In this document: positions 1 through 64,000 of the stretch, piece after piece
How the letters are laid out: each line of letters begins with the position of its first letter
How positions within the stretch are numbered: the first letter of the stretch is position 1
NCBI RefSeq assembly: GCF_016634425.1
Contig: NZ_JAEPES010000003.1
Coordinates: 248,001-312,000, forward strand
Direction: 5' to 3'
Length of the DNA stretch: 64,000 nt
DNA from: Lacisediminihabitans changchengi
GTDB lineage: Bacteria; Actinomycetota; Actinomycetes; Actinomycetales; Microbacteriaceae
Translations under genes and position numbers: made by a program
The notes under the pieces: model-generated
The model's input: the letters and a program-made list of their open reading frames with translations, nothing else
The model's database searches: none
Told to the model about the DNA's origin: nothing

Positions 1-678
1 CGCCAGAACCGCGCTGACCGGACCCGTGCCGAGCGCCAGTCCGCCCCGTACGTGCGACACCCCTGCCCAGTCGGCGAACGATGCACCAAGCGGCCGGGTG
101 ACGATGTAGGCGAACCAAAACGCGACGATCGCGTTCATCCGGAGCCACCGGTACGAGAGCAGAGGGACCGCCATCACGATGGCAAAGAGGATGCCAGAGG
201 CGAGGTATCCGAGGTGCAGAGTGGTCGCGGTCATGTCACCGGCCGCGGTGCCCAGGGCGAATGTGCAGAGCACCGTCGCCCAGTAGAACACCTCCCGTCG
301 ACGACTGGTGATGCTGTGGATCGACAGGGTGCCTTCGATCCGGCGCCAGAGAAGGAACACCACGGCGAGGGCGGTGGAGAACGCCACGGTCGAGGCCAGG
401 TACGGCACCCCGAACACGATGTGGGTCACATCCGCGACCATCGTGCCGAACACGCTGACCATGACGACGGTGAGCCAGTAAAGCCACGGGATGTAGCGCC
501 GTGTAACGAACTGGGCAGCCAAGACTCCGGCGAACACGACCGCGGAGACGATCACCGCGACGACGGGGTTGCCATGCGTGACGAGGAAGTCCGACGTTGT
601 CTCCCCCATGCCCGTCGTGAGCACCTTCACGATCCAGAAGACGGCGGTAATCTGCGGGACCTTGCTGGCGATTGTCAC
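1..678 (-). CDS. COG4705-like multi-pass membrane protein (3' end outside window)
   Basis: The frame reads open for 226 codons from a GTG at 678 to the window edge, so the C-terminus is missing. The product is almost entirely hydrophobic helices. Family landmarks are FWIVKVLTTGMGETTSDF near the N-terminus, EGTLSIHSIT near the middle, FALGTAAGDMTA, and TRPLGASFADW near the truncated end; these are typical of the uncharacterised membrane-anchored COG4705 family, which has an internal duplication. Function is unknown; no catalytic residues are evident. A decayed second copy of its central segment lies directly upstream. The GTG start is chosen because the motif-bearing N-terminus begins there; no strong ribosome binding site is visible. 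Confidence 0.75.
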   Translation of the reverse strand, partial: MTIASKVPQITAVFWIVKVLTTGMGETTSDFLVTHGNPVVAVIVSAVVFAGVLAAQFVTRRYIPWLYWLTVVMVSVFGTMVADVTHIVFGVPYLASTVAFSTALAVVFLLWRRIEGTLSIHSITSRRREVFYWATVLCTFALGTAAGDMTATTLHLGYLASGILFAIVMAVPLLSYRWLRMNAIVAFWFAYIVTRPLGASFADWAGVSHVRGGLALGTGPVSAVLA

Positions 679-887
679 TCCACTCCCTGGATCGGACCGA
701 AGCCGGACGGCGCTGCACCGGTGCTCAGGGGCACCCGGCGCGACGGAATGCGTTCGCGCACGGAGCTGGTGATCGAGTGAATCGACAGGGTTCCCTCCCT
801 GCGGGACCAGGCCACGACGGTCGCGGGCAGCGCAGCCGCGAACACGACCGTCGTGATCCACCCGGGCGTTGTCGTGGTCAGCGGCAT
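675..887 (-). pseudogene. Decayed fragment of a COG4705-like paralogue
   Basis: A short reading frame (70 codons) encodes one hydrophobic helix followed by REGTLSIHSITS. This is nearly identical to the central RIEGTLSIHSITS motif of the neighbouring gene, and the residues before it also align (VVFAAALPATVVAW against VAFSTALAVVFLLW). After the motif the sequence turns into proline/arginine-rich text with no membrane helices, and the frame closes just before the intact copy starts. I read this as a remnant of a tandem paralogue that lost its N- and C-terminal parts. It could still be translated as a small protein. Confidence 0.5.
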
Positions 888-977
888 TCTGTTCTCTCCA
901 GTCGTTGGTGCGAGAGAAACCCAACCGGGCCACGTCTAAGAAACCACTAATTCACCGGCAGAGCGGCAGGCCGTCGA

Positions 978-1622
978 TCAGGCGTTCGCATCGCCCGGCA
1001 GTCGGGTGGGCCGGTCGACGGAGAGTCCTCGCTCTCGACGCGAACGCAGCCGCTGCACCGCGGCGATAGTAGCCGAGAGCAGCGCACCCACCCCGAGAGA
1101 GACAGCCACTCCCGCGAGTGGATTGGCGGCGAGGGCTGCGCCTGCCACGCTCGCGACCAGCACGTGGTAGCCGGTGTAGAGAGATGACGCGGCAAGCGAG
1201 AGGGGCAGATACCGTCGCGTCGACAAGCCCGTCGCGCCGGCGGTCATGGTCACCGCGACCCGGGCGTATGGCAAGAACTTCGCACCGATCAACGCGGCCG
1301 CCGGATGCTTCTCGATCCGTCCCGCCGCCCACGTGAGAGCCCGAGAAATACGGGGTCGGCGCATCCAACCCCACCGGTCGGTGCCGACCGCCCTCCCAAT
1401 CCAAAACGCCACCCCGTCGCCGACCATGGTCGCCGCGATGGAGACGAGAAGCACCGCGAGAGGTGATGGCCCGAGGCCCGCCGCTCCGAGGCTCGTCAGT
1501 ATGACGACAGTCGTCTCGCCGGGAACCAGCGGGAAGAACCCGTCGACGATGAGCAGCGTGGCCAGAACCACGAACGCCCACGGAGACGAGGCGATCGTCA
1601 GCAGGAGTTCCGAGAGGTTCAT
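978..1622 (-). CDS. DedA-family (SNARE-associated) membrane protein
   Basis: The 214-residue product has the DedA layout. An N-terminal helix leads into the re-entrant segment FFPLVPGETTVV (about residues 29-40). Further on come VGDGVAFWIGRAVG (about 68-81) and the conserved FLPYARVAVTMTAGATGLS (about 115-133) that carries the family's essential arginine, followed by more membrane helices and a basic tail. DedA proteins are now regarded as lipid scramblases/transporters that support membrane homeostasis; the substrate here cannot be read from sequence. Length is typical. It is separated from the downstream COG4705 genes and shows no clear operon partner. Confidence 0.85.
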   Translation of the reverse strand: MNLSELLLTIASSPWAFVVLATLLIVDGFFPLVPGETTVVILTSLGAAGLGPSPLAVLLVSIAATMVGDGVAFWIGRAVGTDRWGWMRRPRISRALTWAAGRIEKHPAAALIGAKFLPYARVAVTMTAGATGLSTRRYLPLSLAASSLYTGYHVLVASVAGAALAANPLAGVAVSLGVGALLSATIAAVQRLRSRRERGLSVDRPTRLPGDANA

Positions 1623-1690
1623 GGTCTTCAGTGTCGACTATCGCGCGTAAGAAATCACTCATCAACAGACTCGGGTGCTCATCGGAGTGG

Positions 1691-3112
1691 TCAGGTGCGC
1701 CTAAGCAGCGTGATGCCGTCGCGGGCGAACACGACGCGATAGTCATGTCGCTGCGCAGAAAGTAGATCGCGATGCTCCGCCTTGCGGGTTACCGCGAAGT
1801 GTCGTGTGGAATGCGGATCCACCACGATCCAGGTCGGGGTGTCCATGCCCGCCGGGAGCAGCCCGAACAGGGTGACATCGTCACGGGAGGTGAGCTGCGG
1901 AACGAGGTCATCCGACGCGGACACTGACGCCCCCGACGGGATCATCGCCAGCGCCGTGTCGATCGCCGAGGCGCGAGGGTTGGGTTGCCAGAGCGTGGGG
2001 GTCACGAGTTGAGCGAGCGCGTGCGAGGGAATCAGCATCGCGGTCACGATCAGAGATAGCGCGAGTGCGCCGCGAACGACTCCGCGCGCTGTCGGGGAAT
2101 CCACTGCACGGATGCGAGTGCCCCCGTCGATCATCGCGGCGAACACTACCGGCATAACAACGGCGCTGTAGTGGTAGTTCGTGCCCCAGTAGCTGGGGTC
2201 GTTACTGGCGAACCGCCAGAGCAACGTGGGCACGGCCGCCAGCACCAGCGGTGAACGGAGGGCGAGGAACCCGGTGATCGCGATCGTGGCGAGAAGCGTC
2301 AGCAACTTGCCTCCCGCATCCGTCCCCAGCACCTGCAGGAGCGGCTCTTTCGAGACTTTCGCCCAGTAGTGGTATCCCCCCGAGCCGTTGATGGCGGGAA
2401 GGATGACGAGGATCTCGAGGATGCTCGCCGCCGCGCCGATGATGGCCACGGACACGCCGAGTTGGTGTCGTCCGCGACAGAAGATCAGGCAGCCGATCAC
2501 GGCGACGACGGAGAGGCCAAGATCCTCCTTGACCAGCACGAGCGGAAGCGCCCAGATCGCCGCTCCACCGAGCCGCCCCCGCCCCAGCGCGCTCAGCGAG
2601 AAGGCGATAAGTGGAACGGCGAAGGCGATCTCGTGAAAGTCGAACCCGGCGGCTGCGGCGATTCCGAAGGAGAAACCGTACCCGAGCCCGACACAGACGG
2701 CCGGCCAGCGACCGAGTGCGGTTCTCGCCCAGGCGACTAAGGGCCACGCTGCTAGCGCGAAGAGAAACGACTGCGCGACGAGCAGCGTCACGGGGCTCGG
2801 CGCGATGGCATAGAGGGGGGCAAGCACCATCAGGATCGGATGGAAGTGGTCGCCGAGGAGGTTGACGTCAGCGCCCTTCAGGAGCGAGATAGGTGCTCGG
2901 AGCAGGGAGTAGTTGCGCACCGCCTGTTCGAAGATCCCGAGATCCCATCCGGCGGTGTGGAAGGTCAGCTGCCGTCGTACGGCCAGCGTCGAGTACATGG
3001 CGAACAGACCGAGCACGAAGACGATCGCGATGAAATCGCGACGCACCGCGATGCGGACGTTCTGGTGCCCTCGCGTGACCAGTCGGCGCAGGCGGGGGGC
3101 GTGGCGGTACAT
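1691..3112 (-). CDS. DUF2079-family integral membrane protein
   Basis: About 473 residues with roughly ten membrane helices. The N-terminal signature AGWDLGIFEQAVRNYS (about 60 residues in), then LGDHFHPILMVLAPLYAI and KEDLGLSVVAVIG, is diagnostic of DUF2079, a GT-C-fold-like family of unknown activity in Actinobacteria; a role in envelope glycan transfer is plausible only by fold and by the neighbouring envelope genes. The frame is open further upstream, but ATG at 3112 places the basic N-terminal tail (RHAPRLRR) right before the first helix, so I prefer it. It diverges from the response regulator at 3230. Confidence 0.75.
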   Translation of the reverse strand: MYRHAPRLRRLVTRGHQNVRIAVRRDFIAIVFVLGLFAMYSTLAVRRQLTFHTAGWDLGIFEQAVRNYSLLRAPISLLKGADVNLLGDHFHPILMVLAPLYAIAPSPVTLLVAQSFLFALAAWPLVAWARTALGRWPAVCVGLGYGFSFGIAAAAGFDFHEIAFAVPLIAFSLSALGRGRLGGAAIWALPLVLVKEDLGLSVVAVIGCLIFCRGRHQLGVSVAIIGAAASILEILVILPAINGSGGYHYWAKVSKEPLLQVLGTDAGGKLLTLLATIAITGFLALRSPLVLAAVPTLLWRFASNDPSYWGTNYHYSAVVMPVVFAAMIDGGTRIRAVDSPTARGVVRGALALSLIVTAMLIPSHALAQLVTPTLWQPNPRASAIDTALAMIPSGASVSASDDLVPQLTSRDDVTLFGLLPAGMDTPTWIVVDPHSTRHFAVTRKAEHRDLLSAQRHDYRVVFARDGITLLRRT

Positions 3113-3139
3113 GGGGCCACAGTGATCCGGGGGGTCGCA

Positions 3140-3156
3140 GAAATCTCTCAGATTTC
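3140..3156. promoter_or_regulatory. Inverted repeat between divergent DUF2079 and response-regulator genes
   Basis: GAAATCT-CTC-AGATTTC is a perfect 7-bp inverted repeat with a 3-bp spacer. It is AT-rich against a GC-rich background and lies 27 bases before the DUF2079 start and 73 before the regulator start. It may be an operator for the adjacent OmpR-type regulator; this is inference from position only. Confidence 0.35.
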
Positions 3157-3229
3157 GCGGCTCAGTCGCGCTTGTGTGGTGCACAAAATTACCGCTGTTA
3201 GCGTGGACTCAATTTAGGGACACTTCACT

Positions 3230-3892
3230 ATGGACATCCGACCGCGTCTGCTCCTCGTCGAGGACGACTCCAAGTTGGGAGCAGTCATGCGGCAGGTTCT
3301 GGAGGAGGTCTATGAGGTCACCCTCGTCGACGACGGCAGGGAGGCTCTGGATTTGGCGCTCTCGAGCGATTTCGAGGCGATGGTAGTGGACAGGCGATTG
3401 CCCAACCTGGACGGCCTGGAGCTCATCGAGGCTCTTCGAAAGAAGGGCGTGACGACGCCCATGTTGATTCTCACCGCGCTTGGCACCATCCACGACAAAG
3501 TGCAGGGGCTGGATGCGGGGGCGAACGACTACCTCGTGAAACCGTTCGAGTTCGATGAATTGTTCGCCCGACTCCGCGCGATCCGCCGGGTGTTCACCGG
3601 AGAGGGCCCCTTCGTGCGCATCGGGCTGTGGGAGTTCTACCCGGAGAGTCGCACCGTCTACTCTCCCTACGAAGGCCGCATGATCCTCACCGAACGGGAA
3701 AACGCCCTGCTGCGCCTCTTCGCCGAGAATCCGCAGCGCACGTACAGCAGGGAACAGATCCTGCGTCAGGTGTTCGACGAGAGCGACCTGCCCGGCACCG
3801 TCGACACCTACGTTCACTACGTCCGTCGCAAGACCGATCCCGACCTGATCACGACCGTGCGCGGGCAGGGCTACCGCTTGGGCGCGCTGTGA
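3230..3892 (+). CDS. OmpR/PhoB-family response regulator
   Basis: A 220-residue two-domain regulator. The receiver domain (about 5-118) has the acidic pair EDD at 11-13, the phosphoacceptor Asp54 in VVDRRLP, the conserved Thr/Ser region LILTAL and Lys in VKPFEF. The C-terminal winged helix (about 125-220) shows LTERENALLRLFAENP and TYVHYVRRKTDPDLITTVRGQGYRLG, typical of the DNA-recognition and wing strands. It overlaps the following kinase by GTGA, so the two are co-transcribed and form a pair. The downstream genes build cell-envelope polymers, so control of envelope functions is possible but unproven. Confidence 0.92.
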   Translation: MDIRPRLLLVEDDSKLGAVMRQVLEEVYEVTLVDDGREALDLALSSDFEAMVVDRRLPNLDGLELIEALRKKGVTTPMLILTALGTIHDKVQGLDAGANDYLVKPFEFDELFARLRAIRRVFTGEGPFVRIGLWEFYPESRTVYSPYEGRMILTERENALLRLFAENPQRTYSREQILRQVFDESDLPGTVDTYVHYVRRKTDPDLITTVRGQGYRLGAL

Positions 3893-4893
3893 AAGCGAGT
3901 CGGTCGAACGGTCAACTCATCGACGCCGACGCGCGGGCGGTGCGTCGAGCCGCGCGAGTGGTCGGCGCTCAGATCACAGTGGCGTCAGCAATTCTCGTGA
4001 TCGGAGTTCTCGTCGCGGCGCTCGTCTTCGTGCTGAGACACATTCCCGCAGCCAAACTATTTGACCGGAACGGCCCGCACGAGACCACGATCGACATCGG
4101 GGGGATCGATATTCTGATGGCGGGCATCGTGATCGGCGTGGTGGCCATTCTGCTGGCCGCAGCCATGAGCATCTTCGCCACACGGAGGGCGGTGCGGCCG
4201 CTGGGCGACGCCCTCCGCAGCCAACGTGCGTTTGTCGCCGATGCCAGCCACGAGCTGCGAACCCCCTTGGCAGTGCTCGATGCTCGCCTCCAGTTGCTCC
4301 AGCGCGGCCTCACGCCGCAGGATCGTTCGACCGAGATCGTGTCCGAGTTGCGACAAGACGCTAAGACGCTGATCGAGATCGTCAACGACCTGTTGGTGTC
4401 GGCCGAGGCCGTACCGAACGGCGATCCCGAGCCCGTCGCGGTCAACCCCGTCGCCGTACTGGCCGTGAATTCGATGCGGGTTCTCGCCGCGGATAAGCAT
4501 GTAACGATCAGCCTGGTCGACACGACGCAACTGTCGACGATGGTGCCGCCAGCGAGCATCCATCGATGCCTCGTCGCTTTGCTCGACAACGCTCTGGACT
4601 TCGCGCCGCCGGGTTCCACGGTGACGGTGTCGCTGACCGAGCAGAAAGGGATGGCTCGCCTCGCTGTGCGCGACGAGGGCGCCGGAATCCAGGGCATCGA
4701 GCCGGCGAGGATTTTCGATCGATTCGCCCGCTCGGGCTCGTCTGTCGATGGCGGAGGCACCAGCCGCACGGGCTTCGGGATCGGCCTGTCGCTGGTTCGT
4801 GACACCGTTGAACGGGTGGGCGGACGGGCCACCGTCTCCGCGACCTCTGCCCAGGGGACGGAGATCGAGTTGCTCATCCCCCTGGCGCGCTGA
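3889..4893 (+). CDS. Membrane sensor histidine kinase
   Basis: Starts at a GTG overlapping the regulator stop (GTGA); 334 residues. Two membrane helices (about 27-49 and 73-96) flank a short extracytoplasmic loop of about 25 residues, too small for a ligand-binding domain. The dimerisation/phosphoacceptor box is FVADASHELRTPLAVLD with His121. The ATPase domain shows the N box LDNALDFAPPGS, G1 DEGAGIQG and G2 GFGIGLSLV. It should phosphorylate the preceding regulator. The tiny sensor loop suggests an intramembrane-sensing or accessory-protein-dependent kinase. Confidence 0.9.
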   Translation: MKASRSNGQLIDADARAVRRAARVVGAQITVASAILVIGVLVAALVFVLRHIPAAKLFDRNGPHETTIDIGGIDILMAGIVIGVVAILLAAAMSIFATRRAVRPLGDALRSQRAFVADASHELRTPLAVLDARLQLLQRGLTPQDRSTEIVSELRQDAKTLIEIVNDLLVSAEAVPNGDPEPVAVNPVAVLAVNSMRVLAADKHVTISLVDTTQLSTMVPPASIHRCLVALLDNALDFAPPGSTVTVSLTEQKGMARLAVRDEGAGIQGIEPARIFDRFARSGSSVDGGGTSRTGFGIGLSLVRDTVERVGGRATVSATSAQGTEIELLIPLAR

Positions 4894-4951
4894 ACGCAGC
4901 AGATCCGACATTCTTCGAGCTTTCTGAGAGGCACCCGACTGTGCTGGCGTG

Positions 4952-6478
4952 ATGGCACTCACTCGAGAACGCCTCGCCCCCACCGCGATCGGGCTCGGCG
5001 TGGCCCGACGGATGCCGCTGCTCGCCGTGCTTGTGGGACTGTGCGCGGCGGCCGTCTCCGTGAGCGGGTCGTGGATCCCGTCGTTATGGGGCGATGAGGC
5101 GGCCAGTGTGCTCTCTGCCCAGCGGTCGATTCCCAGCTTGTTCGCCATGCTCGGCCATGTTGACGCGGTTCACGCCACCTACTATCTCGGGCTCCATTTC
5201 TGGATCGAACTCTTCGGGGCATCCCCGTTCTCGGTACGGTTCCCGAGCGCAGTCGCGATCGGCGTCTGCGTCGCCGGCGTCGTCGTTCTCGGCACCAGGC
5301 TGGACTCGCTCACGGTGGGCGTCGTCGGCGGGATGATCTGTGCGGTGCTGCCCCGGGTGACCGGAATGGGCGACGAAGCCCGGTCGTATGCCTTCACCGC
5401 CGCCGCCGCGACCTGGTTGACGATCGTGTTCGTGTCGATCCTGCGGAGCGAACGTCGGCGACGCCGGCAGTGGATCGTCTACGGCACTGTTCTGGCCGTC
5501 GGGATCTACCTCTTCCTCTACCTGGCCCTCATTGCTATCGCGCACCTTGCCGTACTGCTCGTCAGCGCCCGTACGCGACCGCTGATCCGTCCGTGGGCGC
5601 GCACCATGGTCGTTGTCGTCATCGTCGTGTCCCCCCTGGTCGTGGCCGGCATCTTCGAGCACTCGCAGATCGGTTTTCTCGCCGATCGGGTCACCACCGA
5701 CTTCTACTCGCTGTTCGTGACCGTCTGGTTCGGGATGACCTCGTTCGCCGTCGTGGCGTGGGTGGCGATCATCGCAGCCGTCGCCTTCTTCACCCGCGAT
5801 GTAGTCGCGCGCCGGGCCCGGGGTCTGTCGAACGGCGACCACTCGCTGTCGCCAACCGTGGTGATCGGAGCGTGGCTATTCGTGCCGAGCGTGCTCCTGG
5901 TCTCGAGCCGTCTGCTCATACCGGATTTCACCGCTCGTTACCTGTCGATGTGCGCGCCAGCCGCGGCGTTGATGATGGCGATCGGTGTCATCCGGCTCGC
6001 CCATCGTCGCGTGCCGCTCATCGCGCTCGCCTGCGCGGCGATCGTTGCCGTGGCGATCCCCGGATGGGTGCAGCAGCGTGGCCCGTACGCGAAGAACAAC
6101 AGCGATTGGGCGGTGATCAGCGCTGATATCCGCTCCCTCGCTCAGCCGGGAGATGCGGTGGCTTTCGACGATTCGTCGCGGCCATCTCGAAGAACACGGC
6201 TCGCGTTCGACGTGTATCCGGCGGGATTCACGGGTCTCGACGACATCACTCTGAAAACCCCGTACTCGCAGAACACGACGTGGTTCGACAGCACATACAC
6301 GGTTGCCGAAGCCAACCGGCTCGGCAGGCTCTCTGGCATCACCAGAATCTGGATGGTCGAGTACGCACTGCCCGGGCATATGGATACAGCAGGAATCTCT
6401 GAACTCGAGTCACTCGGTTTCACCCAGCGGACCTCTGTGCGGACCCATCGAAGCGTCATTATGGGATTCACCCGCTGA
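4952..6478 (+). CDS. GT-C-fold glycosyltransferase (GT39/ArnT-like)
   Basis: About 508 residues with ten or more membrane helices. The N-terminal loop contains SLWGDEAASVLSAQRS, the GDEA motif in which the acidic residue is expected to be catalytic in GT39/ArnT-like polyprenyl-phosphate-sugar transferases, and GMGDEARSYAFTAAAAT follows in the third luminal segment. The C-terminal ~120 residues are a soluble outside domain. Such enzymes move a sugar from a lipid carrier to a protein or glycan on the outer membrane face; donor and acceptor cannot be told. GTG 4949 directly before the ATG is an alternative start. Confidence 0.75.
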   Translation: MALTRERLAPTAIGLGVARRMPLLAVLVGLCAAAVSVSGSWIPSLWGDEAASVLSAQRSIPSLFAMLGHVDAVHATYYLGLHFWIELFGASPFSVRFPSAVAIGVCVAGVVVLGTRLDSLTVGVVGGMICAVLPRVTGMGDEARSYAFTAAAATWLTIVFVSILRSERRRRRQWIVYGTVLAVGIYLFLYLALIAIAHLAVLLVSARTRPLIRPWARTMVVVVIVVSPLVVAGIFEHSQIGFLADRVTTDFYSLFVTVWFGMTSFAVVAWVAIIAAVAFFTRDVVARRARGLSNGDHSLSPTVVIGAWLFVPSVLLVSSRLLIPDFTARYLSMCAPAAALMMAIGVIRLAHRRVPLIALACAAIVAVAIPGWVQQRGPYAKNNSDWAVISADIRSLAQPGDAVAFDDSSRPSRRTRLAFDVYPAGFTGLDDITLKTPYSQNTTWFDSTYTVAEANRLGRLSGITRIWMVEYALPGHMDTAGISELESLGFTQRTSVRTHRSVIMGFTR

Positions 6479-6558
6479 GGGAGCTTTCTTATAGCCGTCT
6501 GTGATCGGTCGGGTGAGACTCGCGCTCGTAGAGGAATCGACCTCTCGCGGAGGAAAGA

Positions 6559-9087
6559 ATGCTCACCACGACACAGCGAACGATCGCACGGGTGTTGCGT
6601 CGAGTCCGGCGCGCTGCCCAGGCGGAACTGCGGGCGTGGGCGGCGAGGGCGCCCCTTCGTCCGCGAACGGTCATGTACGAGTCGTTCGCCGGAAACGGGG
6701 TGCTTGATAATCCGGAAGCCATGTTCCGCGAGATCATCCGCTCTCCCGATCTGAGCGACATTCGTCACATCTGGGTGCTCGCCGGGGCTGGACACGATGA
6801 GATCCGCAGGGAGTTCGCTCACGACCGCCGCGTGCGCTTCGTGAAATACCGCTCGGGCCGGTACTTCCGTGCGCTCGCGACGAGCGGATACCTCATCAAC
6901 AACGCGACCTTCCCGATCGAGTTCTCGAAGCGTCCCGGCCAGGTGTACGTCAACACCTGGCACGGAACACCGCTGAAGAAGATGGGCTACGACATGCCGG
7001 GTGGTGCCGTCGATTCCGCAAACACGGTCCGGAACTTCGTCGCGGCAGACTACCTGCTCTCGCAGAACCACTTCATGACCGAGCAGATGTACGAGAGTGC
7101 ATACAAGTTGCGGGGTGCCTTTCGCGGGCGGATCGTCGAGGAGGGCTACCCCCGGGTCGATCGCCAATTCCTCGATCGGGGCTGCTTCCTCGCTGCCCAC
7201 GCGCGACTAGAAGAGGCGGGGATCCAGCTGGATGGCCGCAACATCGTGCTCTACGCGCCCACCTGGAAGGGCGACTCCTTCGCCAATCCCGAAGACGACG
7301 CGAACGCGCTCCTTGCAACCGTGAGTGAGCTGCAGGACCGTCTGGGGTCATCGGAGTACATGGTGTTGCTGAAGACCCACCAGGTGGTGCACCGTTTCGC
7401 CGCGTCCCAGCCGGAGCTGAAGAGCATTCTCGTGCCCAACGACATTCCCACCAACACGATTCTGGGGCTGGCGAGTCAGCTGATCACGGACTACTCCTCG
7501 ATCTTCTTCGACTTTCTCGCCACCGGTCTGCCCATCATCTTCTACACCCCGGATGCCGCCGAATACACCGGGTCGCGCGGAACCTACTTCGCCCCCGACG
7601 AACTGCCGGGACCGGTGGTGTCGCAGCTCGCGCAGGTCGCCGACCAGATCGCGCGGTCGGCGGGCGACGGTACTCCTGTGGTGCCCCACCCCAATTACGA
7701 GGTCTGGAAAGAGCGGTTCGTGGCACGAGAGGACGGTGGCGCATCCCGCCGCGTCGTCGATGTGATCTTCCGCGGCCACACCGACCTGCGCCGGGTGTTT
7801 CGCATCTCGGACGACGCGCGGACGCGGGTGCTGCTCCACCTTGGAGGTATGCGATCGAACGGGATCACCAGTTCAGCTCTCAATCTGCTCACTGCGATCG
7901 ATCACGACAGCGTCGATGTCTCCATCGTGATCCAGCGCCCGCGCAGCGCAGACCAGCGAGCGAATCAGGCGCGCATCGATCCTCGAATACGGCAATTCCA
8001 TCGCTCCGGCGGGATGAACGGCCACAAACTCCCCCACTTCCGACGGGAGACGGCGGAGCGACGCGGCCTCCCTGACCTTCACCACACCGTGCCAGGCCAG
8101 GCAGCGCTGTGGGCCGACGAGTGGCGACGCACCTTCGGCGACATGAGTTTCGATGTGGTCGCGGACTTCAGCGGATACAGCTCGTTCTGGGCCACGCTGC
8201 TGCTCCACTCCCCCGGCGCAGAGCGGCTGATCTGGCTGCACAACGACATGGCCGCTGAGGAGCATCGGGTGATCAAGGGGCGCCGGCGGATGCGACGCTC
8301 ACTTCCCGCGGTCTTCGCGTTGTATTCGCAATACGACCGCCTAGTCTCGGTGTCGCCCAGCCTCGCGGCGGTGAATCGACGGTCGCTCGAACGCAGGTAC
8401 ACCCTCGACCCGAGCGTCTTCGTGACGAGCCGCAATCTGATCGATTCGGCCCGCATCCTCTCGATGGCGGCCGACGACCTCGAGCAATCGGTGACCACGA
8501 TCGACGCAGACGGCGCCTCCCACACCCCGCCGTGGCTCGGCGAGTTCACCCGGCCCCGGGACGGGCGATGGTTTGTCACCGTCGGGCGGTACTCCACGGA
8601 GAAGAACCATGCGCGGCTGATTGATAGTTTCGCTGCTCTGCATGCGACAGCACCCGAGGCCCGGCTGCTGATCATCGGATACGGACCGCTGGAGTCCGCA
8701 TTGCAGAAGCAGATCGATCACCTCGGCCTGAGTTCATCCGTCTTCCTGGTCGGTCACCTGGCCAACCCCGTCCCCGTGATGGCCGCCGCCGATTGCTTCG
8801 TGTTGTCGAGCAACTACGAGGGTCAACCCATGGTGCTCTTGGAGGCCGCGACTTTGCGACTACCGATCGTCTCGGTGAGGTTTGCGTCGATTACAGACGC
8901 ACTCCCTCCCGGAGAGATCCACATCGTCGACCAGGACAGCGCGGCGCTCGCCCTCGGCATGGCTGAGTACCTGCACGGACAGGTCCAGCCCGCGCGACTC
9001 GATGCACGCCAGTACAACGCCCTCGCGCTGGCGGAATTTACCGACGCGATGAACATCACTCCTGTTCACTTCACGGCCGCAGCATGA
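6559..9087 (+). CDS. CDP-glycerol glycerophosphotransferase-like / GT4 glycosyltransferase fusion
   Basis: 842 residues, two enzymes in one chain. Residues ~35-400 match the TagF/TagB family: MYESFAGNGVLDNPEAMF, VNTWHGTPLKKMG (134 onward, with the catalytic-type His), LYAPTWKGD and ITDYSSIFFDFLATGLPIIFY. Residues ~415-830 are a GT-B fold GT4 domain: LLHLGGMRSNGITSS for the acceptor side, then FVTVGRYSTEKNHARLI and the EGQPMVLLEA donor-binding segment. The N-terminus is short and very basic, suiting peripheral membrane attachment. Likely role: teichoic-acid-like polymer synthesis with both glycerophosphate (or ribitol phosphate) and sugar transfer. Ribosome site GGAGGAAAG lies just before the ATG. 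It overlaps the PAP2 gene. Confidence 0.85.
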   Translation: MLTTTQRTIARVLRRVRRAAQAELRAWAARAPLRPRTVMYESFAGNGVLDNPEAMFREIIRSPDLSDIRHIWVLAGAGHDEIRREFAHDRRVRFVKYRSGRYFRALATSGYLINNATFPIEFSKRPGQVYVNTWHGTPLKKMGYDMPGGAVDSANTVRNFVAADYLLSQNHFMTEQMYESAYKLRGAFRGRIVEEGYPRVDRQFLDRGCFLAAHARLEEAGIQLDGRNIVLYAPTWKGDSFANPEDDANALLATVSELQDRLGSSEYMVLLKTHQVVHRFAASQPELKSILVPNDIPTNTILGLASQLITDYSSIFFDFLATGLPIIFYTPDAAEYTGSRGTYFAPDELPGPVVSQLAQVADQIARSAGDGTPVVPHPNYEVWKERFVAREDGGASRRVVDVIFRGHTDLRRVFRISDDARTRVLLHLGGMRSNGITSSALNLLTAIDHDSVDVSIVIQRPRSADQRANQARIDPRIRQFHRSGGMNGHKLPHFRRETAERRGLPDLHHTVPGQAALWADEWRRTFGDMSFDVVADFSGYSSFWATLLLHSPGAERLIWLHNDMAAEEHRVIKGRRRMRRSLPAVFALYSQYDRLVSVSPSLAAVNRRSLERRYTLDPSVFVTSRNLIDSARILSMAADDLEQSVTTIDADGASHTPPWLGEFTRPRDGRWFVTVGRYSTEKNHARLIDSFAALHATAPEARLLIIGYGPLESALQKQIDHLGLSSSVFLVGHLANPVPVMAAADCFVLSSNYEGQPMVLLEAATLRLPIVSVRFASITDALPPGEIHIVDQDSAALALGMAEYLHGQVQPARLDARQYNALALAEFTDAMNITPVHFTAAA

Positions 9088-9818
9088 TTGACGGATCGCT
9101 GACCGAATCGCCCGTCGGAGCGCCCGCTGATTCGCGGCCAACCCGATCCCGCGTGCTGGTCATCAGCGGATCTGGCATCGCGGCCATACTGCTCCTCGTG
9201 GGGGTGGGCATGGCGATGACGGCCTCGCGCAGCTGGACCGCGCGGGAGATGAATGTGCTCGAAGCCGTCAGCCGTGCACATGTCGCCGCGCTCGATGCGC
9301 TGGCACTCGCCATCAACACACTGTTCAGTCCGCGGGTCGCTGCAACGATCGTCGTGATGGTGGCGGTGATCATCTGGGTCGTCACCCGCCGGCTGCGCAC
9401 CACCGTCCAGTTCGTCGGAATCGTCTCCGGCTCGTGGCTGGGGACAGACGCGATCAAGGTACTCGTCCACCGCCCGCGCCCCGACGGAAGTCTGCTTGCT
9501 CATCCCCTCATTCACGAGGCGTCGAACAGTTATCCCAGCGGGCACACAGCGTTCGCCGCATCACTGGCGCTGACCCTGATCGTGTTGGCCCGAGGGCGCC
9601 GGTGGCAACCTGCGATCGTCGTAATCGGTGCAGCGAGTGCCGTGGTTGTTGCCTGGTCCCGGGTGTATCTGGGCGTGCACTACGTGTCGGATGTGACCGC
9701 ATCGCTGGTCTATTCCGTGGTTGTGGTGTCGACGCTGTCGGTGCTCTGGGAGCGCTTCGCCGCGACAGCTCCGGTGTGGGATCGAGCGGCTCGCAGACCG
9801 GTCTCGCGTCTCGACTGA
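9084..9818 (+). CDS. PAP2-family lipid phosphatase
   Basis: 244 residues overlapping the preceding gene by ATGA. The three phosphatase motifs are present in order: KVLVHRPRP (about 129-137), SYPSGHTAFA (about 149-158) and SRVYLGVHYVSDV (about 192-204), on about six membrane helices. Members dephosphorylate isoprenoid pyrophosphates, phosphatidate or similar lipids on the outer membrane face. Translational coupling to the TagF-GT4 fusion suggests recycling of a lipid carrier or lipid phosphate released during polymer assembly; this is inference. Confidence 0.88.
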   Translation: MIDGSLTESPVGAPADSRPTRSRVLVISGSGIAAILLLVGVGMAMTASRSWTAREMNVLEAVSRAHVAALDALALAINTLFSPRVAATIVVMVAVIIWVVTRRLRTTVQFVGIVSGSWLGTDAIKVLVHRPRPDGSLLAHPLIHEASNSYPSGHTAFAASLALTLIVLARGRRWQPAIVVIGAASAVVVAWSRVYLGVHYVSDVTASLVYSVVVVSTLSVLWERFAATAPVWDRAARRPVSRLD

Positions 9819-9837
9819 GTTCACCGGGATTCAGTCG
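9812..9837. terminator. Bidirectional hairpin enclosing both stop codons
   Basis: CGACTGA and TCAGTCG form a perfect 7-bp stem around a 12-base loop. The TGA on the left arm is the PAP2 stop; the TCA on the right arm is the complement of the stop of the small minus-strand gene. There is no U-tract. It probably ends transcription from both sides or stabilises both 3' ends. Confidence 0.45.
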
Positions 9838-10007
9838 TCGGAGAACTCGTCCGTCTCGTCGGAGTACTCGGCGAGTACCACTACGGACATCCAGCTGACG
9901 GCGAGCAGAGACCCCGCGAGGACTGCGCACGCTCCGATCAATACGGCGACCACGACTGCTCCTGACGAGACACTGGAGGCGAGCGACTGACCACTCGCCT
10001 CAGCCAC
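9831..10007 (-). CDS. Small single-helix membrane protein, hypothetical
   Basis: A 58-residue frame from GTG at 10007: a short polar N-terminus, one long hydrophobic helix (AVVVAVLIGACAVLAGSLLAV) and an acidic tail (YSDETDEFSDD). The frame stays open to 10100, but that would run into the start of the divergent phosphoesterase gene, and the sequence AGGAG lies about 20 bases before the chosen GTG, so the start is uncertain. No family was recognised. Support for a real gene comes from the hairpin that symmetrically contains this stop and the PAP2 stop. Confidence 0.4.
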   Translation of the reverse strand: MAEASGQSLASSVSSGAVVVAVLIGACAVLAGSLLAVSWMSVVVLAEYSDETDEFSDD

Positions 10008-10081
10008 GATCGTCCACTGGTTCTCAGAAACTCCTAAGGCAAGATCTCCTCTGGGGCTGCTCTGTGTGGGAGGCTCACCGC

Positions 10082-11797
10082 ATGGACGCTGCCGAAGCAC
10101 CGCAGAGTGCGAAGCCGAGTCGACGAGCCTTTCTGGGCCGGATCGCCTGGGGAGCGGCGGGACTCGCCGCCGGACTCGGGGCGGGGGTCGGCATCGGACA
10201 CAACGTCGATCGCACGCAGGATGCGGACGCGCTGGCCGAACGCCCCGCGGGAACGGGATTCGACCATCTTGTTGTTCTGGCGTTCGAGAACCGGTCCTTC
10301 GACAACCTGTTCGGCTACCTCTACTCCGACCACGGCTATCCGCTACCTGCCGGGCAGAGGTTCGAGGGTCTGGCTGCGAAAGTACATTCGAACTCGGCTC
10401 CCGACGGAACTCGCGTCGAGGCGCATCCTTATTCGGGGCCCACCGACGAGATCATGAGCAGCCCGTCTCCCAATGCCGGGGAGGAGTACCCGCACATCAA
10501 CACCCAGCTCTTCGGAATCGTGCGCCCGGCCAGTAACGCCCACGCCGTGACCCCGGTAGCTCCATATAACGCCCCGGGGCCGGGTGCACAGCCGACCATG
10601 AGCGGGTTTGTGACCGATTTCATCAACAACCACCGGGCGAAGACCGGGGTCGAGCTCACCGAAGCCGAATACAGCGTCATCATGGGCTCGTTCACTCCGG
10701 CGATGCTGCCCGTGTTTTCGACCCTCGCGAAGAACTTCGCGATCTACGACCATTGGCATGCGCCCGTGCCGACCCAGACCTTCGCGAACCGCTCGTTCAT
10801 GCACGCATCCACCTCCAACGGCTTCGTGGAGAACAAAGGAGCGGGCGGTTTCGGCAAATGGATCGACCCGGCGCTGAACGATGCGCCGACGATCTTCAAT
10901 CGCCTGGATGATGCCGGGCTGAGCTGGGCCGTCTACTTCGACGAGAGCCAGCTCATCTCGTTAACCGGGCTCATCCACGCGCCGGTGCTGGAACCGTTCT
11001 GGAAGACGCACTTCCGCACGATGACGCAGTTCCATGATGACGTGGCGGGAGGAACTCTCCCGGTCTACAGCTTCATCGAACCCCGCATGATCTACAACCA
11101 CAACGACATGCACCCGGGTACCGGCGCCATCACGGCGCAGACCATTGATGGCAAGGTCGTCACGGGAAGCGGAGTTTCCGATGCCCGAGCTGGAGAGGTT
11201 CTGCTCCACGAGATCTACACCTCGATCAAAACGAGCGCCTCGGCGAAGGGGTCGAACGCGGTGAACACCATGCTGGTGGTCACCTTTGACGAGACGGGTG
11301 GTACCTACGATCACGTGCCACCGCCCGCTGCCATCCCTCCGGGCGATGGAAAGGTGGGAGAGCTCGGCTTCGGCTTCGACCGCTTGGGTGTTCGAGTGCC
11401 CGCTCTGGTGATCTCGGCGTACACCGCCGCGGGCACCGTTATTCACGACGAGATGCATCACGGTGCGATCCCCAGCACTCTGTGTAGTCAATACGGTCTC
11501 CCTCGTCTCACCGACCGGGACAAGGGCGCGACCACTTTGCACAATGCCGCGACGCTCCCCTCCGCGCGGCAGCCATCGTCGTGGCCGACGACGACAGCTC
11601 ACTACGTTCCGGGAAACCCCGAAACGCTCGGACCGGCCCACGGTTCTAACGCGGTGCACCCGCTGAGCGCTCCCGCGGTCGGACTTCTGGGGGTGCTGCT
11701 GGCCAAGTACGGGCAACCTGGCGATCCGATTCCGAAGACCTACGCGGATGCATCAGAGCTGTTGGAGAAGCACGGCCGTGAGCTTTTCGGGACGTGA
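10082..11797 (+). CDS. Tat-exported phosphoesterase (phospholipase C / AcpA-type acid phosphatase)
   Basis: 571 residues. The ATG at 10082 is preceded by GGGAGG at normal spacing, which fixes the start. The N-terminus carries a twin-arginine signal, SRRAFLGR followed by a glycine/alanine-rich hydrophobic stretch, so the enzyme is folded before export. The mature part begins with FDHLVVLAFENRSFDNLFGY; the ENRSFD motif marks the phosphoesterase family of bacterial phospholipases C and AcpA. DETGGTYDHVPPP near residue 405 is the second metal/active-site block. Substrate could be phospholipid or teichoic-acid-type phosphodiester. It ends convergently with apbE, ten bases apart. Confidence 0.85.
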   Translation: MDAAEAPQSAKPSRRAFLGRIAWGAAGLAAGLGAGVGIGHNVDRTQDADALAERPAGTGFDHLVVLAFENRSFDNLFGYLYSDHGYPLPAGQRFEGLAAKVHSNSAPDGTRVEAHPYSGPTDEIMSSPSPNAGEEYPHINTQLFGIVRPASNAHAVTPVAPYNAPGPGAQPTMSGFVTDFINNHRAKTGVELTEAEYSVIMGSFTPAMLPVFSTLAKNFAIYDHWHAPVPTQTFANRSFMHASTSNGFVENKGAGGFGKWIDPALNDAPTIFNRLDDAGLSWAVYFDESQLISLTGLIHAPVLEPFWKTHFRTMTQFHDDVAGGTLPVYSFIEPRMIYNHNDMHPGTGAITAQTIDGKVVTGSGVSDARAGEVLLHEIYTSIKTSASAKGSNAVNTMLVVTFDETGGTYDHVPPPAAIPPGDGKVGELGFGFDRLGVRVPALVISAYTAAGTVIHDEMHHGAIPSTLCSQYGLPRLTDRDKGATTLHNAATLPSARQPSSWPTTTAHYVPGNPETLGPAHGSNAVHPLSAPAVGLLGVLLAKYGQPGDPIPKTYADASELLEKHGRELFGT

Positions 11798-11810
11798 GAG
11801 CGGGCTCTCA
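11795..11810. terminator. Palindrome built from two facing stop codons
   Basis: TGAGAGCGGGCTCTCA is an inverted repeat with 7-bp arms. Its first three bases are the stop of the phosphoesterase gene and its last three the complement of the ApbE stop. As RNA it folds as GAGAG/CTCTC around CGGG or a tighter loop. It is a candidate bidirectional terminator without U-tracts. Confidence 0.45.
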
Positions 11811-12557
11811 GGTGCGAGCGGCCAGAGCGTTTCTCATCCCGGGGGTCATGGACAACTCGCCAGATCTCGTGACGGTGAGGACATCGATGTCCCAGTTCGC
11901 CGTGGCGATGTCCCGGAATGCCTCGCCGCCGGAGAGGATCGCGGTGGCGAGGACGTCTGCCGTGATGATGTCATCCGCTGCTACCGAGACCTGAACGAAG
12001 TCACGGTCAGAATCGGCCTGCGTGCGCCACACGTGCTCGCCTCGCTCCATCACGCCCGAGGTGGCGATGGCGCGACGGGGTTCGCTAAGGGCGACCACAC
12101 AGAGAATCGAGGTGCGGTCGACCGGGTCGACGATGCCGATCTGCCATGCGCCCGAGTCTGGCGTTCCGGCGACCTGAACGTCGCCACCGACATTCAGGCA
12201 CCACCGGTCGAATCCTCGATCGATGAGTTCCACCCCGGCATCGCGGATGGCGATGGCCTTGACGATTCCATCCAGATCGATGACGCCGTCGGGGCGGTGC
12301 GGAGTGAATGCTCCGCCGGTTGCCGATCGCCACTCGAGCGCCCTGTCATAGACAGAGCGCACCGCGGGGCTCGACTGCGTCAACAGTTGTTCGCCGCGGG
12401 CGATGCGGCTCAATTCCGAGTCGTCACGATAGAGCGAGAATGTCTCCTCCAAGCGGTCGAACGCTCCGCGGACAGCGGCCACGTCGCCGGCACCAACCGA
12501 CGCACCCGGCACCTCGATCGACGCGACGGTGCCCATCGTCTCGAGGGTGACGATCAC
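11808..12557 (-). CDS. apbE: FAD:protein FMN transferase (ApbE)
   Basis: 249 residues from a GTG overlapping the stop of the FMN-binding protein gene (GTGA). Family blocks: TMGTVASIEVPG at the N-terminus, FDRLEETFSLYRDDSELSRI, the segment IDLDGIVKAIAI (usual form DLGGIAKG), CLNVGGDVQVAGTP and ATSGVMERGEHV near the end. ApbE moves FMN from FAD onto a Ser/Thr of partner proteins outside the membrane. No signal peptide is visible, as in many actinobacterial members, so the site of action is uncertain. The substrate is almost certainly the product of the preceding gene, which carries the target motif. Confidence 0.85.
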   Translation of the reverse strand: MIVTLETMGTVASIEVPGASVGAGDVAAVRGAFDRLEETFSLYRDDSELSRIARGEQLLTQSSPAVRSVYDRALEWRSATGGAFTPHRPDGVIDLDGIVKAIAIRDAGVELIDRGFDRWCLNVGGDVQVAGTPDSGAWQIGIVDPVDRTSILCVVALSEPRRAIATSGVMERGEHVWRTQADSDRDFVQVSVAADDIITADVLATAILSGGEAFRDIATANWDIDVLTVTRSGELSMTPGMRNALAART

Positions 12558-13054
12558 AGCCCCGCCTTGTCGATCGCGGACTGCACCGAGCTCAGATAGG
12601 CGTCGCTCGTATAGGTTGCTCCGCTCACCGAATCGACCTGTGCGGATTGCGACGAGATCACTTCGGAGCGCAGAGTCGGTGCGGCGCGATTGCTGATCTG
12701 TACGGACCGACCTCCCTGATCGGTGAGGTGCAGTGCCTTGACGTCGGTGATCTTGCCATTGGCGACGACGATCTCCACCTGGACGTTGCCATAGCGCGTC
12801 GACTGTACGGCCCCGGCGAAGGTACCGCTCGATGGATTTGGAGCCGCCGCACTTGGCGAGGGAGACGACGAAGGAACCGGTGAAGCGGATGACGTCGGTG
12901 ACGCGGCGCTCGGCGTTCCCGTCGAGGTCGTGCTCGTCGCCGGGATCGCCGCCTGCGCCGCGAACGTGTGGGCGGCAGCCGATCCGAACTGCCAACCGAT
13001 ACCGAGGATCGCCGCCGAAGCGAAGATGCCTCCCAGAGTTGCTCGTACGCTCAC
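12554..13054 (-). CDS. FMN-binding domain protein, predicted ApbE substrate
   Basis: 166 residues. An N-terminal membrane anchor or signal (about 6-32) leads to a low-complexity Ser/Pro/Thr/Ala linker (about 38-77), then a compact FMN-binding domain. It ends with DSVSGATYTS; SGAT at 144-147 is the ApbE flavinylation motif, so FMN should be linked to Thr147 by a phosphoester bond. It overlaps both neighbours (GTGA at each end), so the three-gene unit is translationally coupled. Expected role: a surface-tethered electron carrier taking electrons from the membrane oxidoreductase encoded upstream. Confidence 0.85.
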   Translation of the reverse strand: MSVRATLGGIFASAAILGIGWQFGSAAAHTFAAQAAIPATSTTSTGTPSAASPTSSASPVPSSSPSPSAAAPNPSSGTFAGAVQSTRYGNVQVEIVVANGKITDVKALHLTDQGGRSVQISNRAAPTLRSEVISSQSAQVDSVSGATYTSDAYLSSVQSAIDKAGL

Positions 13055-14466
13055 CAGTCAAACCTTTCCGTGTGAAGTTGATGCGAGGGGATGCCGCTGC
13101 TCACGGCTTCGGCTTCGACGAGGTCGAGCCAGGCCGTCGGGCCACAGACATAGAGGTCGGACTCGTGTAATTCGGGAAAGATGCTCTTCAGCGTGACGCC
13201 GCGCTGATCGTCCTGCGCGGGCATCCATCCGCGGGAGCCCGTCGAGCGACGACCGACCATCGTGTACACCGTCGCCCCTTTTCGCCGCGCCAGCTCGATG
13301 ACCTCGTCCCAGAGGTAGGTCTCCTCTGTGGTCGATGCTCGGAGCAGGATCGTGGCCTCCCCCGGGCGGATGTCGGAATCTTCGAGGAACGCGCGCACGG
13401 GGGTGATTCCGATTCCAGCCACGGCGATGGCCAGCTTCGGGGCGGTGCGTCCCGCATCCGTGAAGATCCCATACGGACCCTCGAACCAGACCGCGGTCCC
13501 GACGGGAACACGACTGATGGCGTTGCTGCCGGTGCCCAGATTGCGCACGGTGATCCTGGCCGTGGCGTCGCTCGGCAGCGACGACAGGGAGATCGGGTGG
13601 GAATGCCACCAGGTGCGGCCGGTCCAGAATCGCCAGATGAAGAACTGACCTCCAGCCGAATGCAGCGATCGCAGCCGTCGTCCGGACATGTCTATCGAGA
13701 CGACCCCGGGTGCGATCTGCGTGATCGACCGTACGCGCAGCCGATGGCGGATGCTCGAGATGAGCGGCTCTGCGAACCGGAAGGTCGCGATCGAGCCGAA
13801 GGCGATGATGTACAACGCGAGCCAGTAGGCACGCTCGAAGGTGCCACCGGCGAGGATGCCACCGACACTGAGCTGATGCGGCACAGCGACGAGTACAGCG
13901 ATGTAGCTGAGGAGGTGCACGAGGTGCCAGCCCTCGTAACTGAATTTGCGCCTGACAGCGACCAGGGAGGTGATGACCACGGCTATGAGTAGGCCGATGC
14001 CGATGAAGGCGAGTGGCAGATCCGGTATCGCCAGCATGGGGGCGATTTCAGCGATCGGGTTGATGCCCGAGGCCATTCCGTAGCCGATGATCAGCAAGAC
14101 CGCGTGGGCAAGGAGCAGATAGAGAGCTGGCTTGCCGAGCGAGCGGTGCACGGCGATTGCCCGATCGTGGCCTACGGTGCGGTCGATGATCGGGATCCTC
14201 GCCGCCAAGACGATCATCACGAGAATGAAATCGGTACCGATCAGCCCGGCGATGATTCCCACGCTGGTGATGGCATCGCTCACCGTCCCGAATTTTCCGG
14301 CTCCGCCATAGGCGAGGAACAGGGCCAGTGCCGCGGCCGCGGAAGCCCAGAGAGCGGCGACCATCGCATCCGACCGTCGCATCCGTCGGCGATAGTCCCG
14401 CCGGTGGTCGGGAGTGTCCTGCATGGCACGGCTCCCGAGTCGAGGCTCTGGTGTGGTGACGTTCAC
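13051..14466 (-). CDS. Ferric-reductase-like membrane flavocytochrome
   Basis: 471 residues. The N-terminal half has about six membrane helices in the ferric reductase transmembrane arrangement, with paired histidines (HRSLGKPALYLLLAHAVLL and WHLVHLLSYIAVLVAVPHQ) suited to bind haem b. The C-terminal half is a ferredoxin-reductase module: WWHSHPISLSSLPSD for flavin, GPYGIFTD, then AVAGIGITPVRAFLED and LYVCGPTAWLD for NAD(P)H. It moves electrons from NAD(P)H across the membrane. GGAAGGAG precedes the GTG start. With the FMN-binding protein and ApbE it forms an extracytoplasmic electron-transfer unit. Confidence 0.85.
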   Translation of the reverse strand: MNVTTPEPRLGSRAMQDTPDHRRDYRRRMRRSDAMVAALWASAAAALALFLAYGGAGKFGTVSDAITSVGIIAGLIGTDFILVMIVLAARIPIIDRTVGHDRAIAVHRSLGKPALYLLLAHAVLLIIGYGMASGINPIAEIAPMLAIPDLPLAFIGIGLLIAVVITSLVAVRRKFSYEGWHLVHLLSYIAVLVAVPHQLSVGGILAGGTFERAYWLALYIIAFGSIATFRFAEPLISSIRHRLRVRSITQIAPGVVSIDMSGRRLRSLHSAGGQFFIWRFWTGRTWWHSHPISLSSLPSDATARITVRNLGTGSNAISRVPVGTAVWFEGPYGIFTDAGRTAPKLAIAVAGIGITPVRAFLEDSDIRPGEATILLRASTTEETYLWDEVIELARRKGATVYTMVGRRSTGSRGWMPAQDDQRGVTLKSIFPELHESDLYVCGPTAWLDLVEAEAVSSGIPSHQLHTERFDW

Positions 14467-14547
14467 GATCGCTCCTTCCCCACTCAGCTAACGTTCACGA
14501 TTTGATAAGAATCGCGGAGCGTCCTTTGCAGAGACCGTGAAGAGGCC

Positions 14548-14563
14548 CTCTCACGAACGAGAG
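14548..14563 (-). terminator. Small hairpin after the kinase gene
   Basis: CTCTC and GAGAG flank a six-base loop just downstream of the kinase stop. The stem is short and no U-tract follows, so this is a weak terminator candidate separating the two-component pair from the ferric reductase operon. Confidence 0.25.
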
Positions 14564-14566
14564 TTC

Positions 14567-15916
14567 TTACATGTTGGGCAGACGGACCTCGGCGATCAGG
14601 CCCGGATGCGCGTTCGTCAGGGTGACCGTGCCCCCCGCTGCGTCGACGATTGCTTTCACCAGCGCAAGACCAAGACCGGCGCCACCGTCCCCTGTGCGGG
14701 ATGCATCGGCGCGCGAGAAACGGTCGAAGGCGCGAGGGATGAACGGATCCGGCATCCCCGGTCCATCGTCGGCGATCGACAACGCGAGAGTGTCATCGGT
14801 CTGCGTGAGCGTGATCTCGATTGCTCCAGAGTCACCCGCAGCCGCGATTGCGTTCCCGGCCAGGTTGTCGACGATCCGTCCAAAATCGCCGGCCGATATG
14901 GGAAACATCGCTGCGGGCTCACGAGTGACGGCCGAGAACGAGACATCGATGCCCTTCGCCAGCGCGAGTAGTCGCGTCCGGTCCACGCCCTCCATCGCCT
15001 CGGAAACAAGCTCATCCGCGCTGGTCGGCTCGAGTTTAGCCTCCGCCGATTCGGTGCGAGACAGTGCCAAGAGGTTCGACGCAAGCGACGACAACCGATC
15101 GACGGAGCGCTGGGCGGTGACGATCTGCGCCGGGAGCGCTGCCGGATCGGCGAAGTCGCGATGAGCGAGTTCGAGTTGCGTTTTGAGCGCCGCGAGCGGT
15201 GTTCTGAGTTCATGGGCGGCATCCGAGACCATCTGCTTTTCGCGAGTGTTGGATCGCCTGACCCGCTCGAGGAACGCGTTCAAGGTCGCGGCCAGGGCCG
15301 CTATCTCGTCGTTCGCCTCGCCTAACGGGAGGTCGACGGCGCCTTCAGTCGCACTGAGATTCTCGGCCTGCATGCGCATGCGGCTGACAGGACGCAGGGC
15401 AGCGGATGCGAGTAACCATGATGCAGCGCCGAACAGGATCACCAGAGCACCCGCTCCGACGATGAGCCCGTGGTCCAACCGCTCCATGGCGAACTGACTT
15501 GCGGCCTCGCTACGTGCTGCCCATAGCGACCAGGTACCCTCCGGTGTGGTAACCGTCTTGCCCACGAGAACGAAATCCGACCCCTCGCCCGCAGCGACGA
15601 AGTCCTCGTTCCCGCCGAGACGGTGCTCGAGGGTTTCACGGATGTCGTGAGGCATGGTGTCGAGCTCAACTCGGCCTTGGGGGTTTCGGATGTACACCAG
15701 CGAGCCTTTTGCCGAATCGTCGACGAGGCCGTCCGGGTTATTTCGGATCTCTGCCGCAAATGAAGTGAGGTCACCGGCCGCGAGCGACTGATTCGACGAC
15801 ATCAGGATCGAAGAGATCTCCAGCCGAACGACCACGAGAGTCGCCCCGAATAACAGGATCGCGAAGGCCACGCTTCCGAGAGTGATTCGCCACCTGATCG
15901 ACAGTCTTTTGAACAT
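14567..15916 (-). CDS. Sensor histidine kinase with extracytoplasmic domain
   Basis: 449 residues. Helix 1 (about 12-30) and helix 2 (about 151-172) bracket a sensor domain of about 120 residues. A HAMP segment follows (about 175-225), then the phosphoacceptor box MVSDAAHELRTPLAALK with His235, and an ATPase domain with AGNAIAAAGDSG, ADDGPGMPD and GGAGLGLALVKAIVDAAGG. It starts three bases after the regulator stop, so the pair is one operon. Signal is unknown. It lies directly upstream of the ferric reductase operon on the same strand and might control it. Confidence 0.9.
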   Translation of the reverse strand: MFKRLSIRWRITLGSVAFAILLFGATLVVVRLEISSILMSSNQSLAAGDLTSFAAEIRNNPDGLVDDSAKGSLVYIRNPQGRVELDTMPHDIRETLEHRLGGNEDFVAAGEGSDFVLVGKTVTTPEGTWSLWAARSEAASQFAMERLDHGLIVGAGALVILFGAASWLLASAALRPVSRMRMQAENLSATEGAVDLPLGEANDEIAALAATLNAFLERVRRSNTREKQMVSDAAHELRTPLAALKTQLELAHRDFADPAALPAQIVTAQRSVDRLSSLASNLLALSRTESAEAKLEPTSADELVSEAMEGVDRTRLLALAKGIDVSFSAVTREPAAMFPISAGDFGRIVDNLAGNAIAAAGDSGAIEITLTQTDDTLALSIADDGPGMPDPFIPRAFDRFSRADASRTGDGGAGLGLALVKAIVDAAGGTVTLTNAHPGLIAEVRLPNM

Positions 15917-15919
15917 CGG

Positions 15920-16621
15920 TCAGACGCCTTCTCGAGCGCGGAGTTCATAGCCGATGCCGCGAACTGTGCGGATGATGACGTCGGCCGACGTGGATTCGAG
16001 CTTGCGGCGCACGTACTTGATGTACTGATCCACGATCGTCGGATCGATGTTGTTAATGGTTCCCCAGACCTCCTCGAGGATCTCGGCTCGACTCACCGCA
16101 CGGTCGATGTGCACTATCAGGAAGCGGAGTAGGAGAAATTCCTTCGTGCTGAAAGAGATCGAGGCATTTGCGACCGACGCGCGCATAGTTGCCGTATCCA
16201 GCGAAACGTTTCCCGCGACAACCACGATTTTCGGTGCGGCTGAATCCCGTCGAACCAGTGCGCGAACCCTGGCCGCGAATTCTGCGAAGGCGAATGGCTT
16301 GGTGAGGTAGTCATCCGCTCCGGAGTCCAGGCCGAAGACACGATCTTCGATGGCGTCGCGCGCGGTGACGAGAAGCACCGGAAGGGAGTTGCCGTGATTG
16401 CGCAGGTGTCTGCAGACTTCGAAACCGGTCATCTCGGGCATCATCACGTCGATCGTCGCGGCAGCGAATGTCCCGCTCGCGGCGGCCATGAGGGCGTCCA
16501 TTCCGTTGGTGACGACCGTCACCTCGTATCCCTCCGCCCGCAAGCCCTTCGCGACGAGGTCGCTCATCTCGTGGTCGTCCTCGACCACAAGGATGCGTGA
16601 CGTCGAGCTGTTTGCGACCAT
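15920..16621 (-). CDS. OmpR-family response regulator
   Basis: 233 residues starting at ATG 16621, which has AGGGA just upstream; the frame is open for 12 more codons. Receiver: EDD at 14-16, phosphoacceptor Asp58 in TIDVMMPE, and Lys in LTKPFAFAE. The C-terminal winged helix shows FSTKEFLLLRFLIVHIDRAVSR and IVDQYIKYVRRKL plus VIIRTVRGIGYELR. It is encoded with, and should be phosphorylated by, the following kinase. Targets are not shown by the sequence. Confidence 0.9.
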   Translation of the reverse strand: MVANSSTSRILVVEDDHEMSDLVAKGLRAEGYEVTVVTNGMDALMAAASGTFAAATIDVMMPEMTGFEVCRHLRNHGNSLPVLLVTARDAIEDRVFGLDSGADDYLTKPFAFAEFAARVRALVRRDSAAPKIVVVAGNVSLDTATMRASVANASISFSTKEFLLLRFLIVHIDRAVSRAEILEEVWGTINNIDPTIVDQYIKYVRRKLESTSADVIIRTVRGIGYELRAREGV

Positions 16622-16794
16622 AGTCCCTGCAGTTCCGTATGGGGGGTGACACGACACTAGACCATCGTCATGCTCGACTGGCCGTCCGCCCTTTCGTGAA
16701 CCACTGGGTGGGTGGATTCACGAACTGATTGGTCGCGTGTTGTCGCGACGGAAGAGTAGTACACATTCCAGGGTCGAACCGGTCGCTAGGACCC

Positions 16795-18459
16795 CTACGG
16801 TGTGGTGTGAATCGCCTGGTGCACCGATGCGACAGCGCTTGCGCCCTCCCCGACGGCTGCTGCCACCCGCTTCATCGACCCGTGCCTCACGTCTCCCGCG
16901 GCGAACACGTTGGGAGCAGAGGTTTCGAAGGCGAACGGAACGCGCGCTGGTGCGGTCGCGATCTGAAATGCGTCGACATCGAGGTTGACGTCGGTGAGGA
17001 TGAAATTGTTGGAATCGACGGCGATTCCCGTGAGCCATTGTGTAGCGGGAGTTGCGCCGATGAAGCAGAACAGGGCTGCACATTCTTCGCGGTGACTGTG
17101 ACCGGTGACGGTGTTAGTCAACGTCACTTCTTGCAAAGTCTCCCCGCCATCCAACGCCGTAACCTCGGTCGATGGGAGTACCTGAATCCTCGGATGGGAG
17201 ACCAAACGTTCCGCCAGGTAACTAGACATTCCGGCACTTAACTCTGGCCCGCGTATGACGACATCGACACGGCAGTTGCTGTTAGCCAGAAAGAGGGCCG
17301 CCTGGCCAGCAGAATTAGCCCCGCCCACGATGACGACGGGTCTTCCCGCGCACGCCGTGGCCTCCAATTTGGTCGCGCTGAAATAGATTCCCGCTCGTTC
17401 GAACTTCGCCCATCCCGGAATCGGCAGAGTGCTGTATTGGGCTCCAGTCGCGATAATGACAGCTTTGGACGAAATCTCGCTTCCATCTCCGATTCTGAGC
17501 ACGGGGTGCGTGTCACTGGTCATCAGTCCAACTACTTCGGTGGGTGCGTAAATGTGCGCACCGAACTTCAGCGCTTGAACGCAGGCCTTATTGGTCAGGT
17601 CTGTGCCGCTGATCCCATTGGGGAAGCCCAGATAGTTCTCGATTCGCGAACTTGCGGCCGCTTGCCCGCCCGGGCTGACGGTGTCAAGCAGCACAGTCGT
17701 CAGCCCCTCAGACGAGCCGTAGACGGCGGCGGCCATCCCTGCCGGACCGGCTCCGACAATGACGAGGTCGACGCTATTCTCCCCGTGTCTGTAGGACAGC
17801 CCGAGGCGTTCCGCAAGGCGTCTGGGTGTCGCCCGACGGAGCGCTCCGCCGGGAATGAAGACAACGGGAAGCTGATCTCGAGTCACACCGGTGCTCTGCA
17901 TCAGAGCAAGGCCAGCCACCGACTCGCTGTCGAACCAGACGTGTGGCAGATCGAATCGCTCGGCGAACGACCGAAGAGCCAGCGATCCCGAGGACGCAGT
18001 ACTGCCAAGAATTTCCATTGTGTGTGAAGCAAGACCCTTGACCAGCTCTCGACGAGCTTGGAACGCCTCGAGAAGAATCGCGGACAGATCTGCGTCTTCG
18101 GCCATCAGCCTTCTAAATCCGGAGGGCGGGATCCGATAGATATAGCCCGCAACGGCCACCCGAGCGACCAGGTAGGAAAACTGGCCGGTAAGGAGTGTCA
18201 GCTCGCCGAGAAATCTTCCCTGGGTGTGCCGGGTAATGAAGATTTCGGGCGCATGCGCCGTGCTGGCGGAGAAAATGTCGATTGCGCCACGCTCGACCAG
18301 AACCAGGTCTGACACAGGTTCTCCGACCCGGTAGATCAGATCGCCGACGCTGATTGGTTGCCGCACGCCATATCTCCTGATTCGTTCGAGATGGTCGTCG
18401 CTCAACGTCGGATAAGCAGGTGAGCCGCCACTGGCCTCGGCCGAATTGGGTCTCACCAC
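16795..18459 (-). CDS. Cyclic-nucleotide-binding domain / thioredoxin-reductase-like flavoprotein lacking CxxC
   Basis: 554 residues from GTG 18459. Residues ~20-140 form a Crp-like cNMP-binding domain (VGEPVSDLVLVERGAIDIF, GRFLGELTLLTGQ). Residues ~150-215 are a thioredoxin-like segment without a redox pair. The rest is a two-dinucleotide flavoprotein: GAGPAGMAAAVYGSSEG for FAD and VVIVGGANSAGQAALF for NADPH. At the thioredoxin reductase active-site position, CATC is replaced by SATK (361-364), so disulphide chemistry of the classic type is not possible. A regulated NAD(P)H oxidoreductase or a redox/ligand sensor is likelier. The domain order is known in Actinobacteria, but the physiological role is not. 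Confidence 0.8.
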   Translation of the reverse strand: MVRPNSAEASGGSPAYPTLSDDHLERIRRYGVRQPISVGDLIYRVGEPVSDLVLVERGAIDIFSASTAHAPEIFITRHTQGRFLGELTLLTGQFSYLVARVAVAGYIYRIPPSGFRRLMAEDADLSAILLEAFQARRELVKGLASHTMEILGSTASSGSLALRSFAERFDLPHVWFDSESVAGLALMQSTGVTRDQLPVVFIPGGALRRATPRRLAERLGLSYRHGENSVDLVIVGAGPAGMAAAVYGSSEGLTTVLLDTVSPGGQAAASSRIENYLGFPNGISGTDLTNKACVQALKFGAHIYAPTEVVGLMTSDTHPVLRIGDGSEISSKAVIIATGAQYSTLPIPGWAKFERAGIYFSATKLEATACAGRPVVIVGGANSAGQAALFLANSNCRVDVVIRGPELSAGMSSYLAERLVSHPRIQVLPSTEVTALDGGETLQEVTLTNTVTGHSHREECAALFCFIGATPATQWLTGIAVDSNNFILTDVNLDVDAFQIATAPARVPFAFETSAPNVFAAGDVRHGSMKRVAAAVGEGASAVASVHQAIHTTP

Positions 18460-18724
18460 GAGCGATCTCGTCTCACCAGTTCGATGACGCGGCGGAGCAA
18501 GGATGATAGCCAGTGTCGAAGTGAGGGGGCGGGAAGGGGTGCAAAGACGGCCAATCGAGACACAAAAACGGAAAGCGATACCACCCAAAAGATCCCCACC
18601 GTTTGGGGTCCGCAGCTAATGGCTAGGCCGCTTAAAGCACTGCCGCGTGCGATGCGGGAAGGTGTGGATGCGCCTACCCTGTGATGGCCGAGTACAGGCC
18701 ACTGGCTGCCGCGCACGTCGCCCA

Positions 18725-19615
18725 TCAGACTGTTATTGCGTGTTGCGTCTGTCGTAGAGCGATGTCTACGACCGCTCCGACGTGATGCGTGAACCGGTCG
18801 CGTGCGTACGCGACGACAACGGTGCAGGATCGAAGCCCGCGCACTGGTTTGAACGCGAGATCAGATCGGGAATAGGTTTCTGCGGTCGAAAGAGGGAGGA
18901 TCAAAATGCCATGCTCTGCGGCGACGTGTTCGAGTGCTTCTTCTACGTTCGGCACCGAAAATCCACGCCAATTCAACCCGGGTATCCGGGCGACGCGCGG
19001 TCCAAGTCCTGGCGTCGAAATCTCGGGGACGCTGTCCGGATGTTGAAGAAGCCGAAAGCCGGCGAGGTCCTTCAGCTTCAGATAGTCAACATGAGCCAAC
19101 GGGTGGTCATACGGCAACGCAACAACGCGAGGCTCGTCGAATAGCGGGACCAGTTCCACACCGTCTCCCGCGATCGGGGCACGCGCGAAGCAGACATCTA
19201 CACGACCGCCCAGTATTGATTCACCCTCTTGCTCCTCTGGCACTCGGACGAGGTCCACCTCGATATGTGGATAAAGGCGTCCGAACTCTCGGGCAAACTG
19301 GGCGACCGATATTCCCTGGGCAAATCCGATAGTGACGCGCAGCGGGCGATTCTTCAGCTCCGCCAGTCTCTCGCGAATCGCATTTGCAGAGGCCAATAGC
19401 GGCTCGGCTTCGTAGAGAAGCTGCTTTCCCGCTTCCGTAAGGGCCACGCCGTGCGTCGTGCGCGTGAAGAGCTCCGCGCCCATCTCCCCTTCGAAAGACC
19501 GTATTTGGCGCGTCAGGGCCGGTTGGGCGACGCGCAGCTCATTCGCTGCTTTTCGAAAACCCTCACACTCTGCGACGGCAACGAAATAGCGGAGCTTTCT
19601 CAGATTGATGTCCAC
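18725..19615 (-). CDS. LysR-family transcriptional regulator
   Basis: 296 residues, the usual length. The N-terminal winged helix-turn-helix is clear: LRKLRYFVAVAECEGFRKAANELRVAQPALTRQIRSFEGEMGAELFTRTTHGVALTEAG. The remainder (about 90-296) is the periplasmic-binding-like effector domain. It sits 265 bases upstream of, and on the same strand as, the cNMP/thioredoxin-reductase-like gene; LysR proteins usually control a divergent neighbour, but here the divergent side holds a same-strand kinase, so the target is uncertain. Third-position GC is slightly lower than in neighbouring envelope genes. Confidence 0.9.
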   Translation of the reverse strand: MDINLRKLRYFVAVAECEGFRKAANELRVAQPALTRQIRSFEGEMGAELFTRTTHGVALTEAGKQLLYEAEPLLASANAIRERLAELKNRPLRVTIGFAQGISVAQFAREFGRLYPHIEVDLVRVPEEQEGESILGGRVDVCFARAPIAGDGVELVPLFDEPRVVALPYDHPLAHVDYLKLKDLAGFRLLQHPDSVPEISTPGLGPRVARIPGLNWRGFSVPNVEEALEHVAAEHGILILPLSTAETYSRSDLAFKPVRGLRSCTVVVAYARDRFTHHVGAVVDIALRQTQHAITV

Positions 19616-19757
19616 GATTCCACCCTGCGTCGCTCGGCGCTCCGCTGTTCATTCCCCGCTGTTGGTTCGGTTGACACGAGTCTTCTACGCTGCTGCTCGA
19701 AACACGCGAGGGTTGGCCGGAGAAGATTTCCGGATAACCCCACGCTGGGCAGATGCC

Positions 19758-22199
19758 TTAGTCGGCTGGCGCTCGGGGAGTGGCTGTGGGAATCCGTGCG
19801 ACTATCCGGGTGCCGCCGTGTGCGGTGCCCTCGATCTCGAGCGTCCCGTTGCTCGCTTCGATGCGGTCTTTCAACCCGGTGAGTCCGGTGCCGCGAGACG
19901 GGTCAGCGCCACCCACGCCGTCATCTTCGATGATGAGGATCAGCTCGTCCCCGTCGCTTGAGAGCACGCACGACACGGTGAGGCGGGTGGCTTGCGCGTG
20001 CTTCACGGCATTGGTGATTGCCTCGGCGACGGTAAAGTATCCGGTCGTTTCGATGATCGCGGGTAATCGAGGGATGTCGAGCTTGAGATCGACCTCACAC
20101 TGCGTGTCGGCCACAAGAGATCGAATTCCGGCAGCGAGTCCGCTCCGCGTGAGCGCTGCGGGCAATATGCCGCGGACAATGTCACGTAATTGACGATTCG
20201 CTTCTTCGGCGCTCGACAATGCCTCGGCGAGGAGTTCGGCGTCGGCGCCGCCGGCAGATCCCATGGCAAGTTTGAGCATGAGGATGGTGTTCACCAAGCC
20301 TTGTTGTGCACCGTCGTGGACGTCTCGCTGCAGCCTTCGCCGGGCTTCATCGGCCGCGGCTATCACTCGTGCACGGGACTGCGTGAGTCCATCTCGATGA
20401 GCAGAGTTGGTGATCGCTGCAGCCAGGAGATCGGCGAAGGGCTTGAGGCGATCCCGTGCGTTCATCCGGCTGGGCGCATCCGAGGAAACCGTGAGAACAC
20501 CCCAGAGTTCACCGTTGACCAGAATCGGGACTTCAGCTCGGTGAGCGCCACGGGTCGCCTGTGGTTTCACCTCGGCCACGACGCGCGGTTCGTCCAACCC
20601 GTTGTGGTATTCGCGGGCTACCGTCGCCGATGAGGCATCGAGAACGCGAGCCGCTTGCTCCACCACCGCTTCCAACACGGCGGGGAGGGGGGACTCTCGT
20701 GCCACAAGCTCAGCGACGTGCCGCAAAGCTGCCTGTTCATCGGCGAGGCGGCGCAGGCTCTCTCGGGCTTCCGCGTTAGCGATCGCCGCCCAGGTCAGCT
20801 TCGCAAAGCCCTCCAACCTGCTTTCGGAGTCGCGCGGAAGGGGGCCAATCTGTGACGTGGCCACGAAAGCACCCCACACGCGGTCCTCGATGAAAACCGG
20901 AACCCCGACGCCAGCGCGGATACCGTATCTGCGCACGATGGCAGCGCTCGGAACGGAGTCAAAATCATCCACCCGCACGGTTGCCTTAGCGTGCGCGATT
21001 CGATCAGACATCGACCCCGGCGGGTGAACTATTCGGGTCCCGGGCGGAACCGAACTCGCGTACGTTGCGACTGCCACCACCGTGTCGGCGCTTTCAAATT
21101 GGAGCAGAGTGACCTCTTGTCCGTTGAGCTGATCGGAGGCCGCTCGACAGATCGCAGCAAGAATGTCGTCCATTGGCCCGGCCCGTGGAACTCCGCGCGC
21201 CGCGAGCTCGGCGATACGTCGCAAGGATGCCTGCTCATCAATAAGCTCACTCAGTTGCTGGCGGTTGGTGATCGCGAGAATTATCCGCCCAGTCACCTCA
21301 CTCAGATCGTTGAGGAACTGAATGGTGTGGGTGGGTAATCCGGGGAGAGTTGTTTCGATGCTCAAAACGCCAAGGGCGTTATGCTGGGCCGTCACAGGAA
21401 ATGCCATTGTCTGGGCCGGACGAACGGATGGCTTACTGATCGACACCACGGGGTTTGTCGCAGAGACCACCACCCCGCCGATGACCGTTAAGGTAGCGTG
21501 CTCTACTCCGCTCAGCATGGAAGCGTACTCCACCAGCCTCGACGACACCTCGGTGATGGACGCCCCGCTGGCATCCCGTTGAATCACGCGCATCGCTTCG
21601 TCATGTTCAGCGACAGTGCGAAGCTGATCTCGGGCCTCGATGCTGTCGAACGAGGCTGTGACCAATTGCGCGAACGCGGAAAGTAGAGCCTCCGTGTCTG
21701 GTGGTAGCTGTTCGACCGATGAGCTGACGAAGAACATCCCCCAGACTCGGCCCTCGACGACGATCGGCACGGCGATAGCTGCGAAAATTCCAAAGCGCGC
21801 GGCCAGTTCGGCATCCGGCTCTCGTCGGTAGTCGTCGACGCGAACCGGCAACCCGGAGCGAAATACGCGGTCCGGTAGGGTGTCGGGTTCGGACACGATG
21901 CGCATCCCAGGCTCTGCTGGTCCGTCGGGAGAAGCCCGCACGAACAGGTCTCGTGGCCCGACGAATTGCGTCAGAGTGATAGGCAACCCATCAACTTGCC
22001 GCGACGCCTCGCGAACGATGATGGCGATGATATCTACGTCAGCGCCCGCGCTACCAATAAGGTTCGCGACGTCGCGCAGAGCGCGTTCTTTCTCGACGAG
22101 CCGCCGGATCTCGGCGCGTTCAGCGTCCGTCACGAACAGAATCGGCTCGGGCTCAGAGTTCTGGGGCTTCGGGGGCACATCCTCCGCTGCGTCCGACAC
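19758..22199 (-). CDS. Multi-GAF sensor histidine kinase (HisKA_3 type)
   Basis: 813 residues from a GTG at 22199 that follows GAGAGG; the frame is open further upstream inside the regulator gene, but this start has the ribosome site. Three GAF-like modules can be seen: two closely related ones with IAVPIVVEGRVWGMFFVSS and VGVPVFIEDRVWGAFVATS, a third ending VPILVNGELWGVLTVSS, and a more divergent module between the first two. The kinase core is EARRRLQRDVHDGAQQGLVNT (phosphoacceptor His in RDVHDGAQ), then ATPase boxes VAEAITNAVKHAQAT, IEDDGVGG and GTGLTGLKDRI. No membrane helices: a cytosolic sensor. It partners the LuxR-type regulator 13 bases upstream. Confidence 0.88.
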   Translation of the reverse strand: MSDAAEDVPPKPQNSEPEPILFVTDAERAEIRRLVEKERALRDVANLIGSAGADVDIIAIIVREASRQVDGLPITLTQFVGPRDLFVRASPDGPAEPGMRIVSEPDTLPDRVFRSGLPVRVDDYRREPDAELAARFGIFAAIAVPIVVEGRVWGMFFVSSSVEQLPPDTEALLSAFAQLVTASFDSIEARDQLRTVAEHDEAMRVIQRDASGASITEVSSRLVEYASMLSGVEHATLTVIGGVVVSATNPVVSISKPSVRPAQTMAFPVTAQHNALGVLSIETTLPGLPTHTIQFLNDLSEVTGRIILAITNRQQLSELIDEQASLRRIAELAARGVPRAGPMDDILAAICRAASDQLNGQEVTLLQFESADTVVAVATYASSVPPGTRIVHPPGSMSDRIAHAKATVRVDDFDSVPSAAIVRRYGIRAGVGVPVFIEDRVWGAFVATSQIGPLPRDSESRLEGFAKLTWAAIANAEARESLRRLADEQAALRHVAELVARESPLPAVLEAVVEQAARVLDASSATVAREYHNGLDEPRVVAEVKPQATRGAHRAEVPILVNGELWGVLTVSSDAPSRMNARDRLKPFADLLAAAITNSAHRDGLTQSRARVIAAADEARRRLQRDVHDGAQQGLVNTILMLKLAMGSAGGADAELLAEALSSAEEANRQLRDIVRGILPAALTRSGLAAGIRSLVADTQCEVDLKLDIPRLPAIIETTGYFTVAEAITNAVKHAQATRLTVSCVLSSDGDELILIIEDDGVGGADPSRGTGLTGLKDRIEASNGTLEIEGTAHGGTRIVARIPTATPRAPAD

Positions 22200-22212
22200 T
22201 GTACCTAACCTC

Positions 22213-22893
22213 TCAGTCTCGCTGAGCGGTGAGGTAACGCAGGACAGCGTGGACGCGTCGATGCTCGCTGCCCTCGGCTGTAATGGACAACTTCCTGAAC
22301 AGGGCGGTGACGTGTTTCTCCACCGCCGCGGTACTGATGTACAGAGCGCGGGCGATGCCCTGATTCGACAAGCCTTCCGCCATGGCGGCAAGGACGGCTC
22401 GTTCCCGTGGTGTCAGAGGCGCAAGAGCATCGGGGACTGACCGTGGTCGAAGCATCCGGGCAACGATCTCAGGATCCAGCGCGCTTCCGCCTCGAGCGAC
22501 TCTCATAACGGCTTCGACGAACTCGTGGATGTCGCCGACTCTCTCTTTAAGTAGGTAGCCGACGCCGTCTGGACGATCGCCAATGAGTTCGATCGCGAAC
22601 TCGGGATCGGCGTGCTGGGTCAGGACGACGACACCCATTTCCGGAAGCCGCTTGCGCAACTCGATTGCCGCGCGAAGCCCATCGTCGTCCCGGTGTGGCG
22701 GCATCTGGATGTCGATCACTGCGACGTTCGGTCCGTGAATGAGCGTTTCGGCCAAAAACTCGACCGCATCGCCAGTTTCCGAAACTACGCGCAGCCCTCC
22801 TTCGGAGAGGACGCGCACCACACCCCTGCGGAAGAGGAGATCGTCTTCCCCGACGGTCACCCGAATCTGCTGGTTGTGGAGGTCGCTGCTCAT
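22213..22893 (-). CDS. NarL/LuxR-family response regulator
   Basis: 226 residues from ATG 22893; the open frame extends upstream into the receiver gene, but that is coding in another frame. Receiver: EDD at 16-18, phosphoacceptor Asp61 in VAVIDIQMP, Lys in LLKERVGD. C-terminal HTH: LTPRERAVLAAMAEGLSNQGIARALYISTAAVEKHVTALFRKLSI. It is the middle gene of a receiver - regulator - kinase operon, four bases after the receiver gene. Confidence 0.9.
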   Translation of the reverse strand: MSSDLHNQQIRVTVGEDDLLFRRGVVRVLSEGGLRVVSETGDAVEFLAETLIHGPNVAVIDIQMPPHRDDDGLRAAIELRKRLPEMGVVVLTQHADPEFAIELIGDRPDGVGYLLKERVGDIHEFVEAVMRVARGGSALDPEIVARMLRPRSVPDALAPLTPRERAVLAAMAEGLSNQGIARALYISTAAVEKHVTALFRKLSITAEGSEHRRVHAVLRYLTAQRD

Positions 22894-22897
22894 GAAA

Positions 22898-23257
22898 CTA
22901 GCGATCCCTGAGGACGGAGTGGAGCAGCGCGCTCGATAGGTCAGTCTTGGGGACGAACGCTGCGGCCCCGGCAGCGGTTGCCTCTTGTGCCGTTGTAGCC
23001 TCACTGTCGGAGGAGACAAGGACAACGCGCATACGCAACGGCGCGTCTGACAGGATCCTGCTGAGTTGGAGACCAGTCCCGTCGGGAAGACCGACGTCGA
23101 CGAGCGCAAAGTCCGATCGTGACGTTGCGACTCTCTGCAATGCTTCAGTCACACTGCCTGCCTCACTGTCGGGCTGATAACCCCACGCAGTGAGCATTCT
23201 CCTCGCTAGCTCGCGAAACCGCTCGTCGTCATCGACAATCAATACCGTTGTCACCAC
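22898..23257 (-). CDS. Stand-alone receiver-domain protein
   Basis: 119 residues that make up one complete receiver domain and nothing else: VDDD at 8-11, phosphoacceptor Asp54 in ALVDVGLPDG, VVLVSSDSE and Lys in VPKTD. No output domain follows. Two successive GTG codons can serve as start, with GGA just upstream. Being first in the operon with a LuxR-type regulator and a multi-GAF kinase, it could be a phosphate sink, a competing acceptor or a phosphorelay intermediate. Confidence 0.85.
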   Translation of the reverse strand: MVTTVLIVDDDERFRELARRMLTAWGYQPDSEAGSVTEALQRVATSRSDFALVDVGLPDGTGLQLSRILSDAPLRMRVVLVSSDSEATTAQEATAAGAAAFVPKTDLSSALLHSVLRDR

Positions 23258-23416
23258 TCCACTATGGTGCGACGAATCGACCTCGCCGACTGTAGGGTTT
23301 GCCGGAAATCGTCGCCGTGAGTGCGCACGGGCTCTTGGTGATGCCTAAAAGGGTCTACATTCCTCCGCCGGATCTTTAGCGTTTATCACGTGGGGTCGAG
23401 TTATGAGGCATCCAGG

Positions 23417-26326
23417 ATGACTGAAGTTGAAACCAGAGACGGCTTGAACACCGCAGTTTCCGGGCCCCGGCTGCACCATCAGCGGCAGCTTGTCGGCCGC
23501 GAGCTGGAATGCCGAGTCGTGGACGAACTCATTCGCTCACTCGTCGGCGGCCAGAGTGGGTCATGCGTGTTCCTGAGCGAGGCCGGAGCCGGAAAGACTC
23601 GGCTTCTGGAATATGCAGCATCGGGCGGGGTCAGGGCGGTGAGCCTCGTGGGCATTGAATCGGAGTCTGGCATCGGATTTGCCGGGCTCCACCGAATCCT
23701 CCTTCCGTTCAGGGAACGGTTTTCTGGCCTGCCAGCGGCGCAAGGGAACGCGCTGCTGGCGACCTTCGGGGCGATGGACCAGGAACAGCCTTCGCGTTTT
23801 CTGGTGGGACTTGCCACCCTGAGCGTGCTTGCCGCCGCCGCACACGAGGCCCCGATCATCTGTCTTATCGATGACGCGCAGTGGCTCGACCAAGAATCAT
23901 TGGATGTGCTGAGTTTCGTGGCGCGGCGCGTCAGCGCAGACAGAGTGGGCATGGTCTTCGCGGGGCGCGAGGACCATGGAGCTCTCGCGGGGCTCAGCGG
24001 CATGCCGACCTACTACCTTCGCGAATTAGATCGGGATGCCTCCCTTGCGCTCCTCGACTCTGCACGACCGGGTGGTCTCAGTTCGCTGGTCGCCGCGCGA
24101 ATCGTCGCCGAAGCCAATGGGAATCCGCTCGCATTGCTCGAGGTGCTTGGACAGCTCACCTCGGAACAACTCGCCGGCCGCCGACCTCTCCCCCACCATC
24201 TGCAGGCAGGTCGAGGACTCAATGCCCGCTACCTGCGCCAACTCGAGGAGCTTCCCCAGGAAACTCGGTCTTTTCTCGTCCTCGCCTCGACGATGTCGAC
24301 CGATGATCCATCTCGGCTCTGGCGCGCAGCCGAGATCCTCGGGCTATCCGAGGAGTCAGCTGACGCCGCAATAGATTCTGGGGTGCTTACCATCGCGGAT
24401 CGGGTCACCTTCCGGCACCCGCTTATTCGCTCGGCTGTCTATGACGCCGCTGAACCCCGTCATCGTCGGTTCGCGCACACTGCGATGGCTGCCATCGCCG
24501 AGCTAGATGACGACCGAGACCTTGCAGCATGGCATCGCGCGGCTGCCATGCTAGCTCCAAATGAAGTCGTGGCCGCTGATCTTGAACGGTCAGCACGACG
24601 AGCAGAAAATCGCGGCGGTCGACTCGCACAGGCCCGATTCCTCGACAGAGCGGCCGAACTCTCTCCCGGGCCCAGGGAACGCGGCGTCCGGTTGCTTGCT
24701 GCCGCTGAAGCGTACCTGGCCGCCGGCGATGGGATCCTGGCTGAAGCCCTCGTGGACAAGGCCGCACCGTGGTTGGAAGACGATACGAGGTCGGTCGATC
24801 TGCAACGAATGCGCGCCTCGATCGCCGTGTTCTTCTTGCGGTACAAGAACGCCCCGGCCCTCTTGCTTGATGCGGTCGCCCACGTCGATAAGGGCAACGT
24901 GGAGCTCATTCGAAGCATTCTTTTCGACGCGTTGCAGGCGGCTCTAGTGGCTCGAGATGACACCCTCGCAGAGACCACCGCAGGAATCGCGAAACGCGTG
25001 CTCACGCTTCCCTTTGACACGAACGCCGACAACGTGGGCCGAGACGTGCTCCTTCAGGCACTGTCAACCCAACTGACCGTTGGGTATGCCTCTGCAGCTC
25101 CGTTGTCGAAGCGGGCTGTCTCAACACTCTTTCGCGAGGATGAACTGCATCCCGCCGTGCTGTCCACCGTGACCCTGGGATGGTTTGCAGCCGACGATCT
25201 CTGGGACGACGCCGGCCGCCACGATATGTTCGAGCGGGCGATCGCTCTCGGGCGCGGGCACGGCGACCTGGGTGCGCTGCGGATCGCGCTGGCCGGCAAA
25301 TGCGTGGGTCAGTGCTGGACGGGAGACATCGAGGGGGCAGAACAAACCTATTCCGAGGCATCCGAAGTTTCCGCGTTGATTGGCGTTCCGCACCCCGCGA
25401 CAGCAGGGGTTCTTCTCGAACTGAGAGCCTGGCAAGGCCGAGAGCAGGAGACCCGTGACACAGCGGCACTGACAGCGGATTGGGGTGCAGAACGAGGCGC
25501 CGGGGTCTTGGAGGTGAATGCCTGTCTGGGCCTCACGGTGTTAGAGATGGGGCTGGGAAAGTACGAGAGCGCGTTCGAGTCGGCGATGCGAATTTATGAT
25601 AATGACCCACCAGGATTCGGCAATCGAATCCTGCCCGAGGTGGTCGAAGCTGGGGCGCGAACCGGACGCACCGACACCGCGCACCGAGCTCTCGAACGCC
25701 TCGCCGATCGGGCGCTCGCCAGCGGCTCTCCGTGGGCACTCGGCGTGTTGGCCCGGTCGCGGGCCGTGTTGGCAGACGACACCGAAGCGCAGTCGTTATA
25801 CGAGGAGGCGATCGGCCTTCTGTCGCAGACGTCCGTAAAAACAGATCTTGCGCGCGCACACCTTGTCTACGGTCAGTGGCTTCGCCGACAGAGACGTCGA
25901 AAGGATGCGCAAGGGCACTTATTCGTCGCGTTCGAAATGTTCGATTCGATGGGTGCCAGCGCGTTCGCGGGTCGGGCGCACAACGAGCTGCGCGCAGCGG
26001 GATACCACCATGTCGACGTGTCGGGCGGACAAGTTGCCTCCGGCCTCACCTCCCAGGAGGCCACGGTCGCCCAGCTTGCGACCGACGGGGCAACCAACTC
26101 CGAAATTGCAACGCAGATGTTCCTGACGACATCGACCGTGGAATATCACCTGAGCAAGATATTCCGAAAGCTGGGTATCACGTCTCGCCGACAGCTGTCG
26201 CTCGCGCTGGCGATGGCAGTCAGAGCGAACGATGGCGGTCAGGCTGCCGGGGTGCCGGCCGAGGGGTCAGCCAGCGATCGCCAGAGGAGAGCAGCCGCGT
26301 ACGTTCGGTACGGGCTCCACAGCTGA
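23417..26326 (+). CDS. Large ATP-binding LuxR-family regulator (LAL type)
   Basis: 969 residues from ATG 23417, with GAGG seven bases ahead; GTG 23390 is an alternative. Order of domains: AAA-type ATPase with Walker A SEAGAGKTRLLEYA (about 54-67) and Walker B APIICLIDDAQWLD, a long helical TPR-like middle, and a C-terminal LuxR HTH (LTSQEATVAQLATDGATNSEIATQMFLTTSTVEYHLSKIF). LAL proteins are ATP-dependent activators, often for catabolic or secondary-metabolite genes; the inducer is unknown. It diverges from the receiver-regulator-kinase operon across ~160 bases, and its last 88 bases overlap the convergent glycosylase gene. Confidence 0.9.
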   Translation: MTEVETRDGLNTAVSGPRLHHQRQLVGRELECRVVDELIRSLVGGQSGSCVFLSEAGAGKTRLLEYAASGGVRAVSLVGIESESGIGFAGLHRILLPFRERFSGLPAAQGNALLATFGAMDQEQPSRFLVGLATLSVLAAAAHEAPIICLIDDAQWLDQESLDVLSFVARRVSADRVGMVFAGREDHGALAGLSGMPTYYLRELDRDASLALLDSARPGGLSSLVAARIVAEANGNPLALLEVLGQLTSEQLAGRRPLPHHLQAGRGLNARYLRQLEELPQETRSFLVLASTMSTDDPSRLWRAAEILGLSEESADAAIDSGVLTIADRVTFRHPLIRSAVYDAAEPRHRRFAHTAMAAIAELDDDRDLAAWHRAAAMLAPNEVVAADLERSARRAENRGGRLAQARFLDRAAELSPGPRERGVRLLAAAEAYLAAGDGILAEALVDKAAPWLEDDTRSVDLQRMRASIAVFFLRYKNAPALLLDAVAHVDKGNVELIRSILFDALQAALVARDDTLAETTAGIAKRVLTLPFDTNADNVGRDVLLQALSTQLTVGYASAAPLSKRAVSTLFREDELHPAVLSTVTLGWFAADDLWDDAGRHDMFERAIALGRGHGDLGALRIALAGKCVGQCWTGDIEGAEQTYSEASEVSALIGVPHPATAGVLLELRAWQGREQETRDTAALTADWGAERGAGVLEVNACLGLTVLEMGLGKYESAFESAMRIYDNDPPGFGNRILPEVVEAGARTGRTDTAHRALERLADRALASGSPWALGVLARSRAVLADDTEAQSLYEEAIGLLSQTSVKTDLARAHLVYGQWLRRQRRRKDAQGHLFVAFEMFDSMGASAFAGRAHNELRAAGYHHVDVSGGQVASGLTSQEATVAQLATDGATNSEIATQMFLTTSTVEYHLSKIFRKLGITSRRQLSLALAMAVRANDGGQAAGVPAEGSASDRQRRAAAYVRYGLHS

Positions 26327-26898
26327 CCGCGGCGGCGCACTTCGTCGATCGCGGGGATATCTTCCAACAAAAAGACGGTGCGTATCGCTGCGCGGATTCC
26401 GAGATCCCCCGCGGGCAGGATGTCGCCCCTCCGGAGTTGATGGATCAAGAACATTTCTGCGCTCCAGGGGCCGATTCCCTTGATCTGAATCAGAGAGTCC
26501 TCGGCGTCTTCATCACTCACATTCGCCAGGTGCTCGATATCGAGCTGTCCGGAGCTGACCGCCTCCGCGAGGGCGAACACATAGGTCGCCTTCGAATGGG
26601 AGGTGCCGATCGCTTTCACCTGGTCGACGCCGAGACGGAGCACCGCGTCCGGCGTCAACGTCCCTCCAGCCGCGGCGGTCAACCGGTCATACAGCACGAG
26701 AGCGACCCGTGCGGCGATTTGCTGAGCGAGGATGTGCATGACCATGCCAGCGAAATTGCTGTCCACTGTCCGTCCCCCGTCGGGAAACTCGAATGGGTCT
26801 GGCGTTCCCAATCGTGCGCTGAGCGCTGCGAAACGCGGCTCGGCACGTCCGAGCTCCAGATAGGCATTGTGGATATCTGACTCGCCGCGCGGAACCAT
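26239..26898 (-). CDS. DNA-3-methyladenine glycosylase, HhH-GPD (AlkA-like)
   Basis: 219 residues from ATG 26898. The helix-hairpin-helix is LIQIKGIGPWSAEMFLIHQL and the catalytic aspartate lies in PAGDLGIRAAI, the pattern of AlkA-type base-excision glycosylases that remove alkylated purines. There is no N-terminal TBP-like AlkA domain, so it resembles the shorter Mag/AlkA enzymes. Its last 88 bases are shared with the end of the LAL regulator gene in antisense. Confidence 0.85.
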   Translation of the reverse strand: MVPRGESDIHNAYLELGRAEPRFAALSARLGTPDPFEFPDGGRTVDSNFAGMVMHILAQQIAARVALVLYDRLTAAAGGTLTPDAVLRLGVDQVKAIGTSHSKATYVFALAEAVSSGQLDIEHLANVSDEDAEDSLIQIKGIGPWSAEMFLIHQLRRGDILPAGDLGIRAAIRTVFLLEDIPAIDEVRRRGQLWSPYRTYAAALLWRSLADPSAGTPAA

Positions 26899-27097
26899 GT
26901 TTTCGTTCTTTCGCTCGCCCGTTTTGCCAGCAATCGCAGAGATCGGCCGGTGATGACATCGTAGTATCTGCCCTCGGAGGGAGGCGCCGAGTGCCCGCGA
27001 CGACTGATCATGTTGCACAATTCATCACATGGAAACGGCTGAAGCACGCTGGTCCGCGCGGGCCAGCAAGCGATCACGGGGCGCTGGACGCCGGGGA

Positions 27098-29290
27098 ATG
27101 ATCGGCACCATGAGAGCGACGGGAACAGAGTACGACGAGGCCGTTCGGGCAGTCCGCGCGGCCGAGATCGACGCAGACACCGCCGCCGACAACCTGATCG
27201 AGCGGATGACTGACGCTGAGGTCCTCTGGCTGCTAGACGGTGACTCCCCCCGTCGACTGCTTCCCCTCATCCCGTTTCTGCTCGGTCGGCGGCCCTTCGT
27301 CGCCGGAGCGAACAGGCGCCTCGGAATTCCCGGAATTCGGTTTAGCGACGGTGCTCGTGGCGTTGTGATCGGCGCCTCCACTTCCTTCCCGGTGACGATG
27401 GCTCGCGCCGCGACGTGGGACCCAACGCTGGAGGAGCAGGTCGGCATCGCGATCGGTCTGGAGACGCGGGCGCGAGGCGCGAACTACTCGGCATCGGTGT
27501 GCGTCAACCTGCTTCGCCACCCCGCGTGGGGCCGAGCGCAGGAGTGTTACGGGGAGGATCCCGTGCTAACGGGCATCATGGGGTCCGCCATAACGCGTGG
27601 TCTGCGCCTCAATGTGATGGCGTGCGTCAAGCACTTCGCTCTCAACTCGATGGAGAACGAGCGATTCGAAGTCGACGTCTCCGTCGATGAGCACGCTCTG
27701 CACGAGGTTTATCTGCCCCATTTCAAGGCGGTGATCGACGCCGGTGCCGACTCGGTGATGACCGCCTACAACCGGGTGCGTGGCGAGTACATGGACCTCA
27801 ACGGCCCACTCGTCACCGGAGTATTGCGCGACGAATGGGGCTTCGCCGGGTTCGTGACGAGCGACTGGGTGTTCGGCACGCACGACGCAATCGAGAGTCT
27901 CCGTGCAGGAATGGATGTGGAGATGCCGCTGCGGATGCTTCGCGCTCGGTCGCTTCCCTCCGCGCTGCGATCGGGAGCGGTATCCCGCGAGACGGTTCTG
28001 CAATCGGCACACCGCATCCTGCGAACGACACTGCAACATGCCGCCACTCGCGAGGTAACCAGCCCGAGCCACGACGTGATCGCATCGACCTCGCACAGGG
28101 CACTCGCCAGAAAGGTCGCCGAGGAGTCCATCGTGCTCCTGAAGAACGATCCAGTAGACGGTGCCGCGCTACTGCCGCTCGCACCCGACACTCGTCGCAT
28201 CGCGGTGATCGGCCGACTCTCAGAACGGGCAAATCTTGGCGATCACGGTTCGTCGCGGGTACGCCCCCCGTCAACGGTCTCGCCTCTGCAGGGGTTGCGC
28301 GAGGCGCTCCCGGATGTGCTGATCGAGACTGCCTCGGGATCGAGCGCGGCCGAGGCCGCGGCGGTCGCTGCAGCAGCAGACACCGCCATCGTGGTCGTGG
28401 GGCTCGACCAGCACGACGAAGGCGAGTCGGTCGTTACGGGAGGCGTCGATGTGGGTGTGCTCGGCGGCGCATTTACATCCGGCCCGTTTCGCGAACTTCT
28501 CATCAGGCTCGCCCACCTGGCGTCTCGCTTCGTCCGCGGCGGGGACCGCACCTCGCTCGAACTGCGCCCGACCGATGTGGAGCTGATCCGGGCGGTAGCG
28601 GCCGCGAACCCGCGCACGATCGTCGTTCTGATTGGCGGCAGCGCGATTCTCACGGAGACGTGGGGGGCGAGCGTGCCGGCGATCATGTACGCCTGGTACG
28701 GCGGAATGGAGGCGGGGCGCGCTCTCGCCAGGGTGATGAACGGCGACGTTGGGCCGAGTGGCAGACTTCCATTCGTCGTCCCCACCGATGTCGAGCACCT
28801 TCCCCCGTTTGACAGCGCCGCGAAGACCGTCGTCTATGACGACCGGTGGGGGCAACGGATGCTTGACGCTGACGGACACGTCGCCGCATTCCCATTCGGA
28901 TTCGGGCTCTCCTACACGACCTTTTCGTATCAACTGGTTGATCACCGATTCGACGACAGGGGTGGCAGCGCGGAGGTGCTCGTCGCCAACACCGGCGACC
29001 GCGCAGGCTCGACCGTCGTGCAGGTCTATGCCGCGGACCTGTCCCTGGACCGCCCGGTGGCTCAGCTGTTGGGCTTTCAGAAGGTGGATCTGTCGCCTGG
29101 CTCATCCACGCTGGTGCACGTCGCCCTGGATGCCGGACCCACGCTCGAGCGCGATCCAGTGACGCACCGGTGGTCGAGGCGTGCGGGCACGTGGGCCATT
29201 CTCGCTGCCCAACACAGCCCACGGAGCTGGGAGGGGGCGCACCCACTCACGGTGTCGACCAGTGGCGGGATGCTGCCCGCGAATGAGTGA
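27098..29290 (+). CDS. Glycoside hydrolase family 3 (beta-glucosidase type)
   Basis: About 730 residues. The N-terminal barrel contains KHFALNSMENERFEVDV and the nucleophile region GFAGFVTSDWVFG (Asp about residue 256). The C-terminal part has the second GH3 domain (AAADTAIVVVGLDQHDEGE, FPFGFGLSYTTF) and a fibronectin-III-like end domain (GSTVVQVYAADL). No signal peptide, so it acts in the cytosol on imported beta-glucosides or similar. ATG 27098 and ATG 27110 are both possible; the longer frame from 27029 lacks a ribosome site. No transporter lies beside it. Confidence 0.88.
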   Translation: MIGTMRATGTEYDEAVRAVRAAEIDADTAADNLIERMTDAEVLWLLDGDSPRRLLPLIPFLLGRRPFVAGANRRLGIPGIRFSDGARGVVIGASTSFPVTMARAATWDPTLEEQVGIAIGLETRARGANYSASVCVNLLRHPAWGRAQECYGEDPVLTGIMGSAITRGLRLNVMACVKHFALNSMENERFEVDVSVDEHALHEVYLPHFKAVIDAGADSVMTAYNRVRGEYMDLNGPLVTGVLRDEWGFAGFVTSDWVFGTHDAIESLRAGMDVEMPLRMLRARSLPSALRSGAVSRETVLQSAHRILRTTLQHAATREVTSPSHDVIASTSHRALARKVAEESIVLLKNDPVDGAALLPLAPDTRRIAVIGRLSERANLGDHGSSRVRPPSTVSPLQGLREALPDVLIETASGSSAAEAAAVAAAADTAIVVVGLDQHDEGESVVTGGVDVGVLGGAFTSGPFRELLIRLAHLASRFVRGGDRTSLELRPTDVELIRAVAAANPRTIVVLIGGSAILTETWGASVPAIMYAWYGGMEAGRALARVMNGDVGPSGRLPFVVPTDVEHLPPFDSAAKTVVYDDRWGQRMLDADGHVAAFPFGFGLSYTTFSYQLVDHRFDDRGGSAEVLVANTGDRAGSTVVQVYAADLSLDRPVAQLLGFQKVDLSPGSSTLVHVALDAGPTLERDPVTHRWSRRAGTWAILAAQHSPRSWEGAHPLTVSTSGGMLPANE

Positions 29291-29303
29291 AACCTACCCC
29301 GGA

Positions 29304-30782
29304 TCACCGGCTTCGGGAGCGTGTACCGACCACCGATAGTGGCGGGGCCACGGTCTCTACCCGAACGGAGAGCGTCTCGTCGTCGCCCAGCACACTGCGA
29401 AGGAGCCGCCGAGCCTCCCACCGAAACGGTGCTCGTCTCTCCTCGCGCCGCAGCACGAGATCGCCGGGTGAGTCTTCATACCGTCGGCGCAGATCGACGA
29501 CCTCTTCCGCCCTGAGAAGGGCAATAGTGCTGTCACTGACGGGATCGACCAGGCGCATCAACGAGAACGGCCCGGTGAGGTCACTGGCAATCAGGTTGTT
29601 CTCGCTCGCTGCCAAGATCGTCTTTTGGGCACCGCGCGTGACGACCAGAGGACGGGACGGGCCGCTCAGCAACTGGCTCACCACGGTCGCGGCTGCACCG
29701 GGTCTGCCGATCCGGCGCGCTGCCGCCTGCATGTGCTGAAGTCGTCCCGGCTCACTGAGCACCTGATCGATCTTCCATCCGATGGTCGACGGAGTATTGC
29801 AACGGATGGCGGCGCCCTGCTCCATGAGATAGTCGCCGTTGCGAACCTCCTGACCAGGGATCGGGTTCACCACCACCATCGGCAAGCCCGCCGCCATGCA
29901 CTCCGACGCCGAAAGTCCGCCCGGCTTGCCCACAAACAGATCTGCATCGTTCAGCAGCTGAGGCATCTCCGCGGTGAAGCCCAGTACCCGGTATCGGTCC
30001 CCGGCCGGCGCCACGACCTCTTCGATACGCCGTTTTAACTCCTCGTTACGCCCACAGACCACCGTCGCGGTGAATGGTGAGCTCATGTGCAATGTCTGCC
30101 GCACGACCGCGACGGCGTAGTCGCCGCCAGACGCACCGGCCGAGATGAGTAGCTTCGGGGGTCGCTCGCTGCTTCTCACGGCCGCCTGTTCCGGTGTAGC
30201 CGCCACCGGTATTCCGGAGACCCGCACGCGATCGGGAGGCACCCCCAACGTGGTGAGCTGTGCCTTCGCCTCCTCCCGGGCCACGAAGAGCGCATGAAAC
30301 GCGCTCGTAAGCCACAGTCCCTGGAAGTCGTAGTCGGTGGTGACAACCGCCGTCTTGGCGTCGAGCACGCCGCGGAGGAGTAGCGACGCGATCAGCTGAG
30401 CGGGAAGGAAATGCGTGCAGACGATTGCGGTCGGCTTAAACCGCTTGATCTCGCTGACGGTAGGCATGGCATTCGCCTGCGTCCACGGGTCGAGCGGGCC
30501 ACGACGTCGAAAAGGTTGGTCGCTGAGGTCGTAGCCCCAGTCAACCAACCACGGCACACTCTCGACCAGCGCGAAATATCCTTTGGCCAGCAGGTCGCGG
30601 TAGAGCACGGTGCTCTGTTGAAGCACGTCTACTACCCGCACATCGTCAATGTCGGCCCGAAGGTCGCACGCTTGCTTGACGGCCGCTGCGGCGCTGTTGT
30701 GCCCCGAGCCCACACCCGCCGACAAAATTAGCACCCGCTCGCCACCAACGAAATTAGGACTTCGTGCTGGTGTGTCGATCAT
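29304..30782 (-). CDS. MGDG-synthase-like glycosyltransferase (GT28 family)
   Basis: 492 residues. The N-terminal domain matches the monogalactosyldiacylglycerol synthase family (VLILSAGVGSGHNSAAAAV at about 17, then VDWGYDLSDQP, and PTAIVCTHFLPAQLIASLL). The C-terminal GT28 domain has LLISAGASGGDYAV and ADLFVGKPGGLSASECMAAGLPMVVVNPIPGQE (donor-sugar binding). A further ~120 residues past the usual end carry no recognised motif. Likely makes a glycolipid by adding hexose to diacylglycerol at the inner membrane face. It ends 13 bases from the convergent GH3 gene. Confidence 0.82.
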   Translation of the reverse strand: MIDTPARSPNFVGGERVLILSAGVGSGHNSAAAAVKQACDLRADIDDVRVVDVLQQSTVLYRDLLAKGYFALVESVPWLVDWGYDLSDQPFRRRGPLDPWTQANAMPTVSEIKRFKPTAIVCTHFLPAQLIASLLLRGVLDAKTAVVTTDYDFQGLWLTSAFHALFVAREEAKAQLTTLGVPPDRVRVSGIPVAATPEQAAVRSSERPPKLLISAGASGGDYAVAVVRQTLHMSSPFTATVVCGRNEELKRRIEEVVAPAGDRYRVLGFTAEMPQLLNDADLFVGKPGGLSASECMAAGLPMVVVNPIPGQEVRNGDYLMEQGAAIRCNTPSTIGWKIDQVLSEPGRLQHMQAAARRIGRPGAAATVVSQLLSGPSRPLVVTRGAQKTILAASENNLIASDLTGPFSLMRLVDPVSDSTIALLRAEEVVDLRRRYEDSPGDLVLRREERRAPFRWEARRLLRSVLGDDETLSVRVETVAPPLSVVGTRSRSR

Positions 30783-30868
30783 GAATGGATGTTAGCGGGG
30801 CGGTCTTATCACTCAGTCAATGTGCACTGCGACGCGCCACAGGGGTACCGAGGTTCCGTCTCAGCAAC

Positions 30869-30882
30869 AGGACCTTGGTCCC
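30869..30882. promoter_or_regulatory. DosR-type box A
   Basis: AGGACCTTGGTCCC: a near-perfect palindrome (GGACC-TT-GGTCC) matching the mycobacterial DosR/DevR consensus core. 34 bases separate it from the start of the cytochrome oxidase subunit IV gene. Confidence 0.6.
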
Positions 30883-30916
30883 GGATGCACACCCCTGATC
30901 CAGTAAGAGTGGCCGC

Positions 30917-31333
30917 ATGCGCGCACAAACGAACATCTTCTGGATCCTGGCCGTCTTCTTCGCGGTCGGGGATGCCGCGTACATCATCTGGAGTGTCGTC
31001 GCGATGGGGGGAATCGAGTGGACCGGAACGGTGGCGCTCACGATCAGCGTCATCCTTCCGCTGTTCCTCGGGTTCTACTTCAGCCGCACCCTCGGTTCCC
31101 AGAACGGAGACCTACCCGAAGACCGGGTCGATGCTGACATCGACGACGGCGATGCGGAGGTGGGGCAGTTCTCGCCGTGGAGCTGGTGGCCGGTCACTCT
31201 CGCTGCAGGAGCGGCGGTGCTCGTGCTCGGACTCGCAGCCGGCTTCTGGCTGTGTTTCATCGGGGCCGCGATCACCATGATCGCTCTGGTGGGCTGGGTT
31301 TACGAGTACTACCGCGGTAATTTCGCACGCTGA
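30917..31333 (+). CDS. ctaF: Cytochrome c oxidase subunit IV-type protein (actinobacterial), orphan copy
   Basis: 138 residues with about four membrane helices. It keeps the CtaF pattern: NIFWILAVFFAVGDAAYIIW at the N-terminus, a helix ending FLGFYFSRTLG, an acidic stretch (PEDRVDADIDDGDAEVGQFSPWSWWPV) and WVYEYYRGNFAR at the end. CtaF is a small subunit of actinobacterial aa3 oxidase. No catalytic oxidase subunit is nearby; instead the gene sits behind a DosR-type box at the edge of the stress island. Either it is a second copy used under low oxygen or it belongs to a displaced oxidase. Confidence 0.75.
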   Translation: MRAQTNIFWILAVFFAVGDAAYIIWSVVAMGGIEWTGTVALTISVILPLFLGFYFSRTLGSQNGDLPEDRVDADIDDGDAEVGQFSPWSWWPVTLAAGAAVLVLGLAAGFWLCFIGAAITMIALVGWVYEYYRGNFAR

Positions 31334-31376
31334 TCAGCGCCACTTAACTCTCAGAAACACGAGGAGAACCAATCCC

Positions 31377-32249
31377 ATGACACGACTCACCACAGTGACG
31401 GTGCTCGGCACCGGTGTTCTCGGCTCCCAGATCGCCTATCAAGCTGCGTACAGCGGCTTCACCGTGACCGCATACGACATCTCGGACGCCGTGCTCGAGA
31501 AGGCACGCGGCCGGTTCGACGAGCTGGCATCGGTGTATGAACGAACCGTTGCCGGAGGAGCAAACGGTAGGGCCACGCGCGCTCTCGACAATGTCACGTA
31601 CTCCAGCGACCTGGGCGACGCGGTGAAGGATGCCGACATCGTCATCGAAGCGATCCCCGAGATCCTCGACCTGAAGAAAGCCACGTACTCCGCGCTGAGC
31701 GGTCTCGCTCCCCTGAGAACTATCTTCGCTACCAACTCGTCGACCCTGCTCCCGAGCGATCTGATGGAATCCACCGGAAGGCCGGATCGTTTTCTCGCGC
31801 TGCACTTCGCCAATGAGGTCTGGGTGCACAACACCGCGGAGATCATGGGCACAGCGAAGACCGACCCCGCGGTCTACGCGACCGTCGTCGAGTTCGCGCG
31901 TGACATCGGGATGGTGCCGATCGAGCTCAAGAAGGAGAAGGCGGGGTATGTGCTCAACTCGCTCCTCGTGCCGTTCCTGGATGCGGCGGCCGAGCTCCTG
32001 ATCGACGGAATCGCCGATCCGGAGACCATCGACAAAACCTGGCGTATCGCCACCGGCGCACCGGCTGGTCCGTTCCAGATCTACGACGTCGTCGGGCTCA
32101 CCACGGCGTACAACATCTCGCTCGCCGGCGGCCCCAAGCAGCGGGAGTTCGCCGACTACCTCAAGACCACCTATCTCGATCATGGCAAGCTCGGCGTCGC
32201 GACCGGGGAAGGGTTCTATCGCTACCCGGTGTCGGCCAGCGTCGGGTAG
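31377..32249 (+). CDS. 3-hydroxyacyl-CoA dehydrogenase family protein
   Basis: 290 residues. A Rossmann NAD-binding start (VTVLGTGVLGSQIAYQAAYSGF), then IVIEAIPEILDLKKATYSAL, the catalytic-type histidine in FLALHFANEVW, and the C-terminal helical domain (KEKAGYVLNSLLVPFLDAAAELLIDG, APAGPFQIYDVVGL). Activity: oxidation/reduction of 3-hydroxyacyl-CoA, as in butanoate or fatty-acid metabolism. A good ribosome site (GAGGAGAA) precedes the ATG. It is 43 bases behind ctaF with no promoter motif between, so it may share the DosR-type promoter. Confidence 0.85.
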   Translation: MTRLTTVTVLGTGVLGSQIAYQAAYSGFTVTAYDISDAVLEKARGRFDELASVYERTVAGGANGRATRALDNVTYSSDLGDAVKDADIVIEAIPEILDLKKATYSALSGLAPLRTIFATNSSTLLPSDLMESTGRPDRFLALHFANEVWVHNTAEIMGTAKTDPAVYATVVEFARDIGMVPIELKKEKAGYVLNSLLVPFLDAAAELLIDGIADPETIDKTWRIATGAPAGPFQIYDVVGLTTAYNISLAGGPKQREFADYLKTTYLDHGKLGVATGEGFYRYPVSASVG

Positions 32250-32289
32250 CTGCGAGCTTCCGGTCGGTGCAATGGCGCAGTGGCCGGAA

Positions 32290-32751
32290 TCAGGTTGTCG
32301 CGTGTTCGGTAGCGACTTCGTCGGCCGGACGGTCGGTCGCGTGGGTCGGGACGACAAGCACGGGGCACCGTGAGTGCTCGGCGCAGTACGTGCTCACAGA
32401 ACCCAGCAGTAGTCCGCCAATCGGACTGTGTCCACGGGTGCCGACGACGAGCAGCTGCGCGTGCACGGCCTCGGCCACTAGCGCCGGCCCGGCCGGGCCG
32501 GGCGTCGTGCTCTCGGTGACCCAGGCCGGCACCGCACCGTCGAACTCCGCAAGGGCGGCATCCCGTGCTGCTCGCCGCGCCGTGGTTTCCGGATGGAAGC
32601 CGACCACGGCATCCTGGTAGACCATCTCGTTCCATGCCGTGACGATGCGGAGATCGGCCGAGAGAAGGCGAGCCTGCGCTGCTGCGTGGTGGAGTGCGAT
32701 GAGGGAATCCCTCGAGCCGTCCACTCCGACGACGACCACCGAGCGTGACAT
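32290..32751 (-). CDS. Universal stress protein, single domain
   Basis: 153 residues. N-terminal VVVVGVDGSRDSLIALHHA and the ATP-binding signature VVGTRGHSPIGGLLLGSVSTYCAEHSRCPVLVV (G-2x-G-9x-G-S pattern) place it in the ATP-binding UspA class. A DosR-type box lies 73 bases upstream. It is the first of five usp genes in this 12-kb island, as is characteristic of DosR regulons, where such proteins slow growth under hypoxia. Confidence 0.9.
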   Translation of the reverse strand: MSRSVVVVGVDGSRDSLIALHHAAAQARLLSADLRIVTAWNEMVYQDAVVGFHPETTARRAARDAALAEFDGAVPAWVTESTTPGPAGPALVAEAVHAQLLVVGTRGHSPIGGLLLGSVSTYCAEHSRCPVLVVPTHATDRPADEVATEHATT

Positions 32752-32824
32752 GTGAACTCCTCGTTTTCCGATGCGCCAGAAGCGATTCCCGTGGTCAGGC
32801 TAGGTCGGCAGAACCCTCGGCCCG

Positions 32825-32838
32825 GGGTCGAAGGTCCC
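32825..32838. promoter_or_regulatory. DosR-type box B
   Basis: Minus strand GGGACCTTCGACCC, identical to box D 3.5 kb away. It lies between the alcohol dehydrogenase stop and the usp start at 32751. Confidence 0.55.
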
Positions 32839-32855
32839 GTGACAATCGCGTGAAT

Positions 32856-33902
32856 CTAGCCCTCCGCGTGTGGGACGACGACCGCGCGCCCGGAGATCGT
32901 TCCGGCGTGGAGTCGTTCGTACGCGTGCGGTGCCTCCTCGAGCGTGAAGCGTTCGACATGCACCTTCACGAAGCCGCGGCGTGCCAGATCGAACACCTCG
33001 ATGAGCTCGGAGCGCGAGCCCCAATACGGAGCCTGGACTGATGCCCCGAACGGTGTGGAGAAGAAACCCGTCGGCAGCACCCCTCCGCCGATCCCGACGA
33101 TCTGGATCTTCCCGTCCATCGCCACACTCTGCTGCGCGATGTCGAGGGTCGGTTGGGTGCCCACGAAGTCGAAGACCACCTGGGCCCCCACGCCGCCGGT
33201 CGCGTTGCGGATCGCGGCCACGGCATCCGTGTTCGACGGGAAGGTCAGATCAGCACCGACCTCGCGTGCCAGGGCTAGCTTGTCCTCGTCGATGTCGAGC
33301 GCAACGATACGGGCGGATGTGATGGCCCGGAGGATCTGGATGGCGACGTGTCCGAGGCCGCCAGCGCCGATCACGACGGCGGTCGATCCGGGATAGAGCC
33401 TGTCGAGGCACGAGACGATCGCGTGATACGGAGTGAGCCCCGCATCCGTAAGAGAGACGGTGTCGACCGGGTCGAGATCGTCGAGCGGAATCAGGTGCCG
33501 GGAATCGTCGACGATGAGATAGTCGGCCATTGCTCCCGGTGCGCCCAGGCCGGGCGGGGCGATGCCGAGCGCTCCGGCGTTGGTGCAGTAATTCTCGCGG
33601 CCCTCCGAGCACGCGTGACAGTGTCCGCACCCCCACGGTCCGTAGACCGCGACCGAATCGCCGACGGCGACCCCCGTGGCGCCGTCGCCCAGCTTGTCAA
33701 CGATGCCGGCGCCCTCATGCCCGAGCGTCAACGGGAGGCCGTAGATGTATTGCTCCGCTGGCAGCCCCATCAGGAAGGTGTCCGAATGGCAGAGCCCGGC
33801 GGCGGTGACCTTGAGTCGTACCTGTCCTGGGCCCGGTTCGGGCGTGGGGATCTCGACTACCTCAGGGGCGGAACCGATGGAACGATATTGAAGTGCTCTC
33901 AT
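32856..33902 (-). CDS. Zinc-dependent alcohol dehydrogenase (MDR family)
   Basis: 348 residues from ATG 33902; the frame is open upstream, but the MDR N-terminus MRALQYRSIG begins here. Catalytic zinc ligands: AGLCHSDTF and LGHEGAGIV. The structural zinc loop with four cysteines is GCGHCHACSEGRENYC. NAD(P)-binding: VIGAGGLGHVAIQIL followed by ALDIDEDKL, where the Asp favours NAD. It shares a single DosR-type box with the divergent usp gene, so the two should be induced together. Possible role: fermentative redox balance under low oxygen. Confidence 0.88.
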   Translation of the reverse strand: MRALQYRSIGSAPEVVEIPTPEPGPGQVRLKVTAAGLCHSDTFLMGLPAEQYIYGLPLTLGHEGAGIVDKLGDGATGVAVGDSVAVYGPWGCGHCHACSEGRENYCTNAGALGIAPPGLGAPGAMADYLIVDDSRHLIPLDDLDPVDTVSLTDAGLTPYHAIVSCLDRLYPGSTAVVIGAGGLGHVAIQILRAITSARIVALDIDEDKLALAREVGADLTFPSNTDAVAAIRNATGGVGAQVVFDFVGTQPTLDIAQQSVAMDGKIQIVGIGGGVLPTGFFSTPFGASVQAPYWGSRSELIEVFDLARRGFVKVHVERFTLEEAPHAYERLHAGTISGRAVVVPHAEG

Positions 33903-33936
33903 CTGACGAGTCTGTGCGCGAGGGCCGGCATTCTCT

Positions 33937-33950
33937 GGGACGTAGGTCCC
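33937..33950. promoter_or_regulatory. DosR-type box C, shared by divergent genes
   Basis: GGGACGTAGGTCCC, arms GGGAC/GTCCC. It is exactly centred: 34 bases separate it from the alcohol dehydrogenase start at 33902 and 34 from the usp start at 33985. Confidence 0.65.
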
Positions 33951-33984
33951 GCCTCGGCTGGACACGAGCGCGCATCGTGGACCC

Positions 33985-34449
33985 ATGGGTACCTCAGAGA
34001 CGTCAGTGAAGCCGATTCTCGTCGGGATCGATGGTTCGTTGCATTCGTTGGAAGCACTTCGCTACGCAAAACGCGTGGCCATCGCGATGGGCCTTCCTCT
34101 GCGGATCGTGTCGGTGTGGCACTACCGCTCCGGCGGGTTCGGCCTGCCGCCGATCGGCATGGTGTCGATTTCTCTGGATTCAGAGCCACAGGTGGCCGCG
34201 CAGAAGACGATCGACGACTTCGTTTTCAGTGCGTTGGGCACCGATCCAAAAGTGCAGTTCGGTACTGCCGCCCTGGAAGGCGAGCCGGCCGATGTGCTGA
34301 TCGGCCAGTCCGCCGGAGCCGAGCTCTTAGTCGTCGGGAGCCGGGGGTTGGGGAGCGTGTCGTCGGTGCTGCTCGGCTCGGTGAGTTCGCCCTGCGCCCA
34401 GCGCGCCCACTGCCCCGTGCTGGTCTTCCACCCACCAGTCAGGAACTGA
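33985..34449 (+). CDS. Universal stress protein, single domain
   Basis: 154 residues with KPILVGIDGSLHSLEALRYA at the start and VVGSRGLGSVSSVLLGSVSSPCAQRAHCPVLVF at the end, the ATP-binding UspA signature. The middle contains a hydrophobic GGFGLPPIGMVSISL loop. Its stop codon overlaps the 3' end of the convergent P-type ATPase gene by 11 bases. Induction is predicted from the centred DosR-type box upstream. Confidence 0.9.
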   Translation: MGTSETSVKPILVGIDGSLHSLEALRYAKRVAIAMGLPLRIVSVWHYRSGGFGLPPIGMVSISLDSEPQVAAQKTIDDFVFSALGTDPKVQFGTAALEGEPADVLIGQSAGAELLVVGSRGLGSVSSVLLGSVSSPCAQRAHCPVLVFHPPVRN

Positions 34450-36355
34450 GCTTCGCGGACGGCGTCGCTCGTGGGACACGCACCGTTCGCAACGCGTTGA
34501 GAATAGTCGCGAGATCGACTACCTCTTGAAGGGCTGCGCCGACCACCGCGGGGATGAATCCGAAGGCCGCGATGATCATCAGACCCACGCTCAGGCCGAT
34601 ACCGATCCAGATGCTCTGCAGGGCGATGCGAACCGAGCGTCTGCCGATGACGATCGCCGACACCACCAGGGAGATGTCGTCGAGGAGGAGTACGGCGGAC
34701 GCGGATTCGCTGGCCGCCGACGCGCCGCGCGCGCCCATTGCGATGCCGACGTCGGCCGCCGCGAGTACCGGCGCATCGTTGACACCGTCGCCGACCATGA
34801 TGACGGGGCGATCGTCTATCGCACGCACGGCCTCGACCTTGTCGGCGGGAAGGCAGCGCGCCCGGAGATCGCTGATGCCCACCTCGCCCGCAACATGCTC
34901 GGCGGTCGAATCCGAGTCCCCCGTGAGCATTCGGATGGAACCGATGCCCTCGAACGCCGCGAGACGTGCAATGGTGTCGCGGGCGTTCGCGCGAACGGGG
35001 TCCGTTGCCACGATCGCCCCGCCGAAACGACCATCGATGGCAACGTAGATGGCAAGCTCTCCTCCCGAAATGGGCGTCGACGGCGCGGCGGTGCAGCGGG
35101 TGGCGATGAAGTCCCGACTTCCCACGGAGACCAGCCGACCGTCGACCCGGGCATCCACTCCCCTGGCCTCCTTCTCCACCGCTCCCTCGGCGGGAAGCAA
35201 CGTCAGTTTCGCCAGCTGTGCTGCCCGAGCTATCGATGCCGCCAGCACATGGGAGGAGTACTGCTCGGCGGACGCCGCTAGTCGCAGGAGCTGTGTTGCA
35301 TCCAGTCCCGATTCCGGGCGGATCCTGACGATTGTCGGCGTGCCGGTAGTGAGCGTGCCGGTCTTGTCGAACACGACGGTACGCGCCCGGGCAAGGAGTT
35401 CGAGCACCGCGCCGCCTTTCATGACGATTCCTACGCGGGCCGACCGGCTCATTCCTCCGATGAAGGCGACCGGCGCCGCGAGCACGAGGGGACATGGAGT
35501 GGCGAGGACGAGCACCTCAGCGGCTCGTTTCGGATCGCCGGAGATCATCCACGCGACGGCCGCAATGACGACGGCAACAGCCGTGAACGGCAGTGCGTAT
35601 CGATCGGCCAGCCGCACCACGGGAGCCTTGTTCTCTGCTGCCCGGCGCACCAGGGCGACGATGCCCTGATACTGGCTGTCGGCGGCGGTGGCGATCGTTC
35701 GAAGCGTGCTCACCGTGCTGCCGTTGATAGCACCGCTGTAGACGATCTCACCGCGGTGGGTCGTGACGGGCATGCTCTCGCCGGAGACTGACGACAGATC
35801 GAAGGCGGCGTCTTCGGACTCCAGTGTCGCGTCGACGGGCACCATTTCGCCCGACCTCACGACGATGCGGTCACCGACTGCGACCGCTCCTACATCGACA
35901 TCGGCGATCTCATCGTCGCCGGTCAGCAGGTGAGCTATGCGCGGTTCGCGATCCAGAAGTGCGCTCAGCTCGGCTTCCGCTCTCCCCTCAGCGAAGTCTT
36001 CGAGCGCGCGACCTCCCGCAAGCATCACCACGATGATGAGGCTCGCGACGTACTCACCGACCGCGACCGTCGATCCGATCGCGAGAACGGCCAGGATGTC
36101 GATGCCGAAGACTCTCGCCATCATCTGGCGCACCATGATGACGGCTTCGCCCACGCCGACGATCGTGCAGTACCCACCGAACAACCAGGGGAGTCCTTGC
36201 TCGAGACCGGTGACGGCGAGGATCCCGCCGAGCACGCCGATCACCATGGTGCCGATCAGAAGCGCATAACGACGCGCAAGCCGCAGGGCGCCCGCCCGCG
36301 CTCGCTGATGTGGCCGGATGGTCTTCGACGCTGGCCTCAGTTTCACGACGCTCAT
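34439..36355 (-). CDS. P1B-type metal-transporting ATPase
   Basis: 638 residues. No N-terminal metal-binding HMA domain; a basic tail leads into the first helices. Key motifs in order: SGESMPVTT (actuator), membrane metal motif TPCPLVLA, DKTGTLTTGTP (phosphorylated Asp), SSHVLAASI where P1B pumps usually have HP (here HV), and GDGVNDAPVLA. The TPC instead of CPC motif leaves metal specificity open. Two DosR-type boxes lie in the divergent region before it; mycobacterial DosR regulons also include a P-type ATPase (CtpF), though of another subclass. Confidence 0.88.
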   Translation of the reverse strand: MSVVKLRPASKTIRPHQRARAGALRLARRYALLIGTMVIGVLGGILAVTGLEQGLPWLFGGYCTIVGVGEAVIMVRQMMARVFGIDILAVLAIGSTVAVGEYVASLIIVVMLAGGRALEDFAEGRAEAELSALLDREPRIAHLLTGDDEIADVDVGAVAVGDRIVVRSGEMVPVDATLESEDAAFDLSSVSGESMPVTTHRGEIVYSGAINGSTVSTLRTIATAADSQYQGIVALVRRAAENKAPVVRLADRYALPFTAVAVVIAAVAWMISGDPKRAAEVLVLATPCPLVLAAPVAFIGGMSRSARVGIVMKGGAVLELLARARTVVFDKTGTLTTGTPTIVRIRPESGLDATQLLRLAASAEQYSSHVLAASIARAAQLAKLTLLPAEGAVEKEARGVDARVDGRLVSVGSRDFIATRCTAAPSTPISGGELAIYVAIDGRFGGAIVATDPVRANARDTIARLAAFEGIGSIRMLTGDSDSTAEHVAGEVGISDLRARCLPADKVEAVRAIDDRPVIMVGDGVNDAPVLAAADVGIAMGARGASAASESASAVLLLDDISLVVSAIVIGRRSVRIALQSIWIGIGLSVGLMIIAAFGFIPAVVGAALQEVVDLATILNALRTVRVPRATPSAKLSS

Positions 36356-36388
36356 GCCTCACCTTCGGCGGCCGCGCCGGGAGGCGCC

Positions 36389-36402
36389 GGGTCGAAGGTC
36401 CC
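36389..36402. promoter_or_regulatory. DosR-type box D
   Basis: Minus strand GGGACCTTCGACCC, 33 bases before the ATPase start at 36355 and identical to box B. Confidence 0.55.
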
Positions 36403-36414
36403 ATAGACATCTAT

Positions 36415-36428
36415 GGGCCCTTGGTCCC
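36415..36428. promoter_or_regulatory. DosR-type box E
   Basis: Minus strand GGGACCAAGGGCCC, centred 26 bases from box D. It is 77 bases before the usp start at 36506. Two boxes at this helical spacing in a divergent promoter resemble paired DosR sites. Confidence 0.55.
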
Positions 36429-36505
36429 TGTACCGGGGACCGGGGAGGGCCACCCTTGCGACAGCGTCACCCGCCGGGTAGGCCGGAGCAGCGAGGAGCA
36501 CGTCC

Positions 36506-36970
36506 ATGGACAAGAAGATCGTCGTCGTCGGTGTTGACGGATCGGAGACGTCGATCGAGGCGTTGCGCGACGCCGCGGGGTTCGCCCGCATGGCGAACGC
36601 CGAACTCCGCATCGTCAGTGCGTGGGAATACGTGGCCTTTCAAGACGTGAGCGGGGTGTTTGATCCCGAGCGCGAAGCGGAATGTTCCGCGCAATACGCG
36701 GTGCAGGCAGTGTTCGGTGACACCGTGCCCGACTGGGTTTCGATTGTCGTCGAACTCGGCAGGCCCGGTGAGGCGATGGTGCGTGCGAGCGAGAAGGCCG
36801 TTCTGCTCGTGGTCGGAAGTCGCGGGCACAACGTCGCCCTGCGATTCCTCCTCGGCTCCACCAGCACGTACTGCGCCGTGCGGGCCAAGTGCCCGGTCAT
36901 GATCGTTCACCAGAACGATCGCCAGGACACCCGGGGTATCTGGGCGGACGTCGCCACCACGGCACGCTGA
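36506..36970 (+). CDS. Universal stress protein, single domain
   Basis: 154 residues: KKIVVVGVDGSETSIEALRDA at the N-terminus and VVGSRGHNVALRFLLGSTSTYCAVRAKCPVMIV at the C-terminus, the ATP-binding class. It is similar to the protein encoded at 32290 (shared WEY/YQD-type middle and STYCA ending), suggesting duplication within the island. GAGGAG precedes the start. The next gene starts 16 bases downstream. Confidence 0.9.
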   Translation: MDKKIVVVGVDGSETSIEALRDAAGFARMANAELRIVSAWEYVAFQDVSGVFDPEREAECSAQYAVQAVFGDTVPDWVSIVVELGRPGEAMVRASEKAVLLVVGSRGHNVALRFLLGSTSTYCAVRAKCPVMIVHQNDRQDTRGIWADVATTAR

Positions 36971-36986
36971 GCCAGACCGCACGTTC

Positions 36987-37481
36987 ATGCTCACACGAAG
37001 CATCCGGATGCCCGCCACTCAGCCGACCACCGGGCGGTCGATGGCGCCGATGCCGTCATTACGCTCCCTCCTGTTCGACACTCCAGAGCCCCGCGAGATT
37101 CTGATCACCGCCGCGCCCGGGTGCCCGGAGTCGATTCTCATCCGCCATGTCACGGGTGCTCTCGACCGGGGAAATACGGTCGCGCTTCTCTGCCTTGCAG
37201 ACCTCGACGAATCGGCGCAGCGCGCGCTCGCCGAGGTCGAGCGCACAACCACGCCTGGGGCGCTTCGGCAGGTTCATCGTGGGGACTGGCTGCGCGAGTG
37301 GAGCATCTCTGTTGTGGTGATCTTGGTCACGGGTGACCACGCATTCGTCAGCGACGGTCCCGGCACCTCGGATGACGCCCTGGGGTTCGTCCGCTACGCG
37401 CACCAGGATCTTGGCGAGCTGTACCGACGGCGCCGTCCGGTCGCCATCACCTGGGAGTGTGTCCCGGCGACACGGACGTAA
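36987..37481 (+). CDS. Hypothetical protein of the stress island
   Basis: 164 residues, no recognised family. The sequence is soluble, with alternating beta/alpha character (EILITAAPGCPESILIRHV, NTVALLCLADLD, SISVVVILVTGDHAFV) that looks like a Rossmann-type or USP-like fold without a glycine-rich nucleotide loop. It follows a usp gene closely and is convergent with a split-barrel FMN protein gene 11 bases away. ATG 37008 or later codons could be the true start. Codon use matches its neighbours. Confidence 0.55.
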   Translation: MLTRSIRMPATQPTTGRSMAPMPSLRSLLFDTPEPREILITAAPGCPESILIRHVTGALDRGNTVALLCLADLDESAQRALAEVERTTTPGALRQVHRGDWLREWSISVVVILVTGDHAFVSDGPGTSDDALGFVRYAHQDLGELYRRRRPVAITWECVPATRT

Positions 37482-37492
37482 TCCGGGGGCGT

Positions 37493-37939
37493 TCAGGGGC
37501 GGTCCGGTTCCGGCCCGAAAACGAAGCGGCGTCCGGTGATCTCGCTCGGTGTGATGCGCACGTACACCTCTTTCTCCGTGGGAATCCAGGGCGTCAGTGG
37601 CGTGTCATCCGCCGCGAAAATGTCCTTCTGCTTCTCCAGTGCCACTGCCGTTCCCTTGACGACCACACTCCAACCATCGGTTGCGGTGAAGGAGTCGACT
37701 TCGAATGCAACCCGCGAGTTGATCGTGAGTTCGAGCAGCTTGCTCCCCTGCGCGGTGCGGATCAACACGCTCGAGCCGTCAGCGTAGTAATTGATGGGAA
37801 AGATATCCGGCGAGTCCGCGACCGACACGGCAAGCCTCCCCAGGGCCGCCGAGGCCAGCAGTGACCAGCACTCCTCCGTGTCGAGGGTGACGATCGGGTT
37901 GACGGATGTGGGGACGGATGCTGCGTGGTGCGCGCTCAT
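37493..37939 (-). CDS. Pyridoxamine 5'-phosphate oxidase-like FMN split-barrel protein
   Basis: 148 residues. LDTEECWSLLASAALGRLAVSVADSPDIFPINYY is the typical N-terminal helix and first strands of the family, followed by VAFEVDSFTATDGWSVVVKGTA. Members bind FMN or F420 and reduce small substrates. It is a paralogue of the protein encoded at 42390 (shared EECWSLL, GRLA, DI.P.NY, GWSVV/RWSVVIRGTA). A DosR-type box lies about 99 bases upstream; mycobacterial DosR regulons contain related split-barrel proteins. Confidence 0.85.
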   Translation of the reverse strand: MSAHHAASVPTSVNPIVTLDTEECWSLLASAALGRLAVSVADSPDIFPINYYADGSSVLIRTAQGSKLLELTINSRVAFEVDSFTATDGWSVVVKGTAVALEKQKDIFAADDTPLTPWIPTEKEVYVRITPSEITGRRFVFGPEPDRP

Positions 37940-38037
37940 GATGACCTCTCTGTCACAGTGCGGATCCGGGTTGTCCAGCGTTCCCGCGCCAGAGTGGATC
38001 CCGTGCAGGACGCTACCGTCGCTGGCGGAGGACGGCA

Positions 38038-38051
38038 GTGACCTTGGTCCC
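38038..38051. promoter_or_regulatory. DosR-type box G
   Basis: Minus strand GGGACCAAGGTCAC, in the 150-base space between the split-barrel gene (start 37939) and the end of the regulator gene. Confidence 0.45.
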
Positions 38052-38089
38052 GTCCGTGCCGGTCGACCGCAGCTCTAGTCGACGCTCCG

Positions 38090-38740
38090 TTACGCGTCAC
38101 CGGTCGGGCGTTGTCCCAGCCGGAGGATCGCCGCCTGTGTTCTGCGTTGCAGCCCGAGTTTTGCCAGGAGTCCGGAGACGTAGTTCTTGATGGTCTTCTC
38201 TGCGAGCCCGAGTTCGACACCGATCTGACGGTTGGTCAGCCCGTCGGCGATGAGGCTGAGGATCTGACTTTCGCGCAGACCGAGGGATCCCAGGCGGGGG
38301 TCGTCGGCGGTGTCCGCCGCGATCTTCTCGACCACGCGGCGACTCAGCGCGGGGTCGATGAGTGAGGTGCCTGCCGCCACCATGCGGATCGCCTCGAGGA
38401 TGCGTGAGCCGCGGACATCCTTCAGCACGTAGCCGGCGGCGCCGGCGAGAACAGCCGCCCCGATCGCCTCGTCGTCGTCGTAGCCGGTGAGGATCAGGCA
38501 GCGGATTTCCGGGTGGGTAGAGCGGATGTCTCGGCACACGTCGATGCCGCTCCCATCGGGCAGCCGGACGTCTAACAGCGCGACCGTGGGCATCGTCGCG
38601 GTCACCCGACCGAGCGCCTGGGCTGCGGTCGATGCCTCGCCCACGACCTCGATGTCGGTCTCCGCGTTCAGCAGGTCGGCGATTCCTCGGCGCACGATCT
38701 CATGGTCGTCGAGCAGGAATACGCGGATGGTCTCTGTCAT
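38090..38740 (-). CDS. devR: DevR/DosR-type response regulator
   Basis: 216 residues. Receiver: LLDDHEIVRRGI, phosphoacceptor Asp57 in ALLDVRLPDGSG, Lys in VLKDVRGS. The C-terminal LuxR-type HTH is LRESQILSLIADGLTNRQIGVELGLAEKTIKNYVSGLLAKLG, very like mycobacterial DevR including the KTIKNYVS recognition helix. It overlaps the kinase gene by ATGA on the upstream side. The recognition helix and the GGGAC boxes around it argue that this is the regulator of the island, including its own kinase and neighbours. Confidence 0.9.
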   Translation of the reverse strand: MTETIRVFLLDDHEIVRRGIADLLNAETDIEVVGEASTAAQALGRVTATMPTVALLDVRLPDGSGIDVCRDIRSTHPEIRCLILTGYDDDEAIGAAVLAGAAGYVLKDVRGSRILEAIRMVAAGTSLIDPALSRRVVEKIAADTADDPRLGSLGLRESQILSLIADGLTNRQIGVELGLAEKTIKNYVSGLLAKLGLQRRTQAAILRLGQRPTGDA

Positions 38741-40437
38741 GTTCGCCCTGTCGGTTGCGCAGTGGGCACACGCCAGCGGAGTTGCGTGCCAGCCGAGCTG
38801 CTCTCGACGGTCGATGTTCCGCCTCGCGACGTGGCCCGCACTTCAAGATTCGCGAGCCCGCTCCTGCGGGTCGAGTCGCGGAGACCGTGTCCATCGTCAT
38901 CGATGCTCAGTTCGAGTCCTGCACCGTCGGCAACGAGCCGGATGCTGGCAGACTGCGCCTCAGCGTGCCGCGCGATATTGGTGAGTGCTTCCCGTGCTAC
39001 GGCGAGCACATCGTCTGCAAGCGAGTCCGTGATCACGAGGTCGACCGGCCCGCCGAACTCGAGAGTGGGAGTGCGGCCCAGGGATGTCGTCATCTCGGTC
39101 ACGAGGTCGATAAAACGATGGCGAACCGTGATGCTCCCGCCGCTACTGGGGGTGGAGAGGGCGAAGATCGCCGTGCGGATCTGCGCGATAGCCCTGTCGA
39201 TGTTGTTCACCGACTCTAGGATCTGGACGGAGGCGGGCGGCGGGAGCGCGCCGGCTATGCTCTGCAACAGCAGCCCCGTGCCGAAGAGCTGTTGGATGAC
39301 GTGGTCGTGGAGGTCCCGCGCGATGCGTCCGCGGTCCTCGAGCACCAGCATTTGTTGTCGCGCCGTTCGGGACTTGATCACCTCGAGCGCCACGCTGGCT
39401 TGCCCAGCGAAGTCCGCAGCCATCTCCAGGTCCGAATTCTCAAACGACGCTCGGCCGTGTTTCTTGGTGACGACGACCACGGACTGCACTGTGCCGTTCG
39501 CGCTGAGGGGCAGCGCCATCACCGCACCGAGACCGTGCTGAGCGGCTATGGTCATCTGATGATTGGGCCCATCGTTGACCAACAGAGGCTGGCCTCCGTC
39601 GAAGGCACGCCCGGCAATGGTCTCGTTGAGAGGGAAACGACGACCCACCAGCTCGGCCGCCGCGAGTCCGCTTGCGGCCCTCACCTGGATTTCGTCACCG
39701 CCGGCGGCGAGGGTCGTCATGACCACGAGGTCGGCATCGGCGAGGGTGAGTAGACGTTCCACGAGGATTACCATCGGATCCTCCTCATCCGCCGACAGCA
39801 TGGATGCGGTCACCTCTGCCGACGCAGCCGACCAGGCCTGCCGGCTGCGGGTTTCCGCATACAGGCGGGCATTCTCGATGGCGAAGCCGGCGGTTGCGGC
39901 GAGAGAAGTGACGAGTTGCACGTCGTCCGCGCTGAAGTCGCCCGATGCATGGTCGCTCAGGTAGAGGTTGCCGAACACGGTGCCGCGGATGCGGATCGGA
40001 ACGCCCAGGAAGCTGTCCATTGGAGGGTGGTGTGCGGGGAATCCCGCGGATCGGGAGTCGTCTGCGATGTGACGCAGCCGGATCGGATGCGGGTCGTCGG
40101 TGAGCGCACCGAGCAGGCCGTGTCCTACCGGCAGATGACCGATCGCCGCGACCTCGGCATCGGGCATGCCCACATGGATGAATTGCTCAAGTTCGCCGTT
40201 CGGCGCTATGACACCCAACGCGCCGTAGCGTGCATCCACCAGCTCTACGGCCACCTCGACGATACGCCGGAGCACCTCCGGCAACTCCATGAGTTCGACG
40301 ACTGCCTGGTTGGCGCGCAGGAGAGCGCGGAGCCTCCCCTGAGTGACCATCACGTCGCGCGCGTGATCGACCAATTCGGTCAGTGCAACGTCGAGCTGAC
40401 TACGGGGCGCATCGGGGAAAGATATGGAGTCTGGCAT
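38737..40437 (-). CDS. devS: DevS/DosS-type GAF sensor histidine kinase with haem-ligand His
   Basis: 566 residues from ATG 40437. GAF-A (about 55-195) contains IGHLPVGHGLLGAL, then AGFPAHHPPMDSFLGVPIRIRG; His137 of HHPPM aligns with His149 of M. tuberculosis DevS, the proximal haem ligand, so this is probably a haem-based O2/NO/CO sensor. GAF-B covers about 215-350. The kinase core is EDRGRIARDLHDHVIQQLFGTGLLLQ (phosphoacceptor His377) with ATPase boxes AREALTNIARHAEA, DDDGHGL and RSGLANLE. No membrane helices. It is co-translated with devR. Confidence 0.9.
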   Translation of the reverse strand: MPDSISFPDAPRSQLDVALTELVDHARDVMVTQGRLRALLRANQAVVELMELPEVLRRIVEVAVELVDARYGALGVIAPNGELEQFIHVGMPDAEVAAIGHLPVGHGLLGALTDDPHPIRLRHIADDSRSAGFPAHHPPMDSFLGVPIRIRGTVFGNLYLSDHASGDFSADDVQLVTSLAATAGFAIENARLYAETRSRQAWSAASAEVTASMLSADEEDPMVILVERLLTLADADLVVMTTLAAGGDEIQVRAASGLAAAELVGRRFPLNETIAGRAFDGGQPLLVNDGPNHQMTIAAQHGLGAVMALPLSANGTVQSVVVVTKKHGRASFENSDLEMAADFAGQASVALEVIKSRTARQQMLVLEDRGRIARDLHDHVIQQLFGTGLLLQSIAGALPPPASVQILESVNNIDRAIAQIRTAIFALSTPSSGGSITVRHRFIDLVTEMTTSLGRTPTLEFGGPVDLVITDSLADDVLAVAREALTNIARHAEAQSASIRLVADGAGLELSIDDDGHGLRDSTRRSGLANLEVRATSRGGTSTVESSSAGTQLRWRVPTAQPTGRT

Positions 40438-40522
40438 GAATATGCGCCTTTCGCTCATCGGGTTTGGCGGACGAGCGAGTTCTGATCACCCCAGAGTATG
40501 CCTCTGCTGGCAACGGTGCTAT

Positions 40523-40551
40523 GGGACCTTTTGCCATGGGACCTTTGTCCT
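40523..40551. promoter_or_regulatory. Tandem DosR-type boxes H1 and H2
   Basis: GGGACCTTTTGCCA (40523-40536) and GGGACCTTTGTCCT (40538-40551) are direct copies 15 bases apart. They lie between devS (start 40437) and the divergent tandem-usp gene (start 40616), so they could autoregulate devS-devR and drive the usp operon. Confidence 0.6.
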
Positions 40552-40615
40552 CACTCCGTCCCCGCCGCTCTTGCACACTCCCAGGAGTGCCTCACCAACA
40601 GCCAAGGAGCGCCCG

Positions 40616-41539
40616 ATGGCGAAGTCGATAGTGGTCGGCATCGACGGATCGAGTGCGGGCGATGCCGCCATCACCTGGGCAGCGACCCGCGCCGCGCGTC
40701 AGAACAGACCGTTGCAGATCCTCCATGTCATCGACGACGACTGGGGAGCCATCGGCACGCGGCAACTCGCTGAGCTTCACCCCGAGGCGCTCGAGTTGGT
40801 CGCCGGTGCGGCGGCGCTCGCATCATCCGTGGCTCCGGAGGTCGAGTGCGTGGTTCGAGTGACGATCGGCGACCCGATCGTCGAACTGGTCGATGCATCT
40901 CATTCCGCTCATCTGGTGGTCGTCGGTACCCACAAGACCGGGTTCTTCCACGGGCGGGCCCTCGGCTCCCGGAGCCTGCAACTGGCCGCAGCGTCGCAGA
41001 GCCCGGTGGCGATCATCCCGGGTTTCAGCACATCGCAACGAGACGGAATCGTCGTGGGACTCGACGATTCCGCGGGTGGGGAGGCAGCCCTGGCATTTGC
41101 TGCGCGGGAGTCCCGGGAACTCGACGAGCCGCTGGTGATCCTCCATGCGATTGCGCCGCCGCGACGGCGCCAGAGCGCAATTGTGACAGCGATGACTTCC
41201 TCGGCTAGCTCCCTTCCGGTTCACGCCATCGAGCGCGTGAAGGCGCTCGGGGTGTCGCACCATGTCCGGGTGCGGTCGGTGCGCCGGCCGCCGGCCGAGG
41301 CGCTCATCGACGCTGCCGCCCACGCGGAACTGCTGGTGCTCGGCTCGACGCGACGCCGCGGCGCAGACCTCACTCTGCTCGGCCCGGTGGTGCACGACGT
41401 GCTGATGAACATCACCGGACCGACTGTGGTGGTGCACGGGCTCACTTCGGTTCAGCGCGGGTCTTTGGTCCCTGGACACACGGCCTTGCTGGTCGATGCT
41501 GAGGGCACGACAGAAAGCCCGGATCGGAGCGAATGGTGA
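40616..41539 (+). CDS. Tandem-domain universal stress protein
   Basis: 307 residues from ATG 40616, preceded by AAGGAG. Two USP domains: residues 1-140 (KSIVVGIDGSSAGDAAITWA ... VVGTHKTGFFHGRALGSRSLQLAAASQSPVAII) and about 145-280 (GIVVGLDDSAGGEAALAFA ... VLGSTRRRGADLTLLGPVVHDVLMNITGPTVVV). The second domain has a less complete nucleotide loop. A low-complexity tail follows. It starts an operon of four genes and overlaps the next one by ATGGTGA. Comparable two-domain proteins in mycobacteria (for example Rv2005c, Rv2623) are DosR-induced. Confidence 0.88.
   Translation: MAKSIVVGIDGSSAGDAAITWAATRAARQNRPLQILHVIDDDWGAIGTRQLAELHPEALELVAGAAALASSVAPEVECVVRVTIGDPIVELVDASHSAHLVVVGTHKTGFFHGRALGSRSLQLAAASQSPVAIIPGFSTSQRDGIVVGLDDSAGGEAALAFAARESRELDEPLVILHAIAPPRRRQSAIVTAMTSSASSLPVHAIERVKALGVSHHVRVRSVRRPPAEALIDAAAHAELLVLGSTRRRGADLTLLGPVVHDVLMNITGPTVVVHGLTSVQRGSLVPGHTALLVDAEGTTESPDRSEW
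41459..41472. promoter_or_regulatory. DosR-type box I inside the preceding usp gene
   Basis: Minus strand GGGACCAAAGACCC, located in the last 80 coding bases of the first tandem-usp gene and 60 bases before the second one. It suggests an internal promoter for the second half of the operon. The host protein's C-terminal tail here is low-complexity, as if adapted to carry the box. Confidence 0.5.
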
Positions 41540-42390
41540 CAGAGATCGTCGTAGGAATCGATGGAACGGTCGCATCCGCGTCGGCGCTCACCTGGGCACG
41601 GATGATCGCGGACCGGCTGAGTGCGCGCCTGGTGGTCGTCGGCGTGGTCGACGTCGACATCGCGAGCGTCATGTCCGCGGAGTACACCGAAGCCCACGCG
41701 CGAGCAGTGGAGTCGCTGCTCGATGACGCCAAAGCCGCGACGACCGGAACGGTCGTGGAAACCCGTCGAGCCTTCGGTCGCGTCGTCAGCGAACTCGTCG
41801 CTCAGGCGAAGGACGCATCGGTACTCGTCGTCGGCTCGGACAAGACCGGCGTGATCTCGGGGATCATCCACGGAACGATTCCGCTGAAGGTCGCCGACTC
41901 GACGGAAAGTCCTCTCGTCGTGGTGCCTGCGGCGTGGAAGGAATCTCTCGGGCCGATCGTCGTGGGAGTCGACGACACCACCGATAACGCCGCCATCACT
42001 TTCGCGGCCGAGATGGCACGAGCTCTCACCACTGATCTGCTCCTCGTGAACGTCTGGGGAGTGGCACCCCTGGTATTCGCCGATCCCCTGCAGCTCAAGC
42101 GATTGACGGCCGAACTCCGGGCGGCCGGCCGCCTCGTGCTCGACACCGTGCACGCCGAGCTTGCGAATAGCCATCCCTCGGTGGTCGTGACGAAGCAACT
42201 GGTCGAGGGCGACCCGTCGGTGGGGGTGCTCACCACCGTGCGCGCCACCGCCGGTACTCGCCTCGTCGTGGTCGGCACCCGTCGCCTCTCACCCCTCAGC
42301 TCACTGCTGCTCGGGTCGGTCGGCCACGACCTGCTCATGAACATGCCATGTCCGGTGGCAATCGTGCCGCCGACCAGAAAGGAACTGTGA
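41533..42390 (+). CDS. Tandem-domain universal stress protein
   Basis: 285 residues. Domain 1: TEIVVGIDGTVASASALTWA to VVGSDKTGVISGIIHGTIPLKVADSTESPLVVV. Domain 2: PIVVGVDDTTDNAAITFAA to VVGTRRLSPLSSLLLGSVGHDLLMNMPCPVAIV, the latter with the full G-2x-G-9x-G-S ATP loop. It overlaps both neighbours (ATGGTGA upstream, TGATG downstream), so translation is coupled through the operon. Confidence 0.88.
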   Translation: MVTEIVVGIDGTVASASALTWARMIADRLSARLVVVGVVDVDIASVMSAEYTEAHARAVESLLDDAKAATTGTVVETRRAFGRVVSELVAQAKDASVLVVGSDKTGVISGIIHGTIPLKVADSTESPLVVVPAAWKESLGPIVVGVDDTTDNAAITFAAEMARALTTDLLLVNVWGVAPLVFADPLQLKRLTAELRAAGRLVLDTVHAELANSHPSVVVTKQLVEGDPSVGVLTTVRATAGTRLVVVGTRRLSPLSSLLLGSVGHDLLMNMPCPVAIVPPTRKEL

Positions 42391-42833
42391 TGCAGACCGC
42401 TGACGCCACACAACTCGACGCGGAGGAATGTTGGTCACTCCTTCGCACGACCGACCTCGGCCGCCTTGCACTGATGAGCGACGGCTCTCCCGATATCGTC
42501 CCGCTGAATTACCTGGTCGGCGATGGCGTCCTGTATTTCCGGAGCGCGCCGGGCGACAAGCTCGCCGCGCTCGGCGTCGATCCCGCGGTGGCCTTCGAAG
42601 CGGATGGCATCTACTCACGCCAGCGCTGGAGCGTGGTCATCCGGGGAACGGCCCACCGCGTCAACTCCGACTCGGAGATCGAATCCTCTGGCGTAATGGA
42701 ACTGGCGTCGTACCTGTCCGGCGACAAGTGGAATTACATTCGAATCCAGCCGCTCTCGGTGACCGGGAGGCGATTCCGTCGCTCCCCACGACGCGAGCCC
42801 CAAGCGGTAGTGTCCGCCGCGTCGATCGGCTGA
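42390..42833 (+). CDS. Pyridoxamine 5'-phosphate oxidase-like FMN split-barrel protein
   Basis: 147 residues from the ATG overlapping the usp stop. LDAEECWSLLRTTDLGRLALMSDGSPDIVPLNYLV and VAFEADGIYSRQRWSVVIRGTAHRV identify the fold; it is paralogous to the minus-strand gene at 37493. Both lie in the island and both are associated with usp genes, so a shared flavin- or F420-linked detoxifying or redox role in low oxygen is likely but unproven. Confidence 0.85.
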   Translation: MQTADATQLDAEECWSLLRTTDLGRLALMSDGSPDIVPLNYLVGDGVLYFRSAPGDKLAALGVDPAVAFEADGIYSRQRWSVVIRGTAHRVNSDSEIESSGVMELASYLSGDKWNYIRIQPLSVTGRRFRRSPRREPQAVVSAASIG

Positions 42834-42840
42834 GCCAGGA

Positions 42841-43287
42841 ATGTCGACCCTCCTTCTCGTCGCACATGTCGTCGCGGCAATGTTCGTAATCGGACCCATG
42901 GCGATACTGCCGATGATGGGACTACGCGAAGTCCGCGCCGCGAACGCTGGGCGGCTCGACTCGATCAGCAGGGCGACCCGTCTTTTCAGCCTGCTCTCGC
43001 TCGTCGTGGTCGTGCTGGGATTCGGCGTGCTGGCGACGGCCAGATCGAAGGAGCAGCTGACGGTTCTGACTCCGTGGGTGGCGGCATCCGTCATCATCTA
43101 CCTCGTCGCGACCAGCCTCAGTCTGTTCGTCACCGTCCCTCTGCTGCGCAATGAGGCGGACCGACTCACCTCGCCACAGTCGACGCCGCACCGGTCGATG
43201 CGCGCCTATCGCGCCGTCGCCGCAGCCTCGGGAGCTACGACGCTCGGTTTGGTGGCGATCACGGTGCTGATGGTCTGGCAGCCCTAG
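42841..43287 (+). CDS. DUF2269-like small integral membrane protein
   Basis: 148 residues, four membrane helices (starting LLLVAHVVAAMFVIGPMAILPMMGL), with a basic loop between helices one and two. The pattern resembles the DUF2269 family of predicted membrane proteins. Function is unknown. It starts seven bases after the split-barrel gene and ends in a palindromic hairpin, so it is the last gene of the usp operon. Confidence 0.65.
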   Translation: MSTLLLVAHVVAAMFVIGPMAILPMMGLREVRAANAGRLDSISRATRLFSLLSLVVVVLGFGVLATARSKEQLTVLTPWVAASVIIYLVATSLSLFVTVPLLRNEADRLTSPQSTPHRSMRAYRAVAAASGATTLGLVAITVLMVWQP

Positions 43288-43292
43288 GGCTG
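43279..43292. terminator. Palindrome at the end of the usp operon
   Basis: CAGCCCTAGGGCTG is a perfect 14-bp palindrome that includes the TAG stop. As RNA it folds CAGCC/GGCTG around CTAG. It sits between convergent genes and may terminate the operon. Confidence 0.45.
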
Positions 43293-43326
43293 TACGGCCG
43301 AGGGTAACGCGTGGGTCTGCTGGCGA

Positions 43327-44946
43327 TCAGGTGCGTTCGTGGTGGGAACGGAGATCGGACGCTGGAAAGAAATGCTGTTCGGTTGGGGCGGTGGTGCTGA
43401 ACGCGACCGCCGCATCGCGCATCTCGCGGTCCCTGCCGGTGAGCCGTTCGGACTGTTGCCGCCGGAACTCTCCCCAGGAGGGAACGACGAACGATTCGAG
43501 GAAGACATCCGCCGTCTCGCCGCTTCTATAGAGGCGCCAGCGCGAACCACCGGTGCGCCTGCGGGAGCCCTCGACCAGGCGCATGGCGGAACGGAAGTCG
43601 TCGACTGCGTCGGGGCGCACGGTGTACGACACCTGCACCACCACCGGACCGTCGGTAGGTGCGGGCTCGAAGACGAGGGAGGGGGTAGGGAGCGTCGAGC
43701 TGATGGTGCGATCGATTGTTCCGGTGCCCGGGAGGAGTGGTGCGACGCGAACGCTGGCCGCGACGAGAACGAGCAGCGCGGCCGATGTGGTCAGGGCCAC
43801 GGTGGTGCCGAGCCATTCGGCGATAAGCCCCCAGACGAATGAGCCCAGAGCCATCGTGCCCATGAACACCAGGATGTATACGGACGCGCCGCGCGAGCGC
43901 ACCCACTGCGGGAGGGTGAGCTGGAGTGAGGCGTTGAGCACGGTCAGCGTGCCGATCCAGGCGAGACCGGCGAGCACCAGCAGCACCAGGGCAGGCAGAA
44001 AGGGCAGAACCGCGGCGGCGATCGTTCCCACGGCGAACAACGCGGCGCTCGCCGCGATCACGACATTGTCGGAGAAGCGCTTGCGAGCGGCCGGGAGCGC
44101 GAAGATGCCCAACACTGCGCCGGCGCCCAGAGCACCCAAGAGAAGCCCGTATCCGCTCGAGTCCAGTTCGAGCCGGGTCGCTGTCACCGGCAGCAGGGCC
44201 CACAGAGCGCTCGCCGGCATGGCGAACAGGGCGGATCGCGCCAGTATTCGACGCACCAGGCGAGCGGATGCGACGTACCGCACGCCAGCGCGAAGTGCCG
44301 CACCGAACGGCTCCCGATCGTCGAGACCGGGCTGAGGTGGACGCTTCCACCAGAGCAGGGCCAACGCCGCGGCCGCGAAACTCAGCGCGTTGATTCCGAA
44401 GACGACCGGTGCGCCAAAGACGGAAAGGATGACCCCGGCAAGGGCGGGGCCGACCGCTCGAGCCCCATTGACCGTGATTCCACCGAGCGCCGAGGAGGCC
44501 CCGATGAGCGACCTCGGCACCAGTTCGGGCTGGATCGCCTGCCAGGCTGGCGACGTGAGCGTCGAGGTGATGCCGAGCACGAAGGTGAATGCGAGGATCG
44601 CCCACACCGTCAGGTCGTTCAGCGCTGCGACGACGGTAAGAGCCGCGGCGATAACCCCGCTGATTGCGGACCCCCAGATCAGGAGTTTCCGGCGATCCAG
44701 TGAATCCGCGAGTACTCCGGCGGGGAGAGAGAAGACGATCGCGGGTGCGAGACTCGCGGTCTGGACGAGGGCGATGATCGTGGCGCTGGCTGCGCCTTCG
44801 ACCAAATACCACTGGGCGCCGACGGTCTGCATCCAGCTGCCGATGTTGCTTCCGAGCTGGGCGAACCAGAGCACGCGGAACGCGGTGATCGCCATCGGCG
44901 CCCACGCGGAGACTGATGTGGATGGGCTGCCTTTGAGCGACATCAT
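43327..44946 (-). CDS. MFS transporter, EntS-like (MFS_3 family)
   Basis: 539 residues from ATG 44946 with GAGGGGAG upstream. About twelve helices: FRVLWFAQLGSNIGSWMQTVGAQW at the start, FSLPAGVLADSLDRRKLLI (loop 2-3 motif) and GARAVGPALAGVIL mid-protein. The last ~110 residues (VVVQVSYTVRPDAVDDFRSAMRLVEGSRRRTGGSRWRLYR) form the soluble dimeric-barrel-like tail typical of this subfamily. EntS-type members export siderophores; being divergent from a siderophore uptake operon fits that role here, with an IdeR-type box in the shared region. Confidence 0.82.
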   Translation of the reverse strand: MMSLKGSPSTSVSAWAPMAITAFRVLWFAQLGSNIGSWMQTVGAQWYLVEGAASATIIALVQTASLAPAIVFSLPAGVLADSLDRRKLLIWGSAISGVIAAALTVVAALNDLTVWAILAFTFVLGITSTLTSPAWQAIQPELVPRSLIGASSALGGITVNGARAVGPALAGVILSVFGAPVVFGINALSFAAAALALLWWKRPPQPGLDDREPFGAALRAGVRYVASARLVRRILARSALFAMPASALWALLPVTATRLELDSSGYGLLLGALGAGAVLGIFALPAARKRFSDNVVIAASAALFAVGTIAAAVLPFLPALVLLVLAGLAWIGTLTVLNASLQLTLPQWVRSRGASVYILVFMGTMALGSFVWGLIAEWLGTTVALTTSAALLVLVAASVRVAPLLPGTGTIDRTISSTLPTPSLVFEPAPTDGPVVVQVSYTVRPDAVDDFRSAMRLVEGSRRRTGGSRWRLYRSGETADVFLESFVVPSWGEFRRQQSERLTGRDREMRDAAVAFSTTAPTEQHFFPASDLRSHHERT

Positions 44947-45096
44947 CCGGCTCCCCTCGGATTCGAATGCCATGAGTGCCACTGCGGGCGAGGGAACTTT
45001 CCTCGTGGCGAAAAGTTACACGAAAAGGGCGCCAGACTGCGGGAAATGCCGATTCGAGTGAGGGGCACGGACGGGGTCACCGTCAGGATGTGCAAG

Positions 45097-45115
45097 TTAG
45101 GTAAGGCTACGCTTA
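45097..45115. promoter_or_regulatory. IdeR/DtxR-type iron box 1
   Basis: TTAGGTAAGGCTACGCTTA matches most of the 19-bp IdeR consensus (TTAGGTTAGGCTAACCTAA). It ends four bases before the GTG start of the first permease. The internal TACGCT is a plausible -10 that would put the transcript start on the GTG. Confidence 0.7.
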
Positions 45116-45119
45116 CACG

Positions 45120-46127
45120 GTGTACCGATCCTCAGCCCACCACCAGCGTGCGCTCGTGCTCGGTGCACTCACTGCGGGGGTCGCGCTCATCGCGGTGGTC
45201 AGCCTGATTCTCGGCAGCAATCTGATCAGTCCCACCGCGGTGGTGACCGGTCTGCTCGATCCCGCTCGGGATGTTGGGGACGTCGTCTGGGGCTCCCGCG
45301 TTCCGCGCACCGTGCTCGGCCTGCTCGTTGGATTCTGCCTCGGCGTCGCCGGCGCTGTCATGCAGGGACAGACCCGCAATCCGCTTGCCGACCCCGGCAT
45401 CTTCGGCGTCTCGGCCGGCGCGAGTCTCGCCGTCGTCATCGGGGTCTACGTGCTCGGAACGAGTTCAGTGCTCACCACGCTATGGCTTGCCCTCGCCGGC
45501 GCGGTGGTGGCAAGCATCGTGGTGTTCTCCGTCGCCGCGCTCGGCACCGGGCTCTCGAGCCCTGTCCCGCTGGCGATCGCGGGAACGGCGGTCTCGGCGC
45601 TGTTGATCGCACTGACATCGTTTCTAGTCCTGTCCGACGAGACGACTCTGGCCGCCTACCGCATCTGGGTGGTCGGGTCGCTCTCCGGTCGCAGCCTGGC
45701 CGGGGTGGACGCGGCCCTCATCTTTGCCGGGCTGGGCATCATCTGTGCCGTCGCCAATGTCCGCTCTCTCAACGCCCTCGCCCTGGGCGCCGAGATGGCC
45801 AGCGGGCTCGGCGAGAACCTCGTTCGCGCCCGGATTGTCGGGTTGGCGGCGATCACCTTGCTGACCGCCAGCGCCGTCGCGATCACCGGACCAATCGGTT
45901 TCGTCGGCCTCACAGCGCCACACGTCGCGCGCGCAGCGATCGGCGGCGACCATCGGTGGCTGCTCCCCGCATCCGGCCTGATCGGTTCGTGTGTGCTGCT
46001 CGCCTGCGACGTCGTCGGACGTCTCATCGGTGGCACCGCGGAGGTCTCCGTGGGGGTCGTACTCGCTGTGCTCGGCGGAGTCGTGTTCATCGTGATCGTG
46101 AGACGCGCACGGATGGCGACGCTGTGA
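45120..46127 (+). CDS. Iron-siderophore ABC permease, FecCD family (subunit 1)
   Basis: 335 residues, nine to ten helices. Family blocks: RVPRTVLGLLVGFCLGVAGAVMQGQTRNPLADPGIFGVSAGASLAVVIG and GPIGFVGLTAPHVARAAIGGDHRWLLPASGLIGS, the coupling segment for the ATPase. It pairs with the following permease, overlapped by GTGA, as a heterodimeric channel. The GTG start at 45120 lies directly behind the iron box with no room for a ribosome site, which suggests a leaderless mRNA. Confidence 0.9.
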   Translation: MYRSSAHHQRALVLGALTAGVALIAVVSLILGSNLISPTAVVTGLLDPARDVGDVVWGSRVPRTVLGLLVGFCLGVAGAVMQGQTRNPLADPGIFGVSAGASLAVVIGVYVLGTSSVLTTLWLALAGAVVASIVVFSVAALGTGLSSPVPLAIAGTAVSALLIALTSFLVLSDETTLAAYRIWVVGSLSGRSLAGVDAALIFAGLGIICAVANVRSLNALALGAEMASGLGENLVRARIVGLAAITLLTASAVAITGPIGFVGLTAPHVARAAIGGDHRWLLPASGLIGSCVLLACDVVGRLIGGTAEVSVGVVLAVLGGVVFIVIVRRARMATL

Positions 46128-47176
46128 CGGCGCTGCGGGAGGCGAAGCCCGCTGCGGTGACGCGCCGACAGAGCCGGGTCGTCGTCGTGACGCTGCTGTG
46201 CCTGGTTGCGGTTCTCGTGATCGCTCTGTGGGGCGTGGTCGCTGGCTCGTCCTCGCTGACGGGGGCAGATGTCGTGCGTACACTCATCGGCGCCGGCACG
46301 CCCGGACAGCAGCTGATCGTCGTCGAGCTGCGCCTGCCCCGCGTCGTGGCGGGTTTGCTTGTCGGCGCCGCACTCGGGCTGGCCGGCGCCCTCACGCAGA
46401 CCTTCGCTCGCAATCCGCTCGCGACCCCGGACATCCTCGGAGTCACCTCCGGGGCGAGCCTCGGAGCCGTGGCCGCCATTGTGCTCGCCGGCGGGAGTTA
46501 TTCGGTCGGAGCCGGTCTTCTCTCCCTGGGGCTCCCCGCGGTAGCGGTGCTCGGAGCCATGATCACCTCCGCCGTCGTCTATGGCCTCGCCTGGAGATCT
46601 GGCGTCGATAGCTACCGTCTGATTCTGATCGGAATCGGGGCAACCGCGGCCCTCGGCGGCGTCACCAGCTACCTCATCGCGCACGCCAAAATCACCGAGG
46701 CAGCCGCGGCCGCGCAATGGCTGGTCGGCAGCCTCTCCGGTGTCTCCTGGGCCAGCGTCTGGCCCGTTCTGATCTGTCTTGCGGTAATCCTGCCCATCGC
46801 GCTCACGCAATCGGCGAACCTCGAGATCACGCAGCTCGGCGATGAGATCTCGACCAGCCTCGGTGTGGTGGTGCAGCGCCATCGACTGCTGGTCATCGCC
46901 TGCGCGGTGGTGCTCACCGCTGCCGCTGTTTCGGCGAGCGGTCCGGTGGAGTTCGTCGCCTTCGTCGCACCGCAGATCGCTCGCAGGCTCACTCGAACCG
47001 GGCGTCCTCCGTTGCTCGCAGCTGGGCTGGTCGGCGCCATCATCGTGACCGGTGGCGATGCTCTGGGCCGCGGCGTGCTGCCCGGCGAGGTGCCGGTCGG
47101 CATCATTACCGCGATCATCGGCGCCCCCTATCTCATCTGGCTGCTCACTCGACGAACTGAACGGGAGAAACTGTGA
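46124..47176 (+). CDS. Iron-siderophore ABC permease, FecCD family (subunit 2)
   Basis: 350 residues from a GTG in the GTGA overlap. Blocks: RLPRVVAGLLVGAALGLAGALTQTFARNPLATPDILGVTSGASLGAVAAI and SGPVEFVAFVAPQIARRLTRTGRPPLLAAGLVGAIIV. It forms the second half of the transmembrane channel with the preceding subunit; both overlap the neighbouring genes by four bases, and all four uptake genes read in one direction. Confidence 0.9.
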   Translation: MTALREAKPAAVTRRQSRVVVVTLLCLVAVLVIALWGVVAGSSSLTGADVVRTLIGAGTPGQQLIVVELRLPRVVAGLLVGAALGLAGALTQTFARNPLATPDILGVTSGASLGAVAAIVLAGGSYSVGAGLLSLGLPAVAVLGAMITSAVVYGLAWRSGVDSYRLILIGIGATAALGGVTSYLIAHAKITEAAAAAQWLVGSLSGVSWASVWPVLICLAVILPIALTQSANLEITQLGDEISTSLGVVVQRHRLLVIACAVVLTAAAVSASGPVEFVAFVAPQIARRLTRTGRPPLLAAGLVGAIIVTGGDALGRGVLPGEVPVGIITAIIGAPYLIWLLTRRTEREKL

Positions 47177-48024
47177 CCGAAACTCTTACGAGTACTCATC
47201 GGCCCGCTCGACATGCTGCCATCGAGGTGCGCGACATCACTCTGTCGTACGAGCGCTCGGTGGTGTTCGAAGGACTCCATCTCAGCATCGAGGCCGGTAA
47301 GGTCACGACCCTGATCGGCGCCAACGGCAGCGGAAAGTCGACCCTGCTGAAGGCGTTCGGGCGAATCCTGATGCCGAGTACGGGCACCGTGTATCTGGAC
47401 GGGCGCCCGGTGCGCGAGTACGCGACCCGGGAGGTGGCCCGTCGGCTCGCGATCCTGCCCCAGAAGCCGCTCACTCCGTCGGCCACTAGCGTGCGTGATC
47501 TCGTGTCGCGCGGGCGGCATCCGCATCAGAGCCTGTTGAAGTCATGGACCTCCAGCGATGCCGAGGTGATCGATGCGGCGCTCGCGGCGACCGGACTCTC
47601 CGACCTGGCTGCCCGGGATGTCGGCTCGCTCTCGGGCGGGCAGCTCCAGCGTGCCTGGGTCGCCCTTGTTCTCGCTCAGGAGTCCCCCACGATCCTGCTC
47701 GACGAGCCGACCACCTTTCTCGATCTCAGCCATCAGCTCGACCTACTCGAGCTGGTGCGCTCGATCAACCGCGAACGGGGCGCGACGGTCGTGATGGTGC
47801 TGCACGATCTGTCGCTGGCCGGGCGGTATTCAGACCGGCTCGTGGCGGTCGGGCGGGGCAGGGTGCTCGCCGACGGCACGCCATGGGAGGTACTCACCCC
47901 CGAGATCTTGCGCTCTGCCTTCGACCTTGACGCGTTGGTGGTGCCCGATCCCAGCAGCGGAACGCCGCTCGTGGTTCCTGCCGTGCGCGCGGAGACCACC
48001 TCCGGTTTCGCTCTACTCCCGTAG
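47173..48024 (+). CDS. Iron-siderophore ABC transporter ATPase, FecE family
   Basis: 283 residues. Walker A GANGSGKSTLLKAF (about 51-64), signature LSGGQLQRAWVALVLAQE, Walker B TILLDEPTTFLDLSHQ and switch His in VVMVLHDLSLAGRYSD. The short C-terminal tail is typical of FecE/FepC. It energises the two permeases encoded before it. Confidence 0.92.
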   Translation: MTETLTSTHRPARHAAIEVRDITLSYERSVVFEGLHLSIEAGKVTTLIGANGSGKSTLLKAFGRILMPSTGTVYLDGRPVREYATREVARRLAILPQKPLTPSATSVRDLVSRGRHPHQSLLKSWTSSDAEVIDAALAATGLSDLAARDVGSLSGGQLQRAWVALVLAQESPTILLDEPTTFLDLSHQLDLLELVRSINRERGATVVMVLHDLSLAGRYSDRLVAVGRGRVLADGTPWEVLTPEILRSAFDLDALVVPDPSSGTPLVVPAVRAETTSGFALLP

Positions 48025-48091
48025 ATCGAGCCCATTCGCTCCAGTCCATTTGCTCCAGTCCGACGATGAGCCTCCCGGTCGCGCAGCAAGA

Positions 48092-48110
48092 TAAGGGTAG
48101 GCTAACCTAA
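48092..48110. promoter_or_regulatory. IdeR/DtxR-type iron box 2
   Basis: TAAGGGTAGGCTAACCTAA is close to the full IdeR consensus. It ends five bases before the GTG start of the binding protein. TAACCT within it is a plausible -10 for a leaderless transcript, so iron-bound IdeR would block the promoter directly. Confidence 0.8.
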
Positions 48111-48115
48111 GTTTT

Positions 48116-49123
48116 GTGACCCCAACCAAGGCCGTGCGCCGCTCCGTTCTCCTGCTCGCCCCCCTCCTCGCGATCGTCAGTCTCGTCGGCTGTAGCGCGA
48201 CATCCGACTCCGTTTCTGGCGGCAACGCCGGTTCGTCGTCGTGGAGCTTCACCGACGACACCGGAAAGACGGTGACCCTCGATCACCAGCCGAAGCGCAT
48301 CGCCAGCTACGCCGACTACGCCCTCGGGCTGCTCAGTACGGGAGTGAAGCCGGTCGCGGTCTTTGGTCGCGTCGCGGTCGCGAGCGATGACCGTTTCGCC
48401 GACTACGACATCTCCTCGACCGCCATCGTCGGTAACAGCTATGGCGAAATCGACCTCGAGAAGCTGGCCGAGGCTGCGCCAGACCTGATCGTCGCGGGCG
48501 TCTACCCGACCGACCGCAAGGGCACCATTAATAAGGATGAGCCCTACTACAGCCTGGCCGACAAGGAACAGCAGACCCAGCTGGAGAAGATCGCTCCCAT
48601 CGTCGCGATCAAGGTCGGTGGCAAGGGTAGTGACGTGATCACGAGCGTCAACAAGCTCGCCACCGCTCTCGGAGCCGACCCTGACACGATCGCCGCGGCG
48701 AAGAAGAAATACGACTCCGCGGCGGCCGATCTCAGGGCCGCGGCCGCGCAGACAAAGCTCGAAGTCACTCAGATGTACGCCGATGCCGACGGTGTCTATG
48801 TGGTCAAACCCGGCGATGAGCCGGAGACTGAGCTTTATCGGAGCCTCGGCGTGAAATTCACCGATCTGCACCCCGACGGCGAGTACTACTGGGACAAGTA
48901 CAGCTGGGAAAATGCCGCCCAGATGATGACCGGGGACGTGCTGCTGGTCAACGTCGAGGGGTTCCAGAAGAAGGACCTGCTCGACCAAGCGACCTTCGCT
49001 TCCAGTCCCGCTCTGAAGACCGGCCAGATCCACGCCTGGAACTCTGCCGCTCTCGACTACGCCTCACAGGCCAAGCACATCACCGAGCTGGCGAAGATTC
49101 TGCGCGACTCGAAAAACGTCTGA
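48116..49123 (+). CDS. Siderophore-binding lipoprotein of ABC transporter
   Basis: 335 residues. N-terminal signal with lipobox LVGC (Cys about residue 24), then a Ser/Gly linker and two-lobed binding protein: SWSFTDDTGKTVTLDHQPKRIASYADYALGLL, APDLIVAGVYPTD and GQIHAWNSAALDYASQAKHITELAKIL. It is anchored outside the membrane and feeds the FecCD permeases. Its own iron box allows expression apart from the three upstream genes. The ligand is unknown; the divergent MFS exporter suggests a siderophore cycle. Confidence 0.9.
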   Translation: MTPTKAVRRSVLLLAPLLAIVSLVGCSATSDSVSGGNAGSSSWSFTDDTGKTVTLDHQPKRIASYADYALGLLSTGVKPVAVFGRVAVASDDRFADYDISSTAIVGNSYGEIDLEKLAEAAPDLIVAGVYPTDRKGTINKDEPYYSLADKEQQTQLEKIAPIVAIKVGGKGSDVITSVNKLATALGADPDTIAAAKKKYDSAAADLRAAAAQTKLEVTQMYADADGVYVVKPGDEPETELYRSLGVKFTDLHPDGEYYWDKYSWENAAQMMTGDVLLVNVEGFQKKDLLDQATFASSPALKTGQIHAWNSAALDYASQAKHITELAKILRDSKNV

Positions 49124-49196
49124 GCGATCTGGCGTTGAGTTCGCAGGTACTGCGCACGGATCTGCGTGAGCCAGGCATGCCGTGATGTAATCGATC

Positions 49197-50015
49197 GTGA
49201 GCATCTGGGTGACCCTCATCGCCGTCGCATCGCTGACGGCCGTGACCCTGGTGATCGTGCTCGCCCTGCGACTCGAGCATCCGTGGTTGCAGCCATGGGC
49301 GGTGCTGCGGGCCGCGCTCCAGCTCGGAGTCCTCACCGTGATTCTGCACGGGGTGATCACCAGCACGCTGTGGGTGGCGGTCTTCCTGCTGGTGATGGTC
49401 GTGGCCGCCACCTGGGTCGTGTTCCGGCGGCTGCGTCTGCCGCGGCGCTACCTTCCCGTGCTCGCTGCAACCGTCGTGATCGCGGCCGCGGTGCCGACCT
49501 CTCTGGTCTTTGTCACCGGCGCCGTCGAGTTCTCACCGCGGTACGTTCTGGCGGTCGGCGGAATCATCGTCGGAAACACGATGACGGTCTCGACGCTGAT
49601 GGGACGGTCGCTTGGCGGCCTGATCCTCGCGCAGCGCGAGGAGATCGAAGCCTGGCTGTCGGTGGGAGCGACCAGCAGGCGCGCGGCACTGCGAGCGGTA
49701 CGCGCGGCGGCCTCTACCGCGCTCATCCCGTCGACCGATCAGACTCGTACCACCGGAATCGTGACACTCCCCGGTGCCTTTGTCGGGGCGGTATTCGCCG
49801 GCGCCTCGCCGTTGGAGGCGGCGGAGTTTCAGCTCATCGTGCTGGCGGCCATCCTCGCCGCCGGAGCCATCACGGTGGCGCTGTTCACCCTCGTTTTCGG
49901 CGCGCCGGAAGTACTTCCCCTGGAGGAGAGCCCGTTGGGCGGTCGGTCGCTGCTCGGGCCGGCAATCACCGCGCCTTCGCGGTCCGATCTCGCGCGATCC
50001 GACGCCGCGCACTGA
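49197..50015 (+). CDS. fetB: FetB-like metal ABC permease (UPF0014 family)
   Basis: 272 residues, six to seven helices. RAALQLGVLTVILHG, VFRRLRLPRRYLPVLAATVVIA, RYVLAVGGIIVGNTMTVSTLMGRSL and STDQTRTTGIVTLPGAFVGAVFAGASPLEAAEFQLIVLA are the conserved blocks of UPF0014; E. coli FetB exports iron together with the ATPase FetA. No FetA-like ATPase lies next to it. It starts from GTG 49197, 73 bases after the siderophore-binding protein gene, and so sits in an iron locus, which fits iron efflux. Confidence 0.78.
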   Translation: MSIWVTLIAVASLTAVTLVIVLALRLEHPWLQPWAVLRAALQLGVLTVILHGVITSTLWVAVFLLVMVVAATWVVFRRLRLPRRYLPVLAATVVIAAAVPTSLVFVTGAVEFSPRYVLAVGGIIVGNTMTVSTLMGRSLGGLILAQREEIEAWLSVGATSRRAALRAVRAAASTALIPSTDQTRTTGIVTLPGAFVGAVFAGASPLEAAEFQLIVLAAILAAGAITVALFTLVFGAPEVLPLEESPLGGRSLLGPAITAPSRSDLARSDAAH

Positions 50016-50039
50016 CCCTCTGAGTCAGGGCGGCCTGGG

Positions 50040-50546
50040 TCAGTGCGGCGGTATGTCGCGCGGGCCTTGCGCCGGACGCAGAAAGGCGAGGGCATCGATG
50101 ACCGGCACGAGCCCGCGCAAGAGCTTGCTGCGGGCGACCTCGAGTCCGAACCATCCGCCGCGGTCGATCTCGGGGAAGCTCTGCAGATGGCCGGAGCGCG
50201 GTGGCCATTCGATGTCGAAGGTGTTGCCGCAGAGCGCGACCGGGAGGTCGTCGATCTGAGCGACGAACACCGTCACGATCTTGCGGGAAGGCTGCGTGAA
50301 CTCTCCCAGTAGGCGGTAGTCGACCGACGGGGCGGCAATGCCGGTCTCTTCTCTGAACTCTCGGAGTGCCGCCCGCAGAGGCGTCTCCCCCGCTTCGAGT
50401 CCGCCCTTGATGACCGACCAGGCCGCGGCATCCTTGCGCGACCAATACGGGCCACCCATGTGACCCAGGTACACCTCGAGGTCAGCACCGAGCATCCGAA
50501 AAGGAAGGATGCCCGCGCTGTGCTCCCGCGCCGCATGGTCAGCCAC
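50040..50546 (-). CDS. Nudix hydrolase
   Basis: 168 residues. The Nudix box GGLEAGETPLRAALREFREETGIA is complete, with the catalytic glutamates of REFREETG. The N-terminus (EHSAGILPFRMLGADLEVYLGHMGGPYW) and the tail (DIEWPPRSGHLQSFPEIDRGGWF) resemble NUDIX proteins that act on nucleoside diphosphate derivatives or diadenosine polyphosphates; no substrate can be named. Confidence 0.88.
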   Translation of the reverse strand: MADHAAREHSAGILPFRMLGADLEVYLGHMGGPYWSRKDAAAWSVIKGGLEAGETPLRAALREFREETGIAAPSVDYRLLGEFTQPSRKIVTVFVAQIDDLPVALCGNTFDIEWPPRSGHLQSFPEIDRGGWFGLEVARSKLLRGLVPVIDALAFLRPAQGPRDIPPH

Positions 50547-50564
50547 GTTGGTCAGCCACGACGA

Positions 50565-51446
50565 CTACAGCGCATCGATCTGTCGGTGCAGGTGCGCGAG
50601 TTCATCGCGCGCGGCGTCGAGTTGTGCCGTCTTCTGTTCTCGTGCGTCGTCGATCTCGGTCAGTTGCCGACTCGCCCGTTCGACCGACTCCTGCACGCGA
50701 GCAAGGCGCCGCTGGAGTTCTGCAAGCGCACGTTCGCGTTCGCGTTCCCGTGTCTGTTCTCGACTCTGTGCTTGTGTCTGTTTTCGTTTCTGTTCTCGAC
50801 TTTGTTCTCGTCCGCTTTTTTGTCTCTGGTCCAGGCTCTCCTCGGCGACTCGCTGCCGCTCCGCTGCCGCGCGGCGGTCGGCCGTTGCCGACGCCCACGT
50901 TGCCGATGGTGCACTCCGCACGGCGATGGCGCCCACGAGGTCGGGCAGTGCGAGTGAACCCTCGAGATCCACCGGCTCCAGCCCGGTGGATTGCAACGAC
51001 CTGATCAGGATGCCGGACCGCACCGCTGCGGCCGCCGCCGCATCCGACATGGCGGCAGAAAACGTCTGCGCCACCTCGTCGAGTACAGGTGCCGAGGTCG
51101 ACACCGCGGCTTCTGCACCGAGTTCGCGCGCCCGCGCCGCCAGCTTCCTGACTACTTCACGATGCTGCTTGCTGAGGCGTTGGATGCTTACGCGATCGGC
51201 GTTGCCCTGGGCGTGCTGCAGGTCGGTGCCGAGCGCGATGGCGATGTCGAGCTCCTCGCGGTGGTGCCTGCTCACCTGATTGACCAGCCATGCCGCCGGG
51301 GTCGGCTTCGTCAGTGCCCGAACGGCTGCCGCCAGAGGTTTTTCGAGGGCCTTCGCACGCTCGTTACGGCGGGCGATGAAGTCCCGCGGCATCAGCGAGT
51401 ACAGGTCTTCCGCGATCGCGGAGATCTCAGACTCGTCGCGTGCCAT
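50565..51446 (-). CDS. Hypothetical helical coiled-coil protein
   Basis: 293 residues, no recognised family, but the N-terminal part (LYSLMPRDFIARRNERAKALEKPLAAAVRALTKPTPAAWLVNQVSR) is a pattern I associate with small conserved actinobacterial proteins. The C-terminal ~110 residues are a charged coiled coil rich in Gln, Arg and Glu (QSREQKRKQTQAQSREQTRE), encoded by a TCTCGACTTTGTTCTCG-like repetitive stretch (about 50745-50815) with lower GC than the surroundings. No membrane segment or signal. Confidence 0.65.
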   Translation of the reverse strand: MARDESEISAIAEDLYSLMPRDFIARRNERAKALEKPLAAAVRALTKPTPAAWLVNQVSRHHREELDIAIALGTDLQHAQGNADRVSIQRLSKQHREVVRKLAARARELGAEAAVSTSAPVLDEVAQTFSAAMSDAAAAAAVRSGILIRSLQSTGLEPVDLEGSLALPDLVGAIAVRSAPSATWASATADRRAAAERQRVAEESLDQRQKSGREQSREQKRKQTQAQSREQTRERERERALAELQRRLARVQESVERASRQLTEIDDAREQKTAQLDAARDELAHLHRQIDAL

Positions 51447-51598
51447 GCCGCGAACACTACGCGCAGTGGCGGTTGAAGCGCGCTGGTCGGCGGCGGCGCA
51501 CGGTTACCGATGACGCGAGTCGCCTCACGAGCCTTCGTCCTATCGCTGGGATAAGACATCCTCTCCAGTGCGAGGGGCCGCAAGAGTGCAGTGCGGTC

Positions 51599-51946
51599 AT
51601 GGACGCCGACCCGGTAGTGACGGACCCGCAGCTTAACCGGGTGCTGTGGGAGAACGACGACGTGCGGGTACTGGAGTACACCGATGTACCCGGCGACGCC
51701 CCGACGCTGCATCATCACCCGAACACCGTGATGGTGACTCTCACGGGGTTCGAGCGTCAGTTGTCCGACGGGACGCAGTCGACCGATGTTGAACTGCCCG
51801 CGGGGCGCGCGGTCTGGCTTCCTGCGCAGTTTCACCGCGGTACGAACAGCGGCAGCACACTGACGCACACGATCTTGGTCGAGGTCAAGCACAGTACTGT
51901 CGGCGCCGACCCGTCGCCCCAGCTCGGACCCCGCTTGATCGGCTGA
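51599..51946 (+). CDS. Cupin-domain protein
   Basis: 115 residues from ATG 51599. A single cupin barrel: WENDDVRVLEYTDVPGDAPTLHHHPNTVMVTLTGF, where HHH and later H in AQFHRGTNSGSTLTHTI give a metal-binding histidine set. Such proteins are often small-molecule sensors or enzymes; no substrate is evident. Its stop codon lies in the first unit of a 14-bp tandem repeat. Confidence 0.75.
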   Translation: MDADPVVTDPQLNRVLWENDDVRVLEYTDVPGDAPTLHHHPNTVMVTLTGFERQLSDGTQSTDVELPAGRAVWLPAQFHRGTNSGSTLTHTILVEVKHSTVGADPSPQLGPRLIG

Positions 51947-52081
51947 GGTCGCGCGGCTGAGATCGCGCCGCTGAGATCGCGCCGCTGAGGTCGCGCCGCT
52001 GAGATCGCGCCGCTGAGGTCGCGCCGCTGAGGTCGCGCGGCTGAGATGCCACGGCTGCGGTCGCGCGGCGGAGGTGGCGCG
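51942..52081. repeat. 14-bp tandem repeat, ten units
   Basis: Ten contiguous copies of GCTGAGRTCGCGCS cover 140 bases; seven differ at only one or two positions and the last three decay. The stop codon of the cupin gene falls in unit one, and the end of the array is 20 bases from the convergent DUF222-HNH gene. Because 14 is not a multiple of three it is not a protein repeat. Confidence 0.95.
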
Positions 52082-52100
52082 TGCCGCCGACGTGCGTGGC

Positions 52101-53489
52101 TCACATCGCTATCACCACTATGCCTCCTTGTCGGGGTGTTTGGTCGGGGTCGATCCAGGGTGGCGGGATGAAGTACGGAACCTGCTCCCGAAGTTGGATT
52201 TCCCAGCTGTCGTCGTGGATGCGGTGGTGGTGGAACGAACATAACGGGATCCCGTTGTCCAGATCCGTTACCCCACCGCTGCACCACCACTGGAGGTGGT
52301 GCGCTTCGGTATAACTCGGTGGGTGTGCGCAGGCCGGGAACGCACACCCGCCATAGGTTTCGGCCAACGCGTGGCGTTGGGCGGGACTGAATAGTCGCCG
52401 CGACCTGCCCAGATCCAGGACTTCCCCGGCACCGCCAAGGACTGCGGGGATGATGTTCGCATCTGCCGCCATGATCCGCGCCCGGGTGGCGGAGATCCCG
52501 GCATCGATCCCATCGATCTGGGCGGTGCCGAGCCCGGTGATCAATTGGTCGAGGCTCATCCGCACGACCATCGTCACCAACGGACTACCACCACCACCAC
52601 CACTACCACCACCACCACCACCACCACTACCACCACCAGCACCGCACGTGCAGTTGACCGCCTGCCGGAAGAGGTCTTCGGCGGCATCGGCGCGGCGGTG
52701 CGGCATGGTCCGATCATCACTGTCGGCACTACCGTCCTGTCCCAAAGAATCGGGAACCCTGTCGCGGGCAGCCCGCAACTGCTCACCGACGAGCTGGTCG
52801 ATCCCGGCACGCACCAGTCCGGCGGTTTCTGGGGGCATTACCCAGACCAGACGCACCATCCCATCCGGTTCAGTCACCCACGACAGTGCTCGCCGCTGCC
52901 TCCGGATCACATCGCGGGGTTCGGCACCGTCCTCATCCAGACGGTCCCGCACCTGCCGGGCCACCCCCGCGATCTGCTTCACCGTCAACCCCGGCGCATG
53001 CTCCACCAGCAGCCGCTCCCCCGCCGCGCGCGCTTCGGTGGAGCAGAAGGGGGCGGCCAGGTCCAGTTCCCGCACGATCACCACAGCCGCCTCCACCCCC
53101 AGCGACAGATCCGCGACCGCAGCGGCAACCGCGGGATACCGGGCCGGCAACGGGGAGCCATCCAGCGCGCGTTTCGATCGCGTTGCAGTCCCCAGGTCGC
53201 ACAGTCGTGCCGCCTCCGGGATGCTGATCTGCCACAGCTCGGCCAGGAACGTTGCCGGTCTCGAGTGGCCTGCTTGCCGGACCATCCCCTCGGCACCGAG
53301 ATGCGGGGCGGATCGTTCGACGACTTCGCCGGCGAGTGTCACCCGGATCGCGTCGACGGCGCGCTGCACGATGCCGGAATCCGCAACCATCCGCAGCAGC
53401 TGATCTGACGCGACACCGGCGAACCCGTCGAACCCGTCAGCGCACACCTCTGACAGGTCGGCGAGAAGGGTCGCGGGCGAGTTTTCCAT
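52101..53489 (-). CDS. DUF222 domain HNH endonuclease family protein
   Basis: 462 residues. N-terminal DUF222 (about 10-270: LRMVADSGIVQRAVDAIRV, HLGAEGMVRQAGHSRPATFLAELWQIS). The C-terminal HNH motif: GGCAFPACAHPPSYTEAHHLQWW and DLDNGIPLCSFHHHRIHDDSWEIQL. These are the common 13E12-repeat-family proteins of Actinobacteria, many copies per genome, with unproven nuclease activity. Between the domains is a glycine tract encoded by a CCA/ACC microsatellite. Confidence 0.85.
   Translation of the reverse strand: MENSPATLLADLSEVCADGFDGFAGVASDQLLRMVADSGIVQRAVDAIRVTLAGEVVERSAPHLGAEGMVRQAGHSRPATFLAELWQISIPEAARLCDLGTATRSKRALDGSPLPARYPAVAAAVADLSLGVEAAVVIVRELDLAAPFCSTEARAAGERLLVEHAPGLTVKQIAGVARQVRDRLDEDGAEPRDVIRRQRRALSWVTEPDGMVRLVWVMPPETAGLVRAGIDQLVGEQLRAARDRVPDSLGQDGSADSDDRTMPHRRADAAEDLFRQAVNCTCGAGGGSGGGGGGGSGGGGGSPLVTMVVRMSLDQLITGLGTAQIDGIDAGISATRARIMAADANIIPAVLGGAGEVLDLGRSRRLFSPAQRHALAETYGGCAFPACAHPPSYTEAHHLQWWCSGGVTDLDNGIPLCSFHHHRIHDDSWEIQLREQVPYFIPPPWIDPDQTPRQGGIVVIAM
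52585..52638. repeat. ACC trinucleotide microsatellite encoding a Gly-rich linker
   Basis: About eighteen GGT/AGT-type codons on the minus strand give the stretch GSGGGGGGGSGGGGGSP. Trinucleotide repeats of this kind vary in copy number by slippage without breaking the frame, so linker length probably differs between strains. Confidence 0.9.
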
Positions 53490-53794
53490 GTCGACAGCGT
53501 CTCACCGACCACCGACATTCCATCCGACAATTACCCTTCTGACCAGGGTTTCCTGTGGATAACTGCGCCCAGGTGGCCAATGTGGAGGAGGGGTGCCTGA
53601 CCGCTCGGTATCGTGCTGCTCGGGCGTAATTGCGCAGCAGTGAGGCAGCCCGGTGAGGATTGCCATCGCTGGCGCTCTGTCTGCGCGGGTGGCTGGCGCG
53701 CCGCGGCCAGAACAACGCGACCATCTGCACCCGGCGGCCGTGCCTCCCGAGCCCGAGACCAGCTTCCGCGCGAGCAAGGCGCTGGTGGAATCGC

Positions 53795-54075
53795 TCACAG
53801 GCCCGCACTCGACAAAGCTTCGGTGGCGTAGAAGGGAGCGTTCCACGGGATATCGGCAAAGGTGCGAAGTGTCGTGCGGTCGTAGCCGCGCTGTTTGGCC
53901 TCGAGCACAGCAACTCTCAGAAGATCACGACCGTGCCCCAGCCGAGTGTGCTGCGGCAGCACCGACGGCTGTTCGAGGTGAGCGAAGCCATCGACCTCAA
54001 GCACTTGGGCGAAACCGCACGGCGTTGCGCTGGCGTCGAGCGCCACGAGCACGAATCCGTGCTGGTGATCCCCGT
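53795..54075 (-). pseudogene. GNAT acetyltransferase remnant
   Basis: The minus strand reads FVLVALDASATPCGFAQVLEVDGFAHLEQPSVLPQHTRLGHGRDLL and then LRTFADIPWNAPFYATEALSSAGL. This matches the central and late GNAT motifs (acetyl-CoA loop, and the WNAPFY segment), but the frame lacks an N-terminal acetyl-CoA region and ends abruptly in a stop after WNAPFYA. It is a truncated gene in the ~640-base gap between the HNH gene and the ABC exporter; the rest of that gap shows nothing I can identify. Confidence 0.6.
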
Positions 54076-54126
54076 AGCACCTCGCGGTTGCGGGCACCGC
54101 CAGACGTCGAGATAAACTCTGAAATC

Positions 54127-57012
54127 GTGACCGCAGAGAAGGCTCCCGTTCGAATGCGAGTACCGGGCGCGATGCGGCGCCTGGGGCGGGATCGAGCACG
54201 GCTCATCGCGGTGGTGCTGCTCGCCGTCGTCACACTCTCGGCTGCGGGAATCCAGAGCGCGGCAGCGAGCATCTTGCAGCACACGCTCGATGCGAACTGG
54301 CGGGGTGCGTACGACATCCTGGTGACGGCGAAGGGCAGTCATCCGCCCTCGAACGGTCTGCTTCCGACCAATGCGCTGTCGAGCGGAAAACGGATGCCGC
54401 TGGCCGCTGTCGCCACGATCCGCTCGATCGAGGGCATCGACGTCGCCGCACCGATCGGCGAGGTGCAGGCTGCGCAACTGCGCTACGGATTTCCGTTGGT
54501 GTCAGTGCCGAAGGGCGTCGCGGGTGCCTCCGAGGTTCCGCAGGCCTTCACCGTGACGACGCGGCTGACCACGAACGATGGTCTCGGAGAGAGACTCGTC
54601 TCGAGCACGACCAACACCGTCGTCATCGACGAGACGCCGAAGCCGCCGGCACCGACATCGTGCACGTTTCTCGATCACCCGGTGGACGTCGCCAAATACC
54701 CTCACCTGTGTGCCGAGGTGAGCGCCACCTACCAGAATGCCGCGACCGTGTTCGAGGGATCATCCACTCGGTTAGGCGGGCTGTTGACCGATGGCGTGAT
54801 TCGATTTCCGGCAATGATGTCGCCGGTGGGGTCGACCCGGATCACCCTGGTCGACCCGGATGCCGAACGCGCCATACTCGGAAAGGCCGGCCGGTTCCTG
54901 GCGCCGCTGCAGTCGGTTCGCGCCCACGCCCGAACCTCTGCCGCTGACATGGACCGGTGGGCGACACGCACATCCAGCCCGTTCGCTCGGAACTTCGTCG
55001 AGCAGCGAAAGGCTCGGGCGTCGGAGATGCACACGCAGAATCGATTCTCGAACGACCCGGAGATCGCGAAGGAGTACGCGGACTTCTTCGCCGAATACCA
55101 GGTCGACCAGGGCGCCTCAGAGACAGTCGACGAAAATTTCGTGCCTCTCCTGACGACCTCGACGGGCTCGGCGCCGTTGACGATGACCGCGACCATCAGC
55201 GCACTCGGGCCAGCCCCACGCACGGGAGGCGATGTCGGGTCCGAGTCGTTCACCCTGCCGCAGGGCACGGGAACTCCGGTCGGCACATCGACAGCCGATG
55301 CGTCGGGCCTGCTGAACCCGTTTGCGCGTGGAACGGTCGAAGTCCCCTGGCCGGGAACCGACCCCGACCGACTGTCACTCGACCCGACCTACGACGTCCT
55401 CTCGCTCAACTGGCTCGGAGCGGTGGGCGGCATGCCGACGAAGCCGCATTCCCCCACAACGCTGACCGGGACGGGCTTCGCGCGACCCGTGTCGCCGTCG
55501 ATGCGGGACGGCGGAGACCCGTTCGCGGCGAAGAAGTCGGGCACGGATGCCGGCCTGGAGAGCGTCTACAGCTCGGTGTCGTCGATCGGTCCGATGGACT
55601 TCACCCACCAGAACCTCGTCGTTCCCGTCGGGTCGTTCTCGACGAGCCAGGTAGCGAAACTGCAATCGCCAGAGAGCTACGTCCCCCTGGGCGCCTACCA
55701 GTCCGCGGAAACCACCGTCGAGCGCGACGGCGAGCGGATGAAGATGCTGCCGAGCGTCTCCGGACTGGGACTGGTGAGCCCGCGCACCGTCGCGATCGCG
55801 CCCATCGCGAGTGCGGCCGCCTGGGGTCAGAAGGATCCCGTCTCCGCCATCCGAGTGCGCGTCGCTGGCATCTCCGCGTACACCCAGGATGCGCGAGAAC
55901 GAGTGGCGAGCGTCGCCGCCGCGATTCGCCAGCTCGGCTTCACGGCAACCCTCGTTGCCGGCTCGTCGCCTACGTCCGTCGACCTTGCCGTCGACAACTA
56001 TGCGTTCGGCACCACCACCGCCGATGAGAAGCAGCGGGTCGGAACCCTGCACGGTGTGCGCCAGCAGTGGTCTGAACTCGGCGCCGCGGCTCTCGCCGAC
56101 ACCGCGGTCTCGACGTCGTCGCTGGCCGTGCTCGGAATCGCGCTCGGGGGTGTCATTTTGCTACTCGCCACGGTGCAGGTCGTTTCGATCCCGCGTCGCC
56201 GGGAAGCTGCCGGCGCTCTGCGCACAATGGGCTGGACGTCATGGCGCGTCCGTCGTTGGCTGGCCGCAGAGGAGATCAACGGAGTGGTACTCGTCGTCCT
56301 GGCGGGCGTCGCCGCTATCCTCCTGTCCGGGATGGCGACGACGCCCGTGCTGATCGCTGCAGCCACGAGCGTGGTCGCCCTTACCTCCGCACTCGCCGCA
56401 ATCGCCGGCGGCGCGCGCGCGGTGAGGTCCCGGACGCAGACGCACACGCCGATGCGGCCGCGGCGGGCATCCGCGAATCGTGGCGGAGCTCGCTACGGCG
56501 TGACCACGACCCTGCGGTTCGGCCTGCGGCGAGCCCGAAGTCAGTTGCCCGTGTCCATTTCGCAGGCAGCGGCGATCGTGCTGGCAGGTCTGTCGGCGGC
56601 GGGGGTCGCTGAAGTGTTCATCGACGGCCGACGTTCGGCTGGCGCGAGCCTCGTGGCGCGACTCACCGTCGATCAGGCCGCGGTGGCCCAGCTGCTGCTC
56701 GGTGCTGTCGCACTCGTGGCGGGAGTGGCGCTGTCGCTCGTCGTGCGACGTATCGTCGTCGCCCGTCGCGCCGCTGACGATTCAGCACTGCGGGCGATGG
56801 GCTGGTCAGCCCGTAACCTGCGCTCGGCACGCCACGCAGAGCTTGGCGTCATCGTGGTTCCGGCCATAGTCATCGCCGCAGAACTCGCCTGGATGGGGGC
56901 GACCGCAACAGACCCGGTAGACCGCACCGCTCTCGTCGTCGTGGCGGTGCTGGCGGCTGCGCTGGTCTCGGCCGCACTGCTGGTCGATTCACGAAAGGGA
57001 ACCCGTTCATGA
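54127..57012 (+). CDS. ABC transporter permease, FtsX/MacB-like, long form
   Basis: 961 residues. One N-terminal helix (IAVVLLAVVTLSAAGIQSAA) leads to a very long extracytoplasmic region (about 50-640) with low similarity to known domains, then FtsX-type permease modules: VLGIALGGVILLLATVQVVSIPRRREAAGALRTMGWTSWRVR and a second with AAIVLAGLSAAGV and VRRIVVARRAADDSALRAMGWSARNLR. Such permeases lack transport of small solutes and move lipids, lipoproteins or peptides, or relay ATP energy outside. GTG 54127 is chosen; ATG 54154 is an alternative. The ATPase overlaps by ATGA. Confidence 0.8.
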   Translation: MTAEKAPVRMRVPGAMRRLGRDRARLIAVVLLAVVTLSAAGIQSAAASILQHTLDANWRGAYDILVTAKGSHPPSNGLLPTNALSSGKRMPLAAVATIRSIEGIDVAAPIGEVQAAQLRYGFPLVSVPKGVAGASEVPQAFTVTTRLTTNDGLGERLVSSTTNTVVIDETPKPPAPTSCTFLDHPVDVAKYPHLCAEVSATYQNAATVFEGSSTRLGGLLTDGVIRFPAMMSPVGSTRITLVDPDAERAILGKAGRFLAPLQSVRAHARTSAADMDRWATRTSSPFARNFVEQRKARASEMHTQNRFSNDPEIAKEYADFFAEYQVDQGASETVDENFVPLLTTSTGSAPLTMTATISALGPAPRTGGDVGSESFTLPQGTGTPVGTSTADASGLLNPFARGTVEVPWPGTDPDRLSLDPTYDVLSLNWLGAVGGMPTKPHSPTTLTGTGFARPVSPSMRDGGDPFAAKKSGTDAGLESVYSSVSSIGPMDFTHQNLVVPVGSFSTSQVAKLQSPESYVPLGAYQSAETTVERDGERMKMLPSVSGLGLVSPRTVAIAPIASAAAWGQKDPVSAIRVRVAGISAYTQDARERVASVAAAIRQLGFTATLVAGSSPTSVDLAVDNYAFGTTTADEKQRVGTLHGVRQQWSELGAAALADTAVSTSSLAVLGIALGGVILLLATVQVVSIPRRREAAGALRTMGWTSWRVRRWLAAEEINGVVLVVLAGVAAILLSGMATTPVLIAAATSVVALTSALAAIAGGARAVRSRTQTHTPMRPRRASANRGGARYGVTTTLRFGLRRARSQLPVSISQAAAIVLAGLSAAGVAEVFIDGRRSAGASLVARLTVDQAAVAQLLLGAVALVAGVALSLVVRRIVVARRAADDSALRAMGWSARNLRSARHAELGVIVVPAIVIAAELAWMGATATDPVDRTALVVVAVLAAALVSAALLVDSRKGTRS

Positions 57013-57683
57013 TGCACTCCCGGGTGACGACTGATGTCGCCGTGCGCCTCGCTGGCGTGAGGATCGACTACGAGCGTCCCGGCCGTGAGCCGCTGGTGGT
57101 GGTGGATGACCTCACGCTCGGCCTCCACGCGGGCTCGATGCACTGCATCGCCGGACGAAGCGGCTCTGGCAAGACGAGCGTGCTGCGAGTGGCGGCGGGA
57201 CTCGTTCCCCCGACCCTCGGTGACGTCCTGTGGGCGGGCGAAAGCATCGTGCAGCTCCGCGACGACTACGTTACGAATCTACGCGGCGCGAGCATTGGCT
57301 ACCTCGACCAGGGAGGGTCGCTCATCCCGGGCCTCTCCGCCTTGGAGAACGTGCTGCTCCCCGCGGTTCCGGCACGGCGCAGCACCGAACTTGCGCCCCA
57401 TGCCGCGGAGCTGATGAACAGGCTCGGCGTCTGGGATCGGGCCAGCAGTCATCCGGCCCGACTGAGTGGCGGTGAACGGCAGCGGGTGGCGCTCGCCCGT
57501 GCTCTATTGCTCGACCCTCCGGTGGTCATGGTCGACGAGCCGACGGCCGGCCTCGACCGCGAGAGCGCCGATTCGGTGATCTCGATCCTGCGCGACCTGG
57601 TGCGCGATGGCAAGGCGGTACTGGTCGCCTCCCACGACGAACGGCTGATCGACGCAGCCGAATCGAGAACGCAGCTCGTCTGA
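57009..57683 (+). CDS. ABC transporter ATPase, LolD/MacB type
   Basis: 224 residues. Walker A GRSGSGKTSVLR (about 50-61), Q-loop GYLDQGGSLIPGLSALENVLLPAV, signature LSGGERQRVALARALLLDPPVVMVDEPTAGLD, switch His VLVASHDERLID. The length suits MacB/LolD-type exporters. It overlaps the long permease gene by ATGA, so they are one exporter. Confidence 0.9.
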   Translation: MMHSRVTTDVAVRLAGVRIDYERPGREPLVVVDDLTLGLHAGSMHCIAGRSGSGKTSVLRVAAGLVPPTLGDVLWAGESIVQLRDDYVTNLRGASIGYLDQGGSLIPGLSALENVLLPAVPARRSTELAPHAAELMNRLGVWDRASSHPARLSGGERQRVALARALLLDPPVVMVDEPTAGLDRESADSVISILRDLVRDGKAVLVASHDERLIDAAESRTQLV

Positions 57684-57700
57684 TCACCATTAGCGGTGGT
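57683..57700 (+). terminator. Imperfect hairpin after the ABC exporter
   Basis: ATCACC and GGTGGT (one mismatch) flank a six-base loop immediately behind the stop codon. A weak terminator candidate without U-tract. Confidence 0.3.
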
Positions 57701-57843
57701 TCGACAGCGGGTCGTCAGCGGTTCGCTGCGTGCAACCGGTGTGCGCTCCGTTAACCCGATCGTCGCCCACCGGTCATCCGCACGCCACCGGCCGCGGGCC
57801 GCCCGAGCCTACTGTTGTGCTGCAGTCAGGAAGGCGGCGCATC

Positions 57844-58044
57844 ATGGCGACCATCGGTGAGATGTTTTACATTGTCGATGCCGGGCAGGGGCGGTGGGTC
57901 ATCCACCACCAGGTAACTGGCGTCAAGGCCGGTTCGCTGGTGCGAACCTCTGAGGGGCTGATGCTGGCCGACCCGGAATCGCGGCCCATCGGGCGGTATA
58001 CGACCTTCGATGAGGCGTTACGCGAGCTCTACGCCACCGCCTAA
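57844..58044 (+). CDS. Small hypothetical soluble protein
   Basis: 66 residues from ATG 57844, with AGGAAGG before it; the longer frame from 57730 has no ribosome site. Beta-rich sequence: MATIGEMFYIVDAGQGRWVIHHQVTG, then GRYTTFDEALRELYATA. No family recognised. Independent transcription is likely, as the nearest plus-strand gene ends 160 bases upstream. Confidence 0.6.
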   Translation: MATIGEMFYIVDAGQGRWVIHHQVTGVKAGSLVRTSEGLMLADPESRPIGRYTTFDEALRELYATA

Positions 58045-58084
58045 ACCGGTCAGGTGCGCGAAACCGCGGGTGACGGGATGAGCG

Positions 58085-58657
58085 TCAGCCCTCGAGACGG
58101 GAATGCTCCCCCACGTGGTGCCAGGTGCGGTTGTGGTAGACGAGCGGCGGCGCTTCGGACTCGGAGATGTGCGCCTGCAGCGCGTGTACCGCAATCACGG
58201 TGGAGCTGCCCGCCACCATACGGTTGATGATGCGGCCGCGGATCCACACCGGGGCGCCAGGAAGGTACGGCTCGCCCGTAACCAGGCGACTCCAGCTGGA
58301 GGTGTCGGCGAAACGGTCGACCCCGCTCGTCGCGAACAGCTTGGCGACCTGGAGCTGGTCGGCGCCGAGCAGATGCACCACCACGGTGTCCGCCCGGTTC
58401 AGAGTCGGCGCACTCGACGACGTGCCAGAAATGGAGAACACCAGAAGCGGTGGTTCGGCACTGACCGAGAAGACGGATGTCACGGTCAAGCCGACGGGCC
58501 CGTCGCCGGCGTCGGCGGTCACAACCGCGACTCCGGCAGGGTGATTGCGAAATGCGAGTTTGAAGTCAGTCGCACTGAGCCCGGCGTGCTCGTCGATGCT
58601 CTGCACCTGTGCCAACGGGCTGTGTTGTGGCTGAGGTGCCGGACTGCTCGAACTCAT
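58085..58657 (-). CDS. Flavin reductase family protein (FMN-binding)
   Basis: 190 residues from ATG 58657, with GGAG upstream. FRNHPAGVAVVTADAGDGPVGLTVTSVFSVSAEPPLLVFSIS is the flavin reductase-like core (FMN binding in LTVTSVFSVS), and WSRLVTGEPYLPGAPVWIRGRI follows. Such proteins supply reduced flavin to monooxygenases or reduce other acceptors with NAD(P)H. It sits near sufU and sufS but 175 bases away, so linkage is uncertain. Confidence 0.8.
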   Translation of the reverse strand: MSSSSPAPQPQHSPLAQVQSIDEHAGLSATDFKLAFRNHPAGVAVVTADAGDGPVGLTVTSVFSVSAEPPLLVFSISGTSSSAPTLNRADTVVVHLLGADQLQVAKLFATSGVDRFADTSSWSRLVTGEPYLPGAPVWIRGRIINRMVAGSSTVIAVHALQAHISESEAPPLVYHNRTWHHVGEHSRLEG

Positions 58658-58680
58658 CTGTGCTCCGACTTTCTTGACCC

Positions 58681-58710
58681 TGATTCGACTGTCTCTGATT
58701 CGACTGTCTT
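58681..58710. repeat. 15-bp direct repeat, two copies
   Basis: TGATTCGACTGTCTC and TGATTCGACTGTCTT lie head-to-tail just upstream of the flavin reductase start codon. They could be paired regulatory sites or slippage; nothing more can be said. Confidence 0.6.
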
Positions 58711-58831
58711 CTCTCAGCCTCGTCGCTGAGGCGGTGAAGAGCAACGACATGACCGCGTGTGACGCCCGCTTGCCTCGCTGCCGCAGGTTCGATGAGCGGC
58801 GGGAGGTGGCGATCCAGCGCGGGGCAGGGGG

Positions 58832-60609
<1,778 letters not shown>

Positions 60610-60773
60610 TTAGCGCCGACCGGTTGTGCGGAGGCCGGAGCGTGCAGAGGACTGGGTGTTTATATGACTGTGCGGCGAGTGCGCAGAAGACGCCCAGAAA
60701 AATGGGGGCCGGTGCCGTAGACAGAGCATTCTGTGCGGCGTACCGTTGCACACATCATCGGGGGGTGATGGAA

Positions 60774-61775
60774 ATGCGTCGAGACGTGTCGCAGTTGGAT
60801 GAGTTGGAGCAGGCGGGGACCACTCTCCCGCGTGCCCTCTTCCTCGTTCTCTTCGGCGTTGCACTCGCCGTGCTCTGGGTGGTCGTCGGTACCACCAATT
60901 CGGCGTCGGCCGACGAAGCCTCACCGGCAGCCCCCGCGGCGCAGCCCTTGGCTCCAGCTCCGTCCCTCCTCGGCTCCCTTTCTTCCACGGTTGATTCCGC
61001 CGTTGCTGCGGTTCTCCCCCAGCAGCCGGCGGTGGTGGCCCCGGTAACTCAGGCAGTCACCCGCACCGTCACAGCAATTGTTCAACCGACCGTCCAACCC
61101 GCTGCGCAGCCCGTGACCACCGTTGTGGCGCCGATCACCCGCACCGTGGATGCCGTCGTCGCGGCTGTTCCGGTGGTTTCGCAGCTCACCGGTGCTGCCC
61201 CGGTAACGGCAGCTACGTCGCCGGTGACCTCCAGCCTCGACGGGGTTGTCGGCCCAGTACTCGGCCCGGTGGTCACCCCGCTGGTCACCCCGCTGTTCGG
61301 CACCGTGACGGATGTCGTGGGCACGGTTGTCGGACCCGTCCTGACCCCGGTGCACGGCGCAGGGGTGATCCCCTCGATCACGCTGAACCCTGACCTGGGG
61401 GCGGCGTTTGGCGCAGCCGACCCGACAGCGGCGGCGGTGGCGTCGGATTCGCGGTCGGACATCCGTTTCATCCGGGCCCTTTCGAGCACGTCAGCGTCGA
61501 ATGTCGTGTTGTCTCTCCGCGCCCCAGTGTCTTCCTTTGCGCCATCGGCGCCGGGAGCGCCAACCTCGCCGTTCGGTGGCTCGCCCGCAGACCGATCCGT
61601 CGGGGTGCTCTCTGGGTCTCTTTCCAGCGGTGCCGGTTCTGGCGGTGCGGCGTCGCCAGCGCTCTCCGCCGACTTCGCCTTTGCCGTGCCGGTCGGAGCT
61701 GCCGTCGCGATCGCGTCGGCTGACGACTCCCTTCCGTCTTCCCTCACGCTCGACCCCGGTTCTTCGCCTGACTGA
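60774..61775 (+). CDS. Exported low-complexity surface protein, hypothetical
   Basis: 333 residues from ATG 60774, nine bases behind GGGGGG; ATG 60768 is too close to that site. A hydrophobic segment (ALFLVLFGVALAVLWVVVG) with a SASADEA cleavage-type end leads to an Ala/Pro/Thr/Val-rich chain with repeating valine-threonine patterns (APVTQAVTRTVTAIVQPTVQPA, PVTTVVAPITRTVDAVVAAV). Later parts become Ser/Gly/Ala-rich. No sorting signal at the C-terminus. Looks like a cell-surface or secreted protein that accompanies the repetitive wall-anchored protein downstream. Confidence 0.65.
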   Translation: MRRDVSQLDELEQAGTTLPRALFLVLFGVALAVLWVVVGTTNSASADEASPAAPAAQPLAPAPSLLGSLSSTVDSAVAAVLPQQPAVVAPVTQAVTRTVTAIVQPTVQPAAQPVTTVVAPITRTVDAVVAAVPVVSQLTGAAPVTAATSPVTSSLDGVVGPVLGPVVTPLVTPLFGTVTDVVGTVVGPVLTPVHGAGVIPSITLNPDLGAAFGAADPTAAAVASDSRSDIRFIRALSSTSASNVVLSLRAPVSSFAPSAPGAPTSPFGGSPADRSVGVLSGSLSSGAGSGGAASPALSADFAFAVPVGAAVAIASADDSLPSSLTLDPGSSPD

Positions 61776-61778
61776 GCC

Positions 61779-61831
61779 GATCCGTGTCATCGCGTCGCCG
61801 ATGACAGACGGATCCTCCCCGCGATAGCGGG
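61779..61831. terminator. Strong stem-loop pair between two surface-protein genes
   Basis: First stem: GATCCGTGTCATCG pairs with CGATGAC-ACGGATC across a six-base loop, 14 bp interrupted by a two-base bulge (61779-61814). Second stem: CCCGC/GCGGG around GATA (61818-61831). Together they fill most of the 91-base gap. They may terminate the first gene and form structured leader RNA for the second. Confidence 0.6.
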
Positions 61832-61866
61832 ACTCAATCAGACCCAAGAATCGGAGTACTTCAGTC

Positions 61867-63048
61867 ATGAACAAAATAGTCTCTAGAGCCCTCATGGGTG
61901 CTCTCTTCGTCGGGGGCCTCACGCTCCTCGGCGCAACCGCGGCCAACGCCGCCGAGACCGGCGGTAGCGACGGTGTTGGTTCGGGAACCCAGGCCATCGC
62001 CGGCGTCACCGCACCGATCACCATCGGCGGCAACGCGATCTCGCTGCTCGGCAACAGCGCGAGCACCGGCTCGGTAGCTCCCGCTCCGGCTCCCGCGGCT
62101 CCCGCTCCGGCGGTACCGACGACTAGCGGCACCCAGTCGCTGCTCGGCGGCACCCAGGCAGTGGTGAACGCTGTGCTGCCGGTGACGGTCACCGGTAACG
62201 CCATTAGCGTGCTCGGCGATTCGGCATCCACGGGATCGGTGGCACCCGCTCCCGCGGCAACCCCGACCGCACCCGCGGCACCCGCGACGACCAATGGCAA
62301 CGACGGTGTTGCTGGCGGCACGCAGGTGCTCCCGACGGCGGTCGCGCCGATCGGCATCACCGGTAACGCGATCAGCGTGCTGGGCGACTCGTCCAGCACC
62401 GGATCCAGCAGCACAGGATCCAGCACGGGCGGCTCCAGCAGCACCGGAACTGGAATGGGCGCAACGGGCAGCACCACCACCGGAACCGACTCGATTCTCG
62501 GTGGAACACAAATCGTGCCCAATGTCTCCGCTCCGATCGGCGTGACCGGCAATGCGATCAGCGTGCTGGGCGACTCGTCGTCGTCCGGCTCGACCGGCGG
62601 CACGACTGCCGGTACCGGCGGTCCCATCACCGGTGGGTCGACCACCCTCGGTGACGGCGGCATCCTCGGTGGCACACAGCTCGGTCTCGGTCTGAACCTG
62701 CCGATCACCCTCAGCGGCAACGCGATCAGCATCATCGGTGACACTGCGACGGATGGCCCGACCACACCGACCCTGCCGGTCGAGCCCGTCACCCCGGTCA
62801 CTCCGGTGACCCCGCCAGTGACCCCGGTTGCTCCGACCGACCCCGGAACCACGCCCGTGACCACGACGACGTCCCCGTCCGGTTCGCTCGGCACCGCGGC
62901 GCTGTCGGTCTCGGCGGCCGTCTCTCCGTCGGCGCTGGCCTTCACTGGAGCGAACGGTGTGCTCGGCGGCGTGCTGGTCGGCCTGCTGGCCGTGATCGCG
63001 GGCCTCGGCCTCGCCTTCAGCGCTCGTCGTCGGGCACTGCGCGCTTAG
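61867..63048 (+). CDS. Wall-anchored repetitive protein with chaplin-like repeats and LAFTG sorting signal
   Basis: 393 residues. Signal peptide (MNKIVSRALMGALFVGGLTLLG, cleavage near ANA-AE, about 28). Five repeats of the form GTQ-x(~10)-P-I/V-x-I/V-x-GNAIS-V/L/I-L/I-G, with GNAIS at 55, 110, 166, 228 and 284; spacing 55-62 residues. Linkers are Pro/Ala- or Ser/Thr/Gly-rich. C-terminus: LAFTG at 357-361, a hydrophobic helix and SARRRALRA, a class-E-type (LAxTG) sortase signal. The repeat resembles the chaplin motif (PVxVCGNxVxVIG) without its cysteines. Likely a surface layer or hydrophobin-like coat protein. Confidence 0.8.
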   Translation: MNKIVSRALMGALFVGGLTLLGATAANAAETGGSDGVGSGTQAIAGVTAPITIGGNAISLLGNSASTGSVAPAPAPAAPAPAVPTTSGTQSLLGGTQAVVNAVLPVTVTGNAISVLGDSASTGSVAPAPAATPTAPAAPATTNGNDGVAGGTQVLPTAVAPIGITGNAISVLGDSSSTGSSSTGSSTGGSSSTGTGMGATGSTTTGTDSILGGTQIVPNVSAPIGVTGNAISVLGDSSSSGSTGGTTAGTGGPITGGSTTLGDGGILGGTQLGLGLNLPITLSGNAISIIGDTATDGPTTPTLPVEPVTPVTPVTPPVTPVAPTDPGTTPVTTTTSPSGSLGTAALSVSAAVSPSALAFTGANGVLGGVLVGLLAVIAGLGLAFSARRRALRA

Positions 63049-63060
63049 CGGCATGACGAA

Positions 63061-63110
63061 CGACCGCGCGGGTCGTGCTCGCCTCGGCGGCGCGACTCGC
63101 GCAGTCGCGC
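63061..63110. terminator. Two hairpins after the wall-anchored protein gene
   Basis: CGACC/GGTCG around GCGCG (63061-63075) and GCGCGACT/AGTCGCGC around CGCGC (63090-63110) follow the stop. GC-rich, no U-tract. Candidate terminator. Confidence 0.5.
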
Positions 63111-63189
63111 GCCCGCGGTACGCTCCACTGAACCAGCTGTCCGCCCGTCCACGCACTGGTCCACTCGTGCGTCCACCCCCAGGAGATCG

Positions 63190-63807
63190 ATGGCTCACCC
63201 CTACCCGCTGCACGTCGCCGTCGACGTCGAGTGCTACTGCTGCCGCCTGATCCAACCCTTCACGTTCTCGTCGCCGAACGACCAACTGGTCTGCGCGCAA
63301 TGCTCCCGCCACTACGGCGACGGCAAGGCAGAGAAGCGGGACCTCGATCACCTCGCGATGTGGTCGGCGCGGTACAGCGAACTGGCTCAGCGGTATAGGG
63401 ATCTTGCCGAGACGACGGACGCGGAACGGATGTCCGCGGCCGCCACCGAAACGGAGCTGCGAGCCCGCGTGGCAGAACTCACCACCGCTATCGCGAACGA
63501 CTTCGCCGCGACCGACCTCGGCGGATCCCGCGCTCTGGTCGAGAACGAGGTAGTGACCCGGGCCGAGCGTCGTGCCGAACTCGCAAATCGTCTCAACGAC
63601 CGCATTATGGCCGTGCTCTGGCAGCTCGACCGCCTCCATCACAGCACCGACAAGGCCACCTGCAGCTGTGGCAAACGCCTTGTGGACTGCGGGGAATCGA
63701 TGGCGATAGAGCCGCAGCGCCAGGCGATTCGGGATTGGGAGAGGCGCAACCTGGCGCTTCGGGCCAGCGGCAAGCGGGACGCGCTGCCGGACGATTTCGG
63801 TGGCTAG
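63190..63807 (+). CDS. Hypothetical protein with cysteine-rich (zinc-ribbon-like) ends
   Basis: 205 residues with AGGAG before the ATG. N-terminal cysteines C15, C17, C18, C35, C38 (CYCC...CAQC) could bind zinc; the middle is helical, possibly coiled coil; C-terminal C158, C160, C167 (CSCGKRLVDC) are a second cluster. No family recognised. Convergent with the serine ammonia-lyase gene. Confidence 0.65.
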   Translation: MAHPYPLHVAVDVECYCCRLIQPFTFSSPNDQLVCAQCSRHYGDGKAEKRDLDHLAMWSARYSELAQRYRDLAETTDAERMSAAATETELRARVAELTTAIANDFAATDLGGSRALVENEVVTRAERRAELANRLNDRIMAVLWQLDRLHHSTDKATCSCGKRLVDCGESMAIEPQRQAIRDWERRNLALRASGKRDALPDDFGG

Positions 63808-63840
63808 ACGTACTGCTCGCTCACTAGCACTTCTGGCTCG

Positions 63841-64000
63841 CTAGCACTCCACCACGTTGACGGCGAGGCCGCCCATCGAGGTCTCTTTGTACTTGGAGCT
63901 CATGTCGCGCCCGGTCTCCCGCATCGTCACGATGACCTCGTCAAGCGACACCCGGTGATCGCCATCGCCCCAGAGCGCCATGCGGGCGGCGTTGATGGCT
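63841..64000 (-). CDS. sdaA: L-serine ammonia-lyase, C-terminal part (5' end outside window)
   Basis: The frame to the window edge reads [46 protein letters not shown] and VVEC before a TAG stop. This is the C-terminal end of single-chain Fe-S L-serine dehydratases; the conserved SMGGLAVNV segment and the terminal cysteine are present. It deaminates L-serine to pyruvate and ammonia. The C-terminal cysteine is known to act as a fourth ligand of the [4Fe-4S] cluster in type-2 enzymes. Confidence 0.88.

Follow-up and report, generated by a model that had tools for sequence, protein, structure and literature searches.

The thioredoxin reductase (TrxR) fold has been put to several uses among the flavoproteins that stand nearest to the gene product analysed here. 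In the low-Mr TrxRs it carries an active-site CxxC, and in AhpF it follows one or more thioredoxin-fold modules. To our knowledge, the TrxR-like ferredoxin/flavodoxin-NADP reductases are without CxxC. AhpF has cysteine pairs in both of its parts, as described in the accessible portion of PMC8945050. Fusions of a response-regulator receiver to a TrxR-like domain, the REC-thioredoxin reductase response regulators, appear in the accessible portion of PMC5847659, where they are called 'Mycobacterium-like'; their active site, kinase partner and function are not given in that portion. Some RefSeq records bear the name 'cyclic nucleotide-binding domain-containing thioredoxin-disulfide reductase'. In the open literature, we found no functional study of a CRP-like domain joined to a TrxR-like domain, an absence that is weak since subscription journals lie mostly outside that search. 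The architecture is not treated in the accessible portions of PMC4506424, PMC8945050, PMC2602986, PMC6599016 and PMC10662689.

Here we describe such a gene in a 64,000-nucleotide stretch of the genome of Lacisediminihabitans changchengi, referred to as the window, and the family to which its product belongs.

Domain organization of the gene product

The coding sequence lies at 16795..18459 of the window on the minus strand, as do all of its features given below. The frame is open for 554 aa from a GTG start at 18459 to 16795. An in-frame TTG at 18588, upstream of the GTG, is a possible alternative start; the alignment of the close homologue L038 with the gene product begins at residue 13. The gene is under purifying selection, since dN/dS is 0.08 against the 80%-identical homologue from Cryobacterium arcticum, at a dS of 1.8 that is near saturation.

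A CRP-like (cNMP_binding) domain occupies residues 38-122 (18094..18348), with E = 4e-9 for Pfam PF00027 and 1.4e-4 for the cyclic-nucleotide domain of SthK. The TrxR-like FAD/NAD(P) reductase domain covers residues 229-549 (16813..17775), as seen from Pfam (Pyr_redox_2 at residues 231-539, E = 6e-37), TIGR01292, a PDB sequence search and superposition of the AlphaFold2 (AF2) model on 5mh4. The thioredoxin-disulfide reductase model TIGR01292 is the best NCBIfam match, at 206.3 bits, below its cut-off of 343.45. Ordinary TrxRs ranked first in the PDB search, and none of the best 60 PDB matches listed has the CRP-like/glutaredoxin-like/TrxR-like architecture. Thus Pfam, the open frame and the alignment confirm a CRP-like domain followed by a TrxR-like domain with SATK for CATC, as the first-pass annotation had it. 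That description of the domains was right about both but overlooked a glutaredoxin-like module between them, at about residues 147-220.

The module spans residues 147-220 (17800..18021). A profile built on this segment from 35 family members finds the glutaredoxin Rv3198.1 (2lqo) at E = 9e-10 and the thioredoxin-like 3zit at E = 2e-5. AF2 gives the module a strand-helix-strand-helix-strand-strand-helix core with a pLDDT of 91.9, for which Foldseek returns glutaredoxins, NrdH-redoxins and glutathione S-transferase N-domains (best E 2.6e-3, none below 1e-3). In Pfam, 8 of the 35 member segments match PF00462 at E up to 1, and the window protein's own segment has no Pfam match. The segment is a glutaredoxin fold without its cysteine pair: S156-S157-G158-S159 (17983..17994) is aligned on the CxxC of 2lqo and is neither CxxC nor CxxS. 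Across the family, two of the 69 members have cysteine at the first of the four positions and eight at the last, and no member has it at both.

The full AF2 model has a pLDDT of 87.7. It superposes on the flavin-reducing form of Lactococcus lactis TrxR, 5mh4, with Z = 37.6 and an rmsd of 1.8 Å over 301 residues, compared with 7.0 Å over 300 residues for the flavin-oxidising 5mjk. The flavin-reducing conformer is what might be expected of an enzyme with no disulfide to swing in, a weak indication because AlphaFold may choose either conformer.

A cysteine-free family of TrxR-like proteins

Of the 70 loci from the genome-contig scan, 46 belong to the family, and a search of 60 relatives and six plasmid stretches yielded further ones. 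The division into family members (69) and ordinary TrxRs (37) was made at a BLAST score of 150 bits against the window protein; this split was set with the motifs already in view, and the tree reproduces it for the nine TrxRs that it contains. The 69 include a second copy in one locus (L070b) and six plasmid copies, and leave out a partial sequence (L106), stretches of the window's own genome (L001, L002 and L004-L008) and L039, a duplicate of L010. The genome's own trxB (L003) is counted among the 37.

In a quick maximum-likelihood tree, with long branches flagged among the TrxRs, all 69 members are parted by one branch (SH-aLRT 100) from the TrxRs, of which 9 of 37 were included. Within the family, the window protein and L038 form a group with a support of 100, joined by four more actinobacterial CRP-like proteins at 99. 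Matches at E up to 1e-50 occur in 21 of 100 sampled genomes of the phylum, the window's own included, with up to six per genome, in two of the 100. Among the 60 relatives, 17 (own included) have a family member, judged by reading of the matches above about 220 bits. Near home the gene is patchy, since only 1 of 12 other genomes of the same genus has a member, and that one is of the receiver type described below.

In one alignment, both active-site columns hold cysteine in all 37 ordinary TrxRs, whereas each of the 69 unique family members has some other residue in both columns. The redox cysteine pair is therefore gone, as first reported, and not from this protein only. SATK itself (residues 361-364, 17368..17379, in place of CATC) is not conserved: only one of the 69 members has S361 and two have K364, so that the rule is 'no cysteine pair' and not 'SATK'. 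The first active-site position is Gly in 40 members, Ala in 11, Trp in 10, Phe in 6, and Ser and Asn in one each. The loop is one residue longer than that of TrxR, and one member, L069, has a cysteine at its second residue. Around the loop, the column of the TrxR aspartate (Asp in 37/37) has E366 in 64 of the 69 members, and Y360 is conserved in 65, which argues that the flavin pocket is maintained.

The earlier statement that FAD and NADPH motifs are kept applies to the glycines of both nucleotide sites. In the FAD motif GAGPAG (236-241, 17737..17754), the NAD(P) motif GGANSA (379-384, 17308..17325) and the FAD motif GD (522-523, 16891..16896), the residues G238, G241, G379, N382, S383, A384, G522 and D523 are present in 69 of 69, and G236 in 68, the exception being a plasmid copy (L110) with Val. 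The window protein thus has the TrxR fold with both the FAD and the NAD(P) glycine motifs, including GGxNSA. The statement fails for the NADPH signature HRRxxxR, a position that we take to be the NADPH 2'-phosphate site. There the window protein reads IRG...MSSYL (402-415, 17215..17256, in place of HRRxxxRA), and His is found in 0 of 69 members and the last Arg in 3, compared with 26 and 30 of the 37 TrxRs. Instead the family has a signature of its own, R403 (68/69) followed by MSxYL (M411, S412, Y414 and L415 in 69/69). Because HRRxxxR is replaced, NADH and NADPH are both possible as the donor.

On balance, we lean towards reading the window protein as an oxidoreductase that uses FAD and NAD(P)H and belongs to a distinct, cysteine-free TrxR-like family. 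It would act as the output part of a signalling module and pass electrons to a non-disulfide acceptor. In the proposed mechanism, FAD would be reduced by NAD(P)H, as in TrxR. Since both dithiol relays, in the reductase and in the glutaredoxin-like module, are gone, electrons would leave FADH2 directly for a small molecule or a partner protein. Activity or docking would be set by the N-terminal CRP-like domain in the window protein, and in other lineages by a receiver phosphorylated by a CRP-like histidine kinase. The domains, the loss of the cysteines, the single clade, the exchange of input domains and the adjacency of the kinase are observed; catalysis, gating and the direction of control we infer.

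Signal input and kinase pairing

By profile sorting, the N-terminal input domain among the 69 is CRP-like in 28, a receiver in 34, other or unclear in 1 and absent in 6, of which two (L074 and L079) start at locus edges and may be truncated. These labels cluster on the tree, with 6 changes against a shuffled mean of 36 when TrxR is counted as a group. Neither the CRP-like nor the receiver group is set apart by a single branch (2 and 4 changes).

A gene for a CRP-like histidine kinase, all from one gene cluster, adjoins the reductase gene in 21 of the 22 receiver-type loci of the genome-contig scan. At the 22nd (L054) the ORF filter had missed it, and the same kinase is found there on reading. 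All 22 kinases match cNMP_binding and HATPase_c at E up to 0.01, the cNMP match of the L075 kinase lying just below the Pfam cut-off, and all have the histidine box HE[LI]NNP. The phospho-site residues of the receiver are intact in 26 of 34 members, including all 22 that are paired with a kinase. The degenerate receivers form one clade of eight, so phosphorylation cannot be the rule for all 34 receiver-type members. In the CRP-like branch, none of the 16 loci of the scan is in the kinase cluster, and no kinase is conserved among them.

A CRP-like input thus seems to reach the same reductase in two ways, from a domain of its own chain or from a separate kinase by way of a receiver. Since all 22 flanked receiver-type loci have the adjacent kinase, the flavoenzyme looks like a signalling output, judging from gene order and fusion. 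The suggestion that the enzyme is tied to a signal input is borne out at the level of the family, by the CRP-like or receiver domain and by kinase adjacency in 22 of 22. If the pairing is functional, this would be a two-component system that acts directly on redox metabolism instead of on genes.

The signal might also run the other way. The protein could be a redox sensor without turnover, with its FAD responding to the balance between NAD(P)H and NAD(P) and a partner receiving the change; the CRP-like or receiver domain would then serve as a second input or for docking. Such a sensor would keep the cofactor motifs, lose the known electron exit route and be fused to signalling domains, all of which is seen. 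However, the pairs of receiver and kinase imply signal flow towards the flavoprotein, and the conservation of E366 and of aromatic residues at the old active site seems to go beyond what a sensor needs. We regard this reading as unlikely.

A CRP-like domain with a broken cyclic nucleotide site

What, then, does the CRP-like domain bind? The first suggestion was a nucleotide-gated enzyme, one in which the domain binds cAMP or cGMP and switches the oxidoreductase. The CRP-like fold and the acidic residue of the phosphate-binding cassette, kept in all 28 CRP-like members (Glu in 25, Asp in 3), would fit this. However, in the alignment to SthK the cassette Arg and Ser/Thr occur together in 0 of 28; the window protein has S95-Y96 in their place (18172..18177), and Arg alone is found once (L108). 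The CRP-like domains of the kinases also lack the pair (0 of 20 aligned); the unaligned L073 kinase, by eye, has the Glu and the Arg with Leu for Ser/Thr. Furthermore, a search confined to class III cyclases (Guanylate_cyc) gave no match in the window's genome, with 5 of 14 control genomes positive. A cyclic nucleotide as the ligand is therefore not supported, gating by cAMP or cGMP is very unlikely, and a different ligand, or contact with a protein, is more probable as the signal.

Genome context and candidate partners

Around the window's gene are genes for a LysR regulator, a response regulator and kinase, and ferric-reductase-like, FMN-binding and ApbE proteins. This set does not recur at L038, L039, L040 or L108. 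A conserved partner gene for the CRP-like branch was considered and rejected, as the neighbours differ between loci: SLAC1-type channels in L038 and L040, with an HhH-GPD repair protein after the L038 gene, a LysR gene after that of L039, and a metallo-hydrolase in L108. With gene neighbourhoods that vary among the nearest CRP-like relatives, we name no partner or acceptor. A cluster with an FMN reductase adjoins L048, L052, L053 and L055, and lies about 3 kb from the reductase gene in receiver-type L075 (Pfam was run on the L048 protein only).

Several features of these loci were noted in passing. At 11808-16657 of the window, a response regulator, a histidine kinase, a ferric-reductase-like membrane protein, an FMN-binding protein and ApbE stand in a row (Pfam on the last three), possibly a set for regulated extracytoplasmic flavin electron transfer. 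The region 19758-26326 is rich in signalling genes, by eye a large GAF-like sensor kinase, two response regulators and a LuxR-type ATPase regulator. A conserved small ORF of about 80 aa is present at L054:7321-7569 and in six other Lewinella-group receiver-type loci; the one copy tested has no Pfam match. A fusion of an alpha/beta hydrolase to OsmC lies near a receiver-type reductase at L057:7540-8754, in a cluster of five loci. Positions 1-46999 of the window match contig C3 of its genome, starting at 248001 of C3, with 100% identity as judged from three 20-kb stretches compared; with a contamination value of 11.6% for the genome, this looks like redundancy in the assembly and not like a genuine second copy.

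Among 108 plasmid records covering at least 80% of the query, six stretches were sampled. Those from Rhodococcus, Nocardia and Streptomyces plasmids (L109, L110 and L113) have the gene order dnaK-grpE-dnaJ-cbpM-clpB-trxA-UBP zinc finger, then the CRP/TrxR-like gene, with DUF1931 next in two of the three. This order points to protein-quality-control stress for that branch.

The UBP-type zinc finger was weighed as a partner and is a lead only; it is present in 9 of 69 loci. It was sought by sequence pattern in 62 relatives, the window and the six plasmid stretches, with flanks of 1.5 to 7 kb, shorter at contig ends; there was none in the window, and the UBP gene of its genome lies on the same contig at a distance of about 790 kb. 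Across 60 genomes, 12 have both UBP and a family member, 5 the family only, 7 UBP only and 36 neither (Fisher p = 1e-4, ignoring kinship). Separately, the UBP-type zinc finger ends long frames in L062, L074, L117, L122, L126, L128, L130, L131, L134 and L136. The long frame of L074 matches a Na+/H+ exchanger, TrkA_N and zf-UBP in Pfam, and the others look exchanger-like by eye.

Since a CxxC thioredoxin is encoded two genes upstream of the relative in the operons of these Rhodococcus, Nocardia and Streptomyces plasmids, a link to thioredoxin could exist after all. The family might then still reduce disulfides, by way of the single cysteine C370 or of cysteines in a partner. C370 is kept in 52 of 69 members; it is absent from the other 17 and lies 9 residues beyond the first CxxC position. 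A CxxC occurs only once among the reductase domains, as a CGIC in L070, and it lies near position 478 (numbered as in the window protein), away in sequence from the active-site loop. Furthermore, the genome has elsewhere an ordinary trxB, with CATC and with a thioredoxin gene immediately after it. Together with the absence of CxxC from both the reductase and the glutaredoxin-like module, this separate trxB-trxA supports the original view that the protein is not an ordinary thioredoxin reductase, and we consider disulfide reduction through C370 or partner cysteines very unlikely. We also give very little credence to a flavin-linked reductase of the ordinary kind with a sensor domain that has become idle: 6 of 69 relatives without an N-terminal domain (L074 and L079 possibly cut) and eight degenerate receivers would suit it, but the input domains persist in different phyla and none of the 22 testable loci lacks the kinase.

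Beyond a regulated, cysteine-free oxidoreductase in this organism, we put forward a broader and much more tentative idea, which may well not hold: that such proteins form a widespread class of signalling outputs made up of flavoenzymes and not of transcription factors. A CRP-like sensor, fused or acting through kinase and receiver, would directly switch NAD(P)H electron flow through the cysteine-free TrxR-like enzyme to an undescribed acceptor, in stress physiology and perhaps with bacterial UBP-type zinc-finger proteins. Some public records say thioredoxin reductase, and none of the 69 has the usual-site cysteines for that reaction. Given matches in 21 of the 100 sampled genomes of the phylum, the question touches many genomes.

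Comparison with known systems

With low-Mr TrxB (TIGR01292, 5mh4, 4gcm) the window protein has in common the fold and the FAD and NAD(P) glycine motifs. It differs in having no active-site CxxC, in R403 and MSxYL for HRRxxxR, in its added N-terminal CRP-like and glutaredoxin-like domains and in a score below the TIGR01292 cut-off. AhpF (1hyu, 4o5q) resembles it in having thioredoxin-fold module(s) ahead of the TrxR-like domain, whereas the window protein has neither cysteine pair and adds a CRP-like domain. The TrxR-like ferredoxin/flavodoxin-NADP reductase FNR2 (8c16) shares the TrxR fold (Z = 30.4) but scores 107 bits against the family profile, compared with 221 for TrxR, and the 8c16 chain has no sensor domain.

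The RefSeq proteins WP_088899720.1 and WP_260640578.1, named 'cyclic nucleotide-binding domain-containing thioredoxin-disulfide reductase', are of the same architecture and clade, at about 42% identity. That name is on 3 of the 30 plasmid matches listed, and FAD-dependent oxidoreductase is on more. The function in the name is overstated, because both copies examined are without CxxC and have AATN and AATL in its place. The REC-TrxR fusions of PMC5847659 are probably the receiver branch of this family, to judge from their description in the accessible portion of that paper; relative to them, the window protein has a CRP-like domain instead of a receiver. Already known, then, are the RefSeq naming of some such proteins and, in print (PMC5847659, in the same portion), receiver-TrxR fusions. 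To this we add that both cysteine pairs are consistently lost, that MSxYL is a signature of the family, that the glutaredoxin module has no active site, that the cyclic-nucleotide site is broken and that a CRP-like kinase is the neighbour in 22 of 22 testable loci.
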